A stretch of DNA of 64,000 bases from Flavisolibacter ginsenosidimutans. GTDB lineage: Bacteria; Bacteroidota; Bacteroidia; Chitinophagales; Chitinophagaceae. The notes beneath the pieces were generated by a model. The model ran no database searches, was not told the DNA's origin, and saw nothing but the letters and a program-made list of their open reading frames with translations. The position numbers and the translations under genes were made by a program. The stretch is from positions 1,984,001-2,048,000 of the forward strand of contig NZ_CP042433.1 in assembly GCF_007970805.1 (NCBI RefSeq). The letters are read 5' to 3'. This document shows positions 1 through 64,000 of the stretch, piece after piece (position 1 is the stretch's first letter; each line of letters begins with the position of its first letter).

Positions 1-26
1 ATTGCTCCCCGGCTCTGTACGAAATA

Positions 27-230
27 TTTTTATGAGCCAAGGCTTCACGTATCCATTGAGCCCCGGTTGCGTCGCACTCGTGTGCGCCTTGTTCGCTACG
101 CGGCGCCTCACCTTTCTTTCCCCTCTCGATGTGAAGGCCGGATGAGGTTTGTCCAACAGCGTTCTGAACGCACACGAGTGCGACGCAACCGGCGATGCCA
201 TGAATTACAAAAGCCGGCTACATAAAAAAA
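27..230. repeat. R1 interspersed palindromic element, full copy
   Basis: Two arms face each other. GGTTGCGTCGCACTCG starts a 22-base arm at 65-86 whose exact reverse complement lies at 169-190. The outer flanks are also related as an imperfect inverted pair (TTTTTATGAGCC on the left; GGCTACATAAAAA on the right). A second full copy lies near 25.0-25.2 kb and single arms occur near 8.8, 19.7 and 37.9 kb. No gene is seen inside. It looks like a non-autonomous, MITE- or REP-like element. The right end merges with the terminator of the M28 peptidase gene. Confidence 0.7.
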
Positions 231-258
231 CGCAAGCACCTTTTGATGCCTGCGTTTT
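227..258 (-). terminator. Intrinsic terminator of the M28 peptidase gene
   Basis: The arms AAAACGCA and TGCGTTTT flank a smaller GCA/TGC stem. On the minus strand the hairpin is followed by a run of T. It lies about 20 bases past the stop codon of the leftward peptidase gene. Confidence 0.7.
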
Positions 259-278
259 TAAAAGAAGTTGAACAGAAA

Positions 279-1643
279 TTAAAAACCGTACTTGTCAACA
301 AGGTAAATGAGTGCGGCCATGTTTACGACGCTCAGTTCCAATTCACGCTTGTTCACGGCTTCAAACACATCGTTGCGGGCATGGTGGTAATCGAAGTAAC
401 GTTGCGAGTCGGGTGAAAGTCCTGCCGTTGGCGTTCCCTGCGTGCGGTTCAAGGGGCCAATATCAGAGCCACCACCGCCACGCGACATTTCGCTGGCGCC
501 GTACCGCGTCAACAAAGGTTGCCAGGAAAGAAGTTTTTGAAACTGCGCATCGCTGCCGGTTAAACCAAAGCCACGCGGCGTAAAACCGCCTTCGTCGCTT
601 TCCAAAGAGAAGATGTGCTTCTCTCCTTTCGCCTGCGCTTCTTCGGCGTATTTGGTGCCGCCGCGCAAACCGTTTTCTTCGTTGGCAAAAAGCACAAAGC
701 GAAGGGTGCGTTTGGGTTTGTAGCCAAGGGCTTTAAAGGCCCGTAAAACTTCAATGGTTTGCACCACGCCGGCGCCGTCGTCGTGTGCGCCTTCGGCCGG
801 GTCCCAACTATCAAGGTGTCCGCCAACGGTGATGTATTCGGCCGGAAATTCCGAGCCTTTTAATTCACCAATCACGTTATGGCCGACGGTATCGGGAAAA
901 AATTTTCCGTGCGTAGAAAGTGTAACAGAAATGCTTCCTTTTTTCAATGCATCGCTTAACCAATTGGCATCCTGCAAGCCAACGGCTACGGCCGGAATTT
1001 TTGCGTAAGCAGTATCGTAACGCAAAGAACCCGTGTGCGGAATATTGTCGGTGCTTTCCGACATGCTTCTTACAATCACCGCTTGCGCTCCGTACTTTGC
1101 GGCACGGCTTGCACCCGCTCCACGGTATTGCACGGCATCGCCGTAAGCTTCAAAGGTTTTGATGAAAGTTTGATTGAACGGATAATTGTAAAAAACAATC
1201 TTGTCTTTCACATCGTTCCTTCTTGTTTCCAGCTCGTCAAAGTTTTTTACTTCAATCACTTTCGCGGTAACCGGTTTACTTGAGCCAAGCGAATTGCCCA
1301 AGGCCAGCACGTCCAATGATTTTTTGTTTCCATTGCCGCTTTGTGTCGTGGCTTCGTCCTTGCCACCGCGCACCCAATGCGGCACCATGCACGCCTGTAA
1401 ATATGCGTTGTCCGCACCGGCTTCTTTCATTGTTTTCAGTCCCCAGGCTTCGGCCTTGTACATACCCGCGGAACCCGACAAGCGTTGACCGATTTGCTTG
1501 GTCAAATGGCGCAGATTTTCATAAGCCTGGCCTTTCGTAAGAATAAAATCCGAAAGGTTTTTGATGAAGAGAGAATCGTCTTTTTGTGCAAAGGCGCTTG
1601 CGACAATAGCAAGGCACGAAAGAAGAAAAACAATTTTTTTCAT
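279..1643 (-). CDS. M28 family metallopeptidase, secreted
   Basis: This 454-residue protein is a zinc aminopeptidase or carboxypeptidase Q-like enzyme acting outside the cytoplasm. The chosen ATG gives a clear signal peptide (MKKIVFLLSCLAIVASAFAQ); the open frame continues 37 codons upstream without signal-peptide character. A PA-like insert occupies the middle. The M28 metal-ligand blocks are visible: GGHLDSWDPAEGAHDDGAG (first His and bridging Asp), ANEENGLRGG (Glu pair), SLESDEGG (Asp) and a late FDYHHARND (His). Length fits the family. It stands alone, diverges from bshA and has its own terminator. Peptide specificity cannot be read from sequence. Confidence 0.9.
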   Translation of the reverse strand: MKKIVFLLSCLAIVASAFAQKDDSLFIKNLSDFILTKGQAYENLRHLTKQIGQRLSGSAGMYKAEAWGLKTMKEAGADNAYLQACMVPHWVRGGKDEATTQSGNGNKKSLDVLALGNSLGSSKPVTAKVIEVKNFDELETRRNDVKDKIVFYNYPFNQTFIKTFEAYGDAVQYRGAGASRAAKYGAQAVIVRSMSESTDNIPHTGSLRYDTAYAKIPAVAVGLQDANWLSDALKKGSISVTLSTHGKFFPDTVGHNVIGELKGSEFPAEYITVGGHLDSWDPAEGAHDDGAGVVQTIEVLRAFKALGYKPKRTLRFVLFANEENGLRGGTKYAEEAQAKGEKHIFSLESDEGGFTPRGFGLTGSDAQFQKLLSWQPLLTRYGASEMSRGGGGSDIGPLNRTQGTPTAGLSPDSQRYFDYHHARNDVFEAVNKRELELSVVNMAALIYLVDKYGF

Positions 1644-1759
1644 AGCCTGCAATGTTAGGTAAAGTTGCGCAGCCGCAATACAGCAATTTGCTATGCTTTC
1701 ATCTTGTTTCGTTTCGGCTAACAGTGATGAGCGGCGGCTACTGCAATCAACCAAATCCC

Positions 1760-1767
1760 TACCTTAG
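1760..1767 (+). promoter_or_regulatory. Possible -7 box of bshA
   Basis: TACCTTAG differs at one base from the Bacteroidota -7 consensus TAnnTTTG and lies 17 bases before the bshA ATG. No convincing -33 TTG is seen at the usual distance, so this is tentative. Confidence 0.3.
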
Positions 1768-1784
1768 TTGTTGAATCTATCATT

Positions 1785-2924
1785 ATGCGAATTGGAATTG
1801 TTTGTTATCCCACTTTTGGCGGCAGCGGTGTACTGGCAACGGAGTTGGGAAAGGCATTGGCACAACAGGGCCATCACGTTCATTTTATCACGTATCAACA
1901 ACCCGTAAGGCTGAACGGTTTTATTCCCAATATTTTTTATCACGAAGTACAAGTTCCCACGTATCCTTTGTTTGATTATCCGCCTTATGAAACCGCGTTG
2001 GCAAGCACCATGGTTGACGTAATTAAAAACAACAATCTTCAATTGTTGCACGTGCACTACGCCATCCCTCATGCATCGGCGGCTTATATGGCAAAGAAAA
2101 TATTGGAGGCTGAAGGCTTACACATTCCCGTCATTACAACCTTGCACGGAACGGACATAACGCTTGTGGGCCGTGACAAAACCTATGCGCCGGTCGTGAC
2201 GTTTTCCATCAATCAAAGCGATGCCATTACGGCCGTGTCGCAAAACTTGCGCGACGAAACCTTCAAGCATTTCAAGATTGAAAAAAACATTGAGGTCATT
2301 CACAATTTTGTGGACGTGGCCCGCTTCAACCGCAAGCCCATTGACGCCTTTAAAAAAGTAATTGCGCCAGAAGGCGAACGCATTTTGCTGCACGCTTCCA
2401 ACTTTAGGAAGATAAAACGGGTGACGGACGTGGTGGAGATTTTTTACAACGTACACAAAAAAATTCCGTCGAAACTTTTGTTCGTGGGCGACGGGCCGGA
2501 ACGGGCCACAGCGGAGCAGTTGTGCCGCCAGTTAAAAGTGTGCGACGACGTTCGGTTCGTGGGCAAGCAAGAACAGATGGAAGACATTCTTGCCATTGCC
2601 GATTTATTCTTGCTCACTTCCGAATACGAGAGCTTTGGCTTGGCCGCACTGGAAGCCATGGCCGCAGGCATTCCGGTGGTTTCAACCAACGCAGGCGGAC
2701 TGCCCGAAATTATGGTGCAAGGCATTGTGGGTTACATGGGCGATGTAGGCGACGTAGAAACATTGAGTCATTACGCAATTGACATTTTGCAAAACGATGA
2801 ACGGCTACAACAGTTTAAATCAGCAGCGGCGAAACATGCGCAGGCTTTTGATATCAAAAGCATCGTTCCGCTTTACGAAAAATTATACGAGGAAGTGTTG
2901 AGCAGCGAATTGGTGAACACGTGA
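1785..2924 (+). CDS. bshA: N-acetyl-alpha-D-glucosaminyl L-malate synthase
   Basis: This 379-residue GT-B glycosyltransferase (family 4) makes GlcNAc-malate from UDP-GlcNAc and L-malate, the first step of bacillithiol synthesis. The N-terminus IGIVCYPTFGGSGVLATELG is characteristic of BshA. The C-terminal sugar-nucleotide site is visible as TSEYESFGLAALEAMAAGIPVV, where the ESFGLAALEAM block carries the conserved E-x7-E pair. Full length; ATG start. The other bacillithiol genes are not nearby, which is common. The stop codon falls inside a palindromic word repeat. Bacillithiol is a low-molecular-weight thiol, so the enzyme links functionally to the cysteine genes further right, though they are 30 kb away. 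Confidence 0.93.
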   Translation: MRIGIVCYPTFGGSGVLATELGKALAQQGHHVHFITYQQPVRLNGFIPNIFYHEVQVPTYPLFDYPPYETALASTMVDVIKNNNLQLLHVHYAIPHASAAYMAKKILEAEGLHIPVITTLHGTDITLVGRDKTYAPVVTFSINQSDAITAVSQNLRDETFKHFKIEKNIEVIHNFVDVARFNRKPIDAFKKVIAPEGERILLHASNFRKIKRVTDVVEIFYNVHKKIPSKLLFVGDGPERATAEQLCRQLKVCDDVRFVGKQEQMEDILAIADLFLLTSEYESFGLAALEAMAAGIPVVSTNAGGLPEIMVQGIVGYMGDVGDVETLSHYAIDILQNDERLQQFKSAAAKHAQAFDIKSIVPLYEKLYEEVLSSELVNT

Positions 2925-3083
2925 GACGTCAAACGTGAGACGTGAAACCGAACAAACATTCAGCCACAATTTCTATAACCATAATAAGAAGTTTACCCAT
3001 CAAAAACAAAACAGCCCATCGTAACGATAGGCTGCAAATAGAAGTCTCTTTGGTCTCACGTTTGCCGTTTCACGTCTCACGTT
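2919..3083. repeat. Intergenic word palindrome (ACGTGAGAC type)
   Basis: AACGTGAGACGTGAAAC at 2932-2948 has an exact reverse complement at 3067-3083. Both arms are flanked by further copies of the words ACGTGAGAC and ACGTCAAAC. The element fills the space between the convergent bshA and EnvC-like genes, supplies the bshA stop codon and overlaps the other stop. A related element lies between cysN and cysD. Confidence 0.75.
3001..3034 (-). terminator. Terminator of the EnvC-like operon
   Basis: The arms CAGCC and GGCTG, with inner ATCG/CGAT, are followed on the minus strand by TTTTGTTTTTG. It lies between convergent genes, nested in the loop of the larger palindrome. Confidence 0.65.
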
Positions 3084-4365
3084 ATCTCAGCCACGGCCTT
3101 GGATTCACGTGCTTCTCTCCCTGCATTAAATAAAAATCTACCTGGCCACCGCTGCCGTCGTCGGCAGTGGCAGCGCGACCAATAACTTGACCGGTACGCA
3201 CTGTCTCGCCACGGCTTACCGACGCTGATGATAAAGTATAACCGGAATAATAATTCCCGTGCTTGATCATGACGAACATTCCTTCGCCCACGTTGGAAAC
3301 CGCCGTAACCGTTCCATCAAACACGGCCTTCACAGAAACGCCTGCCGAAGGTGTTGAAATAGTAATGCAATCGTTCACCATTTTCAGTCCGCCGATTTCG
3401 TAAGGCCCGTACGGAATGCTCACAAAGCCACCGTCAACCGGCCAGGGAAGATGGCCGCGATTGGAAACAAATGATGCCGCCAGTTTCGTCTCACCTTCCG
3501 TCATCGGAATGGCTTCTGTCCTGGCTCTCACTTTTGGTGTAGTGGTTACTGAACCGGTGTTGCTTTCGGCGTTATTTTTCGGCCTATTGGCCTCCGCAGC
3601 TTTTGCTGCCGCCAACCGCTTCCGCTCTTCTTCCCTTGCCCTTTCCATGTCGCGCCTGATGATGGCCGCAATCTGGTTGCGCAGTTGCGCATCGCGTTTT
3701 TTCTTCACGGCCATTTGCTTTGACAAATCATTGGCCTGCGATTTCAACTTCGATGCCACACGGTCTTTCTCTTTCTTTTGATCTTCCAGTTCGTTCAGTT
3801 GATCTTTTTGATTTTCCAGCGCTGACGCTTTTTGTTTTGTCTTGCCCTGCAGTTGACCCTTGCGTTGTTCAATCAGTGCTTTTGTTTCTTTGATCGTTTG
3901 CACTTTCTTCTCGTTGTAAGCGCGGTACGATTTCAAATACGACACACGGCGCACCGCATCGTTAAAATTGGAGGCCGAAAAAATAAAGTTGATGTAGTCG
4001 TAGCTGTTGTTGTTTTTGTAGGAGTAAACAACGCTGCGGGCATATTCAGCTTTCAACGTATCCAGTTGCCGCTGCAGGCGGGTAATTTCCTGGTTGCTTA
4101 CGTAGATGTCGTCGTTTAGCAGTTTAATCTCGCTGTTGATGTTGGAGATGTAGCGGTTCTGTACCTGCATTTTGTTTTGCAGTATCGTCAGTTGGCCGAT
4201 GGTGGCTTTTTGCTGTCCTTTTACCTTGTTGTAGTTTGCCTGTATTTCTTTTAGTTCGGCCTGTAACTGCTGCCGTTCGCGTTGCATTCTTTCCTTTTCA
4301 GCACTTTGTGCAAATGCCGCGTGAAGCGCAAACAAACCAACAAAAAGAATCAGGAGTTTTTTCAT
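3082..4365 (-). CDS. EnvC-like murein hydrolase activator (degenerate M23)
   Basis: This 427-residue secreted protein has a signal peptide (MKKLLILFVGLFALHAAFAQ), a long coiled coil over roughly residues 20-260 rich in Lys, Glu and Gln, and a C-terminal LytM/M23 domain. The domain keeps the fold signature (IKHGNYYSGY) but lacks the usual catalytic sets: the expected HxH strand reads QVDFYLMQ and the usual HL turn reads LSSASVS. In E. coli EnvC such a domain does not cut peptidoglycan but activates amidases, so this is probably a cell-division amidase activator. The start was placed at the signal peptide rather than 14 codons upstream. It is the last gene of the PLD-ispF-dut-DUF4292 group. Confidence 0.85.
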   Translation of the reverse strand: MKKLLILFVGLFALHAAFAQSAEKERMQRERQQLQAELKEIQANYNKVKGQQKATIGQLTILQNKMQVQNRYISNINSEIKLLNDDIYVSNQEITRLQRQLDTLKAEYARSVVYSYKNNNSYDYINFIFSASNFNDAVRRVSYLKSYRAYNEKKVQTIKETKALIEQRKGQLQGKTKQKASALENQKDQLNELEDQKKEKDRVASKLKSQANDLSKQMAVKKKRDAQLRNQIAAIIRRDMERAREEERKRLAAAKAAEANRPKNNAESNTGSVTTTPKVRARTEAIPMTEGETKLAASFVSNRGHLPWPVDGGFVSIPYGPYEIGGLKMVNDCITISTPSAGVSVKAVFDGTVTAVSNVGEGMFVMIKHGNYYSGYTLSSASVSRGETVRTGQVIGRAATADDGSGGQVDFYLMQGEKHVNPRPWLR

Positions 4366-4416
4366 GCTGCTGCGTTTGGGTTGAACTGGGATAAACGATA
4401 AAGGCAAAAATAAATT

Positions 4417-5241
4417 TTACTGGCGCGAATAATTTTTTGGTACGCGAAAAGGAAAACTCACTTCACCGTTGAATACGTAGTTGTTGAAATCGAGCTTTAC
4501 TTCAAGGCGTCCCGTTTCCGAAACAATAACCTGTCGCTTAGTGGGGAAAAGAATTCCGTTCGCGTTTTCGTACTGGCTGTACGACAGATCGGCGGTGCGA
4601 TTGCGCAGCGTATGAACGTCAATGAGCTTGCTGTGCACAAGCGTTGCATCGGCGTCGGAAAAGGTGACGGCGTTTCGAAAAAATTGTCCGATGCTTAGCA
4701 ACGTAATTAAACCGTTGCTGTGGTTGTAACGGACGACGTTGGAATCAAGATAAACCGGATTGCCGATGATCAACTCTTGCAGGGAATAAAGGTTCAGCGG
4801 CAGCGATGTGGTTTCCTGCAAAAAGCTAATACCCCTGGCCGCGTAGGTTTTTTCCAGCTTGTTTAAAAGCTTTACCGAATCTTTTGTAATCAGCAGGCGC
4901 AAGCCTTCAATGCTCAACACCGTGGCGTTTACCGAAAGCCAGATGGCGCTGTCCTTGTACATTTTTATGTTGGCTTTTACGCTGTGTCCTTTGCCGTCGG
5001 TGCCTTTGTAATCCACGTCTATCTTGGCGCTAAAGGTGGTGAAATCAATGTGCCGGCGGGCTACGTCGGCCAGGGTGTTTCTAATTAGTTGCCCCGTGTC
5101 TATTTTGTTTACCACAGGCGGTGCTACCGTTATTGCTTTCGCCGTTGAGTCTTTCCGGCCAACGGCCTTGCCGATGGCCCGCGACGAACGGCAGGAAGCC
5201 AAAAATCCAATCAGGGCAAGGAGTATAAAAAGTTGCTTCAT
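4417..5241 (-). CDS. DUF4292 lipoprotein
   Basis: This 274-residue protein opens with a lipoprotein signal (LIGFLASC), so it is probably anchored in the outer membrane. The rest resembles the DUF4292 family of Bacteroidota, predicted to be beta-rich and LolA/LolB-like in shape; this family call is by recognition, and function is unproven. The protein is rich in short beta strands with VKANIKMYKDSAIWLSV-type segments, which resemble lipoprotein carrier folds. It starts 2 bases after the dut stop and ends 51 bases before the EnvC-like gene, consistent with one transcript and a role in the envelope. Confidence 0.75.
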   Translation of the reverse strand: MKQLFILLALIGFLASCRSSRAIGKAVGRKDSTAKAITVAPPVVNKIDTGQLIRNTLADVARRHIDFTTFSAKIDVDYKGTDGKGHSVKANIKMYKDSAIWLSVNATVLSIEGLRLLITKDSVKLLNKLEKTYAARGISFLQETTSLPLNLYSLQELIIGNPVYLDSNVVRYNHSNGLITLLSIGQFFRNAVTFSDADATLVHSKLIDVHTLRNRTADLSYSQYENANGILFPTKRQVIVSETGRLEVKLDFNNYVFNGEVSFPFRVPKNYSRQ

Positions 5242-5243
5242 GC

Positions 5244-5684
5244 TTATTGTTTTCCGGTAGAGCCAAAGCCTCCACCGCTGCGTATTGTTTCTTCCAAATC
5301 GTTAACTTCCTTCCAATCCACTTTCTCAATTTTCTGCAATACAAGTTGGGCAATCCTGTCGCCGGCGTGCAGGCGTTGTTCTTCACCTGAAAGATTTATT
5401 AAGATCACTTTTATCTCGCCACGGTAATCGCTGTCAATCGTTCCCGGCGAATTCAAACAAGTGATGCCGTGCTTTATGGCCATTCCGCTGCGGGGACGAA
5501 CCTGTGCCTCGTAACCCGGTGGCAATTCTATAAACAAACCGGTTGGAACAAGACAGCGTTCCAAAGATTGCAATACAATGTCTTCAGAAATGTTGGCCCG
5601 CAAGTCCATTCCCGACGAACCTACGGTTGCGTATTGCGGCAATGGAAAAGGAGAACGGTTTACGATTTTGACGGGCAAGTTCAT
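5244..5684 (-). CDS. dut: dUTP diphosphatase
   Basis: This 146-residue trimeric dUTPase hydrolyses dUTP to dUMP and pyrophosphate. All five family motifs are present in order: [32 protein letters not shown] (catalytic Asp), RIAQLV, and the glycine-rich tail [10 protein letters not shown] that closes over the substrate. The ATG at 5684 was preferred over an in-frame TTG three codons upstream. It is tightly coupled to the downstream DUF4292 gene and 36 bases after ispF. Confidence 0.95.
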
Positions 5685-5720
5685 AACGGCCAAAGATAAA
5701 AGCGCAGGCAGTTCGAGTTG

Positions 5721-6200
5721 TTAAAATCGTTGCAATAAAACAGTAGCGTAAGCCACAAGGCCTTCTTCGCGTCCTACAAAACCCATCTTCTCGGTTGTGG
5801 TGGCTTTGATGGAAACATCGTTTGGGGCGAGGCCGCAAAGGTTTGCAATGGTGCTTTGCATTTGCGCAACGTAAGGTTTGATTTTGGGCTTTTCCAAACA
5901 AAGCGTGCTGTCGATATTGACGATGGTGTAACTTTCTTTTTTGATTAAATCAACGGTTCGCTGTAATAGAATCTTGCTATCAATGTTTTTGTATTGCGCA
6001 TCAGTATCGGGAAAGTGAGTGCCGATGTCGCCAAGACAAGCCGCACCCAAGAACGCATCGCAAACGGCGTGAAGTAAAACATCGGCATCGCTGTGGCCAA
6101 GCGCACCTTTGGTATGGTCAATCTTTACACCGCCAATCCAAAGCTCACGGCCTTCAACGAGTTGGTGAAAATCGATGCCCTGTCCAATTCGAATATTCAT
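5721..6200 (-). CDS. ispF: 2-C-methyl-D-erythritol 2,4-cyclodiphosphate synthase
   Basis: This 159-residue MEP-pathway enzyme cyclises CDP-methylerythritol 2-phosphate. The metal site motif appears as GQGIDFHQL (Asp10, His12), followed by GHSDADVLLHAVCDAFLGA and the GDIGTHFPDTD signature. The ATG used here gives the normal family length; the frame is open 19 codons further upstream. It begins 19 bases after the PLD-like gene stop. The other MEP genes are not in the window. Confidence 0.95.
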   Translation of the reverse strand: MNIRIGQGIDFHQLVEGRELWIGGVKIDHTKGALGHSDADVLLHAVCDAFLGAACLGDIGTHFPDTDAQYKNIDSKILLQRTVDLIKKESYTIVNIDSTLCLEKPKIKPYVAQMQSTIANLCGLAPNDVSIKATTTEKMGFVGREEGLVAYATVLLQRF

Positions 6201-6219
6201 GCGGCGAAGATAAGTGCCC

Positions 6220-7419
6220 CTACTCCTCTTGCTTGAAATAAAAGGTGCCAAGCGCAAGCGTCATGCGCAAGGCATGGTAACAAAGGAACCGCCACAACTG
6301 GCGAAACGATAGAATATGAAAAGCATAAGCCGATGGCTCTACCTTGAGGCATTTGCTTTCGATGATGTTTCTTACTTCGGCCTGCATCTCCTGCGCCACT
6401 TCCGCATCTTTCACCAACAGGTTTAATTCAACACTGGCTTGGGCGCTCAGGTCATTAATGTTGTATGAACCGATGTTGAGAAAGTCTTCGTCAACAACGG
6501 CAAATTTTGCATGAAGAACGGTGGGCTGGTATTCATAAATCTGGATGCCGTTGCGAAACATCCAACTGTATAGATAGCGTTCGGCGTGTTTGGTCAGCGC
6601 CACGTCCGAAGTACTCGCCAGCACCACTTTTACGTCTACACCCCGCTTCACGGCCTTGCTTAATCTGTTGCGCAGCGAAAGCCCCGGCAAAAAATAACTG
6701 CATACGATGGTGATGCTTTTGTGCGCTTCCTTGAAAAGCTTTTGATAGGCGAAATAAATTTCCAACTTGCGGCGCACCCAATCGTTTTGCAACACGCGAA
6801 TACCCACGGATTCTTCTTTGGCGATGTAATTGAAAAGATCGAGAAGCTTCTTGCGCAGGAGGTTTTTTTTGGTTTGGTCGCGTTCCCAGATTTTGATGCA
6901 GATATCGTAAAGCTCCAGCACCGAATCGCCTTCCACAAAAACGGCCATGTCGTACCAGGCCGGTTGATCGGGCAGATCGTTGTAGCGGTCGGCAACGTTG
7001 CTGCCGCTTACCAATCCGTACTTGCTGTCAAACACCGCTACTTTGTGGTGCAGCCGCCGGCCAAAATAGAAATGTTCGCTCCGAAACACGGGCTCAAAAA
7101 AGCGAAAGTTCACGCCGGCATTTTCAAGGTTTTTGATGAAGTCTTTGGGAAGGGAACGGGAGGCGTAGCCATCGGCCATAAGATAAACTTTTACGCCGCG
7201 TTTTGCCGCCGCCATTAAGGCTTCGGCTATCTTGGTTCCCGTGCTGTCGTTGCTAAAAATGTAAGTTTGAAGGTGAATGGAATGGGCGGCAGCCTCAATC
7301 AGTTCGGTTAACAATGAAAAAAGCGCTGCGCCGCCTTTCACCACTCGTGCCAGGTTTTGCGCACTGAAGCGGTTGCCGCGTCTTTTCAATTGCAGCCGTT
7401 GTAAAAAATTGGTTTCCAT
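6220..7419 (-). CDS. Phospholipase D-like protein / cardiolipin synthase-type
   Basis: This 399-residue protein has two HKD motifs, LHHKVAVFDSKYGLVSGSN in the first half and LHAKFAVVDEDFLNIGSYN in the second, the arrangement of bacterial cardiolipin synthases and related phosphatidyltransferases. There are no N-terminal membrane helices, unlike classical Cls, so it resembles ClsB or another soluble PLD-family member. The frame is open 45 codons upstream, but that part runs through an inverted repeat, so the internal ATG (METNFLQRL) was chosen. First gene of the leftward group. Confidence 0.85.
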   Translation of the reverse strand: METNFLQRLQLKRRGNRFSAQNLARVVKGGAALFSLLTELIEAAAHSIHLQTYIFSNDSTGTKIAEALMAAAKRGVKVYLMADGYASRSLPKDFIKNLENAGVNFRFFEPVFRSEHFYFGRRLHHKVAVFDSKYGLVSGSNVADRYNDLPDQPAWYDMAVFVEGDSVLELYDICIKIWERDQTKKNLLRKKLLDLFNYIAKEESVGIRVLQNDWVRRKLEIYFAYQKLFKEAHKSITIVCSYFLPGLSLRNRLSKAVKRGVDVKVVLASTSDVALTKHAERYLYSWMFRNGIQIYEYQPTVLHAKFAVVDEDFLNIGSYNINDLSAQASVELNLLVKDAEVAQEMQAEVRNIIESKCLKVEPSAYAFHILSFRQLWRFLCYHALRMTLALGTFYFKQEE

Positions 7420-7465
7420 GATTGCCTCTTCAATGTAAGGACTTTCCGGCAAGAAGCGTGAGAGA

Positions 7466-7552
7466 GGAGATTGTGATATTGAGATATTGGATGTTCGGAA
7501 TTGGGAATTAAGTGGTTTACCGTAAATGCAATATCTCAATATCACAATCTCC
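7466..7552. repeat. 24-bp perfect inverted repeat (GATATTGAGATATT words)
   Basis: The arm at 7466-7489, beginning GGAGATTGTGATATT, is exactly complementary to 7529-7552 across a 39-base loop. It lies between the divergent PLD-like and DinB-like genes. It is built of repeated ATATTGAG/CAATATC words, like other palindromes in this window. Confidence 0.8.
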
Positions 7553-7586
7553 AATATCTAGTATTCCTTTCCAGGCTGGTCTATTA

Positions 7587-7614
7587 TTTGAAAGAAGCAT
7601 AATAAATAGCTTTG
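7587..7614 (+). promoter_or_regulatory. Promoter of the DinB-like gene
   Basis: TTTG at 7587-7590 and TAGCTTTG at 7607-7614 match the Bacteroidota -33 and -7 elements. The spacer of 16 is slightly short. The ATG follows 14 bases later, so the leader would be very short. Confidence 0.4.
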
Positions 7615-7628
7615 TAAAAACCTTTCTT

Positions 7629-8255
7629 ATGGCAAAATTTAAGAGTGAAGAACTGCTGAACGAACTGGCACAGGATGTACGCAGGATAAAAGAAGCGGCA
7701 CAATTTCTTGTTACAGCCGACAAAAACAAACTGGCTTATTGTCCCGAAGAAGGCCGGTGGAGCGCCGTGCAGGCGGTTGAGCACCTGAACGGTTACAACC
7801 GGCATTACCTTCCGCTGATTGAGAAAGAGTTGTCCCTGATCACCTACGACAAAAACGCTTGGTTCACATCCGGATATTGGGGCGAACGGTTTACAAAAAT
7901 GATGAAGCCCACCAACGTGTACGAGATCAAGAACAAAATGAAGACGGCAAAAAAAATGTCGTTCCCGAACAGCCTGCACGTGGAGACGGTGCTGAATGAA
8001 TTTATTGCCGGACAGGATAAATTGCTGCAACTGCTGGAACTGGCAAAAGGAAAAGACCTCGCCAAAATTCACATACCCATTACGTTCACCAAATTGATCA
8101 AACTGCGGCTGGGCGATACGCTGCGGTTTTTGATTGCACACGAACAGCGGCACATGATACAGGCCCGCAACACGCTGAAAAAAACCGGCGTAACAACAGA
8201 TAAATTTCCGGTGCTTCTTTCTGTTACCGAAACCTCGCAGCAACAAAAGAAATAA
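7629..8255 (+). CDS. DinB family protein
   Basis: This 208-residue four-helix protein belongs to the DinB/YfiT-like superfamily, many of whose members bind a metal through three His. Visible candidates are the His in AVQAVEHLNGYNRHYL and in the late HEQRHMIQARNT segment. Some homologues are thiol-S-transferases using bacillithiol, which is of interest because bshA is near, but nothing here proves that role. The ATG at 7629 was preferred over an upstream frame that runs through the inverted repeat. It converges on rimM with an 8-base gap. Confidence 0.75.
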   Translation: MAKFKSEELLNELAQDVRRIKEAAQFLVTADKNKLAYCPEEGRWSAVQAVEHLNGYNRHYLPLIEKELSLITYDKNAWFTSGYWGERFTKMMKPTNVYEIKNKMKTAKKMSFPNSLHVETVLNEFIAGQDKLLQLLELAKGKDLAKIHIPITFTKLIKLRLGDTLRFLIAHEQRHMIQARNTLKKTGVTTDKFPVLLSVTETSQQQKK

Positions 8256-8263
8256 CAACGCGG

Positions 8264-8779
8264 TTAGCGATAAACATCGAGCAAACCTTCGGGCAGGTCA
8301 ACAATGATCTGCTCTTTTTTCTTGTCAATTTTTACGATGGTTTCTTCGTGCAGCGGAATATAGGCTTCCTTGCCTTCGAGATCAATGCGGCAAAGGATTT
8401 GATGCGGCTGCTCAATAACCTCAAGCACTTTTCCCAGAGCCTTGCCGTTCTCCACGATCTCGTAGCCCAGAAAACTGATGGGCGAAGACTTGGCAGAAAA
8501 TTTTTTAAAGTCGGCTTCGGGTAACCACACGGTTTTTTGCACAAGCTTTGCCGCTACTTCCCGTACTGAAACACCTTCTAACGCAACGTAAATTTCTTCT
8601 TCGTTTTTGATGCGTGTTCCTTGCACGAACCACGGAAGAAAGCTTTCTTTTTTTTCTTCAACAAAAAGGGCCTGCAAACCTTTTAACGATGTTTTCTTTC
8701 CGAGGTTGTGCTTCAGAATTAGTTCGCCCTGAAGGCCGAATGTGCTTACGAATTTGCCGACGTTGAAATATTCTGCCAT
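8264..8779 (-). CDS. rimM: Ribosome maturation factor RimM
   Basis: This 171-residue 16S rRNA processing factor works on 30S head assembly with protein S19. It has the N-terminal RimM beta barrel (GKFVSTFGLQGELILKH) and the C-terminal PRC-barrel (FLGYEIVENGKALGKV, then IPLHEETIVKID). Full length. It appears monocistronic here, without the usual rpsP-trmD neighbours. Confidence 0.92.
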   Translation of the reverse strand: MAEYFNVGKFVSTFGLQGELILKHNLGKKTSLKGLQALFVEEKKESFLPWFVQGTRIKNEEEIYVALEGVSVREVAAKLVQKTVWLPEADFKKFSAKSSPISFLGYEIVENGKALGKVLEVIEQPHQILCRIDLEGKEAYIPLHEETIVKIDKKKEQIIVDLPEGLLDVYR

Positions 8780-8805
8780 AACAATTGTGAATCAAAAATA
8801 AGCGT

Positions 8806-8903
8806 AGAGCAAACGCCTTGCTGAACAGACTTACAAGGCGTACAAGCGTGCGACGCAACGATGCTAAACAGTAGCACTGCTGCTTGGTTCATAAAAGAAA
8901 AAA
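8806..8903 (-). repeat. R1 element, single arm
   Basis: Read on the minus strand it carries TTTTATGAACCAAGC, then CGTTGCGTCGCAC, then GTAAGTCTGTTCAGC, the same order as the left half of the R1 copy at 25.0 kb. The opposite half is missing. It lies between rimM and tig and abuts the tig terminator. Confidence 0.6.
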
Positions 8904-8928
8904 CCCAATCGCATACGGGATTGGGTTT
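8891..8928 (-). terminator. Terminator of tig
   Basis: AAACCCAATC (8901-8910) pairs with GATTGGGTTT (8919-8928) and is followed on the minus strand by TTTTTTCTTTTAT. It lies 20 bases past the tig stop. Confidence 0.8.
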
Positions 8929-8947
8929 GAAAATATTTGCTGCCAAT

Positions 8948-10321
8948 TTAATGATGATGATGTTGTTGCTCCTCGTTCATCTTGATGAACTCTTCTTTCG
9001 ACACCGGCGTTTCCACGGCGTTCACCTGGCCTTCGGCCCAGTCAAACATCTTTTGCGTTTGCAGGCGGTTGTAGGCATCTTCCACGTATTTGCGATCCTT
9101 CATCATGCGGTCAATGTAGTCGCGTACCCAATCCTGTTCTTCGTCCGCGGCAGCGGCCATGCCCATGTAGCCAAAGAGTTGCTGTTTGGCAAATTGGCGC
9201 AACTCGTCCTGGCTTACTTCAACGCCGCCTTTCTTTATCAATTCGTCGGTGATCAGCGTCCACTTCAACTGGTTGATGAAGGCGGGAAACTCAGCTTCAA
9301 CTTCTTCGTCGCTTTTTACCGCACCTTCTTTGCCTTGCGTTTTCAACCACCGTTTTAAAAATTCGGCGGGAAAATCAATCCGGGTATGCTCGAGAAGAAC
9401 GTGATACAAATTGTGCTGAAGCTGGTTGCGACTTTCGGCGTCCCATTGCTTCTGCAGTTCGTCTTTTACACGTGCCTTAAAGTCTTCTCCTGTTTTAATT
9501 TCTTCGTTCGGGAAAAGTTGTTTGAAGAACTCTTCGTTCAGCTCTCTTGGCTCTACCAAACCAAGTTTGGTGATGAGGAGCTTAAAATGCTTGTCCGTTG
9601 CGCTGTCAATTCCAAGGTCTTGTAAAATCCATTGCTTCTCTTTGTCGTCAAAAGCTTCATCGAGCGAAAGCTGAATGGTGTCGTCTTTCTTTTTGCCCAA
9701 TACATTTTGCCGAAAACTTTCTTTGAAATATTTCAGCAGAACGGAATTGTCTTTACGAATGCCGCCTTCTACTTCGGCGCCTTGCGCATCGGTTTCCACG
9801 AAGGTTACGTTCAGCACCGTTTCCTCGCCTTGCACAGTTTCAGGCTCCGACATGTTGCCGTAGCGTGTACGCAAACGTTCCACTTCTTCGGCCACCATTT
9901 CATCCGTTACCGATACTTTGTAGCGCTTGACGGATTCTTTGCTTAAGTCGGGCACTTGCACTTCGGGCTTCATGCCCACTTCAAAGGTGAAGGTGTAGTT
10001 CTCGGGATTGTTTACGTCCAATTGCTGCAGGTTGAAATCCACGGGCAGCGGCTGAGCAAAAATTTCCAGCTTTTCGTCTTCAATAAACTTGAACACTTCT
10101 TTGTCAACGGTGCGCAGCACTTCGTCTGTAAAGAGCGACGGACCGTACATTTTTTTGATAAGACCAGCCGGCACCATGCCTTTGCGAAAACCGGGGATGT
10201 TGGCTTTCTTGCTGTAATCTTTTATTGATTTCTCGAATTGCGGAAGATAATCTTCTTTGTTGACGGTGATGTTGAGCTGCTTATGTAAGGGAGCCACATC
10301 TTGTTGCGTAATCGTTGCCAT
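8948..10321 (-). CDS. tig: Trigger factor chaperone
   Basis: This 457-residue ribosome-bound chaperone begins with the ribosome-binding domain and its signature (IPGFRKGMVPAGLIKKMYG, the GFRxGxxP loop). A PPIase-like middle domain (about residues 150-245) is divergent from classical FKBP, as usual in Bacteroidota, so isomerase activity is uncertain. A helical C-terminal chaperone domain follows. The tail ends EEQQHHHH, a natural oligo-His end. It is downstream of tRNA-Leu in the same direction and has its own terminator. Confidence 0.93.
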   Translation of the reverse strand: MATITQQDVAPLHKQLNITVNKEDYLPQFEKSIKDYSKKANIPGFRKGMVPAGLIKKMYGPSLFTDEVLRTVDKEVFKFIEDEKLEIFAQPLPVDFNLQQLDVNNPENYTFTFEVGMKPEVQVPDLSKESVKRYKVSVTDEMVAEEVERLRTRYGNMSEPETVQGEETVLNVTFVETDAQGAEVEGGIRKDNSVLLKYFKESFRQNVLGKKKDDTIQLSLDEAFDDKEKQWILQDLGIDSATDKHFKLLITKLGLVEPRELNEEFFKQLFPNEEIKTGEDFKARVKDELQKQWDAESRNQLQHNLYHVLLEHTRIDFPAEFLKRWLKTQGKEGAVKSDEEVEAEFPAFINQLKWTLITDELIKKGGVEVSQDELRQFAKQQLFGYMGMAAAADEEQDWVRDYIDRMMKDRKYVEDAYNRLQTQKMFDWAEGQVNAVETPVSKEEFIKMNEEQQHHHH

Positions 10322-10326
10322 GTTAT

Positions 10327-10409
10327 CGGTTGATTAGTTGATTGGTTGATTGGTTTATTAGGCTGGAGGAAAACCGGTTAACCACTCAACTAATCAACCA
10401 ATCAACTGA
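10327..10409. repeat. Word palindrome (TTGATTGGTTGATT type)
   Basis: GTTGATTAGTTGATTGG words before 10353 face ACTCAACTAATCAACC-type words at about 10384-10409, with a GC-richer loop. It lies between tig and the tRNA gene. Confidence 0.65.
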
Positions 10410-10413
10410 ACTG

Positions 10414-10495
10414 TGCGGGTGGAGGGACTCGAACCCCCAAGCCGTGAAGCACCAGATCCTAAGTCTGGCGTGTCTACCAATTTCACCACACCCGC
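10414..10495 (-). tRNA. tRNA-Leu (anticodon UAG)
   Basis: The minus strand gives a GCGGGTG/CACCCGC acceptor stem, the class II D-arm GTGAAATTGGTAGAC, the anticodon stem CCAGA/TCTGG with loop CTTAGGA (anticodon TAG), a variable arm TGCTTCACGGC and the T-loop GGTTCGAGTCC. About 82 bases; CCA is not encoded. Confidence 0.93.
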
Positions 10496-10502
10496 TTGCT
10501 TC

Positions 10503-10562
10503 AATGAGCAATTGGCAACTTCCAATCCGCAAAAAATGCTTCTTGCTTGTTGCCCGTTGCCG
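10503..10562. repeat. Degenerate word repeat (GAGCAATTGGCAAC type)
   Basis: GAGCAATTGGCAAC faces GTTGCCCGTTGCC across about 20 bases, and a further GATTGCTCATT word occurs near 10768. The same words form the stronger palindrome at 26.2 kb. The rest of 10496-10779 holds no gene I can support. Confidence 0.45.
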
Positions 10563-10779
10563 TTTAAAACAGGGCAGCAAAAGTAAAGGTTATCAGGCTC
10601 CAAAAATGGAAAAGCGGAAAAAACTTGGTGGGCTGAAAAAATTTTACAAAAACCTTGATGAGGCCGGACTGTGCGGCGCCAACCGAGAACCGGCAACAAA
10701 GCAGTTTGAAATCAAGGCCCATTAAACGCCAGGCTTCGTTTTTCGTTGCTTCCATTGCTGGTTCCCGATTGCTCATTTC

Positions 10780-11205
10780 TCAATTCATCGAAAGCTTGTT
10801 GATTTCAAAATTGCATTTGTCCACAAACATGCGGGCAATGTTTTCAAGATCACTGAAATCTATGGGTTTGGTTATAAAAGTTGCCTCCATGCGCTGCGCA
10901 AATTCCGCATCTGCCGGATTATTAGAGGTGGTGAACAAAACCACAGAAAGCCGCTGCAACTGCGGGTGGGCCCGAATGGCCTGCAAAGTTTCCCGTCCGT
11001 TCATCACCGGCATGTTGATGTCGAGAATCACCAGGCAGGGAAGAAAATTCTCACTCAGCATTTCCTCCAGCGTTCGCAAGGCTTTCCGGCCATCGGGTGC
11101 GTGCACAACCTGAATGTGATCGTGTTTTTCAAATGCCTGCTTCACCAGAAACAAATCGTCAAGATCGTCTTCGGCGTAAATGATGGTGTGCTTGTTGATC
11201 GTCAT
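10780..11205 (-). CDS. Single-domain response regulator (receiver only)
   Basis: This 141-residue CheY/Rcp1-like receiver has the acidic cluster AEDDLDD, phospho-acceptor Asp62 in VILDINMPVMNG, the switch Thr92 (FTTS) and Lys113 (TKP). There is no output domain, so it must act through protein contact, typically within a phosphorelay with a hybrid or phytochrome-type kinase elsewhere. No kinase gene adjoins it. Confidence 0.9.
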   Translation of the reverse strand: MTINKHTIIYAEDDLDDLFLVKQAFEKHDHIQVVHAPDGRKALRTLEEMLSENFLPCLVILDINMPVMNGRETLQAIRAHPQLQRLSVVLFTTSNNPADAEFAQRMEATFITKPIDFSDLENIARMFVDKCNFEINKLSMN

Positions 11206-11283
11206 GAGTGGGTTCTTTCCTTACAAAAATAATGCAGGAGGTGAAGAATTTGTAGTGGTTTTAGTGGTTCAGGTTCCACATTT

Positions 11284-12465
11284 TTATGGCTGTGCCTTGT
11301 CGCCAGCGGCTGGAAGCCGACGAGCCTTTTCCCAAACCGGCGTTTGCCTTCCGGTAACGAAACGACAAAAGCCCGCATATTGCGAAAGCACCATAAAAAC
11401 AAAATAAGCAGGCAAAAGAAGCGGCCGCGTTAACGCTTTCTTTTGCTTTGCCAGCAGCAGGCCCAAGCCAGTCAGGAAATAAAACAGGACTTGCAGCCAA
11501 AACCCAATGACATAAACAGAATTAGATGTTCGGACAAATAAAACAGCACTGCTCACCAATAACGCAGGCAAGGCAAGCGGGCAAAGAACCCAACGCAAGA
11601 CACGGTGCGAAACATACTGAAAAGCAAGCCGTCCATTTTTAAAAATATTTAGCAGTGAAGGCAGGGCAAACAAGGCCTGATAACAACCTGCGCTGATGCG
11701 CCGCTTTCGTTTGTGCTCTTCGCCAATTGTTGCCGAAGAGGCTTCTACGCCAAAGGCTGCAGGCTCGTATAAAAAACGAAAGCCTTGCAAGCACACCGTG
11801 GCGGAAAGCACAAAATCGTCGAGAATGACGCTGCTTTTTAAAGGCCGGAAAAGCTGTGTGCGAAGCGAGAATAATTCGCCCGCCGCACCAACAATAGTGT
11901 AAAAATCGCTGTTGGCTTTTTTGAGCCGTGATTCGTATTGCCAATAGAGTTTCTCCCCAAAACCTACTGCAGAATAATCATTAGCAGCTACCCGCTTTTC
12001 ACCCGATACGCCACCAATATTTTCATCGGCATAATGACGCACAAGTTTGCGAACGCTTTGCGGGTGAACCATCGTGTTGGCGTCGCTGAAAACAACGACC
12101 GATGATTTTACGTTTCGCATGGCGCGGTTAACCGCGGCCGATTTGCCTTCGCGGTTCTGCTGGTGCAAAAGGAAAATCTGCGGATAATCGCGAATGATTT
12201 CCGGCGTTTTGTCCGTTGAGCCATCGGTTACAAAAACAAATGAAATTTTTTTGGCGGGATAATCAAGTGCCAACGTGTTTTCAACCTTCTGACGAATGAT
12301 TTCTTCTTCGTTGTAAGCGGGAACCACAAAGGTTACAACGGGCAAAAGGTTCTCGTCAACGCTGCTCTTCTTTTTAAAAAAAGCGTTTACCAGAAGCAGC
12401 AAAAGCCCGTAACCAATGTAGGTGTAAAAAAGCAGAAAGGCCGATATCCAAAACAAGGCTTGCAT
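11284..12465 (-). CDS. Family 2 glycosyltransferase, membrane-bound
   Basis: This 393-residue protein has an N-terminal membrane helix (ALFWISAFLLFYTYIGYGLLL), a GT-A catalytic domain (FVVPAYNEEEIIRQKVENTL; DGSTDKTPEI; the metal-binding region FSDANTMVHP; and the acceptor-site Asp in ILDDFVLS), then three or more C-terminal helices from about residue 285. This is the topology of processive enzymes that build surface polysaccharides. The RKRRISAGCYQAL block sits where such enzymes carry an R/QxxRW motif, here altered. The substrate is unknown. It diverges from the ABC-F gene over 41 bases. Confidence 0.85.
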   Translation of the reverse strand: MQALFWISAFLLFYTYIGYGLLLLLVNAFFKKKSSVDENLLPVVTFVVPAYNEEEIIRQKVENTLALDYPAKKISFVFVTDGSTDKTPEIIRDYPQIFLLHQQNREGKSAAVNRAMRNVKSSVVVFSDANTMVHPQSVRKLVRHYADENIGGVSGEKRVAANDYSAVGFGEKLYWQYESRLKKANSDFYTIVGAAGELFSLRTQLFRPLKSSVILDDFVLSATVCLQGFRFLYEPAAFGVEASSATIGEEHKRKRRISAGCYQALFALPSLLNIFKNGRLAFQYVSHRVLRWVLCPLALPALLVSSAVLFVRTSNSVYVIGFWLQVLFYFLTGLGLLLAKQKKALTRPLLLPAYFVFMVLSQYAGFCRFVTGRQTPVWEKARRLPAAGDKAQP

Positions 12466-12478
12466 TGCGGGACGGACG

Positions 12479-12501
12479 AAGATAAGGCCGTCTTATCTTT
12501 G
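12479..12501. promoter_or_regulatory. Back-to-back -7 boxes in a divergent promoter
   Basis: AAGATAAG (12479-12486) and CTTATCTT (12492-12499) form an exact inverted repeat with a 5-base spacer. Rightward it reads TATCTTTG, a perfect TAnnTTTG box ending 5 bases before the ABC-F ATG. Leftward it reads TATCTTCG, one mismatch, 13 bases before the glycosyltransferase ATG. Transcripts would be almost leaderless. Confidence 0.5.
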
Positions 12502-12506
12502 CGCCC

Positions 12507-14405
12507 ATGCATTACGTGTCAGCCGAGAACCTGTCGAAGTCATACGGCATCAAGCCGCTTTTTCAAAATATATCCTTTCACATTTCCGAAGGCGACAAGA
12601 TTGCGCTGGTGGCCCGCAACGGCTCCGGCAAATCAACTCTGTTGAAAATCATCGCCGGTAAAGAAACAGCCGAAGAAGGCAAGGTGTGGATCAACAAAGA
12701 CGTGGATCTCGCTTTCTTTGAACAAGAGCCCCAACTGAATGAGGCCGCCACCACGATTGACAACATCTTTCACACCGCACACCCGGTTTTAGCCGCAATC
12801 AAAGCTTACGAAGAATTGCTGGACGAGCAGGCCGACACACCGGCTTATCACCAGAAGTTGAGCGATGCGATGATAAAGATGGACGACATGGGCGCCTGGG
12901 ATTTTGAAGCCAAGGTGCACCAGATATTGGACAAGTTGAAAGTGCACAACCTGCACCAAACCGTTTCAACCTTGAGCGGTGGCCAGCGCAAACGCATTGC
13001 GTTGGCGCAAACATTGATTGACATCGGCTTTGAACACAAGCACGTTTTACTCATCATGGACGAACCAACCAACCATCTTGACGTGGAGATGGTGGAATGG
13101 CTGGAGCATTACCTGAACAAAGAAAATGTGACGCTTATTCTTGTAACACACGACCGCTATTTTTTGGACAACGTGTGCAACGAGATTTGGGAGATGGATG
13201 AAAATCTTTATGTCCATCGAGGCGACTACCAAAATTTTTTAGAGAAGAAAGCAGCCCGCGAAGAAAGCGAAGCCGCCAGCATTGGAAAGGCACGCAACCA
13301 ATACCGCAAAGAGTTGGAGTGGATGCGCAAACAACCGAAAGCCCGCACCACCAAAAGCAAAAGCCGGCAGGATAATTTTTACGAGATAGAAAAGAAAGCA
13401 AAGCAACAACTGGTGGACAACCAGGTGCAATTGCAAAGCAAAATGAACCGCCTTGGCGGCAAGATTGTGGAGATGAAAAAAGTGTACAAAAGCTTTGGCG
13501 AGAAAAAAATTCTCAAGGGTTTTGATTACACGTTTAAACGCGGTGAAAGGGTTGGCGTGGTTGGCAAGAACGGCGCGGGCAAATCTACCTTCATCAATAT
13601 TGTGCAAGGCATTGAGGCAGCCGACAGCGGCAAAATAAACGTGGGTGATACAATTGTATTTGGCAATTATTCACAAGCGGGCTTGCAGGTAAAAGAAGAC
13701 ATGCGGGTGATTGAATACGTGAAAAACATTGCCGAAAATTTTCCGTTGGCAGATGGTTCTTTGATGAGTGCCGCGCAGTTTTTAGAATTGTTTCTTTTCC
13801 CACCCGAACAGCAGTACACGTACATTAGCCGGTTGAGCGGCGGTGAAAAACGGCGCCTTCATTTGCTCACGATTCTCTTCCGTAATCCGAACTTTTTAAT
13901 ACTCGACGAACCGACCAACGACCTTGACTTGCCGACGCTTTCGGTGCTCGAAAGTTTTTTGCTGGACTTTCCCGGTTGTTTGTTGATCGTTAGCCACGAC
14001 CGTTACTTTATGGATCGCCTTGTGGACCATCTTTTTGTGTTTGAAGGCGAAGGCGAGATTCGTGATTTTCCCGGCAACTATTCTCAATACCGCGAATGGC
14101 AGAAACTGCAGGACGCCTTGCCCGCAGAAAAGAAAGAACCCATTGTTGCGCAGCATCAAACAAAGCCGCAGGCAACACAAGCAGAGGCACCGAAAAAGAA
14201 ATTGAGCTTTAAGGAACAACGGGAATTTGAAACATTGGAGAAGGAAATTCAACATTTAGAGATAGAGAGAAATGAGCTGACAAATCTTCTTTCGCAACCC
14301 GATCTTCCTTTTGAACAATTGCAAAAAGCATCAGAAAGAATTACGAAGATTGGTGAGTTGATTGATGAAAAGGAAATGCGGTGGCTGGAGTTGAGCGAAG
14401 TATGA
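12507..14405 (+). CDS. ABC-F family ATPase (Uup-like)
   Basis: This 632-residue soluble protein has two ABC domains: Walker A ARNGSGKST and GKNGAGKST, signatures LSGGQRKR and LSGGEKRR, and Walker B followed by EPTNHLD and EPTNDLD. It has the ABC-F linker between the domains and a C-terminal coiled coil (from about residue 560, KKLSFKEQREFETLEKEI) as in Uup. There are no membrane helices, so it is not a transporter. ABC-F proteins act on the ribosome; Uup-type members help resolve stalled translation or affect ribosome assembly. Preceded by a near-leaderless promoter. Confidence 0.9.
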   Translation: MHYVSAENLSKSYGIKPLFQNISFHISEGDKIALVARNGSGKSTLLKIIAGKETAEEGKVWINKDVDLAFFEQEPQLNEAATTIDNIFHTAHPVLAAIKAYEELLDEQADTPAYHQKLSDAMIKMDDMGAWDFEAKVHQILDKLKVHNLHQTVSTLSGGQRKRIALAQTLIDIGFEHKHVLLIMDEPTNHLDVEMVEWLEHYLNKENVTLILVTHDRYFLDNVCNEIWEMDENLYVHRGDYQNFLEKKAAREESEAASIGKARNQYRKELEWMRKQPKARTTKSKSRQDNFYEIEKKAKQQLVDNQVQLQSKMNRLGGKIVEMKKVYKSFGEKKILKGFDYTFKRGERVGVVGKNGAGKSTFINIVQGIEAADSGKINVGDTIVFGNYSQAGLQVKEDMRVIEYVKNIAENFPLADGSLMSAAQFLELFLFPPEQQYTYISRLSGGEKRRLHLLTILFRNPNFLILDEPTNDLDLPTLSVLESFLLDFPGCLLIVSHDRYFMDRLVDHLFVFEGEGEIRDFPGNYSQYREWQKLQDALPAEKKEPIVAQHQTKPQATQAEAPKKKLSFKEQREFETLEKEIQHLEIERNELTNLLSQPDLPFEQLQKASERITKIGELIDEKEMRWLELSEV

Positions 14406-14562
14406 AACGAATTAAATACGGATTGCAAGAATTCATTTTTGGTTGCAAAGAGCTTTAAGCTATAGGCATCGTTCCGCTTTGAAAAACAACGTACAAAGCA
14501 GGAACAATTCGTGCAATTCGCTAAAAATCCGTGTACTCATTTCAGGATAAAAACCTGACAAC

Positions 14563-16125
14563 ATGCAAAAGAAACTATCCATCAAACTGCTTCCATTGGA
14601 AGCCGAAGATCCGGTAAAGCTGAAAGGGATTCTTGCGCAAGCCTGCGCCGTAAAACCATCGCAAGTCACCGGTTATACGCTTCTTAAAAAATCCATTGAT
14701 GCCCGCAGCCGCAAACAAGTTTGGGCGCAACTGACCATCAACGTTTTTATTGACGAACCCTTTCAACAAGAAGAGCCGGCGCGGCTTCAATTAAAAGACG
14801 TTCACAACGCAAACCGCCGGGTGATCGTTGTGGGTGCCGGGCCTGCGGGATTGTTTGCTGCACTTCGTTTGATTGAACTTGGCATCAAGCCAATTCTTTT
14901 GGAACGAGGCAAAGACGTTCGTGCAAGAAGACGAGACCTTGCCGCCATCAACAAAGAAGGCATCGTGAATCCCGAAAGCAATTATTGTTTTGGCGAAGGC
15001 GGTGCGGGCACCTACAGCGACGGCAAACTTTATACACGCAGCACCAAGCGCGGCGACGTGATGAAGGTGCTGAACACACTCGTTCAGTTTGGCGCGGAGG
15101 AGAAGATTTTGTACGAAGCGCATCCGCACATTGGCACCAACAAACTACCGCACATCATCACAGCCGTGCGGGAGAAAATCGTTGAATGCGGTGGCGAAGT
15201 TTTGTTCCAAAACAAAGTCACCGATTTTATTTTGAAAGACGCTGAAGCGAAAGGTGTGGTAGTGAACAAAAGCGATAAGATTTTTGGTGAAGCAATTATT
15301 CTTGCCACAGGCCATTCGGCGAGAGATATTTTTCATCTCCTTCATCAAAAGAAAATCGAGATTCACTTCAAGCCGTTTGCACTTGGCGTTCGTGTGGAGC
15401 ATCCGCAAGCCTTGATAGACGCCGCACAATATCACTGCCCAGTTCGCGACGTTCATCTTCCACCGGCTTCTTATTCGCTTGTCGAGCAAGTGAACGGCAA
15501 AGGCGTGTTTTCTTTTTGCATGTGCCCGGGCGGTATTATTGCACCAGCAGCAACAGCCGAAGGAGAAATCGTAGTAAACGGTTGGTCGCCGTCAAAGCGA
15601 AACAACCCGTATGCTAACAGCGGCATCGTGGTAAGCGTGGACGAGAAAAATATTCAAGCATTTCAAAAACAAGGCCCTTTAGCAGGATTGTATTTTCAGC
15701 AAGTCGTCGAACAAAAAGCGTTTGAAGCCGGTGGCGGAAAATTGGTAGCGCCTGCGCAGCGCATGGTTGATTTTGTCAACAACAAAGCTTCTTCTTCCCT
15801 ACCCGATTGCAGTTATTTACCGGGCATTCATTCCGCTCCGTTAAAAGAAGTGTTGCCGCCTTTTGTTCATCAGGCATTGCAGATTGCGTTTAAAGAATGG
15901 GGCAAGCGAATGCGCGGTTATTTTACCAACGATGCGGTGGTTGTTGCTACCGAATCACGCACCTCCTCTCCCGTTCGCATTCCGCGAGACGAAAGTTTGC
16001 AACATCCGCAGATAAAAAATTTATATCCCTGTGCGGAAGGCGCGGGTTATGCCGGCGGCATTGTGAGTGCGGCGATGGACGGGGAAAGAGTGGCGGATGC
16101 GGTGGCGGTAACCGTTGGCCGTTGA
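14563..16125 (+). CDS. FAD-dependent dehydrogenase, COG2509 type
   Basis: This 520-residue flavoprotein has an N-terminal extension of about 85 residues, then a dinucleotide-binding motif (RVIVVGAGPAGLFAALRLIELG). GEGGAGTYSDGKLYTR, ILATGHSARDIF and the late CAEGAGYAGGIVSAAMDG block match the uncharacterised COG2509 family. The reaction is unknown. The gene stands alone between the ABC-F gene and a convergent nuclease gene. The last codons and the stop lie inside the left arm of a word palindrome. Confidence 0.8.
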   Translation: MQKKLSIKLLPLEAEDPVKLKGILAQACAVKPSQVTGYTLLKKSIDARSRKQVWAQLTINVFIDEPFQQEEPARLQLKDVHNANRRVIVVGAGPAGLFAALRLIELGIKPILLERGKDVRARRRDLAAINKEGIVNPESNYCFGEGGAGTYSDGKLYTRSTKRGDVMKVLNTLVQFGAEEKILYEAHPHIGTNKLPHIITAVREKIVECGGEVLFQNKVTDFILKDAEAKGVVVNKSDKIFGEAIILATGHSARDIFHLLHQKKIEIHFKPFALGVRVEHPQALIDAAQYHCPVRDVHLPPASYSLVEQVNGKGVFSFCMCPGGIIAPAATAEGEIVVNGWSPSKRNNPYANSGIVVSVDEKNIQAFQKQGPLAGLYFQQVVEQKAFEAGGGKLVAPAQRMVDFVNNKASSSLPDCSYLPGIHSAPLKEVLPPFVHQALQIAFKEWGKRMRGYFTNDAVVVATESRTSSPVRIPRDESLQHPQIKNLYPCAEGAGYAGGIVSAAMDGERVADAVAVTVGR

Positions 16126-16163
16126 CCGATGTTCGTTAGCTGTCATCCCGATCAACGGCCAAC
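16114..16163. repeat. Word palindrome (GTTGGCCGTTGA type)
   Basis: GTTGGCCGTTGA at 16114-16125 pairs with TCAACGGCCAAC at 16152-16163. It sits between convergent genes and contains the stop codon of the flavoprotein gene. The same words occur between nagA and yidC. Confidence 0.7.
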
Positions 16164-16175
16164 GATCAACAATTT

Positions 16176-17189
16176 TCAATTGCTTTCGGCTTCGTTGCCT
16201 GCACTTTTCTTCGACAGCAACCAACCGCTTTTCAACAGGCCATTTTCGCGATAAGCTTTCATTTCGTTTGACAATTTCTCTGCATCGGCAGCTTCCCATT
16301 TTTTTGACATCAAGCCGCTCAAATCCGGCTTGCCGGCATCTACCCAGGCCGTGTACCAAAAATCAGCGACAAGGTTAGCAGCGTGTTTGGTTTGTTCGTT
16401 CACCGCGCCTTGAATGCGTGCGCCGTAGGCTCGTGCAAAGGCCGTTGAATACGATTTTACTTCGCGGCCGCTGCGCATTTGAATGCGGTATTTTGTTGAG
16501 TCGGCAAAGCCAAGACTTACTTCCCGTTCGATGTTGACAACATCGGAAACCAACTTTGCCGCACGGCGCACAGCCTTCCAAATTTCTTTTGCGGGATGCT
16601 TTAAATATTTTGCTTTTTTCTGTCCTTCCAAATCAAAACCCTGGATCATGAGTTCAGGCACGGTGCTTTCCCAAAGCGAATGCAAACCTTTTTGATTCGT
16701 CAGTTGTCCGTCGTAATTAACGGAAGTATGCAAGGGCACGTTGGCGTCTTCTACGTAGTGCGCAAGGTCGGTGGCGTAAAACAAAATACTGTCCCTGTCG
16801 CCTTTGCGAAAAGCGTTGGTCAAACGGTCTTTCATTGTTATCACCCAATACGGAACGTAGCCGTACTTCAACAGTGTATCCTTTGAATATTTGGCAACGG
16901 CATCATCCCAATCCATCGGCATTTTGTTCGCGGCGTTTTTGCCGTACATCTCCAAATCAATAAAGTGTTTTGAGGCTTCTGTTGGGTCGCTATTCCGCCT
17001 TTCATCGGGCCGTACCGCGTTGCGAACCACAGACGCCATGTTCTGCGCAAAGAAGGGTTGCATTTCTTTCGGCAACTGGTAAACTGAAAGCTGCGTAATG
17101 GTGCGGTGCATGAGAAAGCCCCAGCTTCCGCAAAAAATTAAAAGCGCAACGGAAAGACAGGGAACAAGTTTACGGTGGAGTGATTTCAT
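16176..17189 (-). CDS. Zinc-dependent phospholipase C / S1-P1 superfamily protein
   Basis: This 337-residue protein has a signal-like N-terminus and the superfamily pattern: a Trp-Gly next to the presumed cleavage point (SWGFLMHRTITQLSVYQLP), then LAHYVEDANVPLHTSVNYDGQ and GLHSLWESTVPE, which carry the His, Asp and Glu typical of the tri-zinc site. The choice between phospholipase and nuclease activity cannot be settled by eye. The ATG was placed at the signal sequence; the frame is open 66 codons upstream into the neighbouring gene. It follows the S1/P1 nuclease gene by 29 bases, probably co-transcribed. Confidence 0.75.
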   Translation of the reverse strand: MKSLHRKLVPCLSVALLIFCGSWGFLMHRTITQLSVYQLPKEMQPFFAQNMASVVRNAVRPDERRNSDPTEASKHFIDLEMYGKNAANKMPMDWDDAVAKYSKDTLLKYGYVPYWVITMKDRLTNAFRKGDRDSILFYATDLAHYVEDANVPLHTSVNYDGQLTNQKGLHSLWESTVPELMIQGFDLEGQKKAKYLKHPAKEIWKAVRRAAKLVSDVVNIEREVSLGFADSTKYRIQMRSGREVKSYSTAFARAYGARIQGAVNEQTKHAANLVADFWYTAWVDAGKPDLSGLMSKKWEAADAEKLSNEMKAYRENGLLKSGWLLSKKSAGNEAESN

Positions 17190-17218
17190 TGTTTCATTAT
17201 TTAGACGGCTCGTGATCC

Positions 17219-18010
17219 TTATCCAAAGATAGCGTTCAGCAAACCGGCCAGCCGCACGCCGCCTTTTAGCAATTGCTCGTTCACGGATTTGATGTGACGG
17301 AAGTTGTAGTCGTAACTTAATTTCTGATCCTTCTCCGTGATCTCGGGATAAAGTGTTTCCGAAACCAGATAAGACTCCGTAATCCAATCCGCAATGGAGT
17401 TTTTTTGCCAGGCCTGCCGTTGCTTGAGCGTTGTGTGATTGATAGCTGCCGTGTATTCGGTATAACTCAATTGCTGAAAATTCACCAAAGCTTCATCCCA
17501 CACCGCGTGTAAATTGCTCTGATTGTTGAACCACAATACCCGCACACGGTTGCCACCTGCTGTTTCTTTTCCGCTGGCGTGAAGCGGCTGGTGCGCATCG
17601 CCCACAAAATGAATGAGCAGCTTCAAATAAAAACGCTTTTGGTCAAGCGAAAGACTTTTGGTCTTCAACTGCTTTACCACAAAATTCAGTTTTGTGTAAA
17701 GGTCAACGGCCGTGTCTTTCAGCAGGAAGGCTTTTGCGCTTTCCTTGCTTAACCCTCTCTCAAGATTGATGTAATGCCAGGGACTGAGGTAATTGTAGGT
17801 TGAATCGGATTTGATAAAGTCGGCCCAGTTTGCCGAGATGGCGATGCTTTCATCACCCAGTATTTTTTTTATTTCCGCACGGGCTTTTGCAGTAAGATAG
17901 CTGTCGGCAATTTCGCCCACAATGCGGTGGCCCAACACGCCCCAGGCAAGCGAATAAAAAGGCAGCGCAAAAAAGAAAAAAAGAAGAAGGATTTTGTTTA
18001 CAGGTTTCAT
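17219..18010 (-). CDS. S1/P1 nuclease
   Basis: This 263-residue secreted protein has a signal peptide whose cleavage would expose Trp23 (SLAWGVLGHR), the N-terminal zinc ligand of P1 nuclease. Further ligand motifs are the WADF and WHYINLE segments, LIHFVGDAHQPLHAS and NLHAVWDEALV. Members cut single-stranded nucleic acids, often for phosphate salvage. Together with the next gene it forms a tandem of the same superfamily. Confidence 0.88.
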   Translation of the reverse strand: MKPVNKILLLFFFFALPFYSLAWGVLGHRIVGEIADSYLTAKARAEIKKILGDESIAISANWADFIKSDSTYNYLSPWHYINLERGLSKESAKAFLLKDTAVDLYTKLNFVVKQLKTKSLSLDQKRFYLKLLIHFVGDAHQPLHASGKETAGGNRVRVLWFNNQSNLHAVWDEALVNFQQLSYTEYTAAINHTTLKQRQAWQKNSIADWITESYLVSETLYPEITEKDQKLSYDYNFRHIKSVNEQLLKGGVRLAGLLNAIFG

Positions 18011-18104
18011 AAAACGAATAATGATGAATACAGAAAGGCGTCAAATGTAAACGCTTTTGCTTTGAATGAATGATTTACAACCGTGCGATGGCTTGTGCGC
18101 AGGC

Positions 18105-19628
18105 TTACTTTGCAAAGGGCAATTCTTTCTTCAGGCTTTCATTGCCCGTGCGGTCAACGGCGCTTACTTGCACGTGCAGCAACGGTTGCTTCTTTCCCCC
18201 ACTCATCAGTGTCAACGGAAGCGTAACGCGTCTTTCATTCCGGTTCAGGATAACGTAATTCCAGGGTATATTTTGATATTGAAAATACACCATGCGGCGA
18301 AAGACGTCTTTTTCCGTTGACGGCAATAAAACAACGTTGAGCGAATCGCCCATCCGTTGAATTTTAGCCGTTGGCGCCGCAGGCGGAACGCTGTCTAACC
18401 ATGGGCTTGCAGGCACCAGTGCTCTTCGTTTGTAAGGTCCGTCGGTTAAAGTTTTCTGTAATGCGGCATTCTTTATCACCTGGCCAATGCTCCAGTGAAT
18501 CACGCCTTTGTCTTGCGGAAGCAAGCCTCTGTCCGTCATCAATTGATTCAACACTTCAAGCGTTGCCTTCCCGCTTGTGTCTCCCACGTTAATGCCCGGC
18601 CACAGGTGACGCTTCTTTGTATTCTCGTCGCGCCACCAACCCAGCAGCAAAGGAAAACTTGTGTTCATGCGGCTAATGGGCCAATACAGTTGTGGCGAGA
18701 AATAATCCACCCAGCCTTTGTTTAGCCAAAGTTTTGCGTCGGCGTACAAAATATCGTACTGATCAAAACAGCAAATGCCTTCGGGATAACCCGGTCGCCA
18801 GATGCCAAACGGACTCAAACCAAACTTCACCCACTTCTTTGTCTTTTTAATCTGCGTATAAAGATTGGCGATGAAAGAATTCACCGCCTCCCGCCGCCAG
18901 TCGCCGCGTGATAATTTACCGCCGGCTTTTTGATACGCAGCATAGCTTGCACTGTCTGGGAAATCTTCGCCCTTGTTGTATTCTTTATAAGGATAGAAAT
19001 AATCGTCGAAGTGAACGCCGTCAATGTCATAACGCTTAACGATGTCGAGAACAACGGCCGTGGCGTGTTCCTTTGTTCCTTTCAGGGAAGGATCGAACCA
19101 CCAATAGCCCGTGTCTTTTAACGGAAGAACGAGGGCCGGTTTTCTTTTGACAATCGAACTGTCGGTTACCGGCCCGCCTGCCGGATGATGCGCACGGTAA
19201 GGATTGAGCCACACGTGCAGTTCAAGCCCGCGGTCATGCGCCGCTTCCACCCAAAATTTCAAGGGATCGTAAAAAGGCTCCGGCGCTTTGCCTTGTGTGC
19301 CCGTTAAAAAATAACTCCAGGGCTCAAGGCTGCTTTGGTACAGCGCATCGGCTTGCGGCCTCACCTGAAAAACGACGGCGTTAAAATTATTTGCCTTTAA
19401 AAAATCAAGCAAGGCAACGGCTTCTTTTTGTTGGCTGTCAACCGGCAAACCGGGACGGCTCGGCCAGTTGATGTTGGCCACCGTTGCCACCCATGCGGCA
19501 CGAAATTCACGTTCGGCTTTTGGCAGCGCGGCCAGAACCGTTGGCGGGAAATTTTGTGCGTTTGTTGTTTGAATGAAAGAAAAAAGAACGAAGAGGAAAG
19601 GAAAACGGCGAAGAATTTTTTTCGTCAT
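18105..19628 (-). CDS. Family 10-like glycosylhydrolase (GHL10/DUF187)
   Basis: This 507-residue secreted protein has a signal peptide (FLFVLFSFIQTTNAQ). Its TIM-barrel motifs are typical of the GHL10 family: EFRAAWVATVANINWPSRPG at the start, HVWLNPYRAHH, YDIDGVHFDDYFYPY with adjacent acidic residues, and VDYFSPQLYWPI. A C-terminal beta domain follows after about residue 410. The family is assigned to glycan or peptidoglycan breakdown in some members, but the substrate here is unknown. The ATG was taken as MTKKILRRF; an in-frame ATG lies 7 codons earlier. Divergent from the GH9 gene. Confidence 0.82.
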   Translation of the reverse strand: MTKKILRRFPFLFVLFSFIQTTNAQNFPPTVLAALPKAEREFRAAWVATVANINWPSRPGLPVDSQQKEAVALLDFLKANNFNAVVFQVRPQADALYQSSLEPWSYFLTGTQGKAPEPFYDPLKFWVEAAHDRGLELHVWLNPYRAHHPAGGPVTDSSIVKRKPALVLPLKDTGYWWFDPSLKGTKEHATAVVLDIVKRYDIDGVHFDDYFYPYKEYNKGEDFPDSASYAAYQKAGGKLSRGDWRREAVNSFIANLYTQIKKTKKWVKFGLSPFGIWRPGYPEGICCFDQYDILYADAKLWLNKGWVDYFSPQLYWPISRMNTSFPLLLGWWRDENTKKRHLWPGINVGDTSGKATLEVLNQLMTDRGLLPQDKGVIHWSIGQVIKNAALQKTLTDGPYKRRALVPASPWLDSVPPAAPTAKIQRMGDSLNVVLLPSTEKDVFRRMVYFQYQNIPWNYVILNRNERRVTLPLTLMSGGKKQPLLHVQVSAVDRTGNESLKKELPFAK

Positions 19629-19700
19629 GGCGGTGAACTTGAACGCCAAACATAAATGGTTTTTGCGAAAGCGTTTCGCAGCGGAGTGAACAAAGATTTT

Positions 19701-19770
19701 TGTACCAGAAGTTCATTTTTCTATTAAGCATCGTTGCGTCGCACTCTTGTGCGCTTTGTACGCTGCGCAG
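19701..19770 (+). repeat. R1 element, single arm
   Basis: CGTTGCGTCGCACTCTTGTGCG at 19732-19753 is preceded by TACCAGAAGTTCATTTTT, the R1 left-half layout. It lies in the intergenic region upstream of the GH9 gene and produces a false N-terminal extension of that frame. Confidence 0.6.
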
Positions 19771-19843
19771 CAAAAAGCAAACGATAAATTTCTGCCTGTC
19801 GTTTCACTTTTTACCGCCAACTTTATCAGCATCATTAATCTTT

Positions 19844-21694
19844 ATGAAAAGGATTTTGTTTTATACCTCTATTGCTGCTTTCATTCTTCTCCTTGCCTCA
19901 TTTAAAAAAGATTCACCGCAAGCCTGGATACGCATCAACCTTCTCGGCTACAAACCTTCTTCGCCAAAAGTAGCCGTGTGGTGCGCAAAGAAAGACGCAA
20001 CGATAAAAACTTTTCAACTTCTTGATGCCACAACGAACAACGTTGTGCTGACAGGCAATGCAGGCAAAGCTTTTGGTGCATACGGACCTTTTTCGCAAAC
20101 CTATCGCCTCAATTTTTCATACTTTACAAAGCCTGGCACGTACAAATTAAAAGTTGGCGAAACCGAATCACCAACATTCAACATAGGCAATGACGTGTAC
20201 AAAGGCGCGGCAGATTTTTGTTTACGCTACATGCGCCAGCAGCGTTGCGGCTTCAATCCTTTTTTGAAAGACAGTTGCCACACCCACGGTTGTTACAGTT
20301 TGTACGGTGCAAAATCAGGCTTGCCCGACAGCACGCATTTGAACATTTGGGGCGGCTGGCACGACGCGAGTGATTACCTGCAATACAGCACCACGTCGGC
20401 CAACGCCACCTATCATTTGCTCGCTGCTTACCGCGATTTTCCAACTGTATTTACTGATGAAAAGTTAGCCAATGGTTTGGACGGCAAGAACGGTCTTGCC
20501 GATGTACTCGACGAAGCAAAGTGGGGATTGGACTGGCTCCTGCGTATGAATCCACGTGAAGGATGGATGTTCAACCAAATAGCCGATGACCGCGACCACA
20601 TGGGCATGAGAATACCAAAGGAAGATTCGTTTTATGGACGCGGCTACGAACGGCCAGCGTATTTCGTTTCCGGTGAGCCGCAGCAAAGAGGAAAGTTTAT
20701 GAATGCCACAACTGGCGTTTCTTCTACATCTGGAAAATTCGCAAGTGCGTTTGCATTAGGTAATATGATTTTTCGAATACGTGATTCTGCTTTTGCAAAG
20801 ACATTATTTTATAAAGCAAAGTCAGCGTATCGTTACTACAACGAAAAAGAAGGCGTATCACAAACTGCATCCGTAAAATCACCTTACATCTATGCGGAAG
20901 AAAACTGGACTGATGACAAGGAGTTAGGATGGGCAAGCATTTGCCAAATGGATTTAGAAAACGGAACTGGTAATTGCGGCAATCAATTCGATGGTTTAAT
21001 GTATTGGCCAAAAAAAGAAGCGATTACTCCCTGGCTTGGCAAAGACACTGCAAACCATTACCAATGGTATCCTTTTATAAACATTGGTCATTATGAAACG
21101 GCTAAACTCATAAAAAGAGAGTTGAGCAAACCAAATCCTAAAATTAATTTTTCAATCATCACCGGCTATTACAAAACCGGCATTGAAAGAGTTTGGGCTA
21201 AAGCAAAACAAAATGCTTTCTATCGCGGAGTGCCATTTATCTGGTGCAGCAACAACCTCACAACCGCCTTCGCCATTCAATGTTATTGGTACAAGAAATT
21301 AACAAAGGACAAAATCTTTGAAGAATTTGAACAGGCAAACTTTGACTGGATTTTTGGCTGCAATCCCTGGGGCACGTCAATGGTTTACGGCCTGCCCGCG
21401 AATGGCGATACACCAACCGATCCGCATTCGGCCTTCACGCACATCGGCCATTACCCCATTGACGGTGGTTTGGTGGACGGCCCGGTTTATACCAGCATCT
21501 ATAAAAATCTCATCGGCATCAAGCTTTACGAGCCCGATGAATACGAAGCGTTTCAAAGTGGCCTTGCGGTTTACCACGACGACTACGGCGATTACAGCAC
21601 CAACGAGCCCACGATGGACGGCACGGCTTCGCTCATTTATTTGCTTGCGGCCAAAGAAGCCGAAGTGAAACAACACCTTTCAAAAAAGAAATAA
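19844..21694 (+). CDS. Glycoside hydrolase family 9 (endoglucanase-like)
   Basis: This 616-residue secreted protein has a membrane or signal helix (ILFYTSIAAFILLLASF), an N-terminal Ig-like domain (INLLGYKPSSPKVAVW, CelD_N type) and a large alpha/alpha barrel. The catalytic Asp region is visible as WGGWHDASDYLQY, and the general acid Glu near the end as YSTNEPTMDGTASLIYLLA. Family members cleave beta-1,4-glucans. Length is normal. The ATG was placed at the signal sequence, because the 48 codons upstream are repeat-derived. Next to a second secreted glycosidase and nagA. Confidence 0.9.
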   Translation: MKRILFYTSIAAFILLLASFKKDSPQAWIRINLLGYKPSSPKVAVWCAKKDATIKTFQLLDATTNNVVLTGNAGKAFGAYGPFSQTYRLNFSYFTKPGTYKLKVGETESPTFNIGNDVYKGAADFCLRYMRQQRCGFNPFLKDSCHTHGCYSLYGAKSGLPDSTHLNIWGGWHDASDYLQYSTTSANATYHLLAAYRDFPTVFTDEKLANGLDGKNGLADVLDEAKWGLDWLLRMNPREGWMFNQIADDRDHMGMRIPKEDSFYGRGYERPAYFVSGEPQQRGKFMNATTGVSSTSGKFASAFALGNMIFRIRDSAFAKTLFYKAKSAYRYYNEKEGVSQTASVKSPYIYAEENWTDDKELGWASICQMDLENGTGNCGNQFDGLMYWPKKEAITPWLGKDTANHYQWYPFINIGHYETAKLIKRELSKPNPKINFSIITGYYKTGIERVWAKAKQNAFYRGVPFIWCSNNLTTAFAIQCYWYKKLTKDKIFEEFEQANFDWIFGCNPWGTSMVYGLPANGDTPTDPHSAFTHIGHYPIDGGLVDGPVYTSIYKNLIGIKLYEPDEYEAFQSGLAVYHDDYGDYSTNEPTMDGTASLIYLLAAKEAEVKQHLSKKK

Positions 21695-21736
21695 GAGCGG
21701 CACAAAACATCTGCCCTTTATTTCCCACATTTGATT

Positions 21737-22840
21737 ATGATTACGGCATTAACCAACGGCATTTTATTTACCGGAACGGAAAGGATTGAAAACAAAGCTT
21801 TGTTGTTTGACGAGGAAGGCATCAGGGAAATCGTCGGAAACAACAAGATACCCACCGATGCAACAATCATTGATTGCAAAGGTGTCTATGTTGCACCGGG
21901 ACTGATTGACTTGCAGATTTACGGTGCCGGCGGTTACCTCTTCTCTGCAAAACCATCCGCAGAAGCTTTGCAAGCCATCACCGATGCCATTGTGCAGAGC
22001 GGCACCACAAGCTTTTTGCTTACGCTTGCCACCAACTCTGTTCCCATTTACCGCGACGCGATTCATACCGTGCGGTACAATCCGCATCCGGCTTTGTTGG
22101 GCCTGCATCTGGAAGGCCCGTATATCAATCAAGAGAAAAAAGGCGCACACCTTGAAGAATTTATTAAGGTGCCAACAACCGAAGAAGTAGAAGCCATGTG
22201 CGACGAGGCCCAAGGCATTTTAAAAATGGTGACGCTTGCACCAGAAGTAACCGATCCTTCTGTAATTCGGCTTTTGGTAAACAATGGTGTAATAGTTTCG
22301 GCGGGACACAGCAACGCCACTTACGAAGAAGGCCTGAAAGGTTTTGAAGCCGGCATTCAAACCGTCACGCATTTTTTCAACGCGATGTCTTCCCTGCACC
22401 ACCGCGCCACCGGCCTGCCCGGCGCAACAGCGGTAGCCAATGTTTATGCCAGCATTATAGCTGACGGCATTCACGTAGATTATTCTACCGTCGTTCTAAG
22501 TAAAAAAATGCTTGGCGAAAAACTTTTTCTCATTACCGACGCGGTGGAAGAAAGTTCGGAAGGCCCTTACCTGCACGTAAAAACCGAAGACCGCTTTACA
22601 CTGCCCGACGGAACGCTTTCAGGCTCAAAACTTACCTTGTTGCAAGCCGTAAAAAATTGCGTGCAGCATTGCAGCATTCCCTTGGACGAAGCCCTGCGCA
22701 TGGCTTCTACTTATCCCGCCAATCTTCTCGGCACACAAGATTTGGGAAGATTCGAAGCCGGCGCAAAAGCCAACATTCTTTTGTTTGATGAAGACTTCAA
22801 CGTCCTCGGCGTTTACCTTGAAGGAAAGAATCAACAGTAA
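21737..22840 (+). CDS. nagA: N-acetylglucosamine-6-phosphate deacetylase
   Basis: This 367-residue amidohydrolase removes acetate from GlcNAc-6-P, feeding amino sugars from chitin or peptidoglycan into glycolysis. Metal and catalytic motifs are visible: HLEGPYINQEKKGAH (Glu), SAGHSNATYEEG (His), TVTHFFNAMSSLHHR (His) and LITDAVEES (catalytic Asp). The ATG at 21737 was chosen over a TTG two codons upstream. No nagB or sugar transporter adjoins it. Confidence 0.92.
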   Translation: MITALTNGILFTGTERIENKALLFDEEGIREIVGNNKIPTDATIIDCKGVYVAPGLIDLQIYGAGGYLFSAKPSAEALQAITDAIVQSGTTSFLLTLATNSVPIYRDAIHTVRYNPHPALLGLHLEGPYINQEKKGAHLEEFIKVPTTEEVEAMCDEAQGILKMVTLAPEVTDPSVIRLLVNNGVIVSAGHSNATYEEGLKGFEAGIQTVTHFFNAMSSLHHRATGLPGATAVANVYASIIADGIHVDYSTVVLSKKMLGEKLFLITDAVEESSEGPYLHVKTEDRFTLPDGTLSGSKLTLLQAVKNCVQHCSIPLDEALRMASTYPANLLGTQDLGRFEAGAKANILLFDEDFNVLGVYLEGKNQQ

Positions 22841-22844
22841 TTAG

Positions 22845-22980
22845 ATGACAGATGGGAGTGAAGGGTGATGGTGTTGATCGTTGGCCGTTGGCCGAAGAGA
22901 AACTCTATCTTGAAATTTCTATCAACGAACAACGGCCAACGGTTCCTGCTGTCATCCGTCATCGTTCATCCCTCATCCCC
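22845..22980. repeat. Double word palindrome (GTTGGCCGTTGG and GATGACAGATGG types)
   Basis: The inner arms GTTGATCGTTGGCCGTTG (from 22872) and CAACGAACAACGGCCAAC (from 22923) pair. The outer arms GATGACAGATGGGAGTG (left) and TGTCATCCGTCATCG (right) also pair imperfectly. It fills most of the gap between nagA and the yidC promoter. Confidence 0.7.
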
Positions 22981-23058
22981 CAGCTTAAAGATTTCTTAAA
23001 AAAGCCGGCTGCCCTGTTTTGCTGCGACCGAAGCCTGCGGCCTCTTCTTTAATCAAAA

Positions 23059-23087
23059 TTGAAACTTGCCGCCAACTGCTATCTTTG
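23059..23087 (+). promoter_or_regulatory. Promoter of yidC
   Basis: TTG at 23059-23061 and TATCTTTG at 23080-23087 fit the Bacteroidota -33/-7 pattern with an 18-base spacer. The ATG is 22 bases downstream. Confidence 0.55.
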
Positions 23088-23109
23088 CCGCCTTTAATAA
23101 GGATACAGA

Positions 23110-24948
23110 ATGAAGTTTGACCGCAATACCGTTATTGGTTTTGTTCTTCTTGCGCTGCTTTTCTTGGGCATGTTTTGGTTTAACAGCAAGGAACAAAACC
23201 GCTATCTCGCCGAGAAACACAAAACAGACGAGATAAAAAGAATTCAGGACAGCACCAAAAGAGCGACTGACTCAATAGCCCGCTTTCAACAACTGGACAC
23301 ATTAAAAACACCGGTGCAGGTTGTGCATACCGCAGCCGACAGCGCCGGTTTTCAGCAGGCCTTGCAAGGAACCGAGGCAACAACGACCGCTGAAAACGAT
23401 TTGATCAAAGTGGTGTTCACCAACAAAGGCGGACAACCCAAGCTGGTAGAATTGAAAAAATTCAAAGGCCCTGACAGCTCGGACGTGAAGTTGGGCGCTA
23501 CCGATTTCGACCGCATCAATTACACCATTGCGGCCGCGCAAAACAAAACCGTTGCCGTTGACAGCCTTTATTTTTCAGCACCTGAAAAAGCAACGGCAGC
23601 CGATGGTTCAACAACGGTTACGTACCGTGCCCGTTCCGCCGAAGGCAAAGAGATCGTTCACCAGTTTGTGATTCACCCGAACAATTACATGGTGGACTTT
23701 ACCATCAGCATTGACGGGGCGCAACAAGTAATTGGCGGCAATACGCTCAACCTCACCTGGCAGGCCAATGCGGTGCAGCAACAAAAAGACATTTCTTACG
23801 AAAGAGGGCAGTCGAAAATCGGTTACCGCTTCGAGGGCAATTTTGACAATCATACCGCCATTGGCGGCGGCAGCAAGGAGTTCAAAAGCACGGTAAACTG
23901 GGTGGCCGTAAAGCAACAGTTTTTCAATTATACCCTGTTGGCCAAAAACGGTTTTAGCAGCGGCAATCTTATTTGGTCGGCGCCTACCGACAGCAGCAAC
24001 ATTGTGGCGCAAGCAACGGCCAACATGCAATTGCCTTTGCAAAACAACAAAGCCGAACTGGCTTTTTATTACGGCCCGAACGATTACACCACGCTAAAGC
24101 AATACCACAACGACATGGAAGACATGGTGGATTTGGGCAGCGGCATGTTTGCCTTTGTCAAATACATCAACCGCTTCATCATCCTTCCGGCCTTTAATTT
24201 TTTCAGCAAGTTTACGCCCAACTACGGCATTGCCATTTTGCTGCTTACGCTTCTCATTCGGTTAATCATTTCGCCGTTAACGTACAGCAGTTATTTGAGC
24301 GGCGCCAAAATGAAAGTCTTACGACCGGAGATTGAGCAACTGAAAGTTAAAACTGGCGGCGACCAGCAGGCCATGAGCATGGAGCAAATGAAGCTCTTTC
24401 GCGAAGCCGGCGTAAACCCGCTGGGTGGCTGTATTCCGGCGTTGTTTCAAGTCCCGATTTTCTTTGCCCTGTACAGCTTTTTTAACTCCAACGTGGCCTT
24501 GCGCGGACAAGGTTTTTTGTGGGCGAACGACCTTTCGCAGTACGACTCCATCTTCCACATCCCGTTCAGCATTCCGCTCTACGGCGACCACGTAAGTTTG
24601 TTCACCATCACCGCGGTTCTCACGTCTTTCCTCATTTCGCTTTACAGCATGAGCATGACGCCCGACCAAGGCAATCCGGTGATGAAGTACATGCCGTACT
24701 TTTTCCCTTTCATCCTGTTGTTTGTGTTCAACAAATTGCCCGCGGGTTTAACCTGGTACTACACGGTATCAAACCTGATTACGCTGGGCTTGCAGTTCGT
24801 CATTCAGACTTACATCATTGACCACGACAAGATCCTGGCAAAAATGGAAGCCAACCGCAAAAAGCCCAAGACGAAAAGCAAGTGGGCCGAACGGATGGAG
24901 CAGATGCAGGAGCAACAAAAGCAAGTGCAGCAGCAACGAAAGAAATAA
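23110..24948 (+). CDS. yidC: Membrane protein insertase YidC
   Basis: This 612-residue Oxa1-family insertase places proteins into the inner membrane with or without SecYEG. It has an N-terminal membrane helix (TVIGFVLLALLFLGMFWF), a periplasmic beta domain to about residue 360, then the conserved five-helix core (YGIAILLLTLLIRLIISPLTY; FREAGVNPLGGCIPALFQVPIFFALYSFF; PYFFPFILLFVFNKLPAGLTWYY) and a basic tail rich in Lys and Gln. Full length. It has its own promoter and a strong terminator. Confidence 0.95.
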   Translation: MKFDRNTVIGFVLLALLFLGMFWFNSKEQNRYLAEKHKTDEIKRIQDSTKRATDSIARFQQLDTLKTPVQVVHTAADSAGFQQALQGTEATTTAENDLIKVVFTNKGGQPKLVELKKFKGPDSSDVKLGATDFDRINYTIAAAQNKTVAVDSLYFSAPEKATAADGSTTVTYRARSAEGKEIVHQFVIHPNNYMVDFTISIDGAQQVIGGNTLNLTWQANAVQQQKDISYERGQSKIGYRFEGNFDNHTAIGGGSKEFKSTVNWVAVKQQFFNYTLLAKNGFSSGNLIWSAPTDSSNIVAQATANMQLPLQNNKAELAFYYGPNDYTTLKQYHNDMEDMVDLGSGMFAFVKYINRFIILPAFNFFSKFTPNYGIAILLLTLLIRLIISPLTYSSYLSGAKMKVLRPEIEQLKVKTGGDQQAMSMEQMKLFREAGVNPLGGCIPALFQVPIFFALYSFFNSNVALRGQGFLWANDLSQYDSIFHIPFSIPLYGDHVSLFTITAVLTSFLISLYSMSMTPDQGNPVMKYMPYFFPFILLFVFNKLPAGLTWYYTVSNLITLGLQFVIQTYIIDHDKILAKMEANRKKPKTKSKWAERMEQMQEQQKQVQQQRKK

Positions 24949-24967
24949 TTACGCATTCAAATACTTC

Positions 24968-25006
24968 AAAGCCCAATCAGACTTCATGATTGGGCTTTTT
25001 CTTTTA
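24968..25006 (+). terminator. Terminator of yidC
   Basis: AAAGCCCAATCA pairs with TGATTGGGCTTT across 7 bases and continues into TTTCTTTT. The end of the T run is shared with the left boundary of an R1 element. Confidence 0.85.
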
Positions 25007-25205
25007 TGAACCAAGCGTTCACCTATTTATTTAGCTTTCGTTGCGTCGCACTCTTGTACGTTCGGTAAGTCTATTCAGCGCCGTCAGGCGCTGCATCTTG
25101 GTAGAAGATGACGAGCAGACAATACCTCACGGCTCCGTAGGAGCCGAATGAAGAGTGCGACGCAACAGGCGATGCCATGAAAAACAAAAGCCCGGTACAT
25201 AAAAA
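25003..25205. repeat. R1 interspersed palindromic element, full copy
   Basis: GTTGCGTCGCACTCT at 25040-25054 pairs with AGAGTGCGACGCAAC at 25152-25166. The outer ends are TTTTATGAACCAAGC and GCCCGGTACATAAAAA. Between the arms lie three small hairpins (GCGCC-GTCA-GGCGC, CATCTT-GGTA-GAAGATG, GGCTCC-GTA-GGAGCC). No coding potential is seen. The 150 bases that follow contain CTTTG/GCGTC-rich words but no clear feature. Confidence 0.7.
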
Positions 25206-25351
25206 TTTCTTTGTGCCTTTGCCGCTTCGCGTCTTTGCGTGAAGCCTTCTTCCTGCGCCGCATTTCATACGTCCTTTTCTTCAACTCATACACAGCCTTC
25301 TTTCTCCTGCGAATGCGCGGGAATAGCTTGCAGCCAATTCAAACACAGCTT

Positions 25352-25597
25352 ATGAAACAGAAAGACGCTGCCACGCTACTGAACGCAACGGCCATTGTGT
25401 TGCTGTTGCTGGCCTCCGTTGTTTTTCATGTACAGCGGGCATTGAACGCAAAAAAGAAGACACCGGCCGCCTTTGGCAAAAGCCTGCATTTTTCGGAGGC
25501 GGCTTGCTGCGCTACGTTTCTTCCTGCGTTTCCCGCGCTGTTGCTCACACACGAAAATTTCTCTCACCATAAACCAAACCAAAAATGCGTAATGTAA
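25352..25597 (+). CDS. Doubtful small membrane protein
   Basis: This 81-codon frame begins with a plausible ATG and encodes one hydrophobic segment (NATAIVLLLLASVVFHV) followed by Lys-rich and His-rich parts. It overlaps the cytochrome c gene by 13 bases. I recognise no family. It may be a chance frame. Confidence 0.25.
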   Translation: MKQKDAATLLNATAIVLLLLASVVFHVQRALNAKKKTPAAFGKSLHFSEAACCATFLPAFPALLLTHENFSHHKPNQKCVM

Positions 25598-26175
25598 ATG
25601 CCGCCGCGGCCCTTGCCGCCATCGTTCTTGCAGGCGCCTTGTATGCCTGCAGCAACGCCAAATCATCAGAAAAAAAAGAAGAGCCCATCCCGACCCAGGC
25701 CGAAATGGTAAAGCGCGGCGAGTACCTCGTGAACAGCATTGGCTGCGACGATTGTCACTCTCCCAAACGAATGGGCGCACACGGTCCCGAAGTAATTCCT
25801 GAAACACGCTTCGGCGGCTACCCCGCAAGCCGTCCTGTTGTAAAACCCGATGGAGCAGACCTGAAAAAAGGTTACATGATGCTGGGCGGTGACCTGACTT
25901 CCGCGGTTGGTCCCTGGGGCATCTCCTTTGCCGCCAACATCAGTTCAGACGAAACCGGCATCGGAAACTGGACGGAGCAAAATTTTATCACCGCCATTCG
26001 TCACGGAAAGTCAAAAGGCTTGGAGAACGGCCGCGACTTGTTGCCGCCCATGCCCTGGTTCAACTTTGCCAAGCTTACCGACGAAGATCTAAAGTCCGTC
26101 TTTGCATATTTAAAAAGCACCACACCTGTCTCAAACGTAGTGCCCGCGCCTATTCCGCCAACCGGCGCGAAGTAG
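25585..26175 (+). CDS. Cytochrome c lipoprotein
   Basis: This 196-residue protein carries a lipoprotein signal (AGALYACS, Cys22) and a single haem c site, CDDCH (Cys54, Cys57, His58). The likely distal Met lies in LLPPMPWFNF. The C-terminal ADxxxVxxYL-like helix (LTDEDLKSVFAYLKS) is typical of class I cytochromes. It probably accepts electrons at the periplasmic face for an oxidase or dehydrogenase, but no partner gene adjoins it. Confidence 0.85.
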   Translation: MRNVNAAAALAAIVLAGALYACSNAKSSEKKEEPIPTQAEMVKRGEYLVNSIGCDDCHSPKRMGAHGPEVIPETRFGGYPASRPVVKPDGADLKKGYMMLGGDLTSAVGPWGISFAANISSDETGIGNWTEQNFITAIRHGKSKGLENGRDLLPPMPWFNFAKLTDEDLKSVFAYLKSTTPVSNVVPAPIPPTGAK

Positions 26176-26179
26176 CGGA

Positions 26180-26298
26180 AAGCAATCAGCAATGAGCAAT
26201 TGGCAATGGACAGCCCTGGTGTGATTGGTACGTCATTACCATAACGATGGTTTCGTTTGGATGCGTACCGGTTGCTTGTTGCTCATTGCTGATTGCTT
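26180..26298. repeat. Word palindrome (CAATCAGCAATGAGCAA type)
   Basis: A 20-base arm, AAGCAATCAGCAATGAGCAA at 26180-26199, is exactly complementary to 26279-26298. An inner pair, GGTACG and CGTACC, is nested inside. It begins 5 bases after the cytochrome c stop, upstream of the kinase operon. Confidence 0.8.
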
Positions 26299-26431
26299 AT
26301 TTCTAACAGGCGATTGCTATTTTTTTATCATGCAATTCATACGCGGTTTTCCACAGTTCATCCAACCGAAAGAAAGAGCCGTAACGACGGTCACGTTTTG
26401 TACGGAGAAAACTCGGTAATTTGAAATACAG

Positions 26432-27490
26432 ATGAGACTGAAGCTTCCTGAATACAGCGGCAAAGATTACTTCGTGTGGGCCGTCACCCTCTTGCCGTTT
26501 ACCATGGCGCTCAACAGCATTATTTTTGGCAGCCGCTATTTTACCGACGGAACCATTTTTTTACCCACAACGCTCATCTCCGCTTTTGTTTTCACGCTTG
26601 ATTTTACAGCCTGCGGCGGCATTGCGCTTTTGCTTCGCCGCCGTATGCCGCACGAAGAACAGACCTCGCGGCGCTTGTTCCTGATGATTTTTTGCTTTGT
26701 TGATTTAAGCGGCGTGTTCTTGCTCACGCTTTTTCACGGCTACGAAATTTTTCCTTCCTTCAATTACACCTTCAACGAAAAAGGTTTCATCTGGGCTTAC
26801 GTGTGCATGGCCATCATCAACATTTTTTTAACGCTGTTGATGGAAGGCATCTCCCGCTACAACAACTGGCGCGAAAACCTGAAAGAAACCGAACAAATAA
26901 AAAAGACCTTTACGCAAAGCCAGTTGCTTGGCTTAAAAAGCCAGGTAAACCCGCATTTTTTGTTCAACAGTTTAAACACGCTTTCCTCGCTCATTCAGGA
27001 AGACGAAGGCGAAGCGGAAGTTTTTTTAAACGAAATGAGCAAGGTCTATCGCTACATGCTGCGCGGCGACGACGAGCAACTCGTGACCCTGCAAACGGAA
27101 GTAAAATTCATCGGCTCATACACGCACTTACTCGAAAAACGTTTTGGTCAAAGCCTGCAAGTGAAATTGTGTATCGAAGAAGAAGACCTTGAAAAATTTC
27201 TGCCGCCTTTGAGTTTGCAGGTACTTATTGAAAACGCCTTCTCGCAAAACAGCATGACCAAAGCAAAGCCGCTGGTGATAAACGTTTGCTCAAACAGCAC
27301 GAACGAAATCCGGGTGTGCAACAACCGCCAGCCCAAGATGATCAGCAACGACATGGACATTGAAAGCGGGTTGGACAACCTGGTGGCGAAATACCGGTTG
27401 CTGAACGCGGCCAGCGTAGTAATCAACGATGAAGAAACCCAACGCTGCATATCGTTGCCGCTGCTGCGAGAAAAGGGAGGCGAAGCATGA
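26432..27490 (+). CDS. LytS-type sensor histidine kinase, first copy (divergent ATP site)
   Basis: This 352-residue protein has about four membrane helices in the first 140 residues, then a His_kinase (LytS/YehU) domain with phospho-acceptor His175 in QVNPHFLFNSLNTLSSL. The ATPase domain is altered: the N box reads IENAFSQNS where the second copy has VENVVKHN, losing the Lys-His pair. The GLDN box is present. ATP binding may be weakened; it could act as a dimer partner of the next kinase. It overlaps the next gene by 4 bases (ATGA). Confidence 0.88.
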   Translation: MRLKLPEYSGKDYFVWAVTLLPFTMALNSIIFGSRYFTDGTIFLPTTLISAFVFTLDFTACGGIALLLRRRMPHEEQTSRRLFLMIFCFVDLSGVFLLTLFHGYEIFPSFNYTFNEKGFIWAYVCMAIINIFLTLLMEGISRYNNWRENLKETEQIKKTFTQSQLLGLKSQVNPHFLFNSLNTLSSLIQEDEGEAEVFLNEMSKVYRYMLRGDDEQLVTLQTEVKFIGSYTHLLEKRFGQSLQVKLCIEEEDLEKFLPPLSLQVLIENAFSQNSMTKAKPLVINVCSNSTNEIRVCNNRQPKMISNDMDIESGLDNLVAKYRLLNAASVVINDEETQRCISLPLLREKGGEA

Positions 27491-28572
27491 TGCAGGAATT
27501 AAAACCAAACCGTCTTCAGACTTACAGTTTCATCGCCTCCATGCCGGTCATTGACTTTGTGCTGAATTTTATTTTGTACGACAACGAAATCTTTCACAAA
27601 AGCACAATATGGCTTTACTCCTTTCCACTGATTTATTTCATCGGCATTGGATCGTGGCGGGCACAGGTGGCGCTGCAAAACTGGATTCAACACCGCTATC
27701 CAACGCTGAAACAAACCCGCAACCGCGTGGAGCGACTACTCTTATTGGTAATTCCGACCATGTCGGTCTCTATCTTGTTCATCTTTTTTCTGTACGACCG
27801 TTTTCACATCATTGATTACAGCATCAAACCAAACGACCTTGAATACGGCTTGATGGTGGGCTTTAGCGTGAACCTCGTTTTTGTAACGCTGTTCGAAGTG
27901 GATTACGTGGTGGAGCGGATGAAGGAAAGCATTTTGGAAAAAGAAAGCCTGAAGCAGGAAGCGATGCAACACGAATTTGATTCGTTGAAGAACCAGGTGA
28001 ACCCGCACTTTTTGTTCAACTGCTTCAACACGCTTTCCTCGCTCATCAGCGAAGACAAGCAACGGGCCGAAGTTTTTTTAAACGAATTAAGCAAAGTCTA
28101 TCGCTACCTGTTGCGCAACAACGAAGACGGCTTAAGCACGGTAGAGAACGAAATCCGTTTCATCCGTTCCTATTACGGTTTACTGAAAACGCGGCACGGC
28201 GAAGCTTTGCAACTCACCATTGAAATTGACAAACGTTATCACTCTTACCTGCTGCCTTCGCTTACGCTGCAACTGCTGGTGGAAAACGTGGTGAAGCACA
28301 ACGTCATTTCCAAAACATACCCGCTGGTGATTGAAATTTTTACAACGGCTGGCAACAAACTGGTGGTGAACAACAACCTGCAACGACGCACTGTAAAAGC
28401 ACCGAGCAACCGCGTGGGTCTTGACAACATCAAAGCCAAGTACGAGTTGCTGAATCAAAAAGGTTTTCAGGTAATGGAAGACGGCAAGAATTTTACCGTG
28501 GTGCTGCCGCTGATCTGGAACAACGCCAACGAGGCCGAACGCTGGCTTTTAAAAGAAACTAAATACAACTGA
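27487..28572 (+). CDS. LytS-type sensor histidine kinase, second copy
   Basis: This 361-residue paralogue of the preceding kinase has membrane helices in the first 145 residues, phospho-acceptor His174 in QVNPHFLFNCFNTLSSL, a canonical N box (LLVENVVKHN) and a GLDNIKAKYELL box. It is translationally coupled to the first kinase by ATGA and followed 2 bases later by the LytTR regulator. The signal sensed is unknown, as there is no extracellular domain. Confidence 0.92.
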   Translation: MMQELKPNRLQTYSFIASMPVIDFVLNFILYDNEIFHKSTIWLYSFPLIYFIGIGSWRAQVALQNWIQHRYPTLKQTRNRVERLLLLVIPTMSVSILFIFFLYDRFHIIDYSIKPNDLEYGLMVGFSVNLVFVTLFEVDYVVERMKESILEKESLKQEAMQHEFDSLKNQVNPHFLFNCFNTLSSLISEDKQRAEVFLNELSKVYRYLLRNNEDGLSTVENEIRFIRSYYGLLKTRHGEALQLTIEIDKRYHSYLLPSLTLQLLVENVVKHNVISKTYPLVIEIFTTAGNKLVVNNNLQRRTVKAPSNRVGLDNIKAKYELLNQKGFQVMEDGKNFTVVLPLIWNNANEAERWLLKETKYN

Positions 28573-28574
28573 AT

Positions 28575-29339
28575 ATGAACATCCTTATTGTTGAAGACGA
28601 AGAACTGGCTGTAAAAAAACTGCAGAAAACCCTGGCCGGCGTTGACCCTTCTGCGAACGTGGTAGGCGTTACCGACAGCATTCAGGGCACGGTGGACTGG
28701 CTGCAGGCCAACAACAACGCCGACCTTATTCTGATGGACATTGAACTGGCCGACGGACAAAGCTTTGAAGTATTTAACCAGGTGGAAGTTCGTGCGCCGG
28801 TCATCTTCACCACTTCCTACGACGAATATGCGCTGAAGGCGTTTAAGGTTAATTCGGTTGATTATTTGCTGAAGCCTGTGCAAACCGAAGACCTGCAAGC
28901 GGCCTTAAACAAATACAAAAAACTGGCAGGCGAACGCAAGCCCGATATTCAATTAGAATCATTGATGAAACAATTGCAGCAGCAACTGCAACCCAAAGAA
29001 TACCGCAAACGGTTTTTGGTGAAGCACGCCCAAAAGCTGGTATCCATTGACACGGATGAAATTGCTTATTTCTACAGCGACGGCCGCCTGAACTTTTTTA
29101 AAACCACAGACAACAAAAAGTTTGTGGTGGATTATACGATGGAAGAACTGGAAGACATGCTTAACCCCGACAAGTTCTTCCGCATTTCGCGTTCGTTTTA
29201 CGTGAGCATTGAGGCCATTGAAAAGATTGACGACTACTTTGGCAACCGGCTCATTCTTCAGTTAAAACCGGCAGTGGATAAGGAGGCATTGGTGAGCCGC
29301 GAGAAGGTGAGCGACTTTAAAAAGTGGATGGGGAAGTAA
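28575..29339 (+). CDS. LytTR-family response regulator
   Basis: This 254-residue protein has a receiver domain (acidic VEDEE, Asp55 in LILMDIELAD, Thr in FTTSYDEYALKAF, Lys in LLKPV) and a C-terminal LytTR DNA-binding domain (LVSIDTDEIAYFYSDGRLNFF through RISRSFYVSIEAIEKI). It is the expected partner of the two kinases just upstream. Targets are unknown. Immediately after its stop lies a recombinase remnant. Confidence 0.93.
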   Translation: MNILIVEDEELAVKKLQKTLAGVDPSANVVGVTDSIQGTVDWLQANNNADLILMDIELADGQSFEVFNQVEVRAPVIFTTSYDEYALKAFKVNSVDYLLKPVQTEDLQAALNKYKKLAGERKPDIQLESLMKQLQQQLQPKEYRKRFLVKHAQKLVSIDTDEIAYFYSDGRLNFFKTTDNKKFVVDYTMEELEDMLNPDKFFRISRSFYVSIEAIEKIDDYFGNRLILQLKPAVDKEALVSREKVSDFKKWMGK

Positions 29340-29359
29340 GCCATTGGCAACGGATATAA

Positions 29360-29551
29360 CATCTTCACAGTTTGCGCCACAGTTTTGCCACGCATTTGCT
29401 GGAGAAGGGCGTGGCCATTCATTTCATTCAGGATTTATTGGGTCATTTCAGCATTAAAACAACCGCTCGGTATTTGCACGTAACGAAAGAGAAGCTGGTG
29501 AATATCCTCAGTCCTTTGGATGATTTGTGGAAAGACCAGCGTGAAATTTAG
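29360..29551 (+). pseudogene. C-terminal remnant of a tyrosine recombinase
   Basis: The frame from 29360 to the TAG at 29549 encodes [15 protein letters not shown], then [19 protein letters not shown]. This holds the late catalytic residues of phage/Xer integrases (HxxR, the LGH His and the Tyr). An in-frame stop lies directly upstream at 29357 and no N-terminal or core-binding part is present, so the gene is a fragment. It marks a past mobile element between the LytTR gene and a cassette-like gene. Confidence 0.8.
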
Positions 29552-29674
29552 TTTCATTGCCGACATTTCGCGGGTTGTATTGCCGACATTGGGTTTTCGC
29601 GGTTGCCTTTTGCTTCCCGTTGATTTTGAAGGACTTAATTTTTTGGAAGAAAGGAAGATGTCGGCTAATATTGT

Positions 29675-29683
29675 GTTATGTGC
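29675..29683 (+). repeat. Cassette boundary core GTTATGTGC
   Basis: GTTATGTGC is the exact reverse complement of GCACATAAC at 30234-30242. The two sites bracket the low-GC gene. This resembles the boundary left by a preceding attC-type site. Confidence 0.45.
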
Positions 29684-29713
29684 TATTGATTGCAGCACCA
29701 AAATTGTTTAAGT

Positions 29714-30223
29714 GTGACCAAGTATAACCAAGACACAATTTTAGCTGCACACAAACATTCAATTAGACATAGGCAAGAAGTTTTGCAAAGTGACAACTGC
29801 TGCTGCTTTTATTGCCAGACAGTCTTCAAGCCTGGCGACATTCAGGAGTGGACAGACGACGAGCAGACAGCACTTTGTCCTAATTGTGGTATTGACGCTG
29901 TAATTGGGCACACTTCAGGTTACAGCGTGACCGATAAAAACTTTTTGTTACAAATGCATCAATACTGGTTTAACTATCGTGACATGAAACTTGTCGAACT
30001 GTTATTAGAAATTTTCGGCTGGTTGCAAATCGTAGTAGCTGCGACACTTGGAGCTGGACTTATTGCTTTTGTTGTCTTTTTAAAATGGAGCAACGAGACA
30101 GGAAAAATCGTTGCTATTGTAATTGCCTCTGTCGGTTTTATTTTAGGTTGTATTTGGGCGACAAAAATTTGGAAGAAGCACGGAACAATAAATTGGTTGT
30201 CCAGAATTAGAAGAATTTCTTAG
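29714..30223 (+). CDS. Zinc-ribbon-like protein with C-terminal membrane helices
   Basis: This protein of about 169 residues has an N-terminal region with two CxxC pairs (CCCFYCQTVF and ALCPNCGIDAVIG) that probably bind zinc, resembling a small family of uncharacterised 'cytoplasmic proteins'. Two hydrophobic segments follow (LQIVVAATLGAGLIAFVVFL and IVAIVIASVGFILGCIWA). There is no suitable ATG. The GTG at 29714 (VTKYNQDTI) was preferred to a TTG at 29690 because it aligns with the expected start of the conserved region. Base composition is clearly more AT-rich than its neighbours. Flanked by inverted core sites and a recombinase remnant, so probably a mobile cassette. Function unknown. Confidence 0.7.
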   Translation: MTKYNQDTILAAHKHSIRHRQEVLQSDNCCCFYCQTVFKPGDIQEWTDDEQTALCPNCGIDAVIGHTSGYSVTDKNFLLQMHQYWFNYRDMKLVELLLEIFGWLQIVVAATLGAGLIAFVVFLKWSNETGKIVAIVIASVGFILGCIWATKIWKKHGTINWLSRIRRIS

Positions 30224-30233
30224 CCGACAAACA

Positions 30234-30433
30234 GCACATAACAGCAGTTTTGCAATAGGCTGGCAGACGAAAAAGCAATCGACTGCAAATTGCTAATCAG
30301 CACCGGTTATCAGCAGGACGACATAAATTGAGCTTTAGTTGTTATTTTCATCATCAGTAATTCAAATCAGCTTTTGTACCGGGCAGACAAAACACAGAAG
30401 TCCAGCCCATCGCAAAGCTGATAACCGTTGTGC
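30234..30433 (+). repeat. attC-like imperfect palindrome
   Basis: The element begins GCACATAAC and ends GTTGTGC. Its halves are imperfectly complementary: TTTTGCAATAGGCTGG on the left matches the reverse complement of the right half (TTTGCGATGGGCTGG). A nested exact pair, CGGTTATCAGC (30304-30314) and GCTGATAACCG (30417-30427), lies within. It follows the cassette-like gene by 10 bases, as attC sites do in integrons, but at about 200 bases it is longer than typical. The rest of the gap to 30569 shows nothing else. Confidence 0.5.
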
Positions 30434-30569
30434 GTCACCTCCAATCAAAATCTTTTAGCTGCTTAAAGTACTCAAGTAACAGTCATTTAATTTTCAGCCT
30501 TCCTTCTATCCGCATCATTGGCTCCGCGGTTTGTCCATTTCACATTTTGCCATCCTCTTCAAATGGCAA

Positions 30570-30597
30570 GACGGCCGCGATTGCAATCACGGCCCGT
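30570..30597 (-). terminator. Hairpin after the TonB receptor gene
   Basis: GACGGCCG and CGGCCCGTC flank the palindromic core GATTGCAATC. It lies 20 bases past the stop of the leftward receptor gene. The following T tract is weak, so termination is only likely. Confidence 0.5.
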
Positions 30598-30617
30598 CCT
30601 TTCATAACAACACAAAA

Positions 30618-33590
30618 CTACTTTCCCAAAATACCGTCCACCGTTATCGCTACGTAATACAAGGCGCCCAGGGTTGGGCCACCGGCATACTGAATGTAGC
30701 GGTGGTTTAAAATATTCGCGCCGCCAGCCTTTACGGTTGATTTCAACTTCGGCAGGCGTAGGTTTACCTGTGCATCAATTGTGTTGTACGCATCCACGTC
30801 GCCCGTTACAAGAGGACTCTCCCACAGAAACGCATCCTGCCAGTGCCATACAATGTTGAAGCCAACGTTCTTCACCACTTCGCGGTTGCCAAACGAAACG
30901 TTGGTAAACCATTCCGGTGTATTAAAAGCCGTGGCAAAAATATCTGTGCCGCTTGCCTGCTCCATTTTGTTGTAGCTAACGTTTCCCCACACCGTAAATT
31001 TTTTATATAAGTTATACGTTACACCCAGCGCCGAACCAAAATTGTTGTATGCATTTTTTGCGTTCGTGTAAACGCGGTAACGGTCCTGGCCTTTGCTGGC
31101 TGCCGTTGTTGCGGTTGCCGCCGTTGCGTCGCGGTTGCGGTCAAGCATGGCCAGTACGGCCGCATCGGAGCCAACCGTTTCGCCTTTGGGAACGTAAACC
31201 TGCAACTGCCCTAAAAACCCTTCGTAATGATTGGCATAAGCGTCCAAATCAATGAGCACTTTGTTGTCAAACAGCACTCCTTTGTAACCGACTTCGAAGG
31301 AACGAATGCTTTCCGGTCTTGCCTTCGGGAGATTGGCAACTTGCAACAGGCCCTTGCTTGCCAGCGCTGCGCTGTCGGAGTTGCCCGCTGCGCTTACCGC
31401 CGCATTAAAGTTTACAACCGACGCTTGCGTGTAACTGTTCTCCAAATACCCCAAACCTTGATTGATATAAGAAAGGCTGCCCACTCTTTTCACGCGGCCG
31501 TTGTTCACGTACGAAAGGGCTTCAAACAGCGAGGGGAAACGATAACCCTGTTGATACGTAAAACGAATGTTGTGTTTCTGCGCAATGGTGTAAACGGCGG
31601 CCAAGCGCGGCGTAAACTTTGGATCAAATTCCGGGTTGTAATCGTAACGCAAAGAGCCGAACAATTTCAATTTTTGGTCGAAGAAAGTTTTGGTGGCTTG
31701 CGTAAACGCACCAAACTTTCGGTAATAAACGTTGCTGCCGAAACTGCCGTCTTTTTCCGGCTTGTTGCGCTCTTCAATCGGACGATCAAAGTCAACGAAA
31801 TTGTTTCCGTCGGGAATGAGTTCGTAGATGCGTGCATCGCCGCCAACCAACAAATCAAGCACCTTCACTTTCTTGGATAAATCCCACTGCGCTTCGGTGT
31901 GATACAAACGGCTCATTTGAAGCAGCGCGGCGCCGCCGGTTTCCGGTGCGTCGGGAATGGCGCTTGATTTAATGTCCCAGTTGTTGATTTTAATAATGGT
32001 GGCCTTCAATGCGTCAAACTCCGGCGTACCGGGTTTTACGCGGCTGGCATCGGCCTGCGTTCTTGCGTATTGCGTAGCGGCGGCAAGGTTGGCGGAGGAT
32101 AACGCACCACCGTTTGCGGCCGCATAAGCCAACAAGGCGTTCTTGTATTTTGTTCCCCAGCTCGTTGCGGTTTTCGTATCCGTTGCGCCACCGCTGTACA
32201 AGTCAAGGTTGTCCGCCAAAGGCTTTACGTTGTACGAATCGCCGGTGTTTTCCAACGACACGTAACTGCGAATTAAAAAGTCGCTGCCCTTCCATTCGAT
32301 CTTGTGATTTTGCACAATCACGTTGTCCAACTGCACCTTGTTTCCGCGTTGAAACACGCCGTCCATCTTGCCCACACGATAGGCATACGACAATTCCGAA
32401 CCGCCTTTCAATTTGTAATAAAACGAACCGTCGAATTTTAGGTTGTCCGCTTTTGGATTGATCAAATCTTTCTCCCAATAACCGGTTCTTGCTACCCGCA
32501 AGGTTTGATTGTTCTTGCCGTTAATGGTCAAGCCACCGATGGAAACAACGTTGCTGCCGGCTAACGCATCGTCACCGTATTTGTTCCAGCCATCAAAGGC
32601 CGTATTGAATTGGCCGTTCAGTTCGGGGAAAGAAGGATTGGCGCTTTTCAGGTTGGCCGTGTTTTGGTCGAGGCGTGTGTTCGACGACCAGTCGGTCCCC
32701 TGCATATAACCGAAATTCAGTTTGAACGCAAAACGGTTGAAGGCCTTTGCGTAACGAAGAGACGTTTCAGTTAAAATGCTCGGCGAATAATCAAGGCCGT
32801 CAACGTGATTGATGCCGGTCTTTTGATAAACGCTCAGGCCTTGAGAGGTGAAGGGAGATTTGGTAAGAAGATTGGCCATGCCGTTGATGGCATTCATGCC
32901 GTACAGCGCCGAAGCCGCACCCGGCGTGATTTCCACGCTTTGAATGTCGAGTTCTGTTGGACCGATGGCGTTGCCAAGCGGCACTCCGAGTGTAGCCGCT
33001 TGCATGTCCACGCCGTCCACCAATTGCATGAAACGAAAGTTGTTTGGAATGTTGAAGCCTCTTGTATTGGGCACTTTAAACGTAAGGCTCGACGTTGTCA
33101 TCTGCACACCTTTCACGTTTTCCAATGCATCATAAAAACTTGGGGCCGGACTTTCTTTAATGGCTTTGATGTCGAGTTTTTCTATCGCCACCGGCGATTT
33201 TAAAATGCTTTCTCTTACTCTCGATGCCGTAATAACTACGGCGTTGCCCAACACGGTTTGCGTAGCCAGTGCCACGTCGAGTTTTGAGTCAAGTGTGTTG
33301 ACGCGAATTTCCTGTGGCGCAAAGCCAACCGACGTAAACAAAAGCGTGAACGGTAGCTTTTCTTTTGTGCGCAGTTTGAAAGAGCCGTCGTTGGCGGTAA
33401 CGGTTTGCGTTTTGGTCCCTTTGATGCTAACGGTTACGCCGTTCAGCGCTTCTTTCGTGTCCTGACCGGTGACAAGACCGGAAATTTCAATGGCGTCTTG
33501 TGCGTGTAAAACATTGAGAAGAAAAAGAGCGAAGAAAAAGAAAAAGCCCTTTTTAACTGTGTGGTGTTTTGAATTGTATGCGTGGTTCAT
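30618..33590 (-). CDS. TonB-dependent outer membrane receptor
   Basis: This 990-residue protein has a signal peptide (KKGFFFFFALFLLNVLHAQ), an N-terminal carboxypeptidase-regulatory-like domain (EISGLVTGQDTKEALNGVTVSIKG), a plug domain (ITASRVRESILKSPVAIEKL, and GVQMTTSSLTFKVPNTRGFN), and a long 22-strand-type barrel ending in hydrophobic and aromatic strands. No SusD partner follows, so it is probably not a polysaccharide system. Its place just after the sulfate assimilation genes, behind a possible Cys leader ORF, hints at uptake of a sulfur compound, which is inference. The start was set at the signal peptide. Confidence 0.88.
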   Translation of the reverse strand: MNHAYNSKHHTVKKGFFFFFALFLLNVLHAQDAIEISGLVTGQDTKEALNGVTVSIKGTKTQTVTANDGSFKLRTKEKLPFTLLFTSVGFAPQEIRVNTLDSKLDVALATQTVLGNAVVITASRVRESILKSPVAIEKLDIKAIKESPAPSFYDALENVKGVQMTTSSLTFKVPNTRGFNIPNNFRFMQLVDGVDMQAATLGVPLGNAIGPTELDIQSVEITPGAASALYGMNAINGMANLLTKSPFTSQGLSVYQKTGINHVDGLDYSPSILTETSLRYAKAFNRFAFKLNFGYMQGTDWSSNTRLDQNTANLKSANPSFPELNGQFNTAFDGWNKYGDDALAGSNVVSIGGLTINGKNNQTLRVARTGYWEKDLINPKADNLKFDGSFYYKLKGGSELSYAYRVGKMDGVFQRGNKVQLDNVIVQNHKIEWKGSDFLIRSYVSLENTGDSYNVKPLADNLDLYSGGATDTKTATSWGTKYKNALLAYAAANGGALSSANLAAATQYARTQADASRVKPGTPEFDALKATIIKINNWDIKSSAIPDAPETGGAALLQMSRLYHTEAQWDLSKKVKVLDLLVGGDARIYELIPDGNNFVDFDRPIEERNKPEKDGSFGSNVYYRKFGAFTQATKTFFDQKLKLFGSLRYDYNPEFDPKFTPRLAAVYTIAQKHNIRFTYQQGYRFPSLFEALSYVNNGRVKRVGSLSYINQGLGYLENSYTQASVVNFNAAVSAAGNSDSAALASKGLLQVANLPKARPESIRSFEVGYKGVLFDNKVLIDLDAYANHYEGFLGQLQVYVPKGETVGSDAAVLAMLDRNRDATAATATTAASKGQDRYRVYTNAKNAYNNFGSALGVTYNLYKKFTVWGNVSYNKMEQASGTDIFATAFNTPEWFTNVSFGNREVVKNVGFNIVWHWQDAFLWESPLVTGDVDAYNTIDAQVNLRLPKLKSTVKAGGANILNHRYIQYAGGPTLGALYYVAITVDGILGK

Positions 33591-33797
33591 GTTGATAAAT
33601 CTTTGGAAGTAAACTGTTTTATTGTGCGTTGGTTTTGCGCTCTTTAGCGTACCAGCACTGGCAAAAAACATTGACGATGGCGTATGCTACGCAACAATGC
33701 ATTTCGCAATTGCCAGCGGTTGGCAAAACGGTTTGACTCAGTTGTCTAAGAGTGCGTCAAAAGAGATAATTCGTTTCTGCGTGCGGATAGAGACGTT

Positions 33798-33872
33798 TCA
33801 ACAACATCGGTTGTGGCGGGCGAAGGATGGATGCAACTGAAGCATGGTTTTGTTTGCGTTGTTCTTCTTCAT
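33798..33872 (-). CDS. Possible leader peptide ending Cys-Cys
   Basis: This 24-codon ORF begins MKKNNANK and ends LHPSFARHNRCC-stop, with both Cys encoded by TGT. It lies 207 bases upstream of the TonB receptor start, on the same strand, in a 345-base gap otherwise without genes. A ribosome short of Cys-tRNA would pause at the last two codons. No clear terminator follows, only short hairpins, so the regulatory role is conjecture. It may be a chance ORF. Confidence 0.4.
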   Translation of the reverse strand: MKKNNANKTMLQLHPSFARHNRCC

Positions 33873-33935
33873 ACGAATAAGCGTTGGTCTTTAAATTCTT
33901 TCGTACAAGCTATCGTTTCGTTTTACAAGGGTCGT

Positions 33936-35441
33936 TTATAGCAATTTGCCAATGGCTTTCCAAAGCGTGTTGCAGCTTGTAAGCATCACCAGCAATCCTA
34001 CCAAAATAAACATCGTTTTAATGGGCAATTTACCCACCAGTCTTGCGGCAATGGGCGCGGCAATCAAACCGCCGATGATGAGTCCTGCAATGTCAAAAAG
34101 CGGAAGGCTTTCGAGCAGGATAAAAAAGACCATCGAGCTGACAAAGACCACAAAGAATTCGGCGAGACAAACCGAACCAATCACGTAGCGCGGGCTTCTT
34201 CGCTTCGACATCAACGTGCTCGTAACAAGCGTACCCCAACCGCCGCCGGCAAAAGCATCCATAAAGCCGCCGGTTGCGGCCAGCCAGCCGGCACGCTTTA
34301 CCTTGGTTTCATAAGTTGGTTTGCTAAAGGCTTTGCGCAAAATATAAAAGCCCAGATACACCGTATAAAGCGAAAGCGGTATGCGTACATAGGTTGAATA
34401 TTTCTGCCCGAAATAAGCCACCGTAGCACCGAGCGCCGCACCAACGATGCCGGGTATAACAAGCGTCTTGAATAATTTTTTATTGATGTTGCCAAAGCGG
34501 TGATGGCTATAACCCGAAACGCCGCTGGAGAAAACTCTTGCTGCGTGAACGCGGCTGCTTACGATAGCGGGATTAACGCCGATTGCTAACAAGAATGTTG
34601 TCGAAATGGTTCCGTAACCCATGCCCAGCGAACCGTCAGTCATCTGTGCCAAAAAGCCGCAGAGCAACATCATCAAAAACATTTTCGTGTCAATGAACTG
34701 CGGTATGGTTTTGATGCTGCCGATTAATTTTTCAAACGGAACGTAAGACAAAACCGTGTGCCCGATGATCATGAAGACAAAGGCAAAGAGGCAGAGGAAA
34801 ACAATTTTTTGCCAGAGCTTTTGCCCGGGCTTGTTTACCTCTTCAAGCGTCATTTGCTTCGACACCAGGGTTTTTGTCAGCTCGTTTAACTGCTTAACCT
34901 TTTCTTCGAAATTGCCATTAAGATTTTCACGAATAAGACTCAGATTGGTTGCAACGCCGTTTATTTCCGCGGGTATAGCGTCGTTCAAAACTTCCTTTAA
35001 ACGTTTGGCAACCGTAGGCGATTTTCCGTTGGTGGAGATAGCAATCTTCACATTGCCTTTTTGCACAACGGAGCTTAAATAAAAATCGCAGAGGTCGGGT
35101 GTGTCGGCAACGTTTACCAGTTTATTTTTCGACTTGGCGGCAAGAGCGATTTCTGCGCTTTTGCTTTTGTCGTTGATGCCGATGATGACAATGTCAGCGC
35201 CGTCAACATCGCTTTCTTCAAAAGGCCTTTCTTCCAGTTGAATGTTTGGATAATCAATCGCCAAATCTCTGATCGTTTCGTTAATGCTTGTGGCAACCAG
35301 CTTAATCTTTGTGAGCGGCGAATTGTTCAAAACCGCCGAAAGCTTTTCCAGTCCCACGTTTCCGCCACCCACAATCAAAATGGAGAGTTGCTCCAATTTG
35401 AGGAAGACGGGAAATAATTTATTGGTTTCTTGCACAAGCAT
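33936..35441 (-). CDS. Precorrin-2 dehydrogenase / TSUP (TauE/SafE) transporter fusion
   Basis: This 501-residue two-domain protein begins, in residues 1-200, as the siroheme synthase N-terminal unit of CysG/Met8: NAD site LSILIVGGGNVGLEKL, catalytic-type Asp113 in LVNVADTPDLCDFYLSS, and the ISTNGKSPTVAKRLKE block. It should oxidise precorrin-2 to sirohydrochlorin and may chelate iron. From about residue 210 there are eight or so membrane helices with TSUP motifs (GFLAQMTDGSLGMGYGTIS and GGFMDAFAGGGWGTLVTSTLM). It thus joins siroheme synthesis for CysI to transport of sulfate, sulfite or a related anion. The direction of transport is unknown. It starts 2 bases after the DUF2490 gene stop. Confidence 0.88.
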   Translation of the reverse strand: MLVQETNKLFPVFLKLEQLSILIVGGGNVGLEKLSAVLNNSPLTKIKLVATSINETIRDLAIDYPNIQLEERPFEESDVDGADIVIIGINDKSKSAEIALAAKSKNKLVNVADTPDLCDFYLSSVVQKGNVKIAISTNGKSPTVAKRLKEVLNDAIPAEINGVATNLSLIRENLNGNFEEKVKQLNELTKTLVSKQMTLEEVNKPGQKLWQKIVFLCLFAFVFMIIGHTVLSYVPFEKLIGSIKTIPQFIDTKMFLMMLLCGFLAQMTDGSLGMGYGTISTTFLLAIGVNPAIVSSRVHAARVFSSGVSGYSHHRFGNINKKLFKTLVIPGIVGAALGATVAYFGQKYSTYVRIPLSLYTVYLGFYILRKAFSKPTYETKVKRAGWLAATGGFMDAFAGGGWGTLVTSTLMSKRRSPRYVIGSVCLAEFFVVFVSSMVFFILLESLPLFDIAGLIIGGLIAAPIAARLVGKLPIKTMFILVGLLVMLTSCNTLWKAIGKLL

Positions 35442-35443
35442 AT

Positions 35444-36199
35444 TTAGCCCTTCTGATTAAAATGTTGAACAATGTTCACGCGAAAAATATTTTGATCTTC
35501 AAGGGTATTGTTTGCCCGCCATTGGAAAATTTTCATGTACTGTGTTTGCAACGCAACGGTACGGGAGACTTTAAGATTTACGCCAACCCAGGTGCGGTTT
35601 TGATCCAGAAAACGGTTGCTGTTCCAGTAGCCGGGACTGGCCATAAACTCGTTGCCAATCACCGGCGCTACTCTTCCTCCGCGCAATGGCTTTTGCAATT
35701 CTGTGCGATAACGCATCCGCGTCACGTAATCGTAGCTGTTCATTTTCTGTCCGTTTTTTACGCCTTGTATCCAGCGTTCTTCCACACGCATCCGTTGCCA
35801 AAATACCCACTTGCCTTTCAGTGTATAATTTACTTCCTGCCAGCCGCGCCACTCGTTTTTAAAAAAGAATTCGTCGAAGTATTGTGCACCGCGATACAAG
35901 CCAAGGCCTGCGCCCACACGCCACTTGTCGGTTAGCTTATCCGACAAGCCGAGGTCCAACACTTGCTCGTTCCACCGTTGCACCCATTGTTTTAAGTGCA
36001 ATTCAGTTTCGGATACAATCGTCAACCGGTTGTTGAGATGAATGTTTCCGAAATGACAAAGCCAGACTCCGTTTGTATAAATTGTTTGCCGCTGCGCTTT
36101 CAATACCGTGGGCGAAAGCATCAGCAATGCAATTGCATACCTGCTTGTTATAACGGAAACCGATTTTAAACGGAACGATATGCGGCTGGCTCCTCTCAT
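35444..36199 (-). CDS. DUF2490 outer membrane beta-barrel-like protein
   Basis: This 251-residue exported protein resembles DUF2490: alternating aromatic strands (YTNGVWLCHFGNIHLNNRL; WRVGAGLGLYRG; QKPLRGGRVAPVIGNEF) ending IFRVNIVQHFN. The N-terminal region is a long basic stretch then a hydrophobic segment (YAIALLMLSPTVLKAQ), consistent with a signal peptide; translation may start at an internal Met. It lies tightly between cysI and the TSUP fusion with gaps of 1 and 2 bases, so it is probably co-expressed with sulfur assimilation. Its role there is not known. Confidence 0.72.
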   Translation of the reverse strand: MRGASRISFRLKSVSVITSRYAIALLMLSPTVLKAQRQTIYTNGVWLCHFGNIHLNNRLTIVSETELHLKQWVQRWNEQVLDLGLSDKLTDKWRVGAGLGLYRGAQYFDEFFFKNEWRGWQEVNYTLKGKWVFWQRMRVEERWIQGVKNGQKMNSYDYVTRMRYRTELQKPLRGGRVAPVIGNEFMASPGYWNSNRFLDQNRTWVGVNLKVSRTVALQTQYMKIFQWRANNTLEDQNIFRVNIVQHFNQKG

Positions 36200-36200
36200 T

Positions 36201-37868
36201 CTACGAGGTTACCAATTTTTCCCGAATCACAAAATCACCAAACGTTTCGCCATTGATTCGATTGGCCGCGTAACGACCAAACAATTCATCTAGTTGTTCA
36301 AGAATGGCCTTTTCGTCAAGACTGTCTTTGTATTTTACGTTCAGCCTCTCTCCCAGCCTGTCGCCGCCAATATGCAAATTGTAGTGGCCCACTGATGTAC
36401 CGATGAAGCCAATCTCCGCCAGCGTTGAACGTCCGCAACCGTTGGGGCAACCGGTCATGCGTATGCTGATTTCCTCGTTCAACAAATTGTGTTTTTGAAG
36501 AAGCAATTCAATCTTCGAAAGGAGCGTAGGCAAATAACGCTGCGCTTCAGCCATGGCAAGCGGACAAGTATTCAAGGCTACGCAAGCCACCGCGTTGCGG
36601 CGAATGCCGCTTGCTTTATCGGTATGCTCAATAAGTTTAAACTCGGTAAGTATAGATTCGATGGTTGCCTTGTCTTCAGCAGCAATGTCACCAAGCGTAA
36701 GATTTTGATTGGTTGTAAAACGAAAATTCGCTTTGCCTGTTTTCGCAATCTTCAGCAAGGCTGTTTTCAGCTTGATGTTTTTATCATCGGTCACGCGGCC
36801 GTTTTCAATAAATACCGTGTAATGCCAATTTCCGTCACTGCTTTGTTCCCAACCAAAATGATCGCGGCGTTCGGTGAACGTGTAAGACTTTGCGGGTTCA
36901 AACGAAAAGCCCAAACGCTTTTCTGTTTCGGCTTTGAACGCTTCAACGCCCATGTTGTCAACCGTGTATTTCAAGCGGGCCAGTTTGCGGTCGCTGCGGT
37001 TGCCGTAGTCGCGTTGCACGGTGGCAATTGTGTAAACAGTCTCAATCAGCTTTTCTTCGGGCACAAAACCAATCACCGTTGCCAGTCGCGGGTAAGTTGC
37101 CGCATTGCCGTGCGTCATTCCCAAACCACCACCAACGGCCACGTTGAAGCCAAGCAATTTTTCATTTTCAATTATCGCAATCAGCGCAACGTCGTTGCTG
37201 AAAACATCTATGTCGTTGTTGGGCGGAATGGCAATGGCCACTTTGTATTTGCGCGGCATGTAACGGTCTTGGTACAGCGGATCGTCTTCGGTTGTCTCCA
37301 CCAACTTTTCTTCGTCCAACCACACTTCGTAATAGGCTCTTGTTTTGGGACGCATGGCTTCGCTGATCTTTCTCGCGTAGCCGTGAATGTGAGCGTGCAG
37401 CGGCGAAATAGAGGGATGGCTACTGGCAATTACGTTGCGGTTTACGTCGCCGCAGGCCGCGATGGAATCAAGGCCAACGAGATTAAAATCTTTCAGCGTG
37501 GGTTTCACGTTGTGCTTTAAGATGCCGTGCAACTGTATCGTTTGCCGCGTGGTGATTTTTATTACCCCGGTTGAATACTTGCCGGCAATATGATGCGCCC
37601 CAATCCATTGTTCGGGTGTCAGCAATCCACCCGGAATGCGCATGCGGATCATAAACGAATAAAGCTTGTCGAGCTTTTGCGCCGCACGTTCTTCGCGCAG
37701 GTCGCGGTCATCTTGCACGTACATGCCGTGAAACTTCGTCAACGCATGATCGTGTTCACGCACCGCACCGGTCAGTTCATCCAGCAGGCTTTCTTTTAAC
37801 GTTCCACGCAAGCCCATGCTGGCTTGCTTTATTTTTTCTACACCCGATAAATTCTTTTGCTCCGTCAT
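36201..37868 (-). CDS. cysI: Assimilatory sulfite reductase, hemoprotein subunit
   Basis: This 555-residue siroheme/[4Fe-4S] protein reduces sulfite to sulfide with electrons from CysJ. The two nitrite/sulfite reductase repeats are visible. The cluster-binding Cys occur in CVALNTCPLA and TGCPNGCGRS. GITTRQTIQLHGILK-like and IASSHPSISPLHAHIHGYARK segments surround the siroheme pocket. Full length. It follows cysJ after R1 and R2 elements, which separate the two genes by 278 bases, and leads into DUF2490 and the TSUP fusion. Confidence 0.95.
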   Translation of the reverse strand: MTEQKNLSGVEKIKQASMGLRGTLKESLLDELTGAVREHDHALTKFHGMYVQDDRDLREERAAQKLDKLYSFMIRMRIPGGLLTPEQWIGAHHIAGKYSTGVIKITTRQTIQLHGILKHNVKPTLKDFNLVGLDSIAACGDVNRNVIASSHPSISPLHAHIHGYARKISEAMRPKTRAYYEVWLDEEKLVETTEDDPLYQDRYMPRKYKVAIAIPPNNDIDVFSNDVALIAIIENEKLLGFNVAVGGGLGMTHGNAATYPRLATVIGFVPEEKLIETVYTIATVQRDYGNRSDRKLARLKYTVDNMGVEAFKAETEKRLGFSFEPAKSYTFTERRDHFGWEQSSDGNWHYTVFIENGRVTDDKNIKLKTALLKIAKTGKANFRFTTNQNLTLGDIAAEDKATIESILTEFKLIEHTDKASGIRRNAVACVALNTCPLAMAEAQRYLPTLLSKIELLLQKHNLLNEEISIRMTGCPNGCGRSTLAEIGFIGTSVGHYNLHIGGDRLGERLNVKYKDSLDEKAILEQLDELFGRYAANRINGETFGDFVIREKLVTS

Positions 37869-37875
37869 TTGTAAT

Positions 37876-37955
37876 TATATTTTTGAACCAGAGGTTCGTC
37901 TATCTATAAAGCTTTCGTTGCGTCGCACTCTTGTACTGCAACAAGTCTATTCGGC
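37876..37955 (+). repeat. R1 element, left half, abutting R2
   Basis: TTTTTGAACCAGAGGTTC, then CGTTGCGTCGCACTCTTG, then ACAAGTCTATTCGGC reproduces the R1 left half. It runs directly into an R2 element, as if R2 had inserted into or replaced the other half. Confidence 0.6.
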
Positions 37956-38144
37956 GGCCCATCCCGACCTTCCCGGTGGGAAGGCCATCCGCCGCACTGG
38001 GCCAGCTTTGCGACGTTTCGTTTTTATTTCAATTCTTACAAAAGCATTGAGCTTATCTTTTGCTTTCAACCTGTTTCCACCCTTCCCACCGGGAAGGGCT
38101 TTAGCACCATCAACAACAATCAGAAATGGTTGTTGGGATGGGCC
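37956..38144. repeat. R2 element, copy A
   Basis: Terminal inverted GGCCCATCCC and GGGATGGGCC (10 bases) enclose a second exact inverted pair, CCTTCCCGGTGGGAAGG (37968-37984) and CCTTCCCACCGGGAAGG (38081-38097), each itself a hairpin. The 188 bases match copy B at 42.7 kb without difference by my reading. No ORF. It lies between cysJ and cysI. Confidence 0.85.
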
Positions 38145-38146
38145 GT

Positions 38147-39955
38147 TTAAAACACCTCCTTCTCGTAACGCCCAGCCTTTTTCAACTCTGCGAAATATTT
38201 TGCAGCTTCTTCTTCTGAAATGTTTTTGCCTTCTTTGATAATTTGCTTCAAAGCGCTTTCAACCTTTTCGTGCAACGGGCCTTTCTCGCCGCACAAGTAA
38301 ACGCTTGCGCCGCCTTCAATCCATTCGAACAATTCTTTTGCGTGTTGCAGCATCTTGTGCTCTACATAAATTCTCTCTTCACCATCGCGACTAAACGCTA
38401 CGTTCATTTTTGTAAGCGAGCCTGTTGCTAAATATGATTGCCATTCGGTTTGATAAAGAAAGTCCGTAGCAAAATGTTGCTCGCCGAAGAACAACCAACT
38501 GCGGCCGGTAGCACCTTGTGCATCGCGTTCGGCAACGAAGGAACGGTATGGCGCAATGCCAATGCCGGGGCCAATCATGACGATGTCTTTTTCGGGAGCG
38601 GGCAACTTGAACGCACGGTTCTTGTGAATGTAAAAACGAAACACAGTGCCTACTTCAATCTCGCCCATAAACTCACTGCACAAACCAAAATGTTGGTTGT
38701 CTTCCAACAAAAAGCTGTGCTTGCCAACCGTGAGGTGCAGTTCACCTTCGTGCACCGATGGTGACGAAGAAATGGAGTACAATCGCGGTGCAATTGACTT
38801 GAGCAACTTTATCACTTCTGCGCCTTGCGCGGCATCTTTCACCGGGTAAATGCGCAACAGGTCTTTGAAATCCATGCGGGTGTCGGGAATCTGCTGACCC
38901 GTTATTTCCGCATAGCTTTTTATGGTTGACGTTAGCAGGTAGCAAACGTTCAATTCTTTTGTCAACAACTCTTCTACCGTGCCGTTGTGCTTTTCGGTTG
39001 CAAGCACAAGGTTGCGGTCAATGCCCGTTAGCTTAATGATTTCTTCAACAACTGCTTTCCTGTTTTGCGGAACAATGGCGAGTGAATCACCGGGTTCGTA
39101 TTCCACGACTTCGTTCACACCAATCTCAATGTGAAAGGTTTGCTTTTTAGAGCCGCGGCCGTTCAGGTTTATGTTGGTGAGAATTTTCCCTTCGTAATAT
39201 CTTTTGCCTTTTACTTTTGGCGCGGCCGGTACTGCTGCCGTTGAAGGCTTTGCGGCAACCACTTCTTTTGGCGCATCTGCAGATTTAACCGTATTCAGAA
39301 CAGTGTCAAACCATTTGTCCGCATCTTCTTCGTAATCCACGTCGCATTTTTGCAAAGGGGCCAAACGATTACCGCCCAACTTTTGCAACTGCGCATTCAC
39401 GTCTTCACCGGTTTTGCAAAACAGTGGGTAAGCCGCATCGCCCAATCCCAGTACGGCGTATTTTAAATTGGGCAACGCAAGGCCGCCGGCAAACAAAGCA
39501 TCGTAAAACTTTTTTGCGCCAACCGGTGGCTCGCCTTCGCCTTGCGTGCTGATGACAACAAAGAACAATTCTTCTTTTAAAAGATCTGCTGGTTTGTATT
39601 GATCAAGTGAAACAAGCTTTACTTGCACGCCGCTTTTCTTTGCTTTACCTGCAAGTGCAATTGCGAGCTTTTTTGCGTTGCCGGTTTCGGTACCGTATGC
39701 AAGAGTGATGCGGCCCGTCCCAACCTTCCCGGTGGAAAGGCCATCCGCGCTGCGCTCCTCGCTGTGCGGGGACTCAACATTTTTATTCGATTCTTCAACA
39801 GGCGAGGGCTGTGGGTTGGAAAGCCCCTCCACCGGAAGGGTTTGGGGAGGCCGTCCCAACAAGCCCGTCAAATAACCGTTCAGCCAAATGATTTCATCGC
39901 GGGACAAATCTGCCACCAACTCGTTTACAAGCCTAATTTTTGCGTTCCCTAACAT
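38147..39955 (-). CDS. cysJ: Assimilatory sulfite reductase (NADPH), flavoprotein subunit
   Basis: This 602-residue diflavin reductase carries electrons from NADPH through FAD and FMN to CysI. It has an N-terminal helix (DLSRDEIIWLNGYLTGLL), an FMN flavodoxin domain (LAYGTETGNAKKLA; VVISTQGEGEPP; AVLGLGDAAYPLFC), a FAD domain (RLYSISSSPSVHEGELHLTV) and an NADPH domain (MIGPGIGIAPYRSF; FFGEQHFATDFLYQ; YLCGEKGPLHEKV). Residues about 35-81, a Pro/Ser/Glu-rich linker, are encoded by a diverged R2 repeat read in frame. That linker is variable in the family, so function is probably kept. Confidence 0.95.
   Translation of the reverse strand: MLGNAKIRLVNELVADLSRDEIIWLNGYLTGLLGRPPQTLPVEGLSNPQPSPVEESNKNVESPHSEERSADGLSTGKVGTGRITLAYGTETGNAKKLAIALAGKAKKSGVQVKLVSLDQYKPADLLKEELFFVVISTQGEGEPPVGAKKFYDALFAGGLALPNLKYAVLGLGDAAYPLFCKTGEDVNAQLQKLGGNRLAPLQKCDVDYEEDADKWFDTVLNTVKSADAPKEVVAAKPSTAAVPAAPKVKGKRYYEGKILTNINLNGRGSKKQTFHIEIGVNEVVEYEPGDSLAIVPQNRKAVVEEIIKLTGIDRNLVLATEKHNGTVEELLTKELNVCYLLTSTIKSYAEITGQQIPDTRMDFKDLLRIYPVKDAAQGAEVIKLLKSIAPRLYSISSSPSVHEGELHLTVGKHSFLLEDNQHFGLCSEFMGEIEVGTVFRFYIHKNRAFKLPAPEKDIVMIGPGIGIAPYRSFVAERDAQGATGRSWLFFGEQHFATDFLYQTEWQSYLATGSLTKMNVAFSRDGEERIYVEHKMLQHAKELFEWIEGGASVYLCGEKGPLHEKVESALKQIIKEGKNISEEEAAKYFAELKKAGRYEKEVF
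39712..39853. repeat. R2 element, diverged copy D inside the cysJ coding sequence
   Basis: GGCCCGTCCCAACCTTCCCGG opens the element, followed by GTGGAAAGGCCATCCGC; CCTCCACCGGAAGGG and GGGGAGGCC close it. These are R2 end sequences with substitutions. The length keeps the cysJ frame open and it encodes the linker between the N-terminal helix and the flavodoxin domain. Confidence 0.75.
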
Positions 39956-39964
39956 CGTTTTTGT

Positions 39965-40789
39965 TTATGCTGTTAAGCCAAGAATTTCAATTTTTGCTGC
40001 CGTTCTTTCGTACAGTGCTTTAAAGTATTCCGCCGTTTGCGATTCTTCGGCCTTCCAACCAAAGCCTTTGTGCAAACCCACCACTTTTCCAATAATCACA
40101 AGCGTCGGAGAAAAGAAAACTTTATTCTTCAAGGTTGTTTCGTAATCGTACAAACTGCTGGTGTAAACTTTTTGGTAAGGTGTTGTAGCTTGTTCAATCA
40201 CGGCCAATTCTTTTGCCGCGTCAATTCTATTTTCAACAAGCTTTGCTACTACGTTGTCCAGCGTTTCCGACGACATGTAAAACACAAGCGTGTCTTCGGT
40301 TTGCGCCAACTCTTTCCAATAAGCTTCCGTTACCACATCCGATTTATACGCCGTTAAAAAACGAACCGCTGTGGAATGATTGCGTGCTGTAAGCGGAATA
40401 CCGGTGTAAGCCGCGGCACCCAAGGCAGCGGTAATGCCGGGCACAAGCTCATAAGGAATTTGATGCTGCACGAGTGTTTCCAATTCGTCCAATACGTTAG
40501 AGAAAATGGAAACATCACCGCCTTTCAAACGAACCACAAGCTTTCCTTCGCCAGCATAACTCACCATCAATTCATTAATAGTTTGTTGCGGGGTGGAAGC
40601 GCCTCTTCTGCATTGCTTGCCCACGTAAACAATCTCCGCCTGCGGCGAAACATAGGCCCGCAAAATCTCAGGGCTGACCAGTCGGTCGGCTAACACTACG
40701 TCGGCGGTTTGCAGGATCCGATAAGCCTTGATGGTAAGCAGTTCCGGGTCGCCCGGTCCGGCTCCTATGAGAATCACTTTGCCTTTCAT
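39965..40789 (-). CDS. cobA: Uroporphyrinogen-III C-methyltransferase
   Basis: This 274-residue SUMT methylates uroporphyrinogen III twice to precorrin-2, using SAM. Motifs: VILIGAGPGDPELLTIKAYRIL, ADVVLADRLVS, YVGKQCRRGASTPQQTINELM, VVRLKGGDVSIF and VPGITAALGAAAYTGIPLTAR. It lacks the CysG N-terminal unit, which is instead supplied by the TSUP fusion in the same cluster. Its product serves CysI siroheme here. The ATG gives MKGKVILIG; the frame is open 13 codons upstream. It sits 9 bases before cysJ. Confidence 0.94.
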   Translation of the reverse strand: MKGKVILIGAGPGDPELLTIKAYRILQTADVVLADRLVSPEILRAYVSPQAEIVYVGKQCRRGASTPQQTINELMVSYAGEGKLVVRLKGGDVSIFSNVLDELETLVQHQIPYELVPGITAALGAAAYTGIPLTARNHSTAVRFLTAYKSDVVTEAYWKELAQTEDTLVFYMSSETLDNVVAKLVENRIDAAKELAVIEQATTPYQKVYTSSLYDYETTLKNKVFFSPTLVIIGKVVGLHKGFGWKAEESQTAEYFKALYERTAAKIEILGLTA

Positions 40790-40898
40790 CGTTGTTCGTT
40801 TTGCTTTGAACAAACAACAGCAAGACAAGGCCTTTTACCACGCGAAGCGGTGTGACGGCGGTTGTAATTGTGCTGTTGAAAATTCTTTTCATGATAAA

Positions 40899-40956
40899 AG
40901 TGAATGATGAATAGTGAAGAGTCAATCATTCACAATTGACTGTTCACTATTGACTT
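40899..40956. repeat. Word palindrome (GTGAATAGTGAA type)
   Basis: TGAATGATGAATAGTGAAGAG faces words ATTGACTGTTCACTATTGAC, so that AATAGTGAA and TTCACTATT pair, with the shorter pair GTCAATCATTCA/TGAATGAT. It lies between cysK and cobA. Confidence 0.65.
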
Positions 40957-40958
40957 TG

Positions 40959-41873
40959 TTATTGAAACAATCCTTCAATGGATAGATAGCGTTCGCCGGT
41001 ATCGTAGTTGAAGGTTAGAACCTTTGCGCCTTTTGGAATTTCAGGAAGTTTTTTTGCCACGGCCGCAACGGCCGCGCCGGTTGAAATGCCGGCAAGAATT
41101 CCCTCTTCTTTTGCAAGGCGTTGTGCGTAATCGAATGCCTCGTCTTTTTCCGCTGTAATCACACCGTCCAATACTTCACGGTTTAAGATGGAAGGAATGA
41201 AATTGGCACCCAGTCCTTGCAAGGGATGCGGGCCCGGTGCCCCGCCACTGAGGATTGGTGAAAGTGCCGGCTCAACAGCAAACACTTTTAGTCCCGGAAT
41301 GGCTTTCTTAACCACTTCCGCAATCGCGGTTATGTGTCCGCCCGTGCCCACACCGGTAATGACATAATCCAGTCCGCTTTCCTTAAAATCGTTGATGATT
41401 TCCTGTGCGGTTGTTTTGCGGTGAATTTCCACATTGGCTTCGTTATCGAACTGTTGTGGTATCCATGCGTTTGGTGTTTCTTTCGCCAACTCCTGTGCTT
41501 TTTCAACGGCTCCTTTCATCCCTTTCTCACGTGCCGACAAAACAAACTCAGCGCCGTACAACGACATTAAACGGCGGCGTTCAATGCTCATGCTTTCGGG
41601 CATTACCAAAATAAGTTTGTATCCTTTTACTGCTGCAACAAGCGCCAGTCCAATGCCGGTGTTGCCAGAAGTTGGTTCAATAATGACGCTGTCTTTTTTC
41701 AGAATTCCTTTTTGCTCGGCGTCCTCAATCATTGACAGTGCGATGCGGTCTTTTATGCTGGCGCCAGGATTGGAGCGTTCGAGCTTAATCCATACTTCGT
41801 GGTCGGGGAAAAGTTTTTTTAACCGTACGTGCGGTGTATTGCCTATCGTTTCTAAAATGCTGTTCGCTTTCAT
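40959..41873 (-). CDS. cysK: Cysteine synthase A (O-acetylserine sulfhydrylase)
   Basis: This 304-residue PLP enzyme makes cysteine from O-acetylserine and sulfide. PLP Lys41 lies in [16 protein letters not shown]; the substrate loop is [12 protein letters not shown] and the phosphate-binding loop is GVGTGGHI. It has normal length from the ATG at 41873; the upstream open frame has no family similarity. It follows cysE by 11 bases, so both steps of cysteine synthesis are coupled. Confidence 0.95.
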
Positions 41874-41884
41874 CGTTAGATGTT

Positions 41885-42715
41885 TTAGATGATAAAATTG
41901 ATTGGTTCTGGGAATGGGTTTTTGTCTTTGATTTTTATTTCGCTCTTGTGGTACACAACCGAATTTGACGGCACGCTGTACGTGAGCCAAACGTTGCCGC
42001 CGATGATGCTTCCTTTGCCAATGACGGTTTCACCGCCGAGGATCGTGGCGCCGGAATAAATCACCACTTCGTCTTCAATGGTTGGATGACGTTTGCTTCT
42101 GGCCAATTCCTTGGCAACGTTTAGTGCACCAAGAGTTACACCCTGATAAAGCTTTACGTTGCTGCCGATCACCGTTGTTTCACCTACGACGATTCCAGTT
42201 CCGTGGTCAATGGCAAAGGCAGTTCCGATTCTTGCTCCCGGGTGAATGTCGATGCCTGTTTTGCTGTGTGCGAATTCAGTAAACAATCGTGGCAAAAGCT
42301 TTACGCCTTGCTTCCACAACTGGTGCGACAAGCGATAAACAACCGTAGCAAAAAAACCGGGATAAGCAACCACCACTTCGGCAATGCTTTGCGCTGCGGG
42401 GTCGAAGTCGAGAATGGCTTGCGCGTCTTGCAAAAGAATTTTATAGAGATGCGGCAACTCAGCGAAGAAAGTGTTGGCAATCGTTTCTACTTCTGCTTCG
42501 TTCTTGCTGGTTTCTGCCAGCAGCAAAGCAAGGTTGCTTTTTAACCGTTTGTACTCGGCTTCCGTTTGAACATAATTCATTTTCTTTCCACCGGCCACAA
42601 AAAGAAAGTGAAACGCATCGCCAACGAAGGTTTCAGCGGTATGCTTGTCCGGAAAGCGTTGCGAAAGTTCGCTCCGGCTCTCCGTTAATTCGTACAAAAA
42701 ATTTGCTTCGTTCAT
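41885..42715 (-). CDS. cysE: Serine O-acetyltransferase
   Basis: This 276-residue enzyme acetylates serine to O-acetylserine. An N-terminal helical domain precedes a left-handed beta-helix with hexapeptide repeats: [20 protein letters not shown] (catalytic His region), VVIGETTVIG-type turns, and [10 protein letters not shown]. The tail ends PINFII, and a C-terminal Ile is the usual anchor for binding CysK in the cysteine synthase complex; that interaction is inferred. The R2 copy B begins 9 bases upstream of its start. Confidence 0.92.
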
Positions 42716-42724
42716 TTTTGTTCA

Positions 42725-42912
42725 GCCCATCCCGACCTTCCCGGTGGGAAGGCCATCCGCCGCACTGGGCCAGCTTTGCGACGTTTCGTTTTTATTTCAA
42801 TTCTTACAAAAGCATTGAGCTTATCTTTTGCTTTCAACCTGTTTCCACCCTTCCCACCGGGAAGGGCTTTAGCACCATCAACAACAATCAGAAATGGTTG
42901 TTGGGATGGGCC
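42725..42912. repeat. R2 element, copy B
   Basis: This is the same 188-base sequence as copy A and in the same orientation, 4.77 kb away. It lies between the cysN stop and the cysE start inside the sulfur cluster and carries both inverted pairs. In the transcript it would form strong hairpins. Confidence 0.85.
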
Positions 42913-42913
42913 G

Positions 42914-44155
42914 CTATTGCAGCAACAAGGCGCCAGAAGTCATGTTGCTCGTTTGATCAATCAATATCGCGGTGCCGTTCGAAGACAACTTCGTGTACGC
43001 ATCATAAGACAACGGCTCCGCTGTTTTTATCCGCACTTTTACCACGTCGTTCAATTTGGCCGACTGCGGCGAAGGATGTTGTTCCAGCGTATTCACGTCC
43101 AGCTTGTATTCGATTTCTTTAACAACCGCTTTCACTCTGCGTGAGCCTTTTTGCAAAAGATATTTAGCCCCTTCGTGTAATTCCTTTGCGTCCATCCAGC
43201 ACACAAAAGCGTCGAACTCCTGTTCAAACTTTGGCAACTCGTGCTCTTTCACAAAAGCGTCGCCGCGGCTGATGTCAATGTCGTCTTTCAGGTGAAGAAT
43301 CACGCTCTGCCCGGCATAAGCTTCTTTCACTTCTTTCCCGGCTGCTTCAATCGCACTGATGGATGAAGTAAGGCCTTCGGGAAGAATTCGCACGACATCG
43401 TCAACTGCGTAGCTGCCGTTACTGATTCGTCCGGCGTAGCCACGGTAATCGTGCAAGTCTTCCGACTGCGGACGAATGACGTACTGAACTTGAAAGCGTG
43501 CAGGCGCATCGGTTGCACCGTGCGTCACTTCCAAATTCTCTAAATAAGAAAGCAAGGGTTCGCCTTTGTACCAGGGAAATTCAGGCGAGGTTGTTATGAT
43601 GTTATCACCTTTCAACGCACTCATTGGAATGTAGTAAACGTCTTGCAGGTTTAATTGCTTAGCCAGTGCTTTGTATTGTTCAACAATGACATCGTAAACA
43701 ACTTTGTCGTAATCCACCATGTCCATTTTGTTGATGGCAACAATCACGTGTGGAATTTGGAGCAAGGAAGCAATGATGGAATGACGCTTGGTTTGTTCCA
43801 CCACGCCGTTACGGGCATCAACAAGGATGACAATGCAATCAGCATTGGAAGCTCCGGTGATCATGTTGCGGGTGTACTGTATGTGCCCCGGTGCGTCGGC
43901 AATAATGAACTTACGCTTGGGCGTAGAAAAATATTTATACGCTACGTCAATAGTAATGCCTTGTTCTCTTTCGGCACGCAAACCATCGGTCAGCAAAGCC
44001 AAGTCAATCTCCGAATGCACCGCGTTCTTACTTTGCTTTTTCAGCGTTTCAAATTGGTCAACAAGAATGCTTTTGCTATCGTAAAGCAAGCGGCCGATCA
44101 AGGTGCTTTTTCCATCATCAACGCTGCCGGCGGTTATAAATCGTAAAAGGTCCAT
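42914..44155 (-). CDS. cysN: Sulfate adenylyltransferase subunit 1 (GTPase)
   Basis: This 413-residue EF-Tu-like GTPase drives sulfate activation to APS with CysD. G motifs: AGSVDDGKSTLIGRL (residues 9-23), DAPGHIQYTRNM and NKMDMVDYD. The switch region reads ERE-QGITIDVAYKYF. There is no fused APS kinase (CysC) domain, in keeping with direct reduction of APS by the cysH product. It follows cysD by 83 bases containing a word palindrome. Confidence 0.95.
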   Translation of the reverse strand: MDLLRFITAGSVDDGKSTLIGRLLYDSKSILVDQFETLKKQSKNAVHSEIDLALLTDGLRAEREQGITIDVAYKYFSTPKRKFIIADAPGHIQYTRNMITGASNADCIVILVDARNGVVEQTKRHSIIASLLQIPHVIVAINKMDMVDYDKVVYDVIVEQYKALAKQLNLQDVYYIPMSALKGDNIITTSPEFPWYKGEPLLSYLENLEVTHGATDAPARFQVQYVIRPQSEDLHDYRGYAGRISNGSYAVDDVVRILPEGLTSSISAIEAAGKEVKEAYAGQSVILHLKDDIDISRGDAFVKEHELPKFEQEFDAFVCWMDAKELHEGAKYLLQKGSRRVKAVVKEIEYKLDVNTLEQHPSPQSAKLNDVVKVRIKTAEPLSYDAYTKLSSNGTAILIDQTSNMTSGALLLQ

Positions 44156-44168
44156 AATGTTTTTTTTG

Positions 44169-44240
44169 GTGAAACGTCAGACGTGAGAAGTGAGACAAAG
44201 GAGTCTTCTGTTTGACGTTTAACGTTTCACGTCTGACGTT
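44169..44240. repeat. Word palindrome (ACGTCAGACGTGA type)
   Basis: AACGTCAGACGTGA at 44173-44186 pairs with TCACGTCTGACGTT at 44227-44240. Extra words GAGAAGTGAGAC and GTCTTCTG pair inside. It lies between cysD and cysN, overlaps the cysD stop codon and is related to the element at 2.9-3.1 kb. Confidence 0.7.
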
Positions 44241-45144
44241 AAAAATATCCGTTCACTTTTCTGTCTTCCATTGCCGCTTCTGAAATGCGGTCGTCTATTC
44301 TTGTTTCGCCGCGTTCGCTGATTCTTGTTGCCGTGATTTCAGAAATAATATCATCAATGGTCGATGCACTGCTTTCTACCGCAGCCGTACACGTCATGTC
44401 GCCAACCGTGCGATAGCGAACACGTTTTGTTGAAACAACATCGCCTTTATCAATACGGATGAATTCGGAGGTTGCAATCAACTGACCTTCGTATTCAAGA
44501 ATCTCTCTTTCGTGCGAGAAATAGATGGAAGGCAAGCTAATTTTTTCGCGGCGGATATAATTCCAAACGTCAAGCTCTGTCCAGTTTGAGATGGGAAACA
44601 CGCGAACGTTTTCGCCTTTGTTGATTTTTCCGTTGTAAATGTTCCAGAGTTCGGGCCGTTGCTTCTTTGGCTCCCATCCGCCAAATTCATCACGAATGGA
44701 GAAGATGCGCTCTTTCGCTCTTGCTTTTTCTTCGTCGCGACGAGCGCCACCAATACAAGCGTCAAATTCAAATTCTTCAATGGTATCGAGAAGCGTAAAG
44801 GTTTGCAAAGCGTTGCGGCTGGCAAGTTTGCCCGTTTTTTCTTTTAAACCTTTTGCCTTGATGGTGTCTTCTACTTTGCGAACAATCAGTTGTTCGCCCA
44901 ACGTTTTTGCAAGGTTGTCGCGGAAGTCCAGTGCTTCTTGAAAATTGTGGCCTGTATCAATGTGCACGAGCGGAAAAGGAAACTTGCCGGGACGAAAGGC
45001 TTTCAACGCAAGGTGCACAAGCGTTATTGAATCTTTTCCGCCTGAAAACAACAAGGCCGGTTTTTCAAACTGCCCAGCCACTTCACGCAGAATGTAAATC
45101 GCTTCTGCTTCCAATTGGTCTAAATAATCTAATCGTGAGTTCAT
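44239..45144 (-). CDS. cysD: Sulfate adenylyltransferase subunit 2
   Basis: This 301-residue PP-loop ATP pyrophosphatase forms APS from ATP and sulfate, powered by CysN. PP loop: LLFSGGKDSITLVHLAL (SGGKDS at 34-39). Further family blocks are HIDTGHNFQEALDFRD, GGARRDEEKARAKER and the C-terminal RYRTVGDMTCTAAVES. The tail ends KVNGYF as in other CysD. It starts 9 bases after cysH. Confidence 0.95.
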   Translation of the reverse strand: MNSRLDYLDQLEAEAIYILREVAGQFEKPALLFSGGKDSITLVHLALKAFRPGKFPFPLVHIDTGHNFQEALDFRDNLAKTLGEQLIVRKVEDTIKAKGLKEKTGKLASRNALQTFTLLDTIEEFEFDACIGGARRDEEKARAKERIFSIRDEFGGWEPKKQRPELWNIYNGKINKGENVRVFPISNWTELDVWNYIRREKISLPSIYFSHEREILEYEGQLIATSEFIRIDKGDVVSTKRVRYRTVGDMTCTAAVESSASTIDDIISEITATRISERGETRIDDRISEAAMEDRKVNGYF

Positions 45145-45153
45145 ATAAAAAGT

Positions 45154-45882
45154 TTACGTCGTTGCTGTTTGATGTACGTGTAAGCCGCATTCTTTTTTGC
45201 TGGCGTCTTCCCACCACCAGCGGCCAGCACGAAAATCTTCACCGGGTTTGATGGCACGAGTACAAGGCGCACAACCAATGCTGACAAAGCCGCGATCATG
45301 CAAAGCATTATAAGGCACGTTACGCTGGTCAATGTATTGCCGCACCTCTTCGGTTGCCCAATGCAGCAGCGGATTGTATTTAATGATTTGATTCGCTTCG
45401 TCCCACTCAAGTATCTGCATGTCGCTGCGGTTAGGCGAGTGTTCCGCACGAAGTCCGGTAATCCAAACCGCCTTGCCGGCCAACGCTCTTTTCAAGGGCT
45501 CTACTTTGCGGATGTGGCAGCAGCTTTTTCTGTTTTCAACCGATTCGTAAAATGAATTCGGACCGTACTCCCGAACAAATTCCTGCAATTTTTCCGTTTG
45601 CGGATAATAAGCGTCAATCGTTAATTGATAGCGTTCCAACGTACGGCTCCAGGTTGAATACGTCTCGGGAAACAAACGCCCTGTATCCAATGTGAAAATG
45701 GAAACAGGAATGGCCGTTTCACTGATGTAATCGGTGATGACCTGATCCTCGTAACTAAAGCTGGTGGAGAAGACGAGTTGTTCCGGAAATGCTTCGTTAA
45801 GTTTTTCCAGCGCTTCGTTTATGGACAAGCCCGAAATGTACTGTTGCAAAGACAGAAAACTGTCTTTAAGCTGAATAGACAT
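45154..45882 (-). CDS. cysH: Adenylyl-sulfate (APS) reductase
   Basis: This 242-residue PAPS/APS reductase family protein converts activated sulfate to sulfite. Two Cys pairs, Cys121-Cys122 (RKSCCHIRK) and Cys204/Cys207 (IGCAPCTRA), are the [4Fe-4S] ligands that mark APS-using enzymes, and the catalytic Cys232 lies in KKECGLHV. No APS kinase gene accompanies it, in agreement. First structural gene of the cluster, 74 bases after the Cys-rich leader ORF. Confidence 0.94.
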   Translation of the reverse strand: MSIQLKDSFLSLQQYISGLSINEALEKLNEAFPEQLVFSTSFSYEDQVITDYISETAIPVSIFTLDTGRLFPETYSTWSRTLERYQLTIDAYYPQTEKLQEFVREYGPNSFYESVENRKSCCHIRKVEPLKRALAGKAVWITGLRAEHSPNRSDMQILEWDEANQIIKYNPLLHWATEEVRQYIDQRNVPYNALHDRGFVSIGCAPCTRAIKPGEDFRAGRWWWEDASKKECGLHVHQTATT

Positions 45883-45956
45883 AGCCTAATCGTTTTACGT
45901 GAACAAAAACTTTAAATAGAAAGCAATCGTGTAAGAGAGAGAAGTTGCAAGAGGAC

Positions 45957-46067
45957 TTAACACTTACAACAGCAAGCGGCGAACTTTTGACAACAACAAC
46001 AAGCAGCCGCAAACTTGAAGGCGTTGGCTACAGTTGTCTTTGAGGGAAATGTTGTTGTCTTTTTCAT
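45957..46067 (-). CDS. Poly-cysteine leader peptide of the cys cluster
   Basis: This 36-codon ORF starts MKKTTTFPSKTT and ends AAACCCCQKFAACCCKC-stop, so 8 of the last 14 codons are Cys (seven TGT, one TGC). It lies between a SAM-I riboswitch terminator and cysH, on the same strand. This is the layout expected for a leader at which ribosomes stall when Cys-tRNA is scarce. Poly-Cys upstream ORFs controlling cysteine genes are known in mycobacteria; I infer a similar use here. No strong terminator is visible between its stop and cysH, so control may act on translation, mRNA stability or Rho. Confidence 0.75.
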   Translation of the reverse strand: MKKTTTFPSKTTVANAFKFAAACCCCQKFAACCCKC

Positions 46068-46110
46068 TGTCGTTAAAAATTGATCGGAAAGCTCATCACG
46101 GAAAGTGCCA

Positions 46111-46145
46111 AATAAAAAAGCACCGCTGATTTGTCAGAGGTGCTT
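46111..46145 (-). terminator. Riboswitch-controlled terminator upstream of the cys leader
   Basis: AAGCACC/GGTGCTT with inner CTGA/TCAG forms the hairpin; on the minus strand TTTTTTATTT follows. The 5' arm includes TCTGAC, complementary to GTCAGA, which occurs twice at the 3' end of the riboswitch. Antiterminator and terminator folds can therefore exclude each other. Confidence 0.8.
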
Positions 46146-46181
46146 GTACTATTTTGTTTGTTTAAAGTAGTGAGCATCTGA

Positions 46182-46321
46182 CTTATCTGACCGCGCCGTT
46201 GCGCGGATTGGAAGTGGCACCTTGCTTTCAACTGTATTACGTCACGCCAATCGTGTCAAAATTGTTGAAGACAGGTTGCCAAGGTTTCATCGGGCCAATT
46301 CCCTACACCTTTCTTGATAAG
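46182..46321 (-). promoter_or_regulatory. SAM-I (S-box) riboswitch
   Basis: On the minus strand the S-box core is readable in order: P1 5' strand CTTATCAAGAAAGG, then GGGAATTGGCCCGATGAAAC, then CCTTGGCAACC, a variable P3 region, then AAGGTGCCACTTCC, a P4 hairpin CCGCGC-AACG-GCGCGG, and the closing GATAAG. CTTATC (46316-46321) pairs with GATAAG (46182-46187) to close P1. When SAM binds, P1 should form and let the terminator at 46111-46145 fold, turning off the downstream cys genes. Length of about 140 bases is typical. Confidence 0.9.
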
Positions 46322-46339
46322 CAATAAAAGAACTTGAAG

Positions 46340-46347
46340 CGAATATA
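46340..46347 (-). promoter_or_regulatory. Possible -7 box of the riboswitch transcript
   Basis: TATATTCG on the minus strand differs at one base from TAnnTTTG and would start RNA about 10 bases before the riboswitch. No good -33 element is seen. The stretch 46348-46595 is AT-rich and contains no gene I can support. Confidence 0.3.
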
Positions 46348-46595
46348 AAAAGCAATTCCCATAACGCTTGTGGCTTTTGCATTTTTTTTTGAAACGGCGT
46401 TGTAAGTTTTGGCCCAAATCCGTTCTTTTTTTATCGAAAAATATGATGACCAACAATCATTTTTCCCGCTTTTAGTAAAATTATTTTTCTTGTTGCTTAC
46501 GGGGGAAATTACAAAGACAAGCAACCGGCCGAATGGCAAACACGGTCGCCAAGCCTACAAGGGATTTTTTTTGTGAACCAAGAAATAATACCAAT

Positions 46596-46625
46596 AAAAA
46601 TTCCCGGAACGAGCCGGGAATTTTT
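46596..46625 (-). terminator. Terminator of glnA
   Basis: AAAAATTCCCGG and CCGGGAATTTTT form an exact inverted repeat with a 6-base loop, with A and T tracts on both sides, so it could work in both directions. It lies 50 bases after the glnA stop. Confidence 0.85.
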
Positions 46626-46675
46626 CCTATCAACCATTGGTAAATGCAAAGCATTCAAACAATGCAAGTGAATTG

Positions 46676-47728
46676 TTACGCTACCATCTCTTTTCTTGAA
46701 GGCTCCATTACGTATTCAACGTTGGCAGACTTCACAGTCTTTACAATACGGCCCGCAACTTTATAAGGATCGGCGGCGCTGTTCGGACGGCGATCTTCCA
46801 GCCAGCCTTTCCATCCTCTTTCAACGGTAGCAATGGGTATGCGGATAGACGCACCGCGATCCGATACACCGTATTTGAAATCGGTGATGGCTGCGGTTTC
46901 GTGCTTTCCCGTTAAGCGCAAGTGATTGTCAGAACCGTAAACAGCAATGTGCTCCGCAACTACAGGACGGAAAGCTTCACAAATTCTTTCGTACGTCTCG
47001 CGGCTGCCGCAGTTACGCAAAATGCTGTTGGAGAAATTGGCGTGCATGCCGCTTCCGTTCCAATCCAAAGCACCCAGCGGTTTGCAATGCCAGTTAATGG
47101 TAACACCGTATTTTTCGCCGATGCGTTCAAGCAAATAACGGGCAATCCAGGTTTGATCGCCGGCTTCTTTGGCGCCTTTGGCAAATACCTGAAACTCCCA
47201 TTGGCCAGCGGCCACTTCAGCATTAATGCCTTCCACATTTAAGCCCGCATCAAGGCAAGCATCGAGGTGTTCTTCAACCATAGCACGGCCGAAAGCATTG
47301 GCTGCGCCAACCGAACAATAGTAAGGGCCTTGCGGACGCGGGTAGCCGTCTTTCGGAAAGCCGAGGGGTCTATTTGTTTCAGGACTCCACAGGAAATATT
47401 CCTGCTCAAAGCCAAACCAGAAATCATTGTCATCGTCGTCAATGGTTGCACGGCCATTGGATTCATGTGCCGTACCGTCGGCATTCAATACTTCGCACAT
47501 CACGAGATAGCCGTTTCTGCGTTGCGGATCGTTTACAATGAACACGGGTTTCAACAAACAGTCGGAAGAACCGCCCGGCGCTTGCTCGGTTGAAGAACCA
47601 TCAAAGCTCCACATGGGACAATCTTCCAAAAGGCCGCTGAAGTTTTTTTCAATTTTTGTTTTGCTGCGAAGGCTTTGAACGGGCTTGTAGCCGTCGAGCC
47701 AGATGTACTCTAACTTAGAAGCTGACAT
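46676..47728 (-). CDS. glnA: Glutamine synthetase, type II (eukaryote-like)
   Basis: This 350-residue enzyme joins ammonia to glutamate. The short length and motifs (EYIWLDGYKPVQSLRSKT; WSFDGSSTEQAPG; FGFEQEYFLW; NAEVAAGQWEFQV; GSGMHANFSN; and DRGASIRIPI) are those of GSII, the form typical of eukaryotes and of a minority of bacteria, not the 470-residue GSI or the 700-residue GSIII common in Bacteroidota. There is no adenylylation-site loop of the GSI type. Last gene of the porin-amtB-glnA group, with its own terminator. Confidence 0.93.
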   Translation of the reverse strand: MSASKLEYIWLDGYKPVQSLRSKTKIEKNFSGLLEDCPMWSFDGSSTEQAPGGSSDCLLKPVFIVNDPQRRNGYLVMCEVLNADGTAHESNGRATIDDDDNDFWFGFEQEYFLWSPETNRPLGFPKDGYPRPQGPYYCSVGAANAFGRAMVEEHLDACLDAGLNVEGINAEVAAGQWEFQVFAKGAKEAGDQTWIARYLLERIGEKYGVTINWHCKPLGALDWNGSGMHANFSNSILRNCGSRETYERICEAFRPVVAEHIAVYGSDNHLRLTGKHETAAITDFKYGVSDRGASIRIPIATVERGWKGWLEDRRPNSAADPYKVAGRIVKTVKSANVEYVMEPSRKEMVA

Positions 47729-47760
47729 TGTCGTTGCGTTTTGTTTATTTAAATTTTGAT

Positions 47761-49206
47761 TTAGACTTTTTCTTTTGCGTGGCCGTTTTCGGCAAGGATT
47801 CCGAACACGTGGTCAATGTGGATTTCTTTCTCTGTAACGCCGTCCTCAGTGGTAACAAGCAGCGTTCCTTGTACATAGTTTTCGTCGTGCTGCGAAGCGT
47901 CAAGACCGGCCTCTTCATCTTCATCGCTTACACGCAAGGGAACAATGAAGTTGATGAACTTGAAAATGAGGAAGGACACAACGAAACTGTAACCAACGGC
48001 GCAACCCATTGCTTTTACTTGCGTAAGAAAGAAAGAAAAATTGCCGAAGGCCCAACCGTCGCTGCCTGCAGGATAAATAGCTTTGGAAGCGAAGATGCCC
48101 GTCATCAACATACCAACCATACCGCCCACACCGTGGCAGGGAAATACATCAAGCGTATCGTCGAGGGATGATTTCGATTTGATGTAAACGGCTACATTTG
48201 AAATGAGCGCTGCAACAACACCAATAAAAATGCTTGGCGCAATGGCAACATAACCAGCCGCCGGCGTAATGGCAACGAGGCCTACTACCGCACCTACGCA
48301 AAAGCCCACTACCGATGGTTTCTTGCCCCGCAACACATCAAAAAACATCCACGATAAGCCGGCAGCGGCAGCTGCGGTGTTGGTTGTCATAAATGCAGAA
48401 ACAGCGGTTGCATTAGCACCCAACGCTGAACCGGCGTTGAAACCGAACCAACCGAACCAAAGCAGTCCCGTACCAATTAATATGTACGGAATGTTGGCAG
48501 GCTTGTGTGCAATGTTTTCTATGTGCGCCTTTCTGCGTTTTAAAACCAAGGCGCCCGCCAAAGCAGCACAACCGGCAGAAATGTGAACCACCGTGCCGCC
48601 GGCAAAATCAAGCGCACCCATTTTAGCCAAGAAGCCATCCGGATGCCAGCTCCAATGCGCAAGGGGTGCATAAACCAACAAGCTGAACAAAACAGTGAAC
48701 AAAACATACGCAACGAAGCGCATACGTTCGGCGATGGCACCCACAACCAGACCCGGAGTAATGATGGCAAACATTAATTGAAAAGCAGCGAACAAAGATT
48801 TGGGAATGGTAGGCGCACCAACCCAAGGTTCACCCGAAGCAACGCCCTTAAAAAACAAATGTGTTTTGGGGCTTCCAATAAAACCAAGACCAGCAATCTT
48901 TACGCTTTCACCAAAGCAAAGACTGTAACCCACAACCACCCAAAGCACACCCACCACACCGGCAGCTACCACGCTCTTCATCATGGTTGAAAGGATGTTT
49001 TTGCGATGCACCATGCCACCGTAAAAGAAGGCCAATCCCGGCGTCATTAAAAAAACCAGCGCCGCCGCAACGATGATCCAGGCAATGTCGGCAGGTACAT
49101 ATTTACCCGCGTCAAAATTGGGCAACGTGGGCACGAAAAGCGATGCTACCGCAATGGCTACCAACACGACAAAGGGTGCTGCTGATTTTAGTGTGATTTT
49201 GTTCAT
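47761..49206 (-). CDS. amtB: Ammonium transporter
   Basis: This 481-residue Amt/Mep/Rh channel has an N-terminal helix likely serving as signal, then eleven membrane helices. Landmarks: FLMTPGLAFFYGGMVHRKNILS, the twin-His pore region (GGTVVHISAGCAAL and FPCHGVGGMVGMLMTGIFA), and GLLWFGWFGFNAGSAL. An acidic tail of about 55 residues follows the last helix. No PII (glnK) gene or domain accompanies it. It lies 31 bases after the porin gene and 32 before glnA, so it probably supplies ammonium to glutamine synthetase. Confidence 0.94.
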   Translation of the reverse strand: MNKITLKSAAPFVVLVAIAVASLFVPTLPNFDAGKYVPADIAWIIVAAALVFLMTPGLAFFYGGMVHRKNILSTMMKSVVAAGVVGVLWVVVGYSLCFGESVKIAGLGFIGSPKTHLFFKGVASGEPWVGAPTIPKSLFAAFQLMFAIITPGLVVGAIAERMRFVAYVLFTVLFSLLVYAPLAHWSWHPDGFLAKMGALDFAGGTVVHISAGCAALAGALVLKRRKAHIENIAHKPANIPYILIGTGLLWFGWFGFNAGSALGANATAVSAFMTTNTAAAAAGLSWMFFDVLRGKKPSVVGFCVGAVVGLVAITPAAGYVAIAPSIFIGVVAALISNVAVYIKSKSSLDDTLDVFPCHGVGGMVGMLMTGIFASKAIYPAGSDGWAFGNFSFFLTQVKAMGCAVGYSFVVSFLIFKFINFIVPLRVSDEDEEAGLDASQHDENYVQGTLLVTTEDGVTEKEIHIDHVFGILAENGHAKEKV

Positions 49207-49237
49207 TGCTTATTGTTTTAATTGACGAATAAATTTT

Positions 49238-50305
49238 TTAGAATTGGTAAACTGCTGCGAAGAGAACATTCGCCGACCATTTTACCGGCTTGGCGCTTGC
49301 GTCTGTAAAAAGTGTTTGGCTTGCTTTGTCCAGTCTGAATTCAGGAATGAATGTGAAATTGTCTGCACGAATGTTGGCCGAAAGCGTAGAAGCAAAGATG
49401 CTTCCGCCTTTCGGCTGCGAACCAAACATTTTTAATTGCTTGTCGTCGTTGAAGTATTCCTCACGCAGCGTTAATCCGAAAGTTTTGGATGGGTCGAAAT
49501 TGACATACAAGGCTGACCCCCACCAGCTTTTGGCTTCGTCGTATTTGTCCTTGCCAAAGTAAAGTGTGGTGCGGTTCAGCGTACCGTTATAGCCCAGGCT
49601 AAACTTGCTGCTCAATTTGCTCGTCAGTACCAAGTCATATTGATGAGTCTTTGAAGAATCTATGTTCTGCCCTCCTACAAAGTTGATGTAGGCTTTAAAT
49701 AAGTCGCTTGGCGCATAGCTATACTGGGCAAGAAAGGTTTTATGGTTTAGCACACCGTCCGGTACGTATTTATAATCAGTTGGATTGGCAATGCCCACCA
49801 TAAAACCGCTTGTTCCGTAAGAAGCTTCAGCCTTTACACCGGTATGAAAGAACGGTCCGTTGGTAAACATATAGGACATGCTGTAATTGCGATTGGCGTA
49901 TGCATCTACCAGTTCGTAACCCACATGAGTAGCCCAGCTTCCCGCAGTTAGTTTGAGCCAATTGTTAAGGGAATAACTTATATAAAGCTGCTTAACAGCC
50001 TGCAAAATGCCTGCGTCATTGTAAGAAAACTCCTGCGCCCTTTTGCCAAAGCCTAAATCAGCCACCAATTCTACCTTGGTTGATTTGTAGTCAAGCTTTA
50101 CGCTAGCCATGCCCAATTCAAAAGTGTTATGGGAGTTGGTAAAAGAAGTCAGGTTATTAGCCTTAGACTTTCCGAAGTCGTATTTATAGTACAGGTCGGC
50201 GGAACCCGTAACGGATAAAGACGAGGCCGGTTTGGTAGAATCCTGCGCAAACGCGTTGTTAAGTAACGAGATGGCCATACCCGACAGAATTAGATTTCGT
50301 AACAT
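49238..50305 (-). CDS. Outer membrane porin, BBP2-like
   Basis: This 355-residue protein has a signal peptide (LILSGMAISLLNNAFAQ), then beta strands throughout (SVTGSADLYYKYDFGK; NTFELGMASVKLDYKSTKVELVADLGFG; YSMSYMFTNGPFFHTGVKAEASY) and a C-terminal VLFAAVYQF ending in Phe, typical of barrel insertion. It resembles the BBP2/OmpL-like porin family. Its place as first gene before amtB and glnA suggests passage of ammonium or small nitrogen compounds through the outer membrane, by inference. Confidence 0.82.
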   Translation of the reverse strand: MLRNLILSGMAISLLNNAFAQDSTKPASSLSVTGSADLYYKYDFGKSKANNLTSFTNSHNTFELGMASVKLDYKSTKVELVADLGFGKRAQEFSYNDAGILQAVKQLYISYSLNNWLKLTAGSWATHVGYELVDAYANRNYSMSYMFTNGPFFHTGVKAEASYGTSGFMVGIANPTDYKYVPDGVLNHKTFLAQYSYAPSDLFKAYINFVGGQNIDSSKTHQYDLVLTSKLSSKFSLGYNGTLNRTTLYFGKDKYDEAKSWWGSALYVNFDPSKTFGLTLREEYFNDDKQLKMFGSQPKGGSIFASTLSANIRADNFTFIPEFRLDKASQTLFTDASAKPVKWSANVLFAAVYQF

Positions 50306-50331
50306 TGCAATTGCATTTTGATGTTAATAAG

Positions 50332-50390
50332 AAAAGGTATTGCACGGCCGAAGCTTGTTCCAGAAGCTTTCGTCGCAAGCAATACCTTTT
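50332..50390. terminator. Long hairpin in the 5' region of the porin-amtB-glnA operon
   Basis: AAAAGGTATTGC (50332-50343) is exactly complementary to 50379-50390, and an inner AAGCTT pair extends it. T tracts follow in both directions. It lies 27 bases before the porin ATG. It may terminate metZ read-through or act as an attenuator of the nitrogen genes. Confidence 0.65.
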
Positions 50391-50766
50391 TAATTCGTTA
50401 GTGGTCGTTCAGGATAAAGAATTCTTCGTATTTCGATTAACTAACCCTTACTTGATCAAGTATTTCCTAAATCGTATTTGGACTATTCTTTCGTAAAAAT
50501 ATAGGATAAAAATAAAAAACTATCCTGTTCTGTTATATTTTTTGATTTTTTCTGTAATTAGTCAAATTTAATAGCCTTAATCAACTGAATAAGTCAAAAA
50601 TTTTAAACTATTTTGAAAATTTATATACATAGTAATTAAACTAATATGAAAGTTTTAAACAGGGTTATCCGATTCGCATAGGAGCGGTTTATAGACTCAT
50701 GAAAGAAAATTTGAATTATGAAGATTGCCCGTATTGACTAGTAGCAGAAGAGCCCAAGCCCTGATT
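50391..50766. other. AT-rich intergenic region upstream of the porin operon
   Basis: This is the most AT-rich non-coding stretch near the nitrogen genes, especially 50495-50660. On the minus strand TAAATTTG at 50563-50570 fits the -7 pattern, with TTTTTG at 50595-50600 upstream at a long spacing of 24. No ORF of note. It probably carries the operon promoter. Confidence 0.4.
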
Positions 50767-51936
50767 TTAAAGATTAGTCAGGCTATGAAGAATGTCGCCC
50801 AATATATCGTCCCTGTTTTCCAATCCTACAGAAATCCGGATCAGCCCCGGCGTAATGCCGACCGTTTGTTGCTCTTCTTCGGTAAGTTTTGCGTGAGTTG
50901 TACTGGCCGGATGGGAGGCAATGCTACGCGTATCGCCAAGATTTGCTGTAAGAGAAAGGATTGTAAGATTGTTTAGAAACTTTCGCCCGGCTTCCACTCC
51001 TCCTTTCAGTTCAAAACAAACAAGGCCACCACCGTCGCTCATTTGCTTTTTGGCAATTTCGTGCTGCGGATGAGAAGGCAGAAACGGGTATTTCACCCAG
51101 TTTATTTGCGGATTTCCTTCAAGCGACCGGGCGATAAAATGGGCGCTGGAGGCGTGCCGTTGCATTCGAACTTCCAAGGTTTCAAGGCTTCTGCTCAAAA
51201 GCCAGGCATTGAACGGGGAGAGAGCCGGACCGGTACTGCGTGCAAACAGGTAAATCTCTCTAATCAGATCTTTTCTTCCAACAACCACGCCGCCGAGTAC
51301 TCTCCCCTGTCCGTCGAGCCATTTTGTAGCCGAATGCACAACGAGGTCTGCCCCAAAGGCAACAGGCTGTTGGGTGACGGGAGTGGCAAAACAGTTGTCA
51401 ACATTCAGAATGAGATTGTGTTTTTTAGCCAATGCCGAAATCGCTTCCAAATCAATAATATCAAGACCTGGATTGGTTGGCGTTTCCACGTAAATCATCC
51501 TGGTATTTGGCCGGATAAAGCTTTCCCAGGTTTCAGGCTTGTTGGCTTGAAAATAACTGTGTTCAATGCCGTATTTGGGGAGATATTTGGTAATAACCGT
51601 GTGCGTGCTGCCAAAAATAGCGCTGCATGAAAGCAAGTGATCGCCCTGTTTTAAAAGTGCCATGAACGAGGCAAAAACAGCGCTCATGCCCGATGCTGTT
51701 GCGTAACCTGCTTCAGCGCCTTCCAAAATGCACACCCTGTCAATAAACTCTTGCACGTTGGGATTACTGAAACGGCTATAAATATTGTCATCATTTTCAT
51801 CGGCAAATGCAGCCCGCATTTCTTCGGCATTGTCAAAGCAAAAACTACTGGTTAAAAAAAGCGGCGACGAGTGTTCCATTTCGTTCGTACGGTCAACCTG
51901 TTTGCGTATGGCTTGGGTAATGCGGTGTTGAGACAT
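50767..51936 (-). CDS. metZ: O-succinyl/acetylhomoserine sulfhydrylase (Cys/Met PLP family)
   Basis: This 389-residue gamma-family PLP enzyme has PLP Lys205 in HSATKWLDGQGRVLGG, the SRFSNPNVQEF substrate region and ETPTNPGLDIID. The layout of motifs (LTSSFCFDNAEEM and the DGQGR loop) resembles MetZ-type sulfhydrylases, which form homocysteine directly from activated homoserine and sulfide; cystathionine gamma-synthase activity is the alternative. It diverges from metX, which provides O-acetylhomoserine, so the two form a methionine unit using sulfide from the nearby cys cluster. Confidence 0.87.
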   Translation of the reverse strand: MSQHRITQAIRKQVDRTNEMEHSSPLFLTSSFCFDNAEEMRAAFADENDDNIYSRFSNPNVQEFIDRVCILEGAEAGYATASGMSAVFASFMALLKQGDHLLSCSAIFGSTHTVITKYLPKYGIEHSYFQANKPETWESFIRPNTRMIYVETPTNPGLDIIDLEAISALAKKHNLILNVDNCFATPVTQQPVAFGADLVVHSATKWLDGQGRVLGGVVVGRKDLIREIYLFARSTGPALSPFNAWLLSRSLETLEVRMQRHASSAHFIARSLEGNPQINWVKYPFLPSHPQHEIAKKQMSDGGGLVCFELKGGVEAGRKFLNNLTILSLTANLGDTRSIASHPASTTHAKLTEEEQQTVGITPGLIRISVGLENRDDILGDILHSLTNL

Positions 51937-52107
51937 GTAATTTGTTTTAGTAGAAATTGATGCGAAGTAAAATTCAAAAGTAAAAAGGAAACGTTGACAA
52001 TGACCGAAACCTTTCTATCTCCTTCCACTTCAGGTCTTCTATCCATTGCTGATATTTTACAAAATTGAATTCACGCATGTTTCTATTTTCGCAGCCACAA
52101 TTTTTAA

Positions 52108-53118
52108 ATGAAACACTTCCACTACCAACGTGAATTTGAAACCGAGACTGGTGCTGTTCTCCCCAAATTAACCGTTGCATATCAAACATACGGGCACTTG
52201 AACGATGCGAAGAATAACGTGGTCTGGATCTGTCACGCACTAACAGCAAATGCAAACGTTGTTGAATGGTGGCCGGGTGTTGTGGGCGAGAATTGTGTCA
52301 TTGATCCTTCCAAATATTTTATCGTATGTGCCAACATCCTTGGCTCCTGCTACGGCAGCACAGGGCCGTTAAGCATCAATCCAAAGACCGGCGAACCCTA
52401 TTATCATCAATTTCCTATGATAACCATCCGTGACATGGTGAAAGCACACGGCTTGTTGCGGGATCATCTTCAAATCCAAAACATTTACCTGCTTATTGGC
52501 GGCAGCATGGGCGGTTACCAAGCGTTGGAATGGTGCCTGACTGAACCCGAACGGATCGAGAATATGTTTTTGATTGCCACGTCTGCAAGAGAAACCGCCT
52601 GGGGCATCGCCATTCACACCGCGCAGCGGTTAGCGATCGAAGCAGATTGTACCTGGAATAATTCCTCACCTGAAGCCGGCAGCAACGGATTGAAAACGGC
52701 CCGCGCCATCGGCATGTTAACCTATCGCAATTACAACACGTTCAAACTCACGCAAACCGATACAGATAACAACAAGACCGACCATTTCAAAGCCTCTTCC
52801 TATATTATTCACCAGGGAAATAAATTGGTGAAACGTTTCAACGCGTTTAGTTACTGGTTTCTGACCAAAGCACTTGATAGCCATAACCTCGCCAGAGGAC
52901 GAAGCGATTCCCTGGAAGAAGTATTAAAAAACATTCGTCAAAAAACCTTGCTGATTGGCGTCCGCTCAGATTTGCTTTGTCCTCTGGCCGAGCTCGAGTT
53001 TCTTGCACAGCACCTGCCCGAGAACCGTTTTCACGTGATTGACTCCGTCTTTGGGCATGATGGATTTTTAACCGAATATGCCCAAATAGCAAGGCTTCTA
53101 AGCGATTGGCTACAATAG
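52108..53118 (+). CDS. metX: Homoserine O-acetyltransferase
   Basis: This 336-residue alpha/beta hydrolase-fold enzyme acetylates homoserine. Nucleophile Ser133 lies in [14 protein letters not shown], the oxyanion region is [10 protein letters not shown], and the catalytic Asp and His come from [13 protein letters not shown] and [12 protein letters not shown]. Slightly shorter than many homologues but complete. Divergent from metZ over 171 bases, in which I see no SAM riboswitch. Followed by a terminator. Confidence 0.92.
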
Positions 53119-53121
53119 ATG

Positions 53122-53149
53122 GGCGTCATATTTTACGCCAATTTTTTTT
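53122..53149 (+). terminator. Terminator of metX
   Basis: GGCGT and ACGCC form a 5-base stem with an 8-base loop, followed by A and eight T. It lies 3 bases after the metX stop. Confidence 0.75.
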
Positions 53150-53251
53150 GAAGAAATCCTCTGCAATTACGAGCAAGGACTAATTTTTTCCTATTTTCAA
53201 ATCCGTTGCTTGCTATTTGCTTTTACTAGACTATTCAAACAATCGTCATCT

Positions 53252-56200
53252 ATGGCAAGCAACAGCGGATTATACTCTCCCCTTTTTGAGCACGATGCGT
53301 GCGGCATTGGTTTCGTAGCCAACATCAAAAGCTACAAATCGCACCAGATTGTTTCCGATGCACTGACCATCCTGGAGAACATGGAGCACCGCGGTGCTTG
53401 CGGTTGCGAAAACAATACCGGCGATGGCGCAGGTATTATGATTCAAATGCCGCACGAGTTCTTTTTTGACGAATGCGTGAAACTTGGCGTGCATCTTCCT
53501 TCGTTTAAAAAATACGGCGTGGGTGTGCTGTTCTTTCCAAAAGACATTCGCCTGAAAGAAGAATGCCGCAGTGTTTTTAACCGTTGCGCGGAGAAACTCG
53601 GCATAGAGGTTTTGGCTTACCGAAAAGTGCCGGTTAATCCCGACAACATCGGCAACAGTGCTTTATCCGTTGAACCTGAAATTGAACACGTATTTGTTGC
53701 CTGCCCCGATCACATCACTAATCCAGACGATTTTGAACGCAAACTTTTCCTCTTAAGAAATTATGCAAGCCACACAGTGGCTGATACGGTAAAGAAAGAC
53801 AGCATTGGTTTTTACATCGCATCCATGTCGTACAAAACCGTTGTGTATAAAGGACAATTAACCAGCGGACAACTTCGCGGTTATTTTCCCGATTTAAGCA
53901 ACAAACGTTTGGTGTCTGCCTTCGGCTTGGTGCATTCACGCTTCGCAACAAATACCTTCCCTTCGTGGAAGCTAGCGCAGCCTTTCCGTTACATTGCGCA
54001 CAACGGCGAAATCAACACACTGCAAGGAAATTTAAACTGGCTGAAGACGAGCGAGAAGAATTTTACGTCGCCTTATTTTACCAAAGAAGAAATAGAATTA
54101 CTTACACCCATCATCACCGCAGGACAATCCGATTCGGCTTGTTTGGATAACATGATTGAACTGCTCACGCTTTGCGGCCGTTCGCTGCCGCACGTGATGA
54201 TGATGCTGATACCCGAAGCCTGGGACGACAACGATTTGATGGATCCCGTTAAGAAAGCTTTCTACGAGTTTCATGCTTCGTTCATGGAACCTTGGGATGG
54301 CCCTGCTTCGATTTCGTTTACCGACGGCAGAATCATCGGCGCGACGCTCGACCGCAACGGCCTTCGTCCTTCGCGCTATTGCGTAACAACGGATGACAGA
54401 GTCATCATGGCTTCAGAAACAGGCGCCTTGCCCGTTGACCCCAAACTGGTAAAAGAATACGGACGTTTGCAACCTGGCAAAATGTTCGTGGTTGATCTGG
54501 AAGAAGGCCGCATCATTTCCGACGAAGAATTGAAACAAACCATCTGTTCGCAGAAGCCTTACGGGGATTGGCTGAACAAATACAAAATTCGTTTGGAAGA
54601 ACTGCCCAATCCAAGGGTTACGTTTACCGATTTGGAACACGAGCAGGTATTTAAATACCAAAAAGCTTTTGGCTATACAAAAGAAGACGTAGAGAACATC
54701 ATTGCCCCAATGGCGCTTGACGGCAAAGAACCCATTGGTTCAATGGGATCGGATGTCCCGCTGGCTGTGTTGAGCGATCAACCGCAACATCTCTCCTACT
54801 ACTTCAAACAACTTTTTGCACAGGTAACAAATCCGCCCATCGATCCCATTCGCGAACGCATGGTGATGTCGCTGGCAACTTTTGTTGGCAACAACGGAAA
54901 CTTGTTGGTGGAAGAGCCACTTGCCTGTCACAGCGTGGCCTTGAAACATCCCGTTTTAAGCAACTACGAGTTGGAAAAAATCCGCAGCATTGATACGGGT
55001 ATTTTTCATGCAAAAACTTTGCAAACTTACTTTAAAGCCGATGGCAAGCCGGGTTCAATGAAGCGTGGCCTGGAACGTCTTTGTCGCTACGCAACCGACG
55101 CCGTAGACGATGGCTTTGAGGTCTTGATTTTATCCGACCGTGCCATTGACTCCGAACATGCACCGATTCCTTCGTTATTGGCGACGGCTGCTGTCCATCA
55201 TCATCTTATTCGCAAAGGCAAGCGTGGACAGGTCGGCATTGTGGTAGAAGCCGGCGACGTATGGGAAGTGCATCACTTCGCTTGTTTGATTGGCTTTGGT
55301 GCAACGGCCATCAATCCTTATCTCGCTTTATCAACGTTAAAAGATTTAAAGGTTACGCACCGTGAACTGCCCACGGAAGAAGGCCTGAAAAAGAACTACA
55401 TCAAGGCAGTGAACGATGGCTTGCTAAAAGTATTTTCCAAAATGGGCATCTCGACCTTGCAATCATATCAAGGCGCCCAAATTTTTGAAATCATCGGCAT
55501 CAACAAGGCCGTTGTTGACACGTATTTCACCGGTGCCATTTCCCGCATCGAAGGAATGGGTCTGGATGAAATTGCAAAAGAAGCGTTGGCCAAACACAGC
55601 TTTGCTTTCAGCAAGCAAAACCTGCCGTTTGAAAGCTTGCCGGTTGGCGGTGTTTATCAATGGAAGCGTCGCGGCGAAGCACACTTGTTTAATCCGCAAA
55701 CGATTCATTTGTTGCAGTACGCAACAAAGATGAATGACTATGCTACGTTCAAGAAATACACAAAGCTGGTGAACGAGCAGGATGAAAAAGCTGTAACGCT
55801 GCGCAGCTTGCTGCAGTTCAAAAAGAATCGTCCTTCCATTTCCGTTGACGAAGTGGAAAGCGTTGAAAGCATTCTCAAACGTTTTGCGACGGGTGCCATG
55901 AGTTTTGGTTCCATTTCGCACGAAGCGCATTCCACGCTGGCAATTGCGATGAACCGCATCGGTGCAAAAAGCAATACCGGCGAAGGCGGCGAAGACGAAA
56001 TGCGTTACGAAGCATTGCCCAACGGCGACAGCATGCGTTCAGCCATCAAGCAAGTTGCATCGGCACGTTTTGGTGTAACAAGCCATTATCTCACCATGGC
56101 CGACGAACTCCAAATCAAAATGGCCCAAGGCGCAAAGCCCGGTGAAGGCGGTCAATTGCCCGGTCATAAAGTGGACGAGTGGATTGGCAAGGTGCGACAT

Positions 56201-57769
56201 TCAACGCCGGGTGTTGGTTTGATTTCACCACCGCCGCATCACGACATTTATTCCATTGAAGATTTAGCGCAATTAATATTTGATCTAAAGAATTCAAACC
56301 GTGCGGCACGCATCAGTGTAAAGCTGGTTTCGAAGGCCGGTGTGGGAACTATTGCAGCAGGCGTTGCAAAAGCAAAAGCGGATGTGATCCTGATTGCAGG
56401 ACATGATGGCGGCACAGGCGCATCGCCGCAAAGTTCAATTCGTCACGCAGGATTGCCGTGGGAATTGGGCCTTGCCGAAACGCATCAAACACTTGTGAAG
56501 AATCGTTTGCGCAGCCGCGTGGTTGTGCAAACCGACGGACAATTAAGAACCGGTAGAGACATCGCCATTGCAACCTTGTTGGGCGCTGAAGAATGGGGCA
56601 TTGCAACGGCGGCTTTGGTTGTAGAAGGTTGCATCATGATGCGCAAGTGTCACGAGAATACTTGTCCTGTGGGCATAGCCACGCAAAATCCTGAGTTGCG
56701 TGCACGCTTCACCGGCGATGCCGACCATGTGGTGAATTATTTCAAAATGGTTGTGCAAGATCTGCGTGAGATCATGGCTGATTTAGGATTCAGAACCGTT
56801 AATGAAATGGTTGGACAGGTTGACTGCCTCGCCGTAAAAGATGACATCAAACATTGGAAATACAGCAAGCTTGACCTCTCTCCTGTTTTGTACAAAGAAC
56901 CTACTTCGTTGTATACCGGTTTGTACAAACAAGAAGAGCAAGACATGGAATTGCAAAAGGTTTTAGATTGGCAACTGCTCGAAGCGGCAAAGCCTGCACT
57001 GGAAGACGTGCAACCGGTTTATGCTTCCTTCCCTATCGTGAATACCGACCGTGCAGTAGGAACAATCTTATCGAACGAAATTTCAAAGAAATACGGTTCG
57101 GTGGGATTGCCCAACGACACCATTCATTTTAAGTTTTACGGCACGGCCGGACAAAGTTTTGCGGCCTTTAACACAAAAGGTGTAACGCTTGAACTGGAAG
57201 GCGATGCCAATGATTATTTCGGCAAAGGCTTGTCGGGTGCCAGGCTGGTTATTTATCCTTCTGCGCAAGCATGGTTTGTGCCGGAAGAAAACATCATCAT
57301 CGGCAACGTGGCGTTTTATGGTGCAACTTCTGGCGAAGCTTACATCCGCGGTAAAGCCGGTGAACGTTTTTGCGTACGTAACTCCGGTGTTCACGCTGTA
57401 GTGGAAGGCGTTGGCGATCACGGTTGCGAATACATGACCGGTGGACGTGTAGTTGTCTTAGGTGATACCGGAAGAAACTTTGCAGCGGGCATGAGCGGCG
57501 GCATTGCCTACGTGTACGACGTAAAAGGAACCTTCGCGCAATTGTGCAATACCGAGATGGTGGACCTTGACCCGGTTGATAGCGGCAGCACAGAAGAATT
57601 GCGCAGCATGATTGAAGCGCATTACAACAACACCGGAAGCACCGTTGCGAAATTCATTCTTGATGATTTTGATGCGCAGTTGAAAAACTTCATCAAAGTA
57701 TTTCCAAGAGATTACAAACGTGTGTTGCAGGCAAGAAATGTTGTGTCAGCCGTACAAGTAAACAAATAG
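53252..57769 (+). CDS. gltB: Glutamate synthase, large subunit
   Basis: This 1505-residue GOGAT subunit has a short propeptide before Cys17 (HDACGIGF), the amidotransferase nucleophile that becomes the N-terminus after processing. An N-terminal class II amidotransferase domain ([15 protein letters not shown]) is followed by the central domain, the FMN-binding synthase domain ([31 protein letters not shown]) with the [3Fe-4S] Cys motif [15 protein letters not shown], and a C-terminal beta-helix ([20 protein letters not shown]). Start set at MASNSG. Makes glutamate from glutamine and 2-oxoglutarate together with GltD. Confidence 0.96.
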
Positions 57770-57994
57770 GTTCTATTGATTCAAGGGCGATCTTTCAATT
57801 GCTTGTTTTTTCGATTGCTTGCTTTATAAATTGATTGTTCAACCGCGAAAGTCAATAACACAGTGTTCAATAGCGTGATGAACGATGAACGGAGTCTTTC
57901 GGCAGGCTCAAGATAAACTCTGCAAGTGTCGCTAAATAGTAGCAACACAGCCGACGAAACAAAAAGAACAAACTACAAACCATAAACGATTTTC

Positions 57995-59479
57995 ATGGGT
58001 AAGGTTACAGGTTTCCTTGAGTTCACAAGAGAGCAACCAGCCAAGCGTCCGGTAGGCGAACGTGTGCATGACTACAAAGAATTTGTGGAGCGCTATGGTG
58101 ATGAGGAATTGAATCATCAAGCCGCCCGTTGCATGGATTGTGGCGTACCGTTTTGCCACAACGGTTGTCCTCTCGGAAACATCATTCCCGAATTCAACGA
58201 TGCGGTGTACCGGCAAGAGTGGGAAGAAGCGTACCAGATACTTTCTTCTACCAACAACTTCCCGGAATTCACCGGTCGGATTTGTCCGGCGCCCTGCGAA
58301 AGTGCCTGTGTACTCGGCATCAATCAACCGCCGGTGACCATTGAAGAAATTGAAAAGCACATCATTGAAATCGCTTTTGATAAAGGCTTTGTAAAACCGC
58401 ACAAACCGGCCTACCGCACGGGGAAGAAAGTAGCCGTCGTTGGTTCCGGGCCAGCAGGTTTAGCAGCGGCTGCGCAACTCAATTATGCGGGACATTCCGT
58501 TACGGTTTTTGAACGCGACGCGAAACCCGGTGGTTTGTTGCGCTACGGCATTCCCGATTTCAAATTGGAGAAATGGGTTATCGAACGCCGCATTGCACTA
58601 ATGGAAGAAGAAGGCGTTGTTTTTAAGTGCAACGCAAATGTTGGAAAAAATATTTCCATCAATGACGTTCTGCGTGAGTTCAATGTGATTGTGTTGGCAG
58701 GTGGTTCTACCATTCCGCGTAACCTGAACATTCCCGGTCGAGAATTGAAAGGCGTTCATTTTGCAATGGAGTTTTTAACGCAGCAGAATCGCAGAGTAAG
58801 CAACGAAACATTTACCGAAGAAGACATTTTTGCGACGAATAAAAACGTTGTGGTAATTGGCGGCGGAGACACGGGTAGTGATTGCGTGGGTACTTCAAAT
58901 CGTCACGGCGCAAAAAGCATCACGCAATTTGAATTGTTGCCTCGTCCGCCGAAAGAAAGAACACAGCACATGCCCTGGCCAACATACCCGATGTTGGAGA
59001 AGTTTACTTCTTCGCACGAGGAAGGCGCACACCGTCATTGGGCTATCGCAACAAAAGAATTTTTAGGCGATGCAAATGGAAATCTTCGTGCCTTGAAAGT
59101 GGTAGATCTTGAATGGAAAACAACACCGGATGGAAGAACCGCTCAATTCATTGAAGTCGCCGGAAGCGAAAGAGAATTGCCTTGCGAATTGGCTTTACTT
59201 GCAATGGGCTTTTTGCATCCGCAACACGAAGGCTTACTTGATGAAATAAGCATTGAACGAGACGAAAGAGGTAATGTGAAAGCTTCGGAAACAAAATACC
59301 AAAGCAGCATCGCCAAAATTTTTGCGGCAGGTGATATGCGCCGCGGGCAATCGCTTGTGGTATGGGCCATCAGCGAAGGAAGAGAATGCGCAGTGAAAGT
59401 GGATGAGTTTTTAAAAGGCGCCACATCTCTCGAAGCCAAAGACCAGAGTTTGTTGGCAAGACAAGTTCAATACGTTTAA
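57995..59479 (+). CDS. gltD: Glutamate synthase, small subunit
   Basis: This 494-residue NAD(P)H-dependent subunit feeds electrons to GltB. N-terminal [4Fe-4S] Cys sets: CMDCGVPFCHNGCPLGN and CPAPCESACV. FAD site: VAVVGSGPAGLAAAAQL. NAD(P)H site: VVVIGGGDTGSDCVGTS. C-terminal FAD contact: FAAGDMRRGQSLVVWAI. Full length. It follows gltB after 225 bases, a long gap within this pair, which holds no gene but possibly its own promoter. Confidence 0.95.
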   Translation: MGKVTGFLEFTREQPAKRPVGERVHDYKEFVERYGDEELNHQAARCMDCGVPFCHNGCPLGNIIPEFNDAVYRQEWEEAYQILSSTNNFPEFTGRICPAPCESACVLGINQPPVTIEEIEKHIIEIAFDKGFVKPHKPAYRTGKKVAVVGSGPAGLAAAAQLNYAGHSVTVFERDAKPGGLLRYGIPDFKLEKWVIERRIALMEEEGVVFKCNANVGKNISINDVLREFNVIVLAGGSTIPRNLNIPGRELKGVHFAMEFLTQQNRRVSNETFTEEDIFATNKNVVVIGGGDTGSDCVGTSNRHGAKSITQFELLPRPPKERTQHMPWPTYPMLEKFTSSHEEGAHRHWAIATKEFLGDANGNLRALKVVDLEWKTTPDGRTAQFIEVAGSERELPCELALLAMGFLHPQHEGLLDEISIERDERGNVKASETKYQSSIAKIFAAGDMRRGQSLVVWAISEGRECAVKVDEFLKGATSLEAKDQSLLARQVQYV

Positions 59480-59482
59480 GGC

Positions 59483-59670
59483 GGCCCATCCCGACCTTCC
59501 CGGTGGGAAGGCCATCTGCGCACTGACCTTGCTTTTCAGAATCATTGCATTTTGTTTAGTTACTCTCAAAGCATAGCGCTTGTTGTCTATTTTAGAGGCT
59601 TCACACTCTTCCCACCGGGAGAGGCTTTAGCACCAACATACTGCTTCGGAAAAGGTTGACGGGATGGGCC
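59483..59670. repeat. R2 element, diverged copy C
   Basis: Ends GGCCCATCCC and GGGATGGGCC and the paired CCTTCCCGGTGGGAAGG and CTTCCCACCGGGAGAGG are kept, but the interior differs strongly from copies A and B. It fills the whole space between the convergent gltD and ppc genes and may serve as a two-way terminator. Confidence 0.8.
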
Positions 59671-59671
59671 A

Positions 59672-62239
59672 TTACACCGAGTTTCTTCCCGCGTTGATAA
59701 TGCCGAACGACGTTCGTATCACCAACTTCTCCAAAGTCTCTTTTTGTTCGGCTTTCAAATTTTGCCCGTTACGCAAACAGATCAATGCATACTGTTGAAT
59801 GGTTGTAAGCGGCAGCACAATGCGTTCGCGCATTTGAATGGAGAGATTGTCAACGGGATAATTCTCCATTAATTCGCTGGCTCCCGTAAGCTTTTGCAAA
59901 TACTTTTTTGTGCGTTCGTATTCTTCCACAATCAAGGTCCACAACTGCCCGAATTTTTCATCGTTCGCCAGGTAAGCCGTCAGCGGGAAATAACTTTTCT
60001 TCATCGCCATTTCGCAGTTGTCAACCAGCGTGCGGAAATAAGCAGAACGGTCGTAAATGTGTTTTATCTCCGCAAACTTTCCTTCCTTGTCTAACGTTTC
60101 CAGCGCCGTTCCCAAGCCGTAATAACCCGGCACGTTTTGCTTTATCTGGCTCCACGCTCCCACAAAAGGAATGGCCCGCAAATCGTTTAACGACAAACGC
60201 TTTGCACCGCCGCGCTTTGATGGCCGGCTGCTGATGTTCGTCTCGCTGTAATATTTGAGCGGACTGACTTCGGTGAGGTAATCCAAAAAATCGGGATGTT
60301 CTTTCAGGTTTTTGTAGGCTTCGTAACTCACGCTGGCCAGCTCCTGCAACGTCTCGGTTTGCGAAGGCTGAAGAAATTTATCGCTCTCGGAAAAAATATC
60401 GTTCACAATGCCTGCGTTTAGCAACTGCTCGATGTTGTATTGCGCCGCGCTGATGATGCCGAAGTTGGAGCTCACTGTTTGGCCCTGTATCGTCAACTGA
60501 ATTTCGTCGGTGGAAATGTTGCGGCCCATGGAAGAATAAAATTTGTGCGTTTTGCCGCCGCCTCTTGCGGGCGGGCCGCCGCGGCCGTCGAAAAAAACAA
60601 CGCTTACACCGTGGTCGCGGGAGATGCGGGTGAGTTCTGCCTTTGCCTGGTAAATGCTCCAGTTAGCCATCAGGTAACCGCCGTCTTTGGTACCGTCGGA
60701 GAAACCTACCATGATGACTTGCTTCATGCCACGGCGCTTCAGGTGTTCTGCGTAGAAGTGATTTGTGTAGAGAGAAGCCATTACACCGGCCGCATTGCGC
60801 AAATCATCCACGGTTTCAAATAGGGGAACGATGTCGATGTGAACGTCCTCTTTTTTCCAACCGCGCAACAAAAAGAGCGCATACACTTCCAGCACGTTTA
60901 AGGCCGTTTGACTGTGACTGATGATGTAGCGATGGCAGCCCTGCTCACCGTTGATTGTTTGTATTTCTTTGATGACGTCAATGGAAAGAAGCGTGTCTTT
61001 TGTAATGCCCTCAAATAAGGCCGGGTCCACGTTGGCCTGAAGATTTTCAATGAGGCCAATTTTTTCTTCTTCAGGCAGGCTTGCGTAATTTTTTAACGCA
61101 TCTGTTTTTTCAGATACTTCGAGCATCACCGCATCGTGCACACTGCTGTCCTGCCGGATGTCAAGCGTGGCAAAGTGAACGCCGAACACCTGCACTTTGT
61201 TAATTAAACTTTCTACCTGCGAAAGAAAAAGGCCATTGTGTTCGTACACCAATATTTCACGAATCTTCAACAAGGGCTGAAGGATGTCCTGCTTTGTAAA
61301 ATCTTTTCCCGCTGACTGTAAATAATTGTATTGATACAACAAACTTTCCAGTCCGGCAAGAATGGTGTCAACGCCTTTAAACGTCAGTCTTCGTTTCAAC
61401 CGGCGCACTTCGTAATAATAACTGCGGATGATGGCTGCATGCAAAGCCTGCGCAACCTTGCGGGTAGTGTCCACCGTTACGTTTGGATTGCCGTCTCTGT
61501 CGCCGCCGGGCCAAAAACCCATTTTGATCACGGGATTCTTTTCAAAATCTATGTGCGGGAAAGCCGTCTTCACTTCTACCAACACACGGCCAATGGCGTA
61601 ATAAAAAACGTTTTCCAAATACCAGATCAAACTCACGGCTTCATCGTAAGGCGTGGGCTTTTGTTTTTTGAACAGCGGTGTCTTACCCAACTGCTGTAAA
61701 TACGTTTGAATGAGAACGGCATCGTTTTCTTTCAACGCCTTTGAAAGGTCGTGAATGATGCCCAAGACCGAACCCGGATAAAACTGTGTCGGGTGCGCCG
61801 TCAGCACGATGGAAACCGCAAAATTTTGCAGCTTCCTGGCCAAGGCTTCTTCTTTGTCTTCCTGCACAATTCTTGTTTGCAATTGCTTCAGCGTACCGGT
61901 ACCGCCAAGGTCGTTTACGTCTTCAAAGGCCGCGTCTTCCACGGCATCAAACAATACCACCTGACGTTCGGCGTATTGCACAAAGCGAAAAAGAAAATCC
62001 ATTTGTTCGTGCGGGTCTTTCGAGAAGGTGTATTTCTCAAAAAATGTTTCTACAATCTGCGAAGGGCTTAACCGCTTTTTATAACTCTCTTCGCAATGGT
62101 TCAAAAAAAGCGAAAGCAGAATGCCCGTTTTTTCGATGCGGTGAAACGGAAGCGAGGTAAACAAACTGTTGTACAACTGAAACTTTGTGCCGACGGTCAT
62201 TTTAAAATTCTCAAGCCGGCGAAGAGCGAGTGGATCCAT
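59672..62239 (-). CDS. ppc: Phosphoenolpyruvate carboxylase
   Basis: This 855-residue enzyme forms oxaloacetate from PEP and bicarbonate, supplying the aspartate family. The catalytic His is in SIVLTAHPTQFYPGS; other conserved blocks are GFWPGGDRDGNPNVTVDTT, VGFSDGTKDGGYLMANW and FFDGRGGPPARGGGKTHKFY. The tail IINAGRNSV corresponds to the usual allosteric C-terminus. The start at 62239 gives the residues LENFKMTVGTKFQLYNSLF, which align with relatives; an ATG 13 codons later is possible. Divergent from thrA, which uses its product downstream. Confidence 0.94.
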   Translation of the reverse strand: MDPLALRRLENFKMTVGTKFQLYNSLFTSLPFHRIEKTGILLSLFLNHCEESYKKRLSPSQIVETFFEKYTFSKDPHEQMDFLFRFVQYAERQVVLFDAVEDAAFEDVNDLGGTGTLKQLQTRIVQEDKEEALARKLQNFAVSIVLTAHPTQFYPGSVLGIIHDLSKALKENDAVLIQTYLQQLGKTPLFKKQKPTPYDEAVSLIWYLENVFYYAIGRVLVEVKTAFPHIDFEKNPVIKMGFWPGGDRDGNPNVTVDTTRKVAQALHAAIIRSYYYEVRRLKRRLTFKGVDTILAGLESLLYQYNYLQSAGKDFTKQDILQPLLKIREILVYEHNGLFLSQVESLINKVQVFGVHFATLDIRQDSSVHDAVMLEVSEKTDALKNYASLPEEEKIGLIENLQANVDPALFEGITKDTLLSIDVIKEIQTINGEQGCHRYIISHSQTALNVLEVYALFLLRGWKKEDVHIDIVPLFETVDDLRNAAGVMASLYTNHFYAEHLKRRGMKQVIMVGFSDGTKDGGYLMANWSIYQAKAELTRISRDHGVSVVFFDGRGGPPARGGGKTHKFYSSMGRNISTDEIQLTIQGQTVSSNFGIISAAQYNIEQLLNAGIVNDIFSESDKFLQPSQTETLQELASVSYEAYKNLKEHPDFLDYLTEVSPLKYYSETNISSRPSKRGGAKRLSLNDLRAIPFVGAWSQIKQNVPGYYGLGTALETLDKEGKFAEIKHIYDRSAYFRTLVDNCEMAMKKSYFPLTAYLANDEKFGQLWTLIVEEYERTKKYLQKLTGASELMENYPVDNLSIQMRERIVLPLTTIQQYALICLRNGQNLKAEQKETLEKLVIRTSFGIINAGRNSV

Positions 62240-62346
62240 GCGAACAAATTTACTTCACGACAGAACGGAAATTGTAATTCGTGCATCATATTTCGTCTCG
62301 GATATAATATGACTTTGTCGTCGTGTGAAGGCGTGCAACGGAAAGC

Positions 62347-62377
62347 GCCTGTGGTTGCGGCTTTGCGGCCAACAGGC
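62347..62377 (+). other. GC-rich hairpin upstream of thrA
   Basis: GCCTGT (62347-62352) pairs with ACAGGC (62372-62377), continued after a one-base bulge by GGTTGC with GCGGCC, including G-T pairs. No T tract follows, so it is not a simple terminator. It lies between ppc and the Thr leader ORF; the rest of 62240-62499 shows no gene. Confidence 0.4.
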
Positions 62378-62499
62378 TTGTTGGACATCATACAACCGGC
62401 TCACATTTCTTTCCCCGATTGAAATTATCCGTTATCTTGCTGGTCTATCACAATCACGTGTCAAACATTTCTCTTCATATCACCTCTTCTTTCGTAGCA

Positions 62500-62538
62500 A
62501 TGTCCGCTACAACAACGATTACCATTACAACCCCATAA
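62500..62538 (+). CDS. Thr/Ile leader peptide of thrA
   Basis: This 12-residue ORF, MSATTTITITTP, has six Thr and two Ile codons. It contains TTTITITT, a string also found in the enterobacterial thr leader as I recall it. The stop lies in the loop of a hairpin AACCCC-ATAA-GGGGTT, and the start lies in the loop of GTAGC/GCTAC. It precedes thrA by 96 bases. Role by analogy: ribosome pausing on Thr or Ile codons adjusts expression of the downstream gene. No classic T-run terminator is visible after it, so the mechanism may differ. Confidence 0.78.
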   Translation: MSATTTITITTP

Positions 62539-62634
62539 GGGGTTACTGCATTTATATCGCCACCTGGGCTTACAAGAGCTACACATCAAAAAGGAACCAT
62601 TTCATTTCTTCAACTTCTTAAAAAATAGAAACCC

Positions 62635-64000
62635 ATGCAGGTTTTAAAGTTTGGCGGAACCTCGGTCGCCAACGCAACAAACATCAAAAAGGTAAAGGCC
62701 ATCGTTGAGCAAAAAAAAGGCAGTGAAAATCTTGTCGTCGTTGTATCGGCGTTCAGCGGTGTCACCGACAAACTGTTGCAATGCGGAGGCCTGGCGCTCG
62801 AGAACAATCCCGAATACGCTTCGCTTCTTCAAGGCTTAACGGCTCAGCACGTGGAAGCCGTGAAAGAATTGTTGCCCGTAACGGCGCAGAGCAGCATCTT
62901 AAGTTGGGTGGTGCAACAGTTTCACGAAGTGGAAGACATTTGCAGCGGCATAAAACTGCTCAGCGAATTTTCCGACAAAACCCGCGACCGTCTTGTGAGT
63001 TACGGCGAGCTTGTTTCTTCCAAAATCATTTCGGCTTATTTGGCCAGCGAAGCTTTGGACAATGATTGGCTTGATGCCCGTAAACTCATTGTCACCGACG
63101 ATCATCACACAAAAGCAACGGTGAATTTTGCGGCCACAAAAGAAAAAGTGCAGGCGCGAATTCTTTCCTCAAACAAAAATTTATTTGTAGTTCCCGGCTT
63201 TATTGCTGCCGATGAAAAAGGCAACACGACAACGCTTGGACGCGGCGGCTCTGACTACACTGCCGCCATTGTTGGCGCTTGCACCGGCGCTTCTTCTGTT
63301 GAAATCTGGACCGATGTTTCGGGCATGATGACCGCAGACCCACGCCTTGTGCCAAATGCAAAACACATCAAAGCCATATCGTACAGCGAAGCCATGGAGC
63401 TTTCGCATTTTGGCGCGAAAGTAATCTATCCGCCAACGCTTCAGCCCCTCATGCAGGAAGGCATTCCGGTGTGGATAAAAAACACGTTTGATCCGCAAGA
63501 CGCAGGCACCATCATCGAAGCGCATTCGCACAAAAACGGCAACAGCACAAGAGGTATTTCAAGTGTGAACGCCATTGCGTTATTGAGTTTAGAAGGCAGC
63601 GGCATGGTGGGTATTCCGGGTTTTTCCAAACGCTTGTTTGAAGCCCTTGCGGCCCATCACATCAACGTTATTTTAATTACGCAAGCATCCTCGGAACATT
63701 CCATCTGTGTTGGTGTTGAGGAGAAGGCGGCAAGCAAAGCAAAAGATGTTATTGACAAAGCATTTGCGTATGAAATTGAGAGAGGCTTAATTGAGCCTTT
63801 GTCCGTTGAAAAAGATTTGGCCATCATCGCACTCGTTGGCGACAACATGAAAAGCCATCAAGGCATCAGCGGAAGAATGTTTGGCGTATTGGGGAGAAAC
63901 GGTGTAAACATTCGTGCAATCGCACAAGGTTCATCGGAAAGAAATATCTCCGCTGTGATTGTGAAAGATGACATCCGCAAAGCATTAACGGCATTGCACG
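62635..64000 (+). CDS. thrA: Aspartokinase, probably aspartokinase/homoserine dehydrogenase I (partial)
   Basis: The frame is open to the end of the window (455 codons seen). It starts MQVLKFGGTSVAN, the aspartokinase ATP-site signature, with LGRGGSDYTAAIVGA and WTDVSGMMTADPRLVPNA in the kinase domain. ACT domains begin near residue 305 (ISSVNAIALLSLEGSGM) with a second at about 400 (LAIIALVGDNMKSHQGISG). This layout and the ISGRMFGVLGRNGVNIRAIAQGSSE block are those of the ThrA fusion; the homoserine dehydrogenase part would lie beyond the edge. Phosphorylates aspartate, the entry to Thr, Met and Lys. Confidence 0.9.
   Translation, partial: MQVLKFGGTSVANATNIKKVKAIVEQKKGSENLVVVVSAFSGVTDKLLQCGGLALENNPEYASLLQGLTAQHVEAVKELLPVTAQSSILSWVVQQFHEVEDICSGIKLLSEFSDKTRDRLVSYGELVSSKIISAYLASEALDNDWLDARKLIVTDDHHTKATVNFAATKEKVQARILSSNKNLFVVPGFIAADEKGNTTTLGRGGSDYTAAIVGACTGASSVEIWTDVSGMMTADPRLVPNAKHIKAISYSEAMELSHFGAKVIYPPTLQPLMQEGIPVWIKNTFDPQDAGTIIEAHSHKNGNSTRGISSVNAIALLSLEGSGMVGIPGFSKRLFEALAAHHINVILITQASSEHSICVGVEEKAASKAKDVIDKAFAYEIERGLIEPLSVEKDLAIIALVGDNMKSHQGISGRMFGVLGRNGVNIRAIAQGSSERNISAVIVKDDIRKALTALH

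Follow-up and report, generated by a model that had tools for sequence, protein, structure and literature searches.

A short open reading frame (ORF) that ends in a run of cysteine codons stands in front of the sulfate assimilation genes of Flavisolibacter ginsenosidimutans, and it very probably serves as a leader peptide through which the ribosome would measure charged Cys-tRNA. This is by far the best of the readings that we weighed. The ORF, MKKTTTFPSKTTVANAFKFAAACCCCQKFAACCCKC, lies on the minus strand at 45957..46067 of the window (the whole 64,000-nt stretch of DNA that was analyzed), begins with ATG and encodes 36 aa, with eight Cys among the last 14 codons of its translation. The stop codon runs to 45957, and 74 nt separate it from the cysH start at 45882. 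An earlier, sequence-only reading of the window had described a 36-codon ORF with eight Cys in its last 14 codons and 74 nt to cysH, and was exact on each point.

The genes behind the ORF form a same-strand cluster, cysH-cysD-cysN-cysE-cysK-cobA-cysJ, all on the minus strand. The first and putatively regulated gene, cysH (45154..45882), encodes a (P)APS reductase (NF002537, TIGR02055, PF01507) and is followed by cysD (44239..45144; TIGR02039) and cysN (42914..44155; TIGR02034), for the small and large subunits of sulfate adenylyltransferase. The cysE-like serine O-acetyltransferase gene (41885..42715) scored below the curated cut-off of TIGR01172 and just above that of NF041874, and cysK, encoding cysteine synthase (40959..41870), scored above the TIGR01139 cut-off. 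A uroporphyrinogen-III C-methyltransferase of the cobA/cysG C-terminal type (39965..40789; TIGR01469 above cut-off, with a slightly longer frame searched) has the role of providing siroheme for sulfite reductase, and the last gene (38147..39955) is cysJ-like, for the flavoprotein subunit of sulfite reductase; it scored 527 bits with TIGR01931, short of the 668-bit cut-off. Nearly identical ORF translations beginning MKAKDKLNAFVRIEIKTKRRKAGPVRRMAFPPGRSG occur at window positions 37947-38069 and 42712-42837, which indicates an intergenic repeat of about 120 nt flanking genes of the cys cluster.

Upstream of the leader ORF, a -7-like promoter box, TATATTCG, is predicted from sequence at 46340..46347 on the minus strand, and transcription would start near 46335. 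The flavobacterial promoter box is given as TAnnTTTG (PMC9723704), and TAnnTTTG or TAnnTTCG was also read by eye upstream of the riboswitch in loci L003-L007. The riboswitch itself is a SAM-I (S-box) aptamer, RF00162, at 46180..46323 on the minus strand (cmscan, 68.8 bits against a gathering threshold of 44.4), and it is likewise present upstream in five genus relatives that carry the leader. Its intrinsic terminator, recognized by sequence and folding, lies at 46110..46145 on the same strand as an AGCACC..GGTGCT hairpin followed by TTTTTTATTT. This hairpin, which was absent from the output of a simple terminator scan, folds with -15.2 kcal/mol; of the 12 pairs predicted for it, 6/6 relatives preserve 11, and 5/6 preserve the remaining one (alignment columns 74-101). 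The 3′ strand of P1 can pair with the 5′ arm of the terminator at -12.8 kcal/mol, as expected of a SAM-OFF switch, so that aptamer, terminator, and antiterminator are all found upstream of the leader. The likely order of elements is promoter, SAM-I switch, terminator, poly-Cys leader, and cysH, and an operon with the switch ahead of the leader should be expressed only when SAM and Cys-tRNA are both low. The sequence-only reading had placed the ORF and cysH correctly and had overlooked the riboswitch and its terminator.

RNAalifold on six relatives kept the SAM terminator, and pairs inside the ORF varied too little for judgment. The same calculation gave a GTGATTG/CAATCAC hairpin between terminator and ORF in five of the six relatives. 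This stretch is conserved, and a second promoter could lie within it, in which case switch and leader would no longer be arranged in series. Between SAM terminator and leader ORF, loci L003-L007 carry a conserved element, GGTAAATTTTGATAAGTGATTG..CAATCAC, that is absent or changed in the window.

Within the genus, 18 genomes were searched and 12 had CysH. The SAM-I switch lies upstream of cysH at 6 of the 12 loci, and the leader is present in all six of these. The other six (L008-L013) have neither SAM-I nor leader; their CysH proteins are 53-60% identical to that of the window, and at L008, L009, L011, and L013 cysH sits close behind another reading frame. Loss of the ORF in close relatives had been named beforehand as evidence against a leader, and the outcome is divided: half of the genus cysH loci lack it, and every SAM-I locus has it. 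The order of SAM-I switch and leader recurs in Sediminibacterium (L018), in a Chitinophagales MAG (L081), and at L211.

Across the family, 176 of 294 genomes had a CysH match, and the 110 best-scoring matches together with L013 gave 111 loci. With at least three Cys including a CC pair as the rule, a leader stands before cysH at 69/111 loci, in 31 of 45 genera; by this rule it was not found at the other 42. Two loci are cut by a contig end, L108 with a leader and L010 without. Among 80 named loci, those from Pedobacter, Mucilaginibacter, Sphingobacterium, and most Flavobacterium gave no accepted cysH leader. Longer Cys-containing frames upstream in Pedobacter, Mucilaginibacter, and others (e.g., L051, L057, L059, and L078) were judged by eye not to be leaders.

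Codon statistics were taken on 75 of a set of 83 leads, after removal of three false ones (L051, L221, and L115), two with over-long starts (L114 and L192), and three repeats (L105, L222, and L227, of L014, L045, and L226, respectively); L108 stood outside the lead, folding, and substitution sets. The leader peptides are mostly unrelated outside the Cys run. Examples are MNLFLAHTHTPFCCNSKCCCC, MVYPSHIERMRFCCCSPCCCCC (Rufibacter ruber, L016), MTRPNLSYIIVHQCCCCCGMRCC, and MEKMKKYMCCCCCCR, which have in common only a Cys run adjoining the stop. The last sense codon is Cys in 54 of the 75 leads, and Cys is encoded by TGT 289 times and by TGC 123 times. In eight hand-picked groups of close relatives, whose pairs are not independent, Cys columns showed 44 synonymous and 55 replacement changes, compared with 79 and 299 in other columns. 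The codon run is therefore kept while the rest of the peptide drifts, the pattern expected of an amino-acid-sensing leader, and the comparison of related cysH upstream regions that the sequence-only reading had proposed as a check came out in its favor across 31 of the 45 genera.

This pattern also bears on the idea that the peptide itself acts, by binding metal or thiols or as a precursor of the Cys-rich bacteriocin kind. A small Cys-rich product invites that thought, and there is a faint match to the listeriolysin S family (E 0.11; 12.3 bits, with the cut-off at 33). The peptides, however, share almost nothing except stop-adjacent Cys runs of varying length, their location is tied to cysH and cysS, and there was no Pfam match at E 1; we regard an active peptide as very improbable. 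Met makes up 6.6% of the internal non-Cys residues of the leader peptides, often shortly before the Cys run; the peptides may also sense Met, and some of the internal ATGs may be the true start.

The Cys runs were compared with chance in several ways. Two collections supplied 116 cysH loci, and within up to 350 nt upstream the last 10 codons of an ORF held four or more Cys at 32 of them and in 0/116 reverse complements, and 3 of 580 dinucleotide shuffles reached at least four Cys in the same last-10-codon test. Among the family cysH loci, at least four Cys in the last 16 codons were found at 63/111, against 3/111 reverse complements. Runs of TGY codons are common enough in the genome for the ORF to be thought a chance ORF or low-complexity (TGY)n background: in the window's genome, TGYTGYTGYTGY matches at 112 places and a control pattern at 86, and most of 30 inspected loci with the bare CCCC-stop pattern TGYTGYTGYTGYTAA looked like background in frame and surroundings, for which reason that pattern was rejected as a specific marker. 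A scan for at least four consecutive TGY codons, limited to ATG starts and covering the window and the surroundings of 100 of the 112 matches, gave 87 distinct runs. An in-frame ATG was present for 15 of these, of which two lie outside reading frames of more than 100 codons, and these two free-standing ORFs are the cysH leader and an ORF directly before cysS. The strand, shuffle, and genome-wide tests contradict the background explanation and rule out a chance ORF for the family as a whole, leaving it the slightest of probabilities here; the ORF is far beyond chance, and the sequence-only reading had already called such codon runs very improbable by chance. The gene behind a CCCC-stop match in L126 belonged to no Pfam family by its first 50 residues, the part searched.

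The second free-standing ORF, MNAPRLLFCCCC, lies 51 nt before the cysteine--tRNA ligase gene, cysS, of the window's genome (202.7 bits with TIGR00435 for the first 215 residues, below the whole-protein cut-off of 340). A short ORF with a codon run matching the amino acid of the downstream gene is thus found at both cysH and cysS, and this copy, together with the spread over 31 of 45 genera, lends support to the earlier suggestion of a putative amino-acid-sensing leader; the cysS leader itself had been overlooked there. Family cysS upstream regions were obtained from 70 of 113 genomes with a match, and at least four Cys were present at 16/70 loci compared with 1/70 on the reverse strand; the remaining 54 fell below the leader score. 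For the cysS leader of the window's genome, there was no Rfam match up to E 1 (the Rfam copy may not include uORFC-8-2), and a U-run terminator was not seen in the sequence.

The same promoter box accompanies both kinds of leader. At cysH, 59 of the 80 leads counted (of 83) have a TAnnTTTG box 10-60 nt upstream of the leader's ATG; four windows lying farther upstream gave 1, 2, 1, and 2. In most cases the leader is thus the first ORF to be transcribed. Among 19 cysS leads, three of which have fewer than four Cys, TAnnTTTG lies at -11 to -15 of the ATG in 7, and TAnnTTTG or TAnnTTCG lies within 30 nt of the ATG in 16 (a count without a control). A box this close to the ATG suggests that many cysS leaders are leaderless or nearly so, whereas the window's cysH ORF lies behind a riboswitch; leaderless status is judged here by the promoter box only. 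In 11 of the 19 cysS leads (e.g., L327, L377, L379, and L382), a second TAnnTTTG box lies between the poly-Cys ORF and cysS, and a bypass promoter giving a leader-free transcript is possible there; the cysS spacer of the window's genome is without this second box. Separately, an operator-like palindrome, GTCTAC-N-GTAGAC, was noted upstream of the leader in 18/83 leads (e.g., L014, L020, L119, and L185) and at 2/113 loci without a lead; the pattern is absent from the window. At L020, a divergent 145-aa gene beside the palindrome reads by eye like a regulator of the Rrf2 family.

The ORF, the SAM-I switch with its terminator, the cysS copy, and the conserved position of a Cys run amid drifting sequence can all be read from the DNA; from them we infer translation of the leader, stalling, the direction of the response, a single promoter, and an output step. 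RNA polymerase would start near 46335 and pass the SAM-I riboswitch first, and at high SAM the terminator at 46145-46110 would stop transcription. Transcripts that escape would carry the poly-Cys ORF. With Cys-tRNA plentiful, the ribosome would reach the stop and leave, and cysH and the following genes would be kept low; with Cys-tRNA short, a ribosome would be parked on the Cys run beside the stop, and the block on the operon would be relieved. SAM and Cys-tRNA would in this way be read in series. The same type of leader on cysS would yield more Cys-tRNA synthetase when charging fails. The output step would be either Rho termination in the naked spacer or release of structure around the cysH start.

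The spacer between leader stop and cysH start (45883..45956, minus strand) is 74 nt long, pyrimidine-rich, and G-poor. Neither sequence inspection nor a terminator scan revealed an intrinsic terminator behind the window's leader, and hence no terminator with competing antiterminator of the classical trp/his type was found there. The sequence therefore does not show the output step, which could involve Rho or translation. Folding and spacer tests used 73 of the 75 leads, those with a spacer of at least 36 nt. In the last 45 nt before cysH, the 73 leader loci have C at.219 and G at.106, compared with.156 and.157 at 97 loci without a lead, a contrast confounded by phylogeny, and every one of 40 shuffles was more structured than the leader-cysH spacers. 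A C-rich, G-poor, unstructured spacer fits Rho loading. In Rho-dependent attenuation, the spacer after the stop would be a Rho loading site, shielded by a ribosome parked on the Cys run. The composition and lack of structure of the spacer and the missing intrinsic terminator argue for this, and the same idea has been put forward for mycobacterial cys leaders (PMC1262725); against it stands the phylogenetic confounding of the C/G contrast, and the Rho sites here are candidates only. We give Rho-dependent attenuation not quite an even chance.

In a translational output of the mycobacterial type, the leader RNA would fold onto the cysH start until opened by a ribosome halted at the Cys codons. 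Masking the ORF opened the cysH start region by 0.101, compared with 0.055 in shuffled spacers (0/20), and the duplex between the Cys run and the whole spacer was stronger than in shuffles (-9.95 versus -8.98 kcal/mol; 0/40); many cysS leaders also lie 11-15 nt behind a -7-like box and would be near-leaderless, as in mycobacteria. The opening, however, stems from the head of the ORF and not from the Cys run (8/20 shuffles), a gain above 0.1 on masking was seen at only 26/73 loci, and in the window's locus the opening is small (0.08). Pairing between the Cys run and the cysH start region was matched by 6/40 shuffles, and a permutation test of that pairing was null (191/300), with low power because the Cys runs are alike. 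Translational output is accordingly the more doubtful of the two, though a real possibility. With null start-pairing tests standing beside positive results for the spacer duplex and ORF masking, both are kept, and on these sequence-based results we lean slightly toward Rho.

In 2020, Canestrari reportedly described mycobacterial attenuation that responds to cysteine through leaderless short ORFs with polycysteine runs. In the mycobacterial model, a ribosome on the Cys tract blocks a structure that hides the downstream RBS, the Cys run being the element that hides the next start. The system found here resembles it in having a short ORF with contiguous Cys first in an operon of cysteine metabolism, and in a cysS ORF that, judged by the box, may be leaderless or nearly so. 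It differs in phylum and in its unrelated sequences, in the predicted 5′ UTR of ~15-45 nt of the cysH leaders, in the SAM-I switch in front of the leader in the window's genus, and in that sequestration of the RBS by the Cys run is unsupported here. PMC9031893 gives a description of Canestrari's finding, and PMC9094748 and PMC13236596 cite it. Cys leader peptides had been predicted in Actinobacteria in 2005 (Seliverstov, PMC1262725); those leaders, from Mycobacterium, P. acnes, and B. longum, are presented there as likewise having Cys runs near the stop and no terminator, with Rho suggested, and they differ in belonging to Actinobacteria and to the cys operon and cbs genes. In Rhodobacterales, the uORFC-8-2 motif predicted upstream of cysS (PMC8632094) is likewise a leader with Cys codons before cysS, but is reported with a tandem pair of Cys codons, an intrinsic terminator, and a two-stem structure ending in a U run, whereas the cysS leader of the window's genome has four Cys and no U-run terminator was seen.

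Within Bacteroidota, the Bacteroid-trp leader (RF01692) is also leader-peptide control, though for Trp and with a structured leader in Rfam; one copy lies on the other strand of L067. A study of Flavobacterium psychrophilum mentions attenuation by leader peptides upstream of operons for amino acids, in passages that do not name cysteine (PMC9723704). The SAM-I switch (RF00162), present upstream with its terminator, senses SAM and not Cys-tRNA, and the poly-Cys ORF would be an added second stage. What is novel here is the phylum, the cysH and cysS targets, and a SAM-I switch in front of the leader; the sequence-only reading, which had no described case to name in Bacteroidota, agrees with literature searches that gave none, most subscription papers lying outside their coverage.

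Taken more broadly, a ribosome-read Cys regulon of Bacteroidota, with fast-turning-over cysH leaders and near-leaderless cysS ones, independent in sequence of the mycobacterial leaders and with SAM-I in series in the window's genus, is a reading we hold somewhat probable. Were it true, ribosome-read cysteine control would extend to a phylum for which those searches found no case, evolution would be seen to retain codon runs while discarding the remaining peptide, and SAM-I plus poly-Cys leader would form a natural two-input series gate reading two sulfur metabolites on one transcript. A second, clean reporter is available in the cysS copy, and the many natural leaders amount to a set of existing mutants with which to separate Rho from translational output in bacteria that are not known to depend on Shine-Dalgarno sites.

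Apparent attenuators of a different build stand before cysH elsewhere in Bacteroidota, and those of Flavobacterium had also been overlooked in the sequence-only reading. In two Flavobacterium genomes (L067, at 2584-2952, and L070) and in G357/L384, from another family of the same class, cysH is preceded by a tandem pair of Met- and Cys-rich leaders; MKKQVLNMMMCMCCSENEEGFAVR and MNTLTTITTILASTACVMMMCCMRNFARGRLLYYLL are examples. Behind each leader lies an intrinsic terminator, and its 5′ arm is able to pair with part of the ORF at -12 to -15 kcal/mol. The arm pair of the first leader differs on both sides between L067 (GAGGAG/CTCCTC) and L070 (GGGGAG/CTCCCC). Going by their sequences, the tandem leaders of L067, L070, and L384 look like textbook attenuators. 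When a Flavobacterium leader peptide was searched against the phylum, 97/395 genomes had matches at E ≤ 1. One match was clear, in G357 (E 5e-11); the others (E 0.02 or worse), including L385 after inspection, were taken as noise. In a Saprospiraceae MAG (L073, 2701-2900), a CCCC leader with an intrinsic terminator behind it was also observed before cysH.
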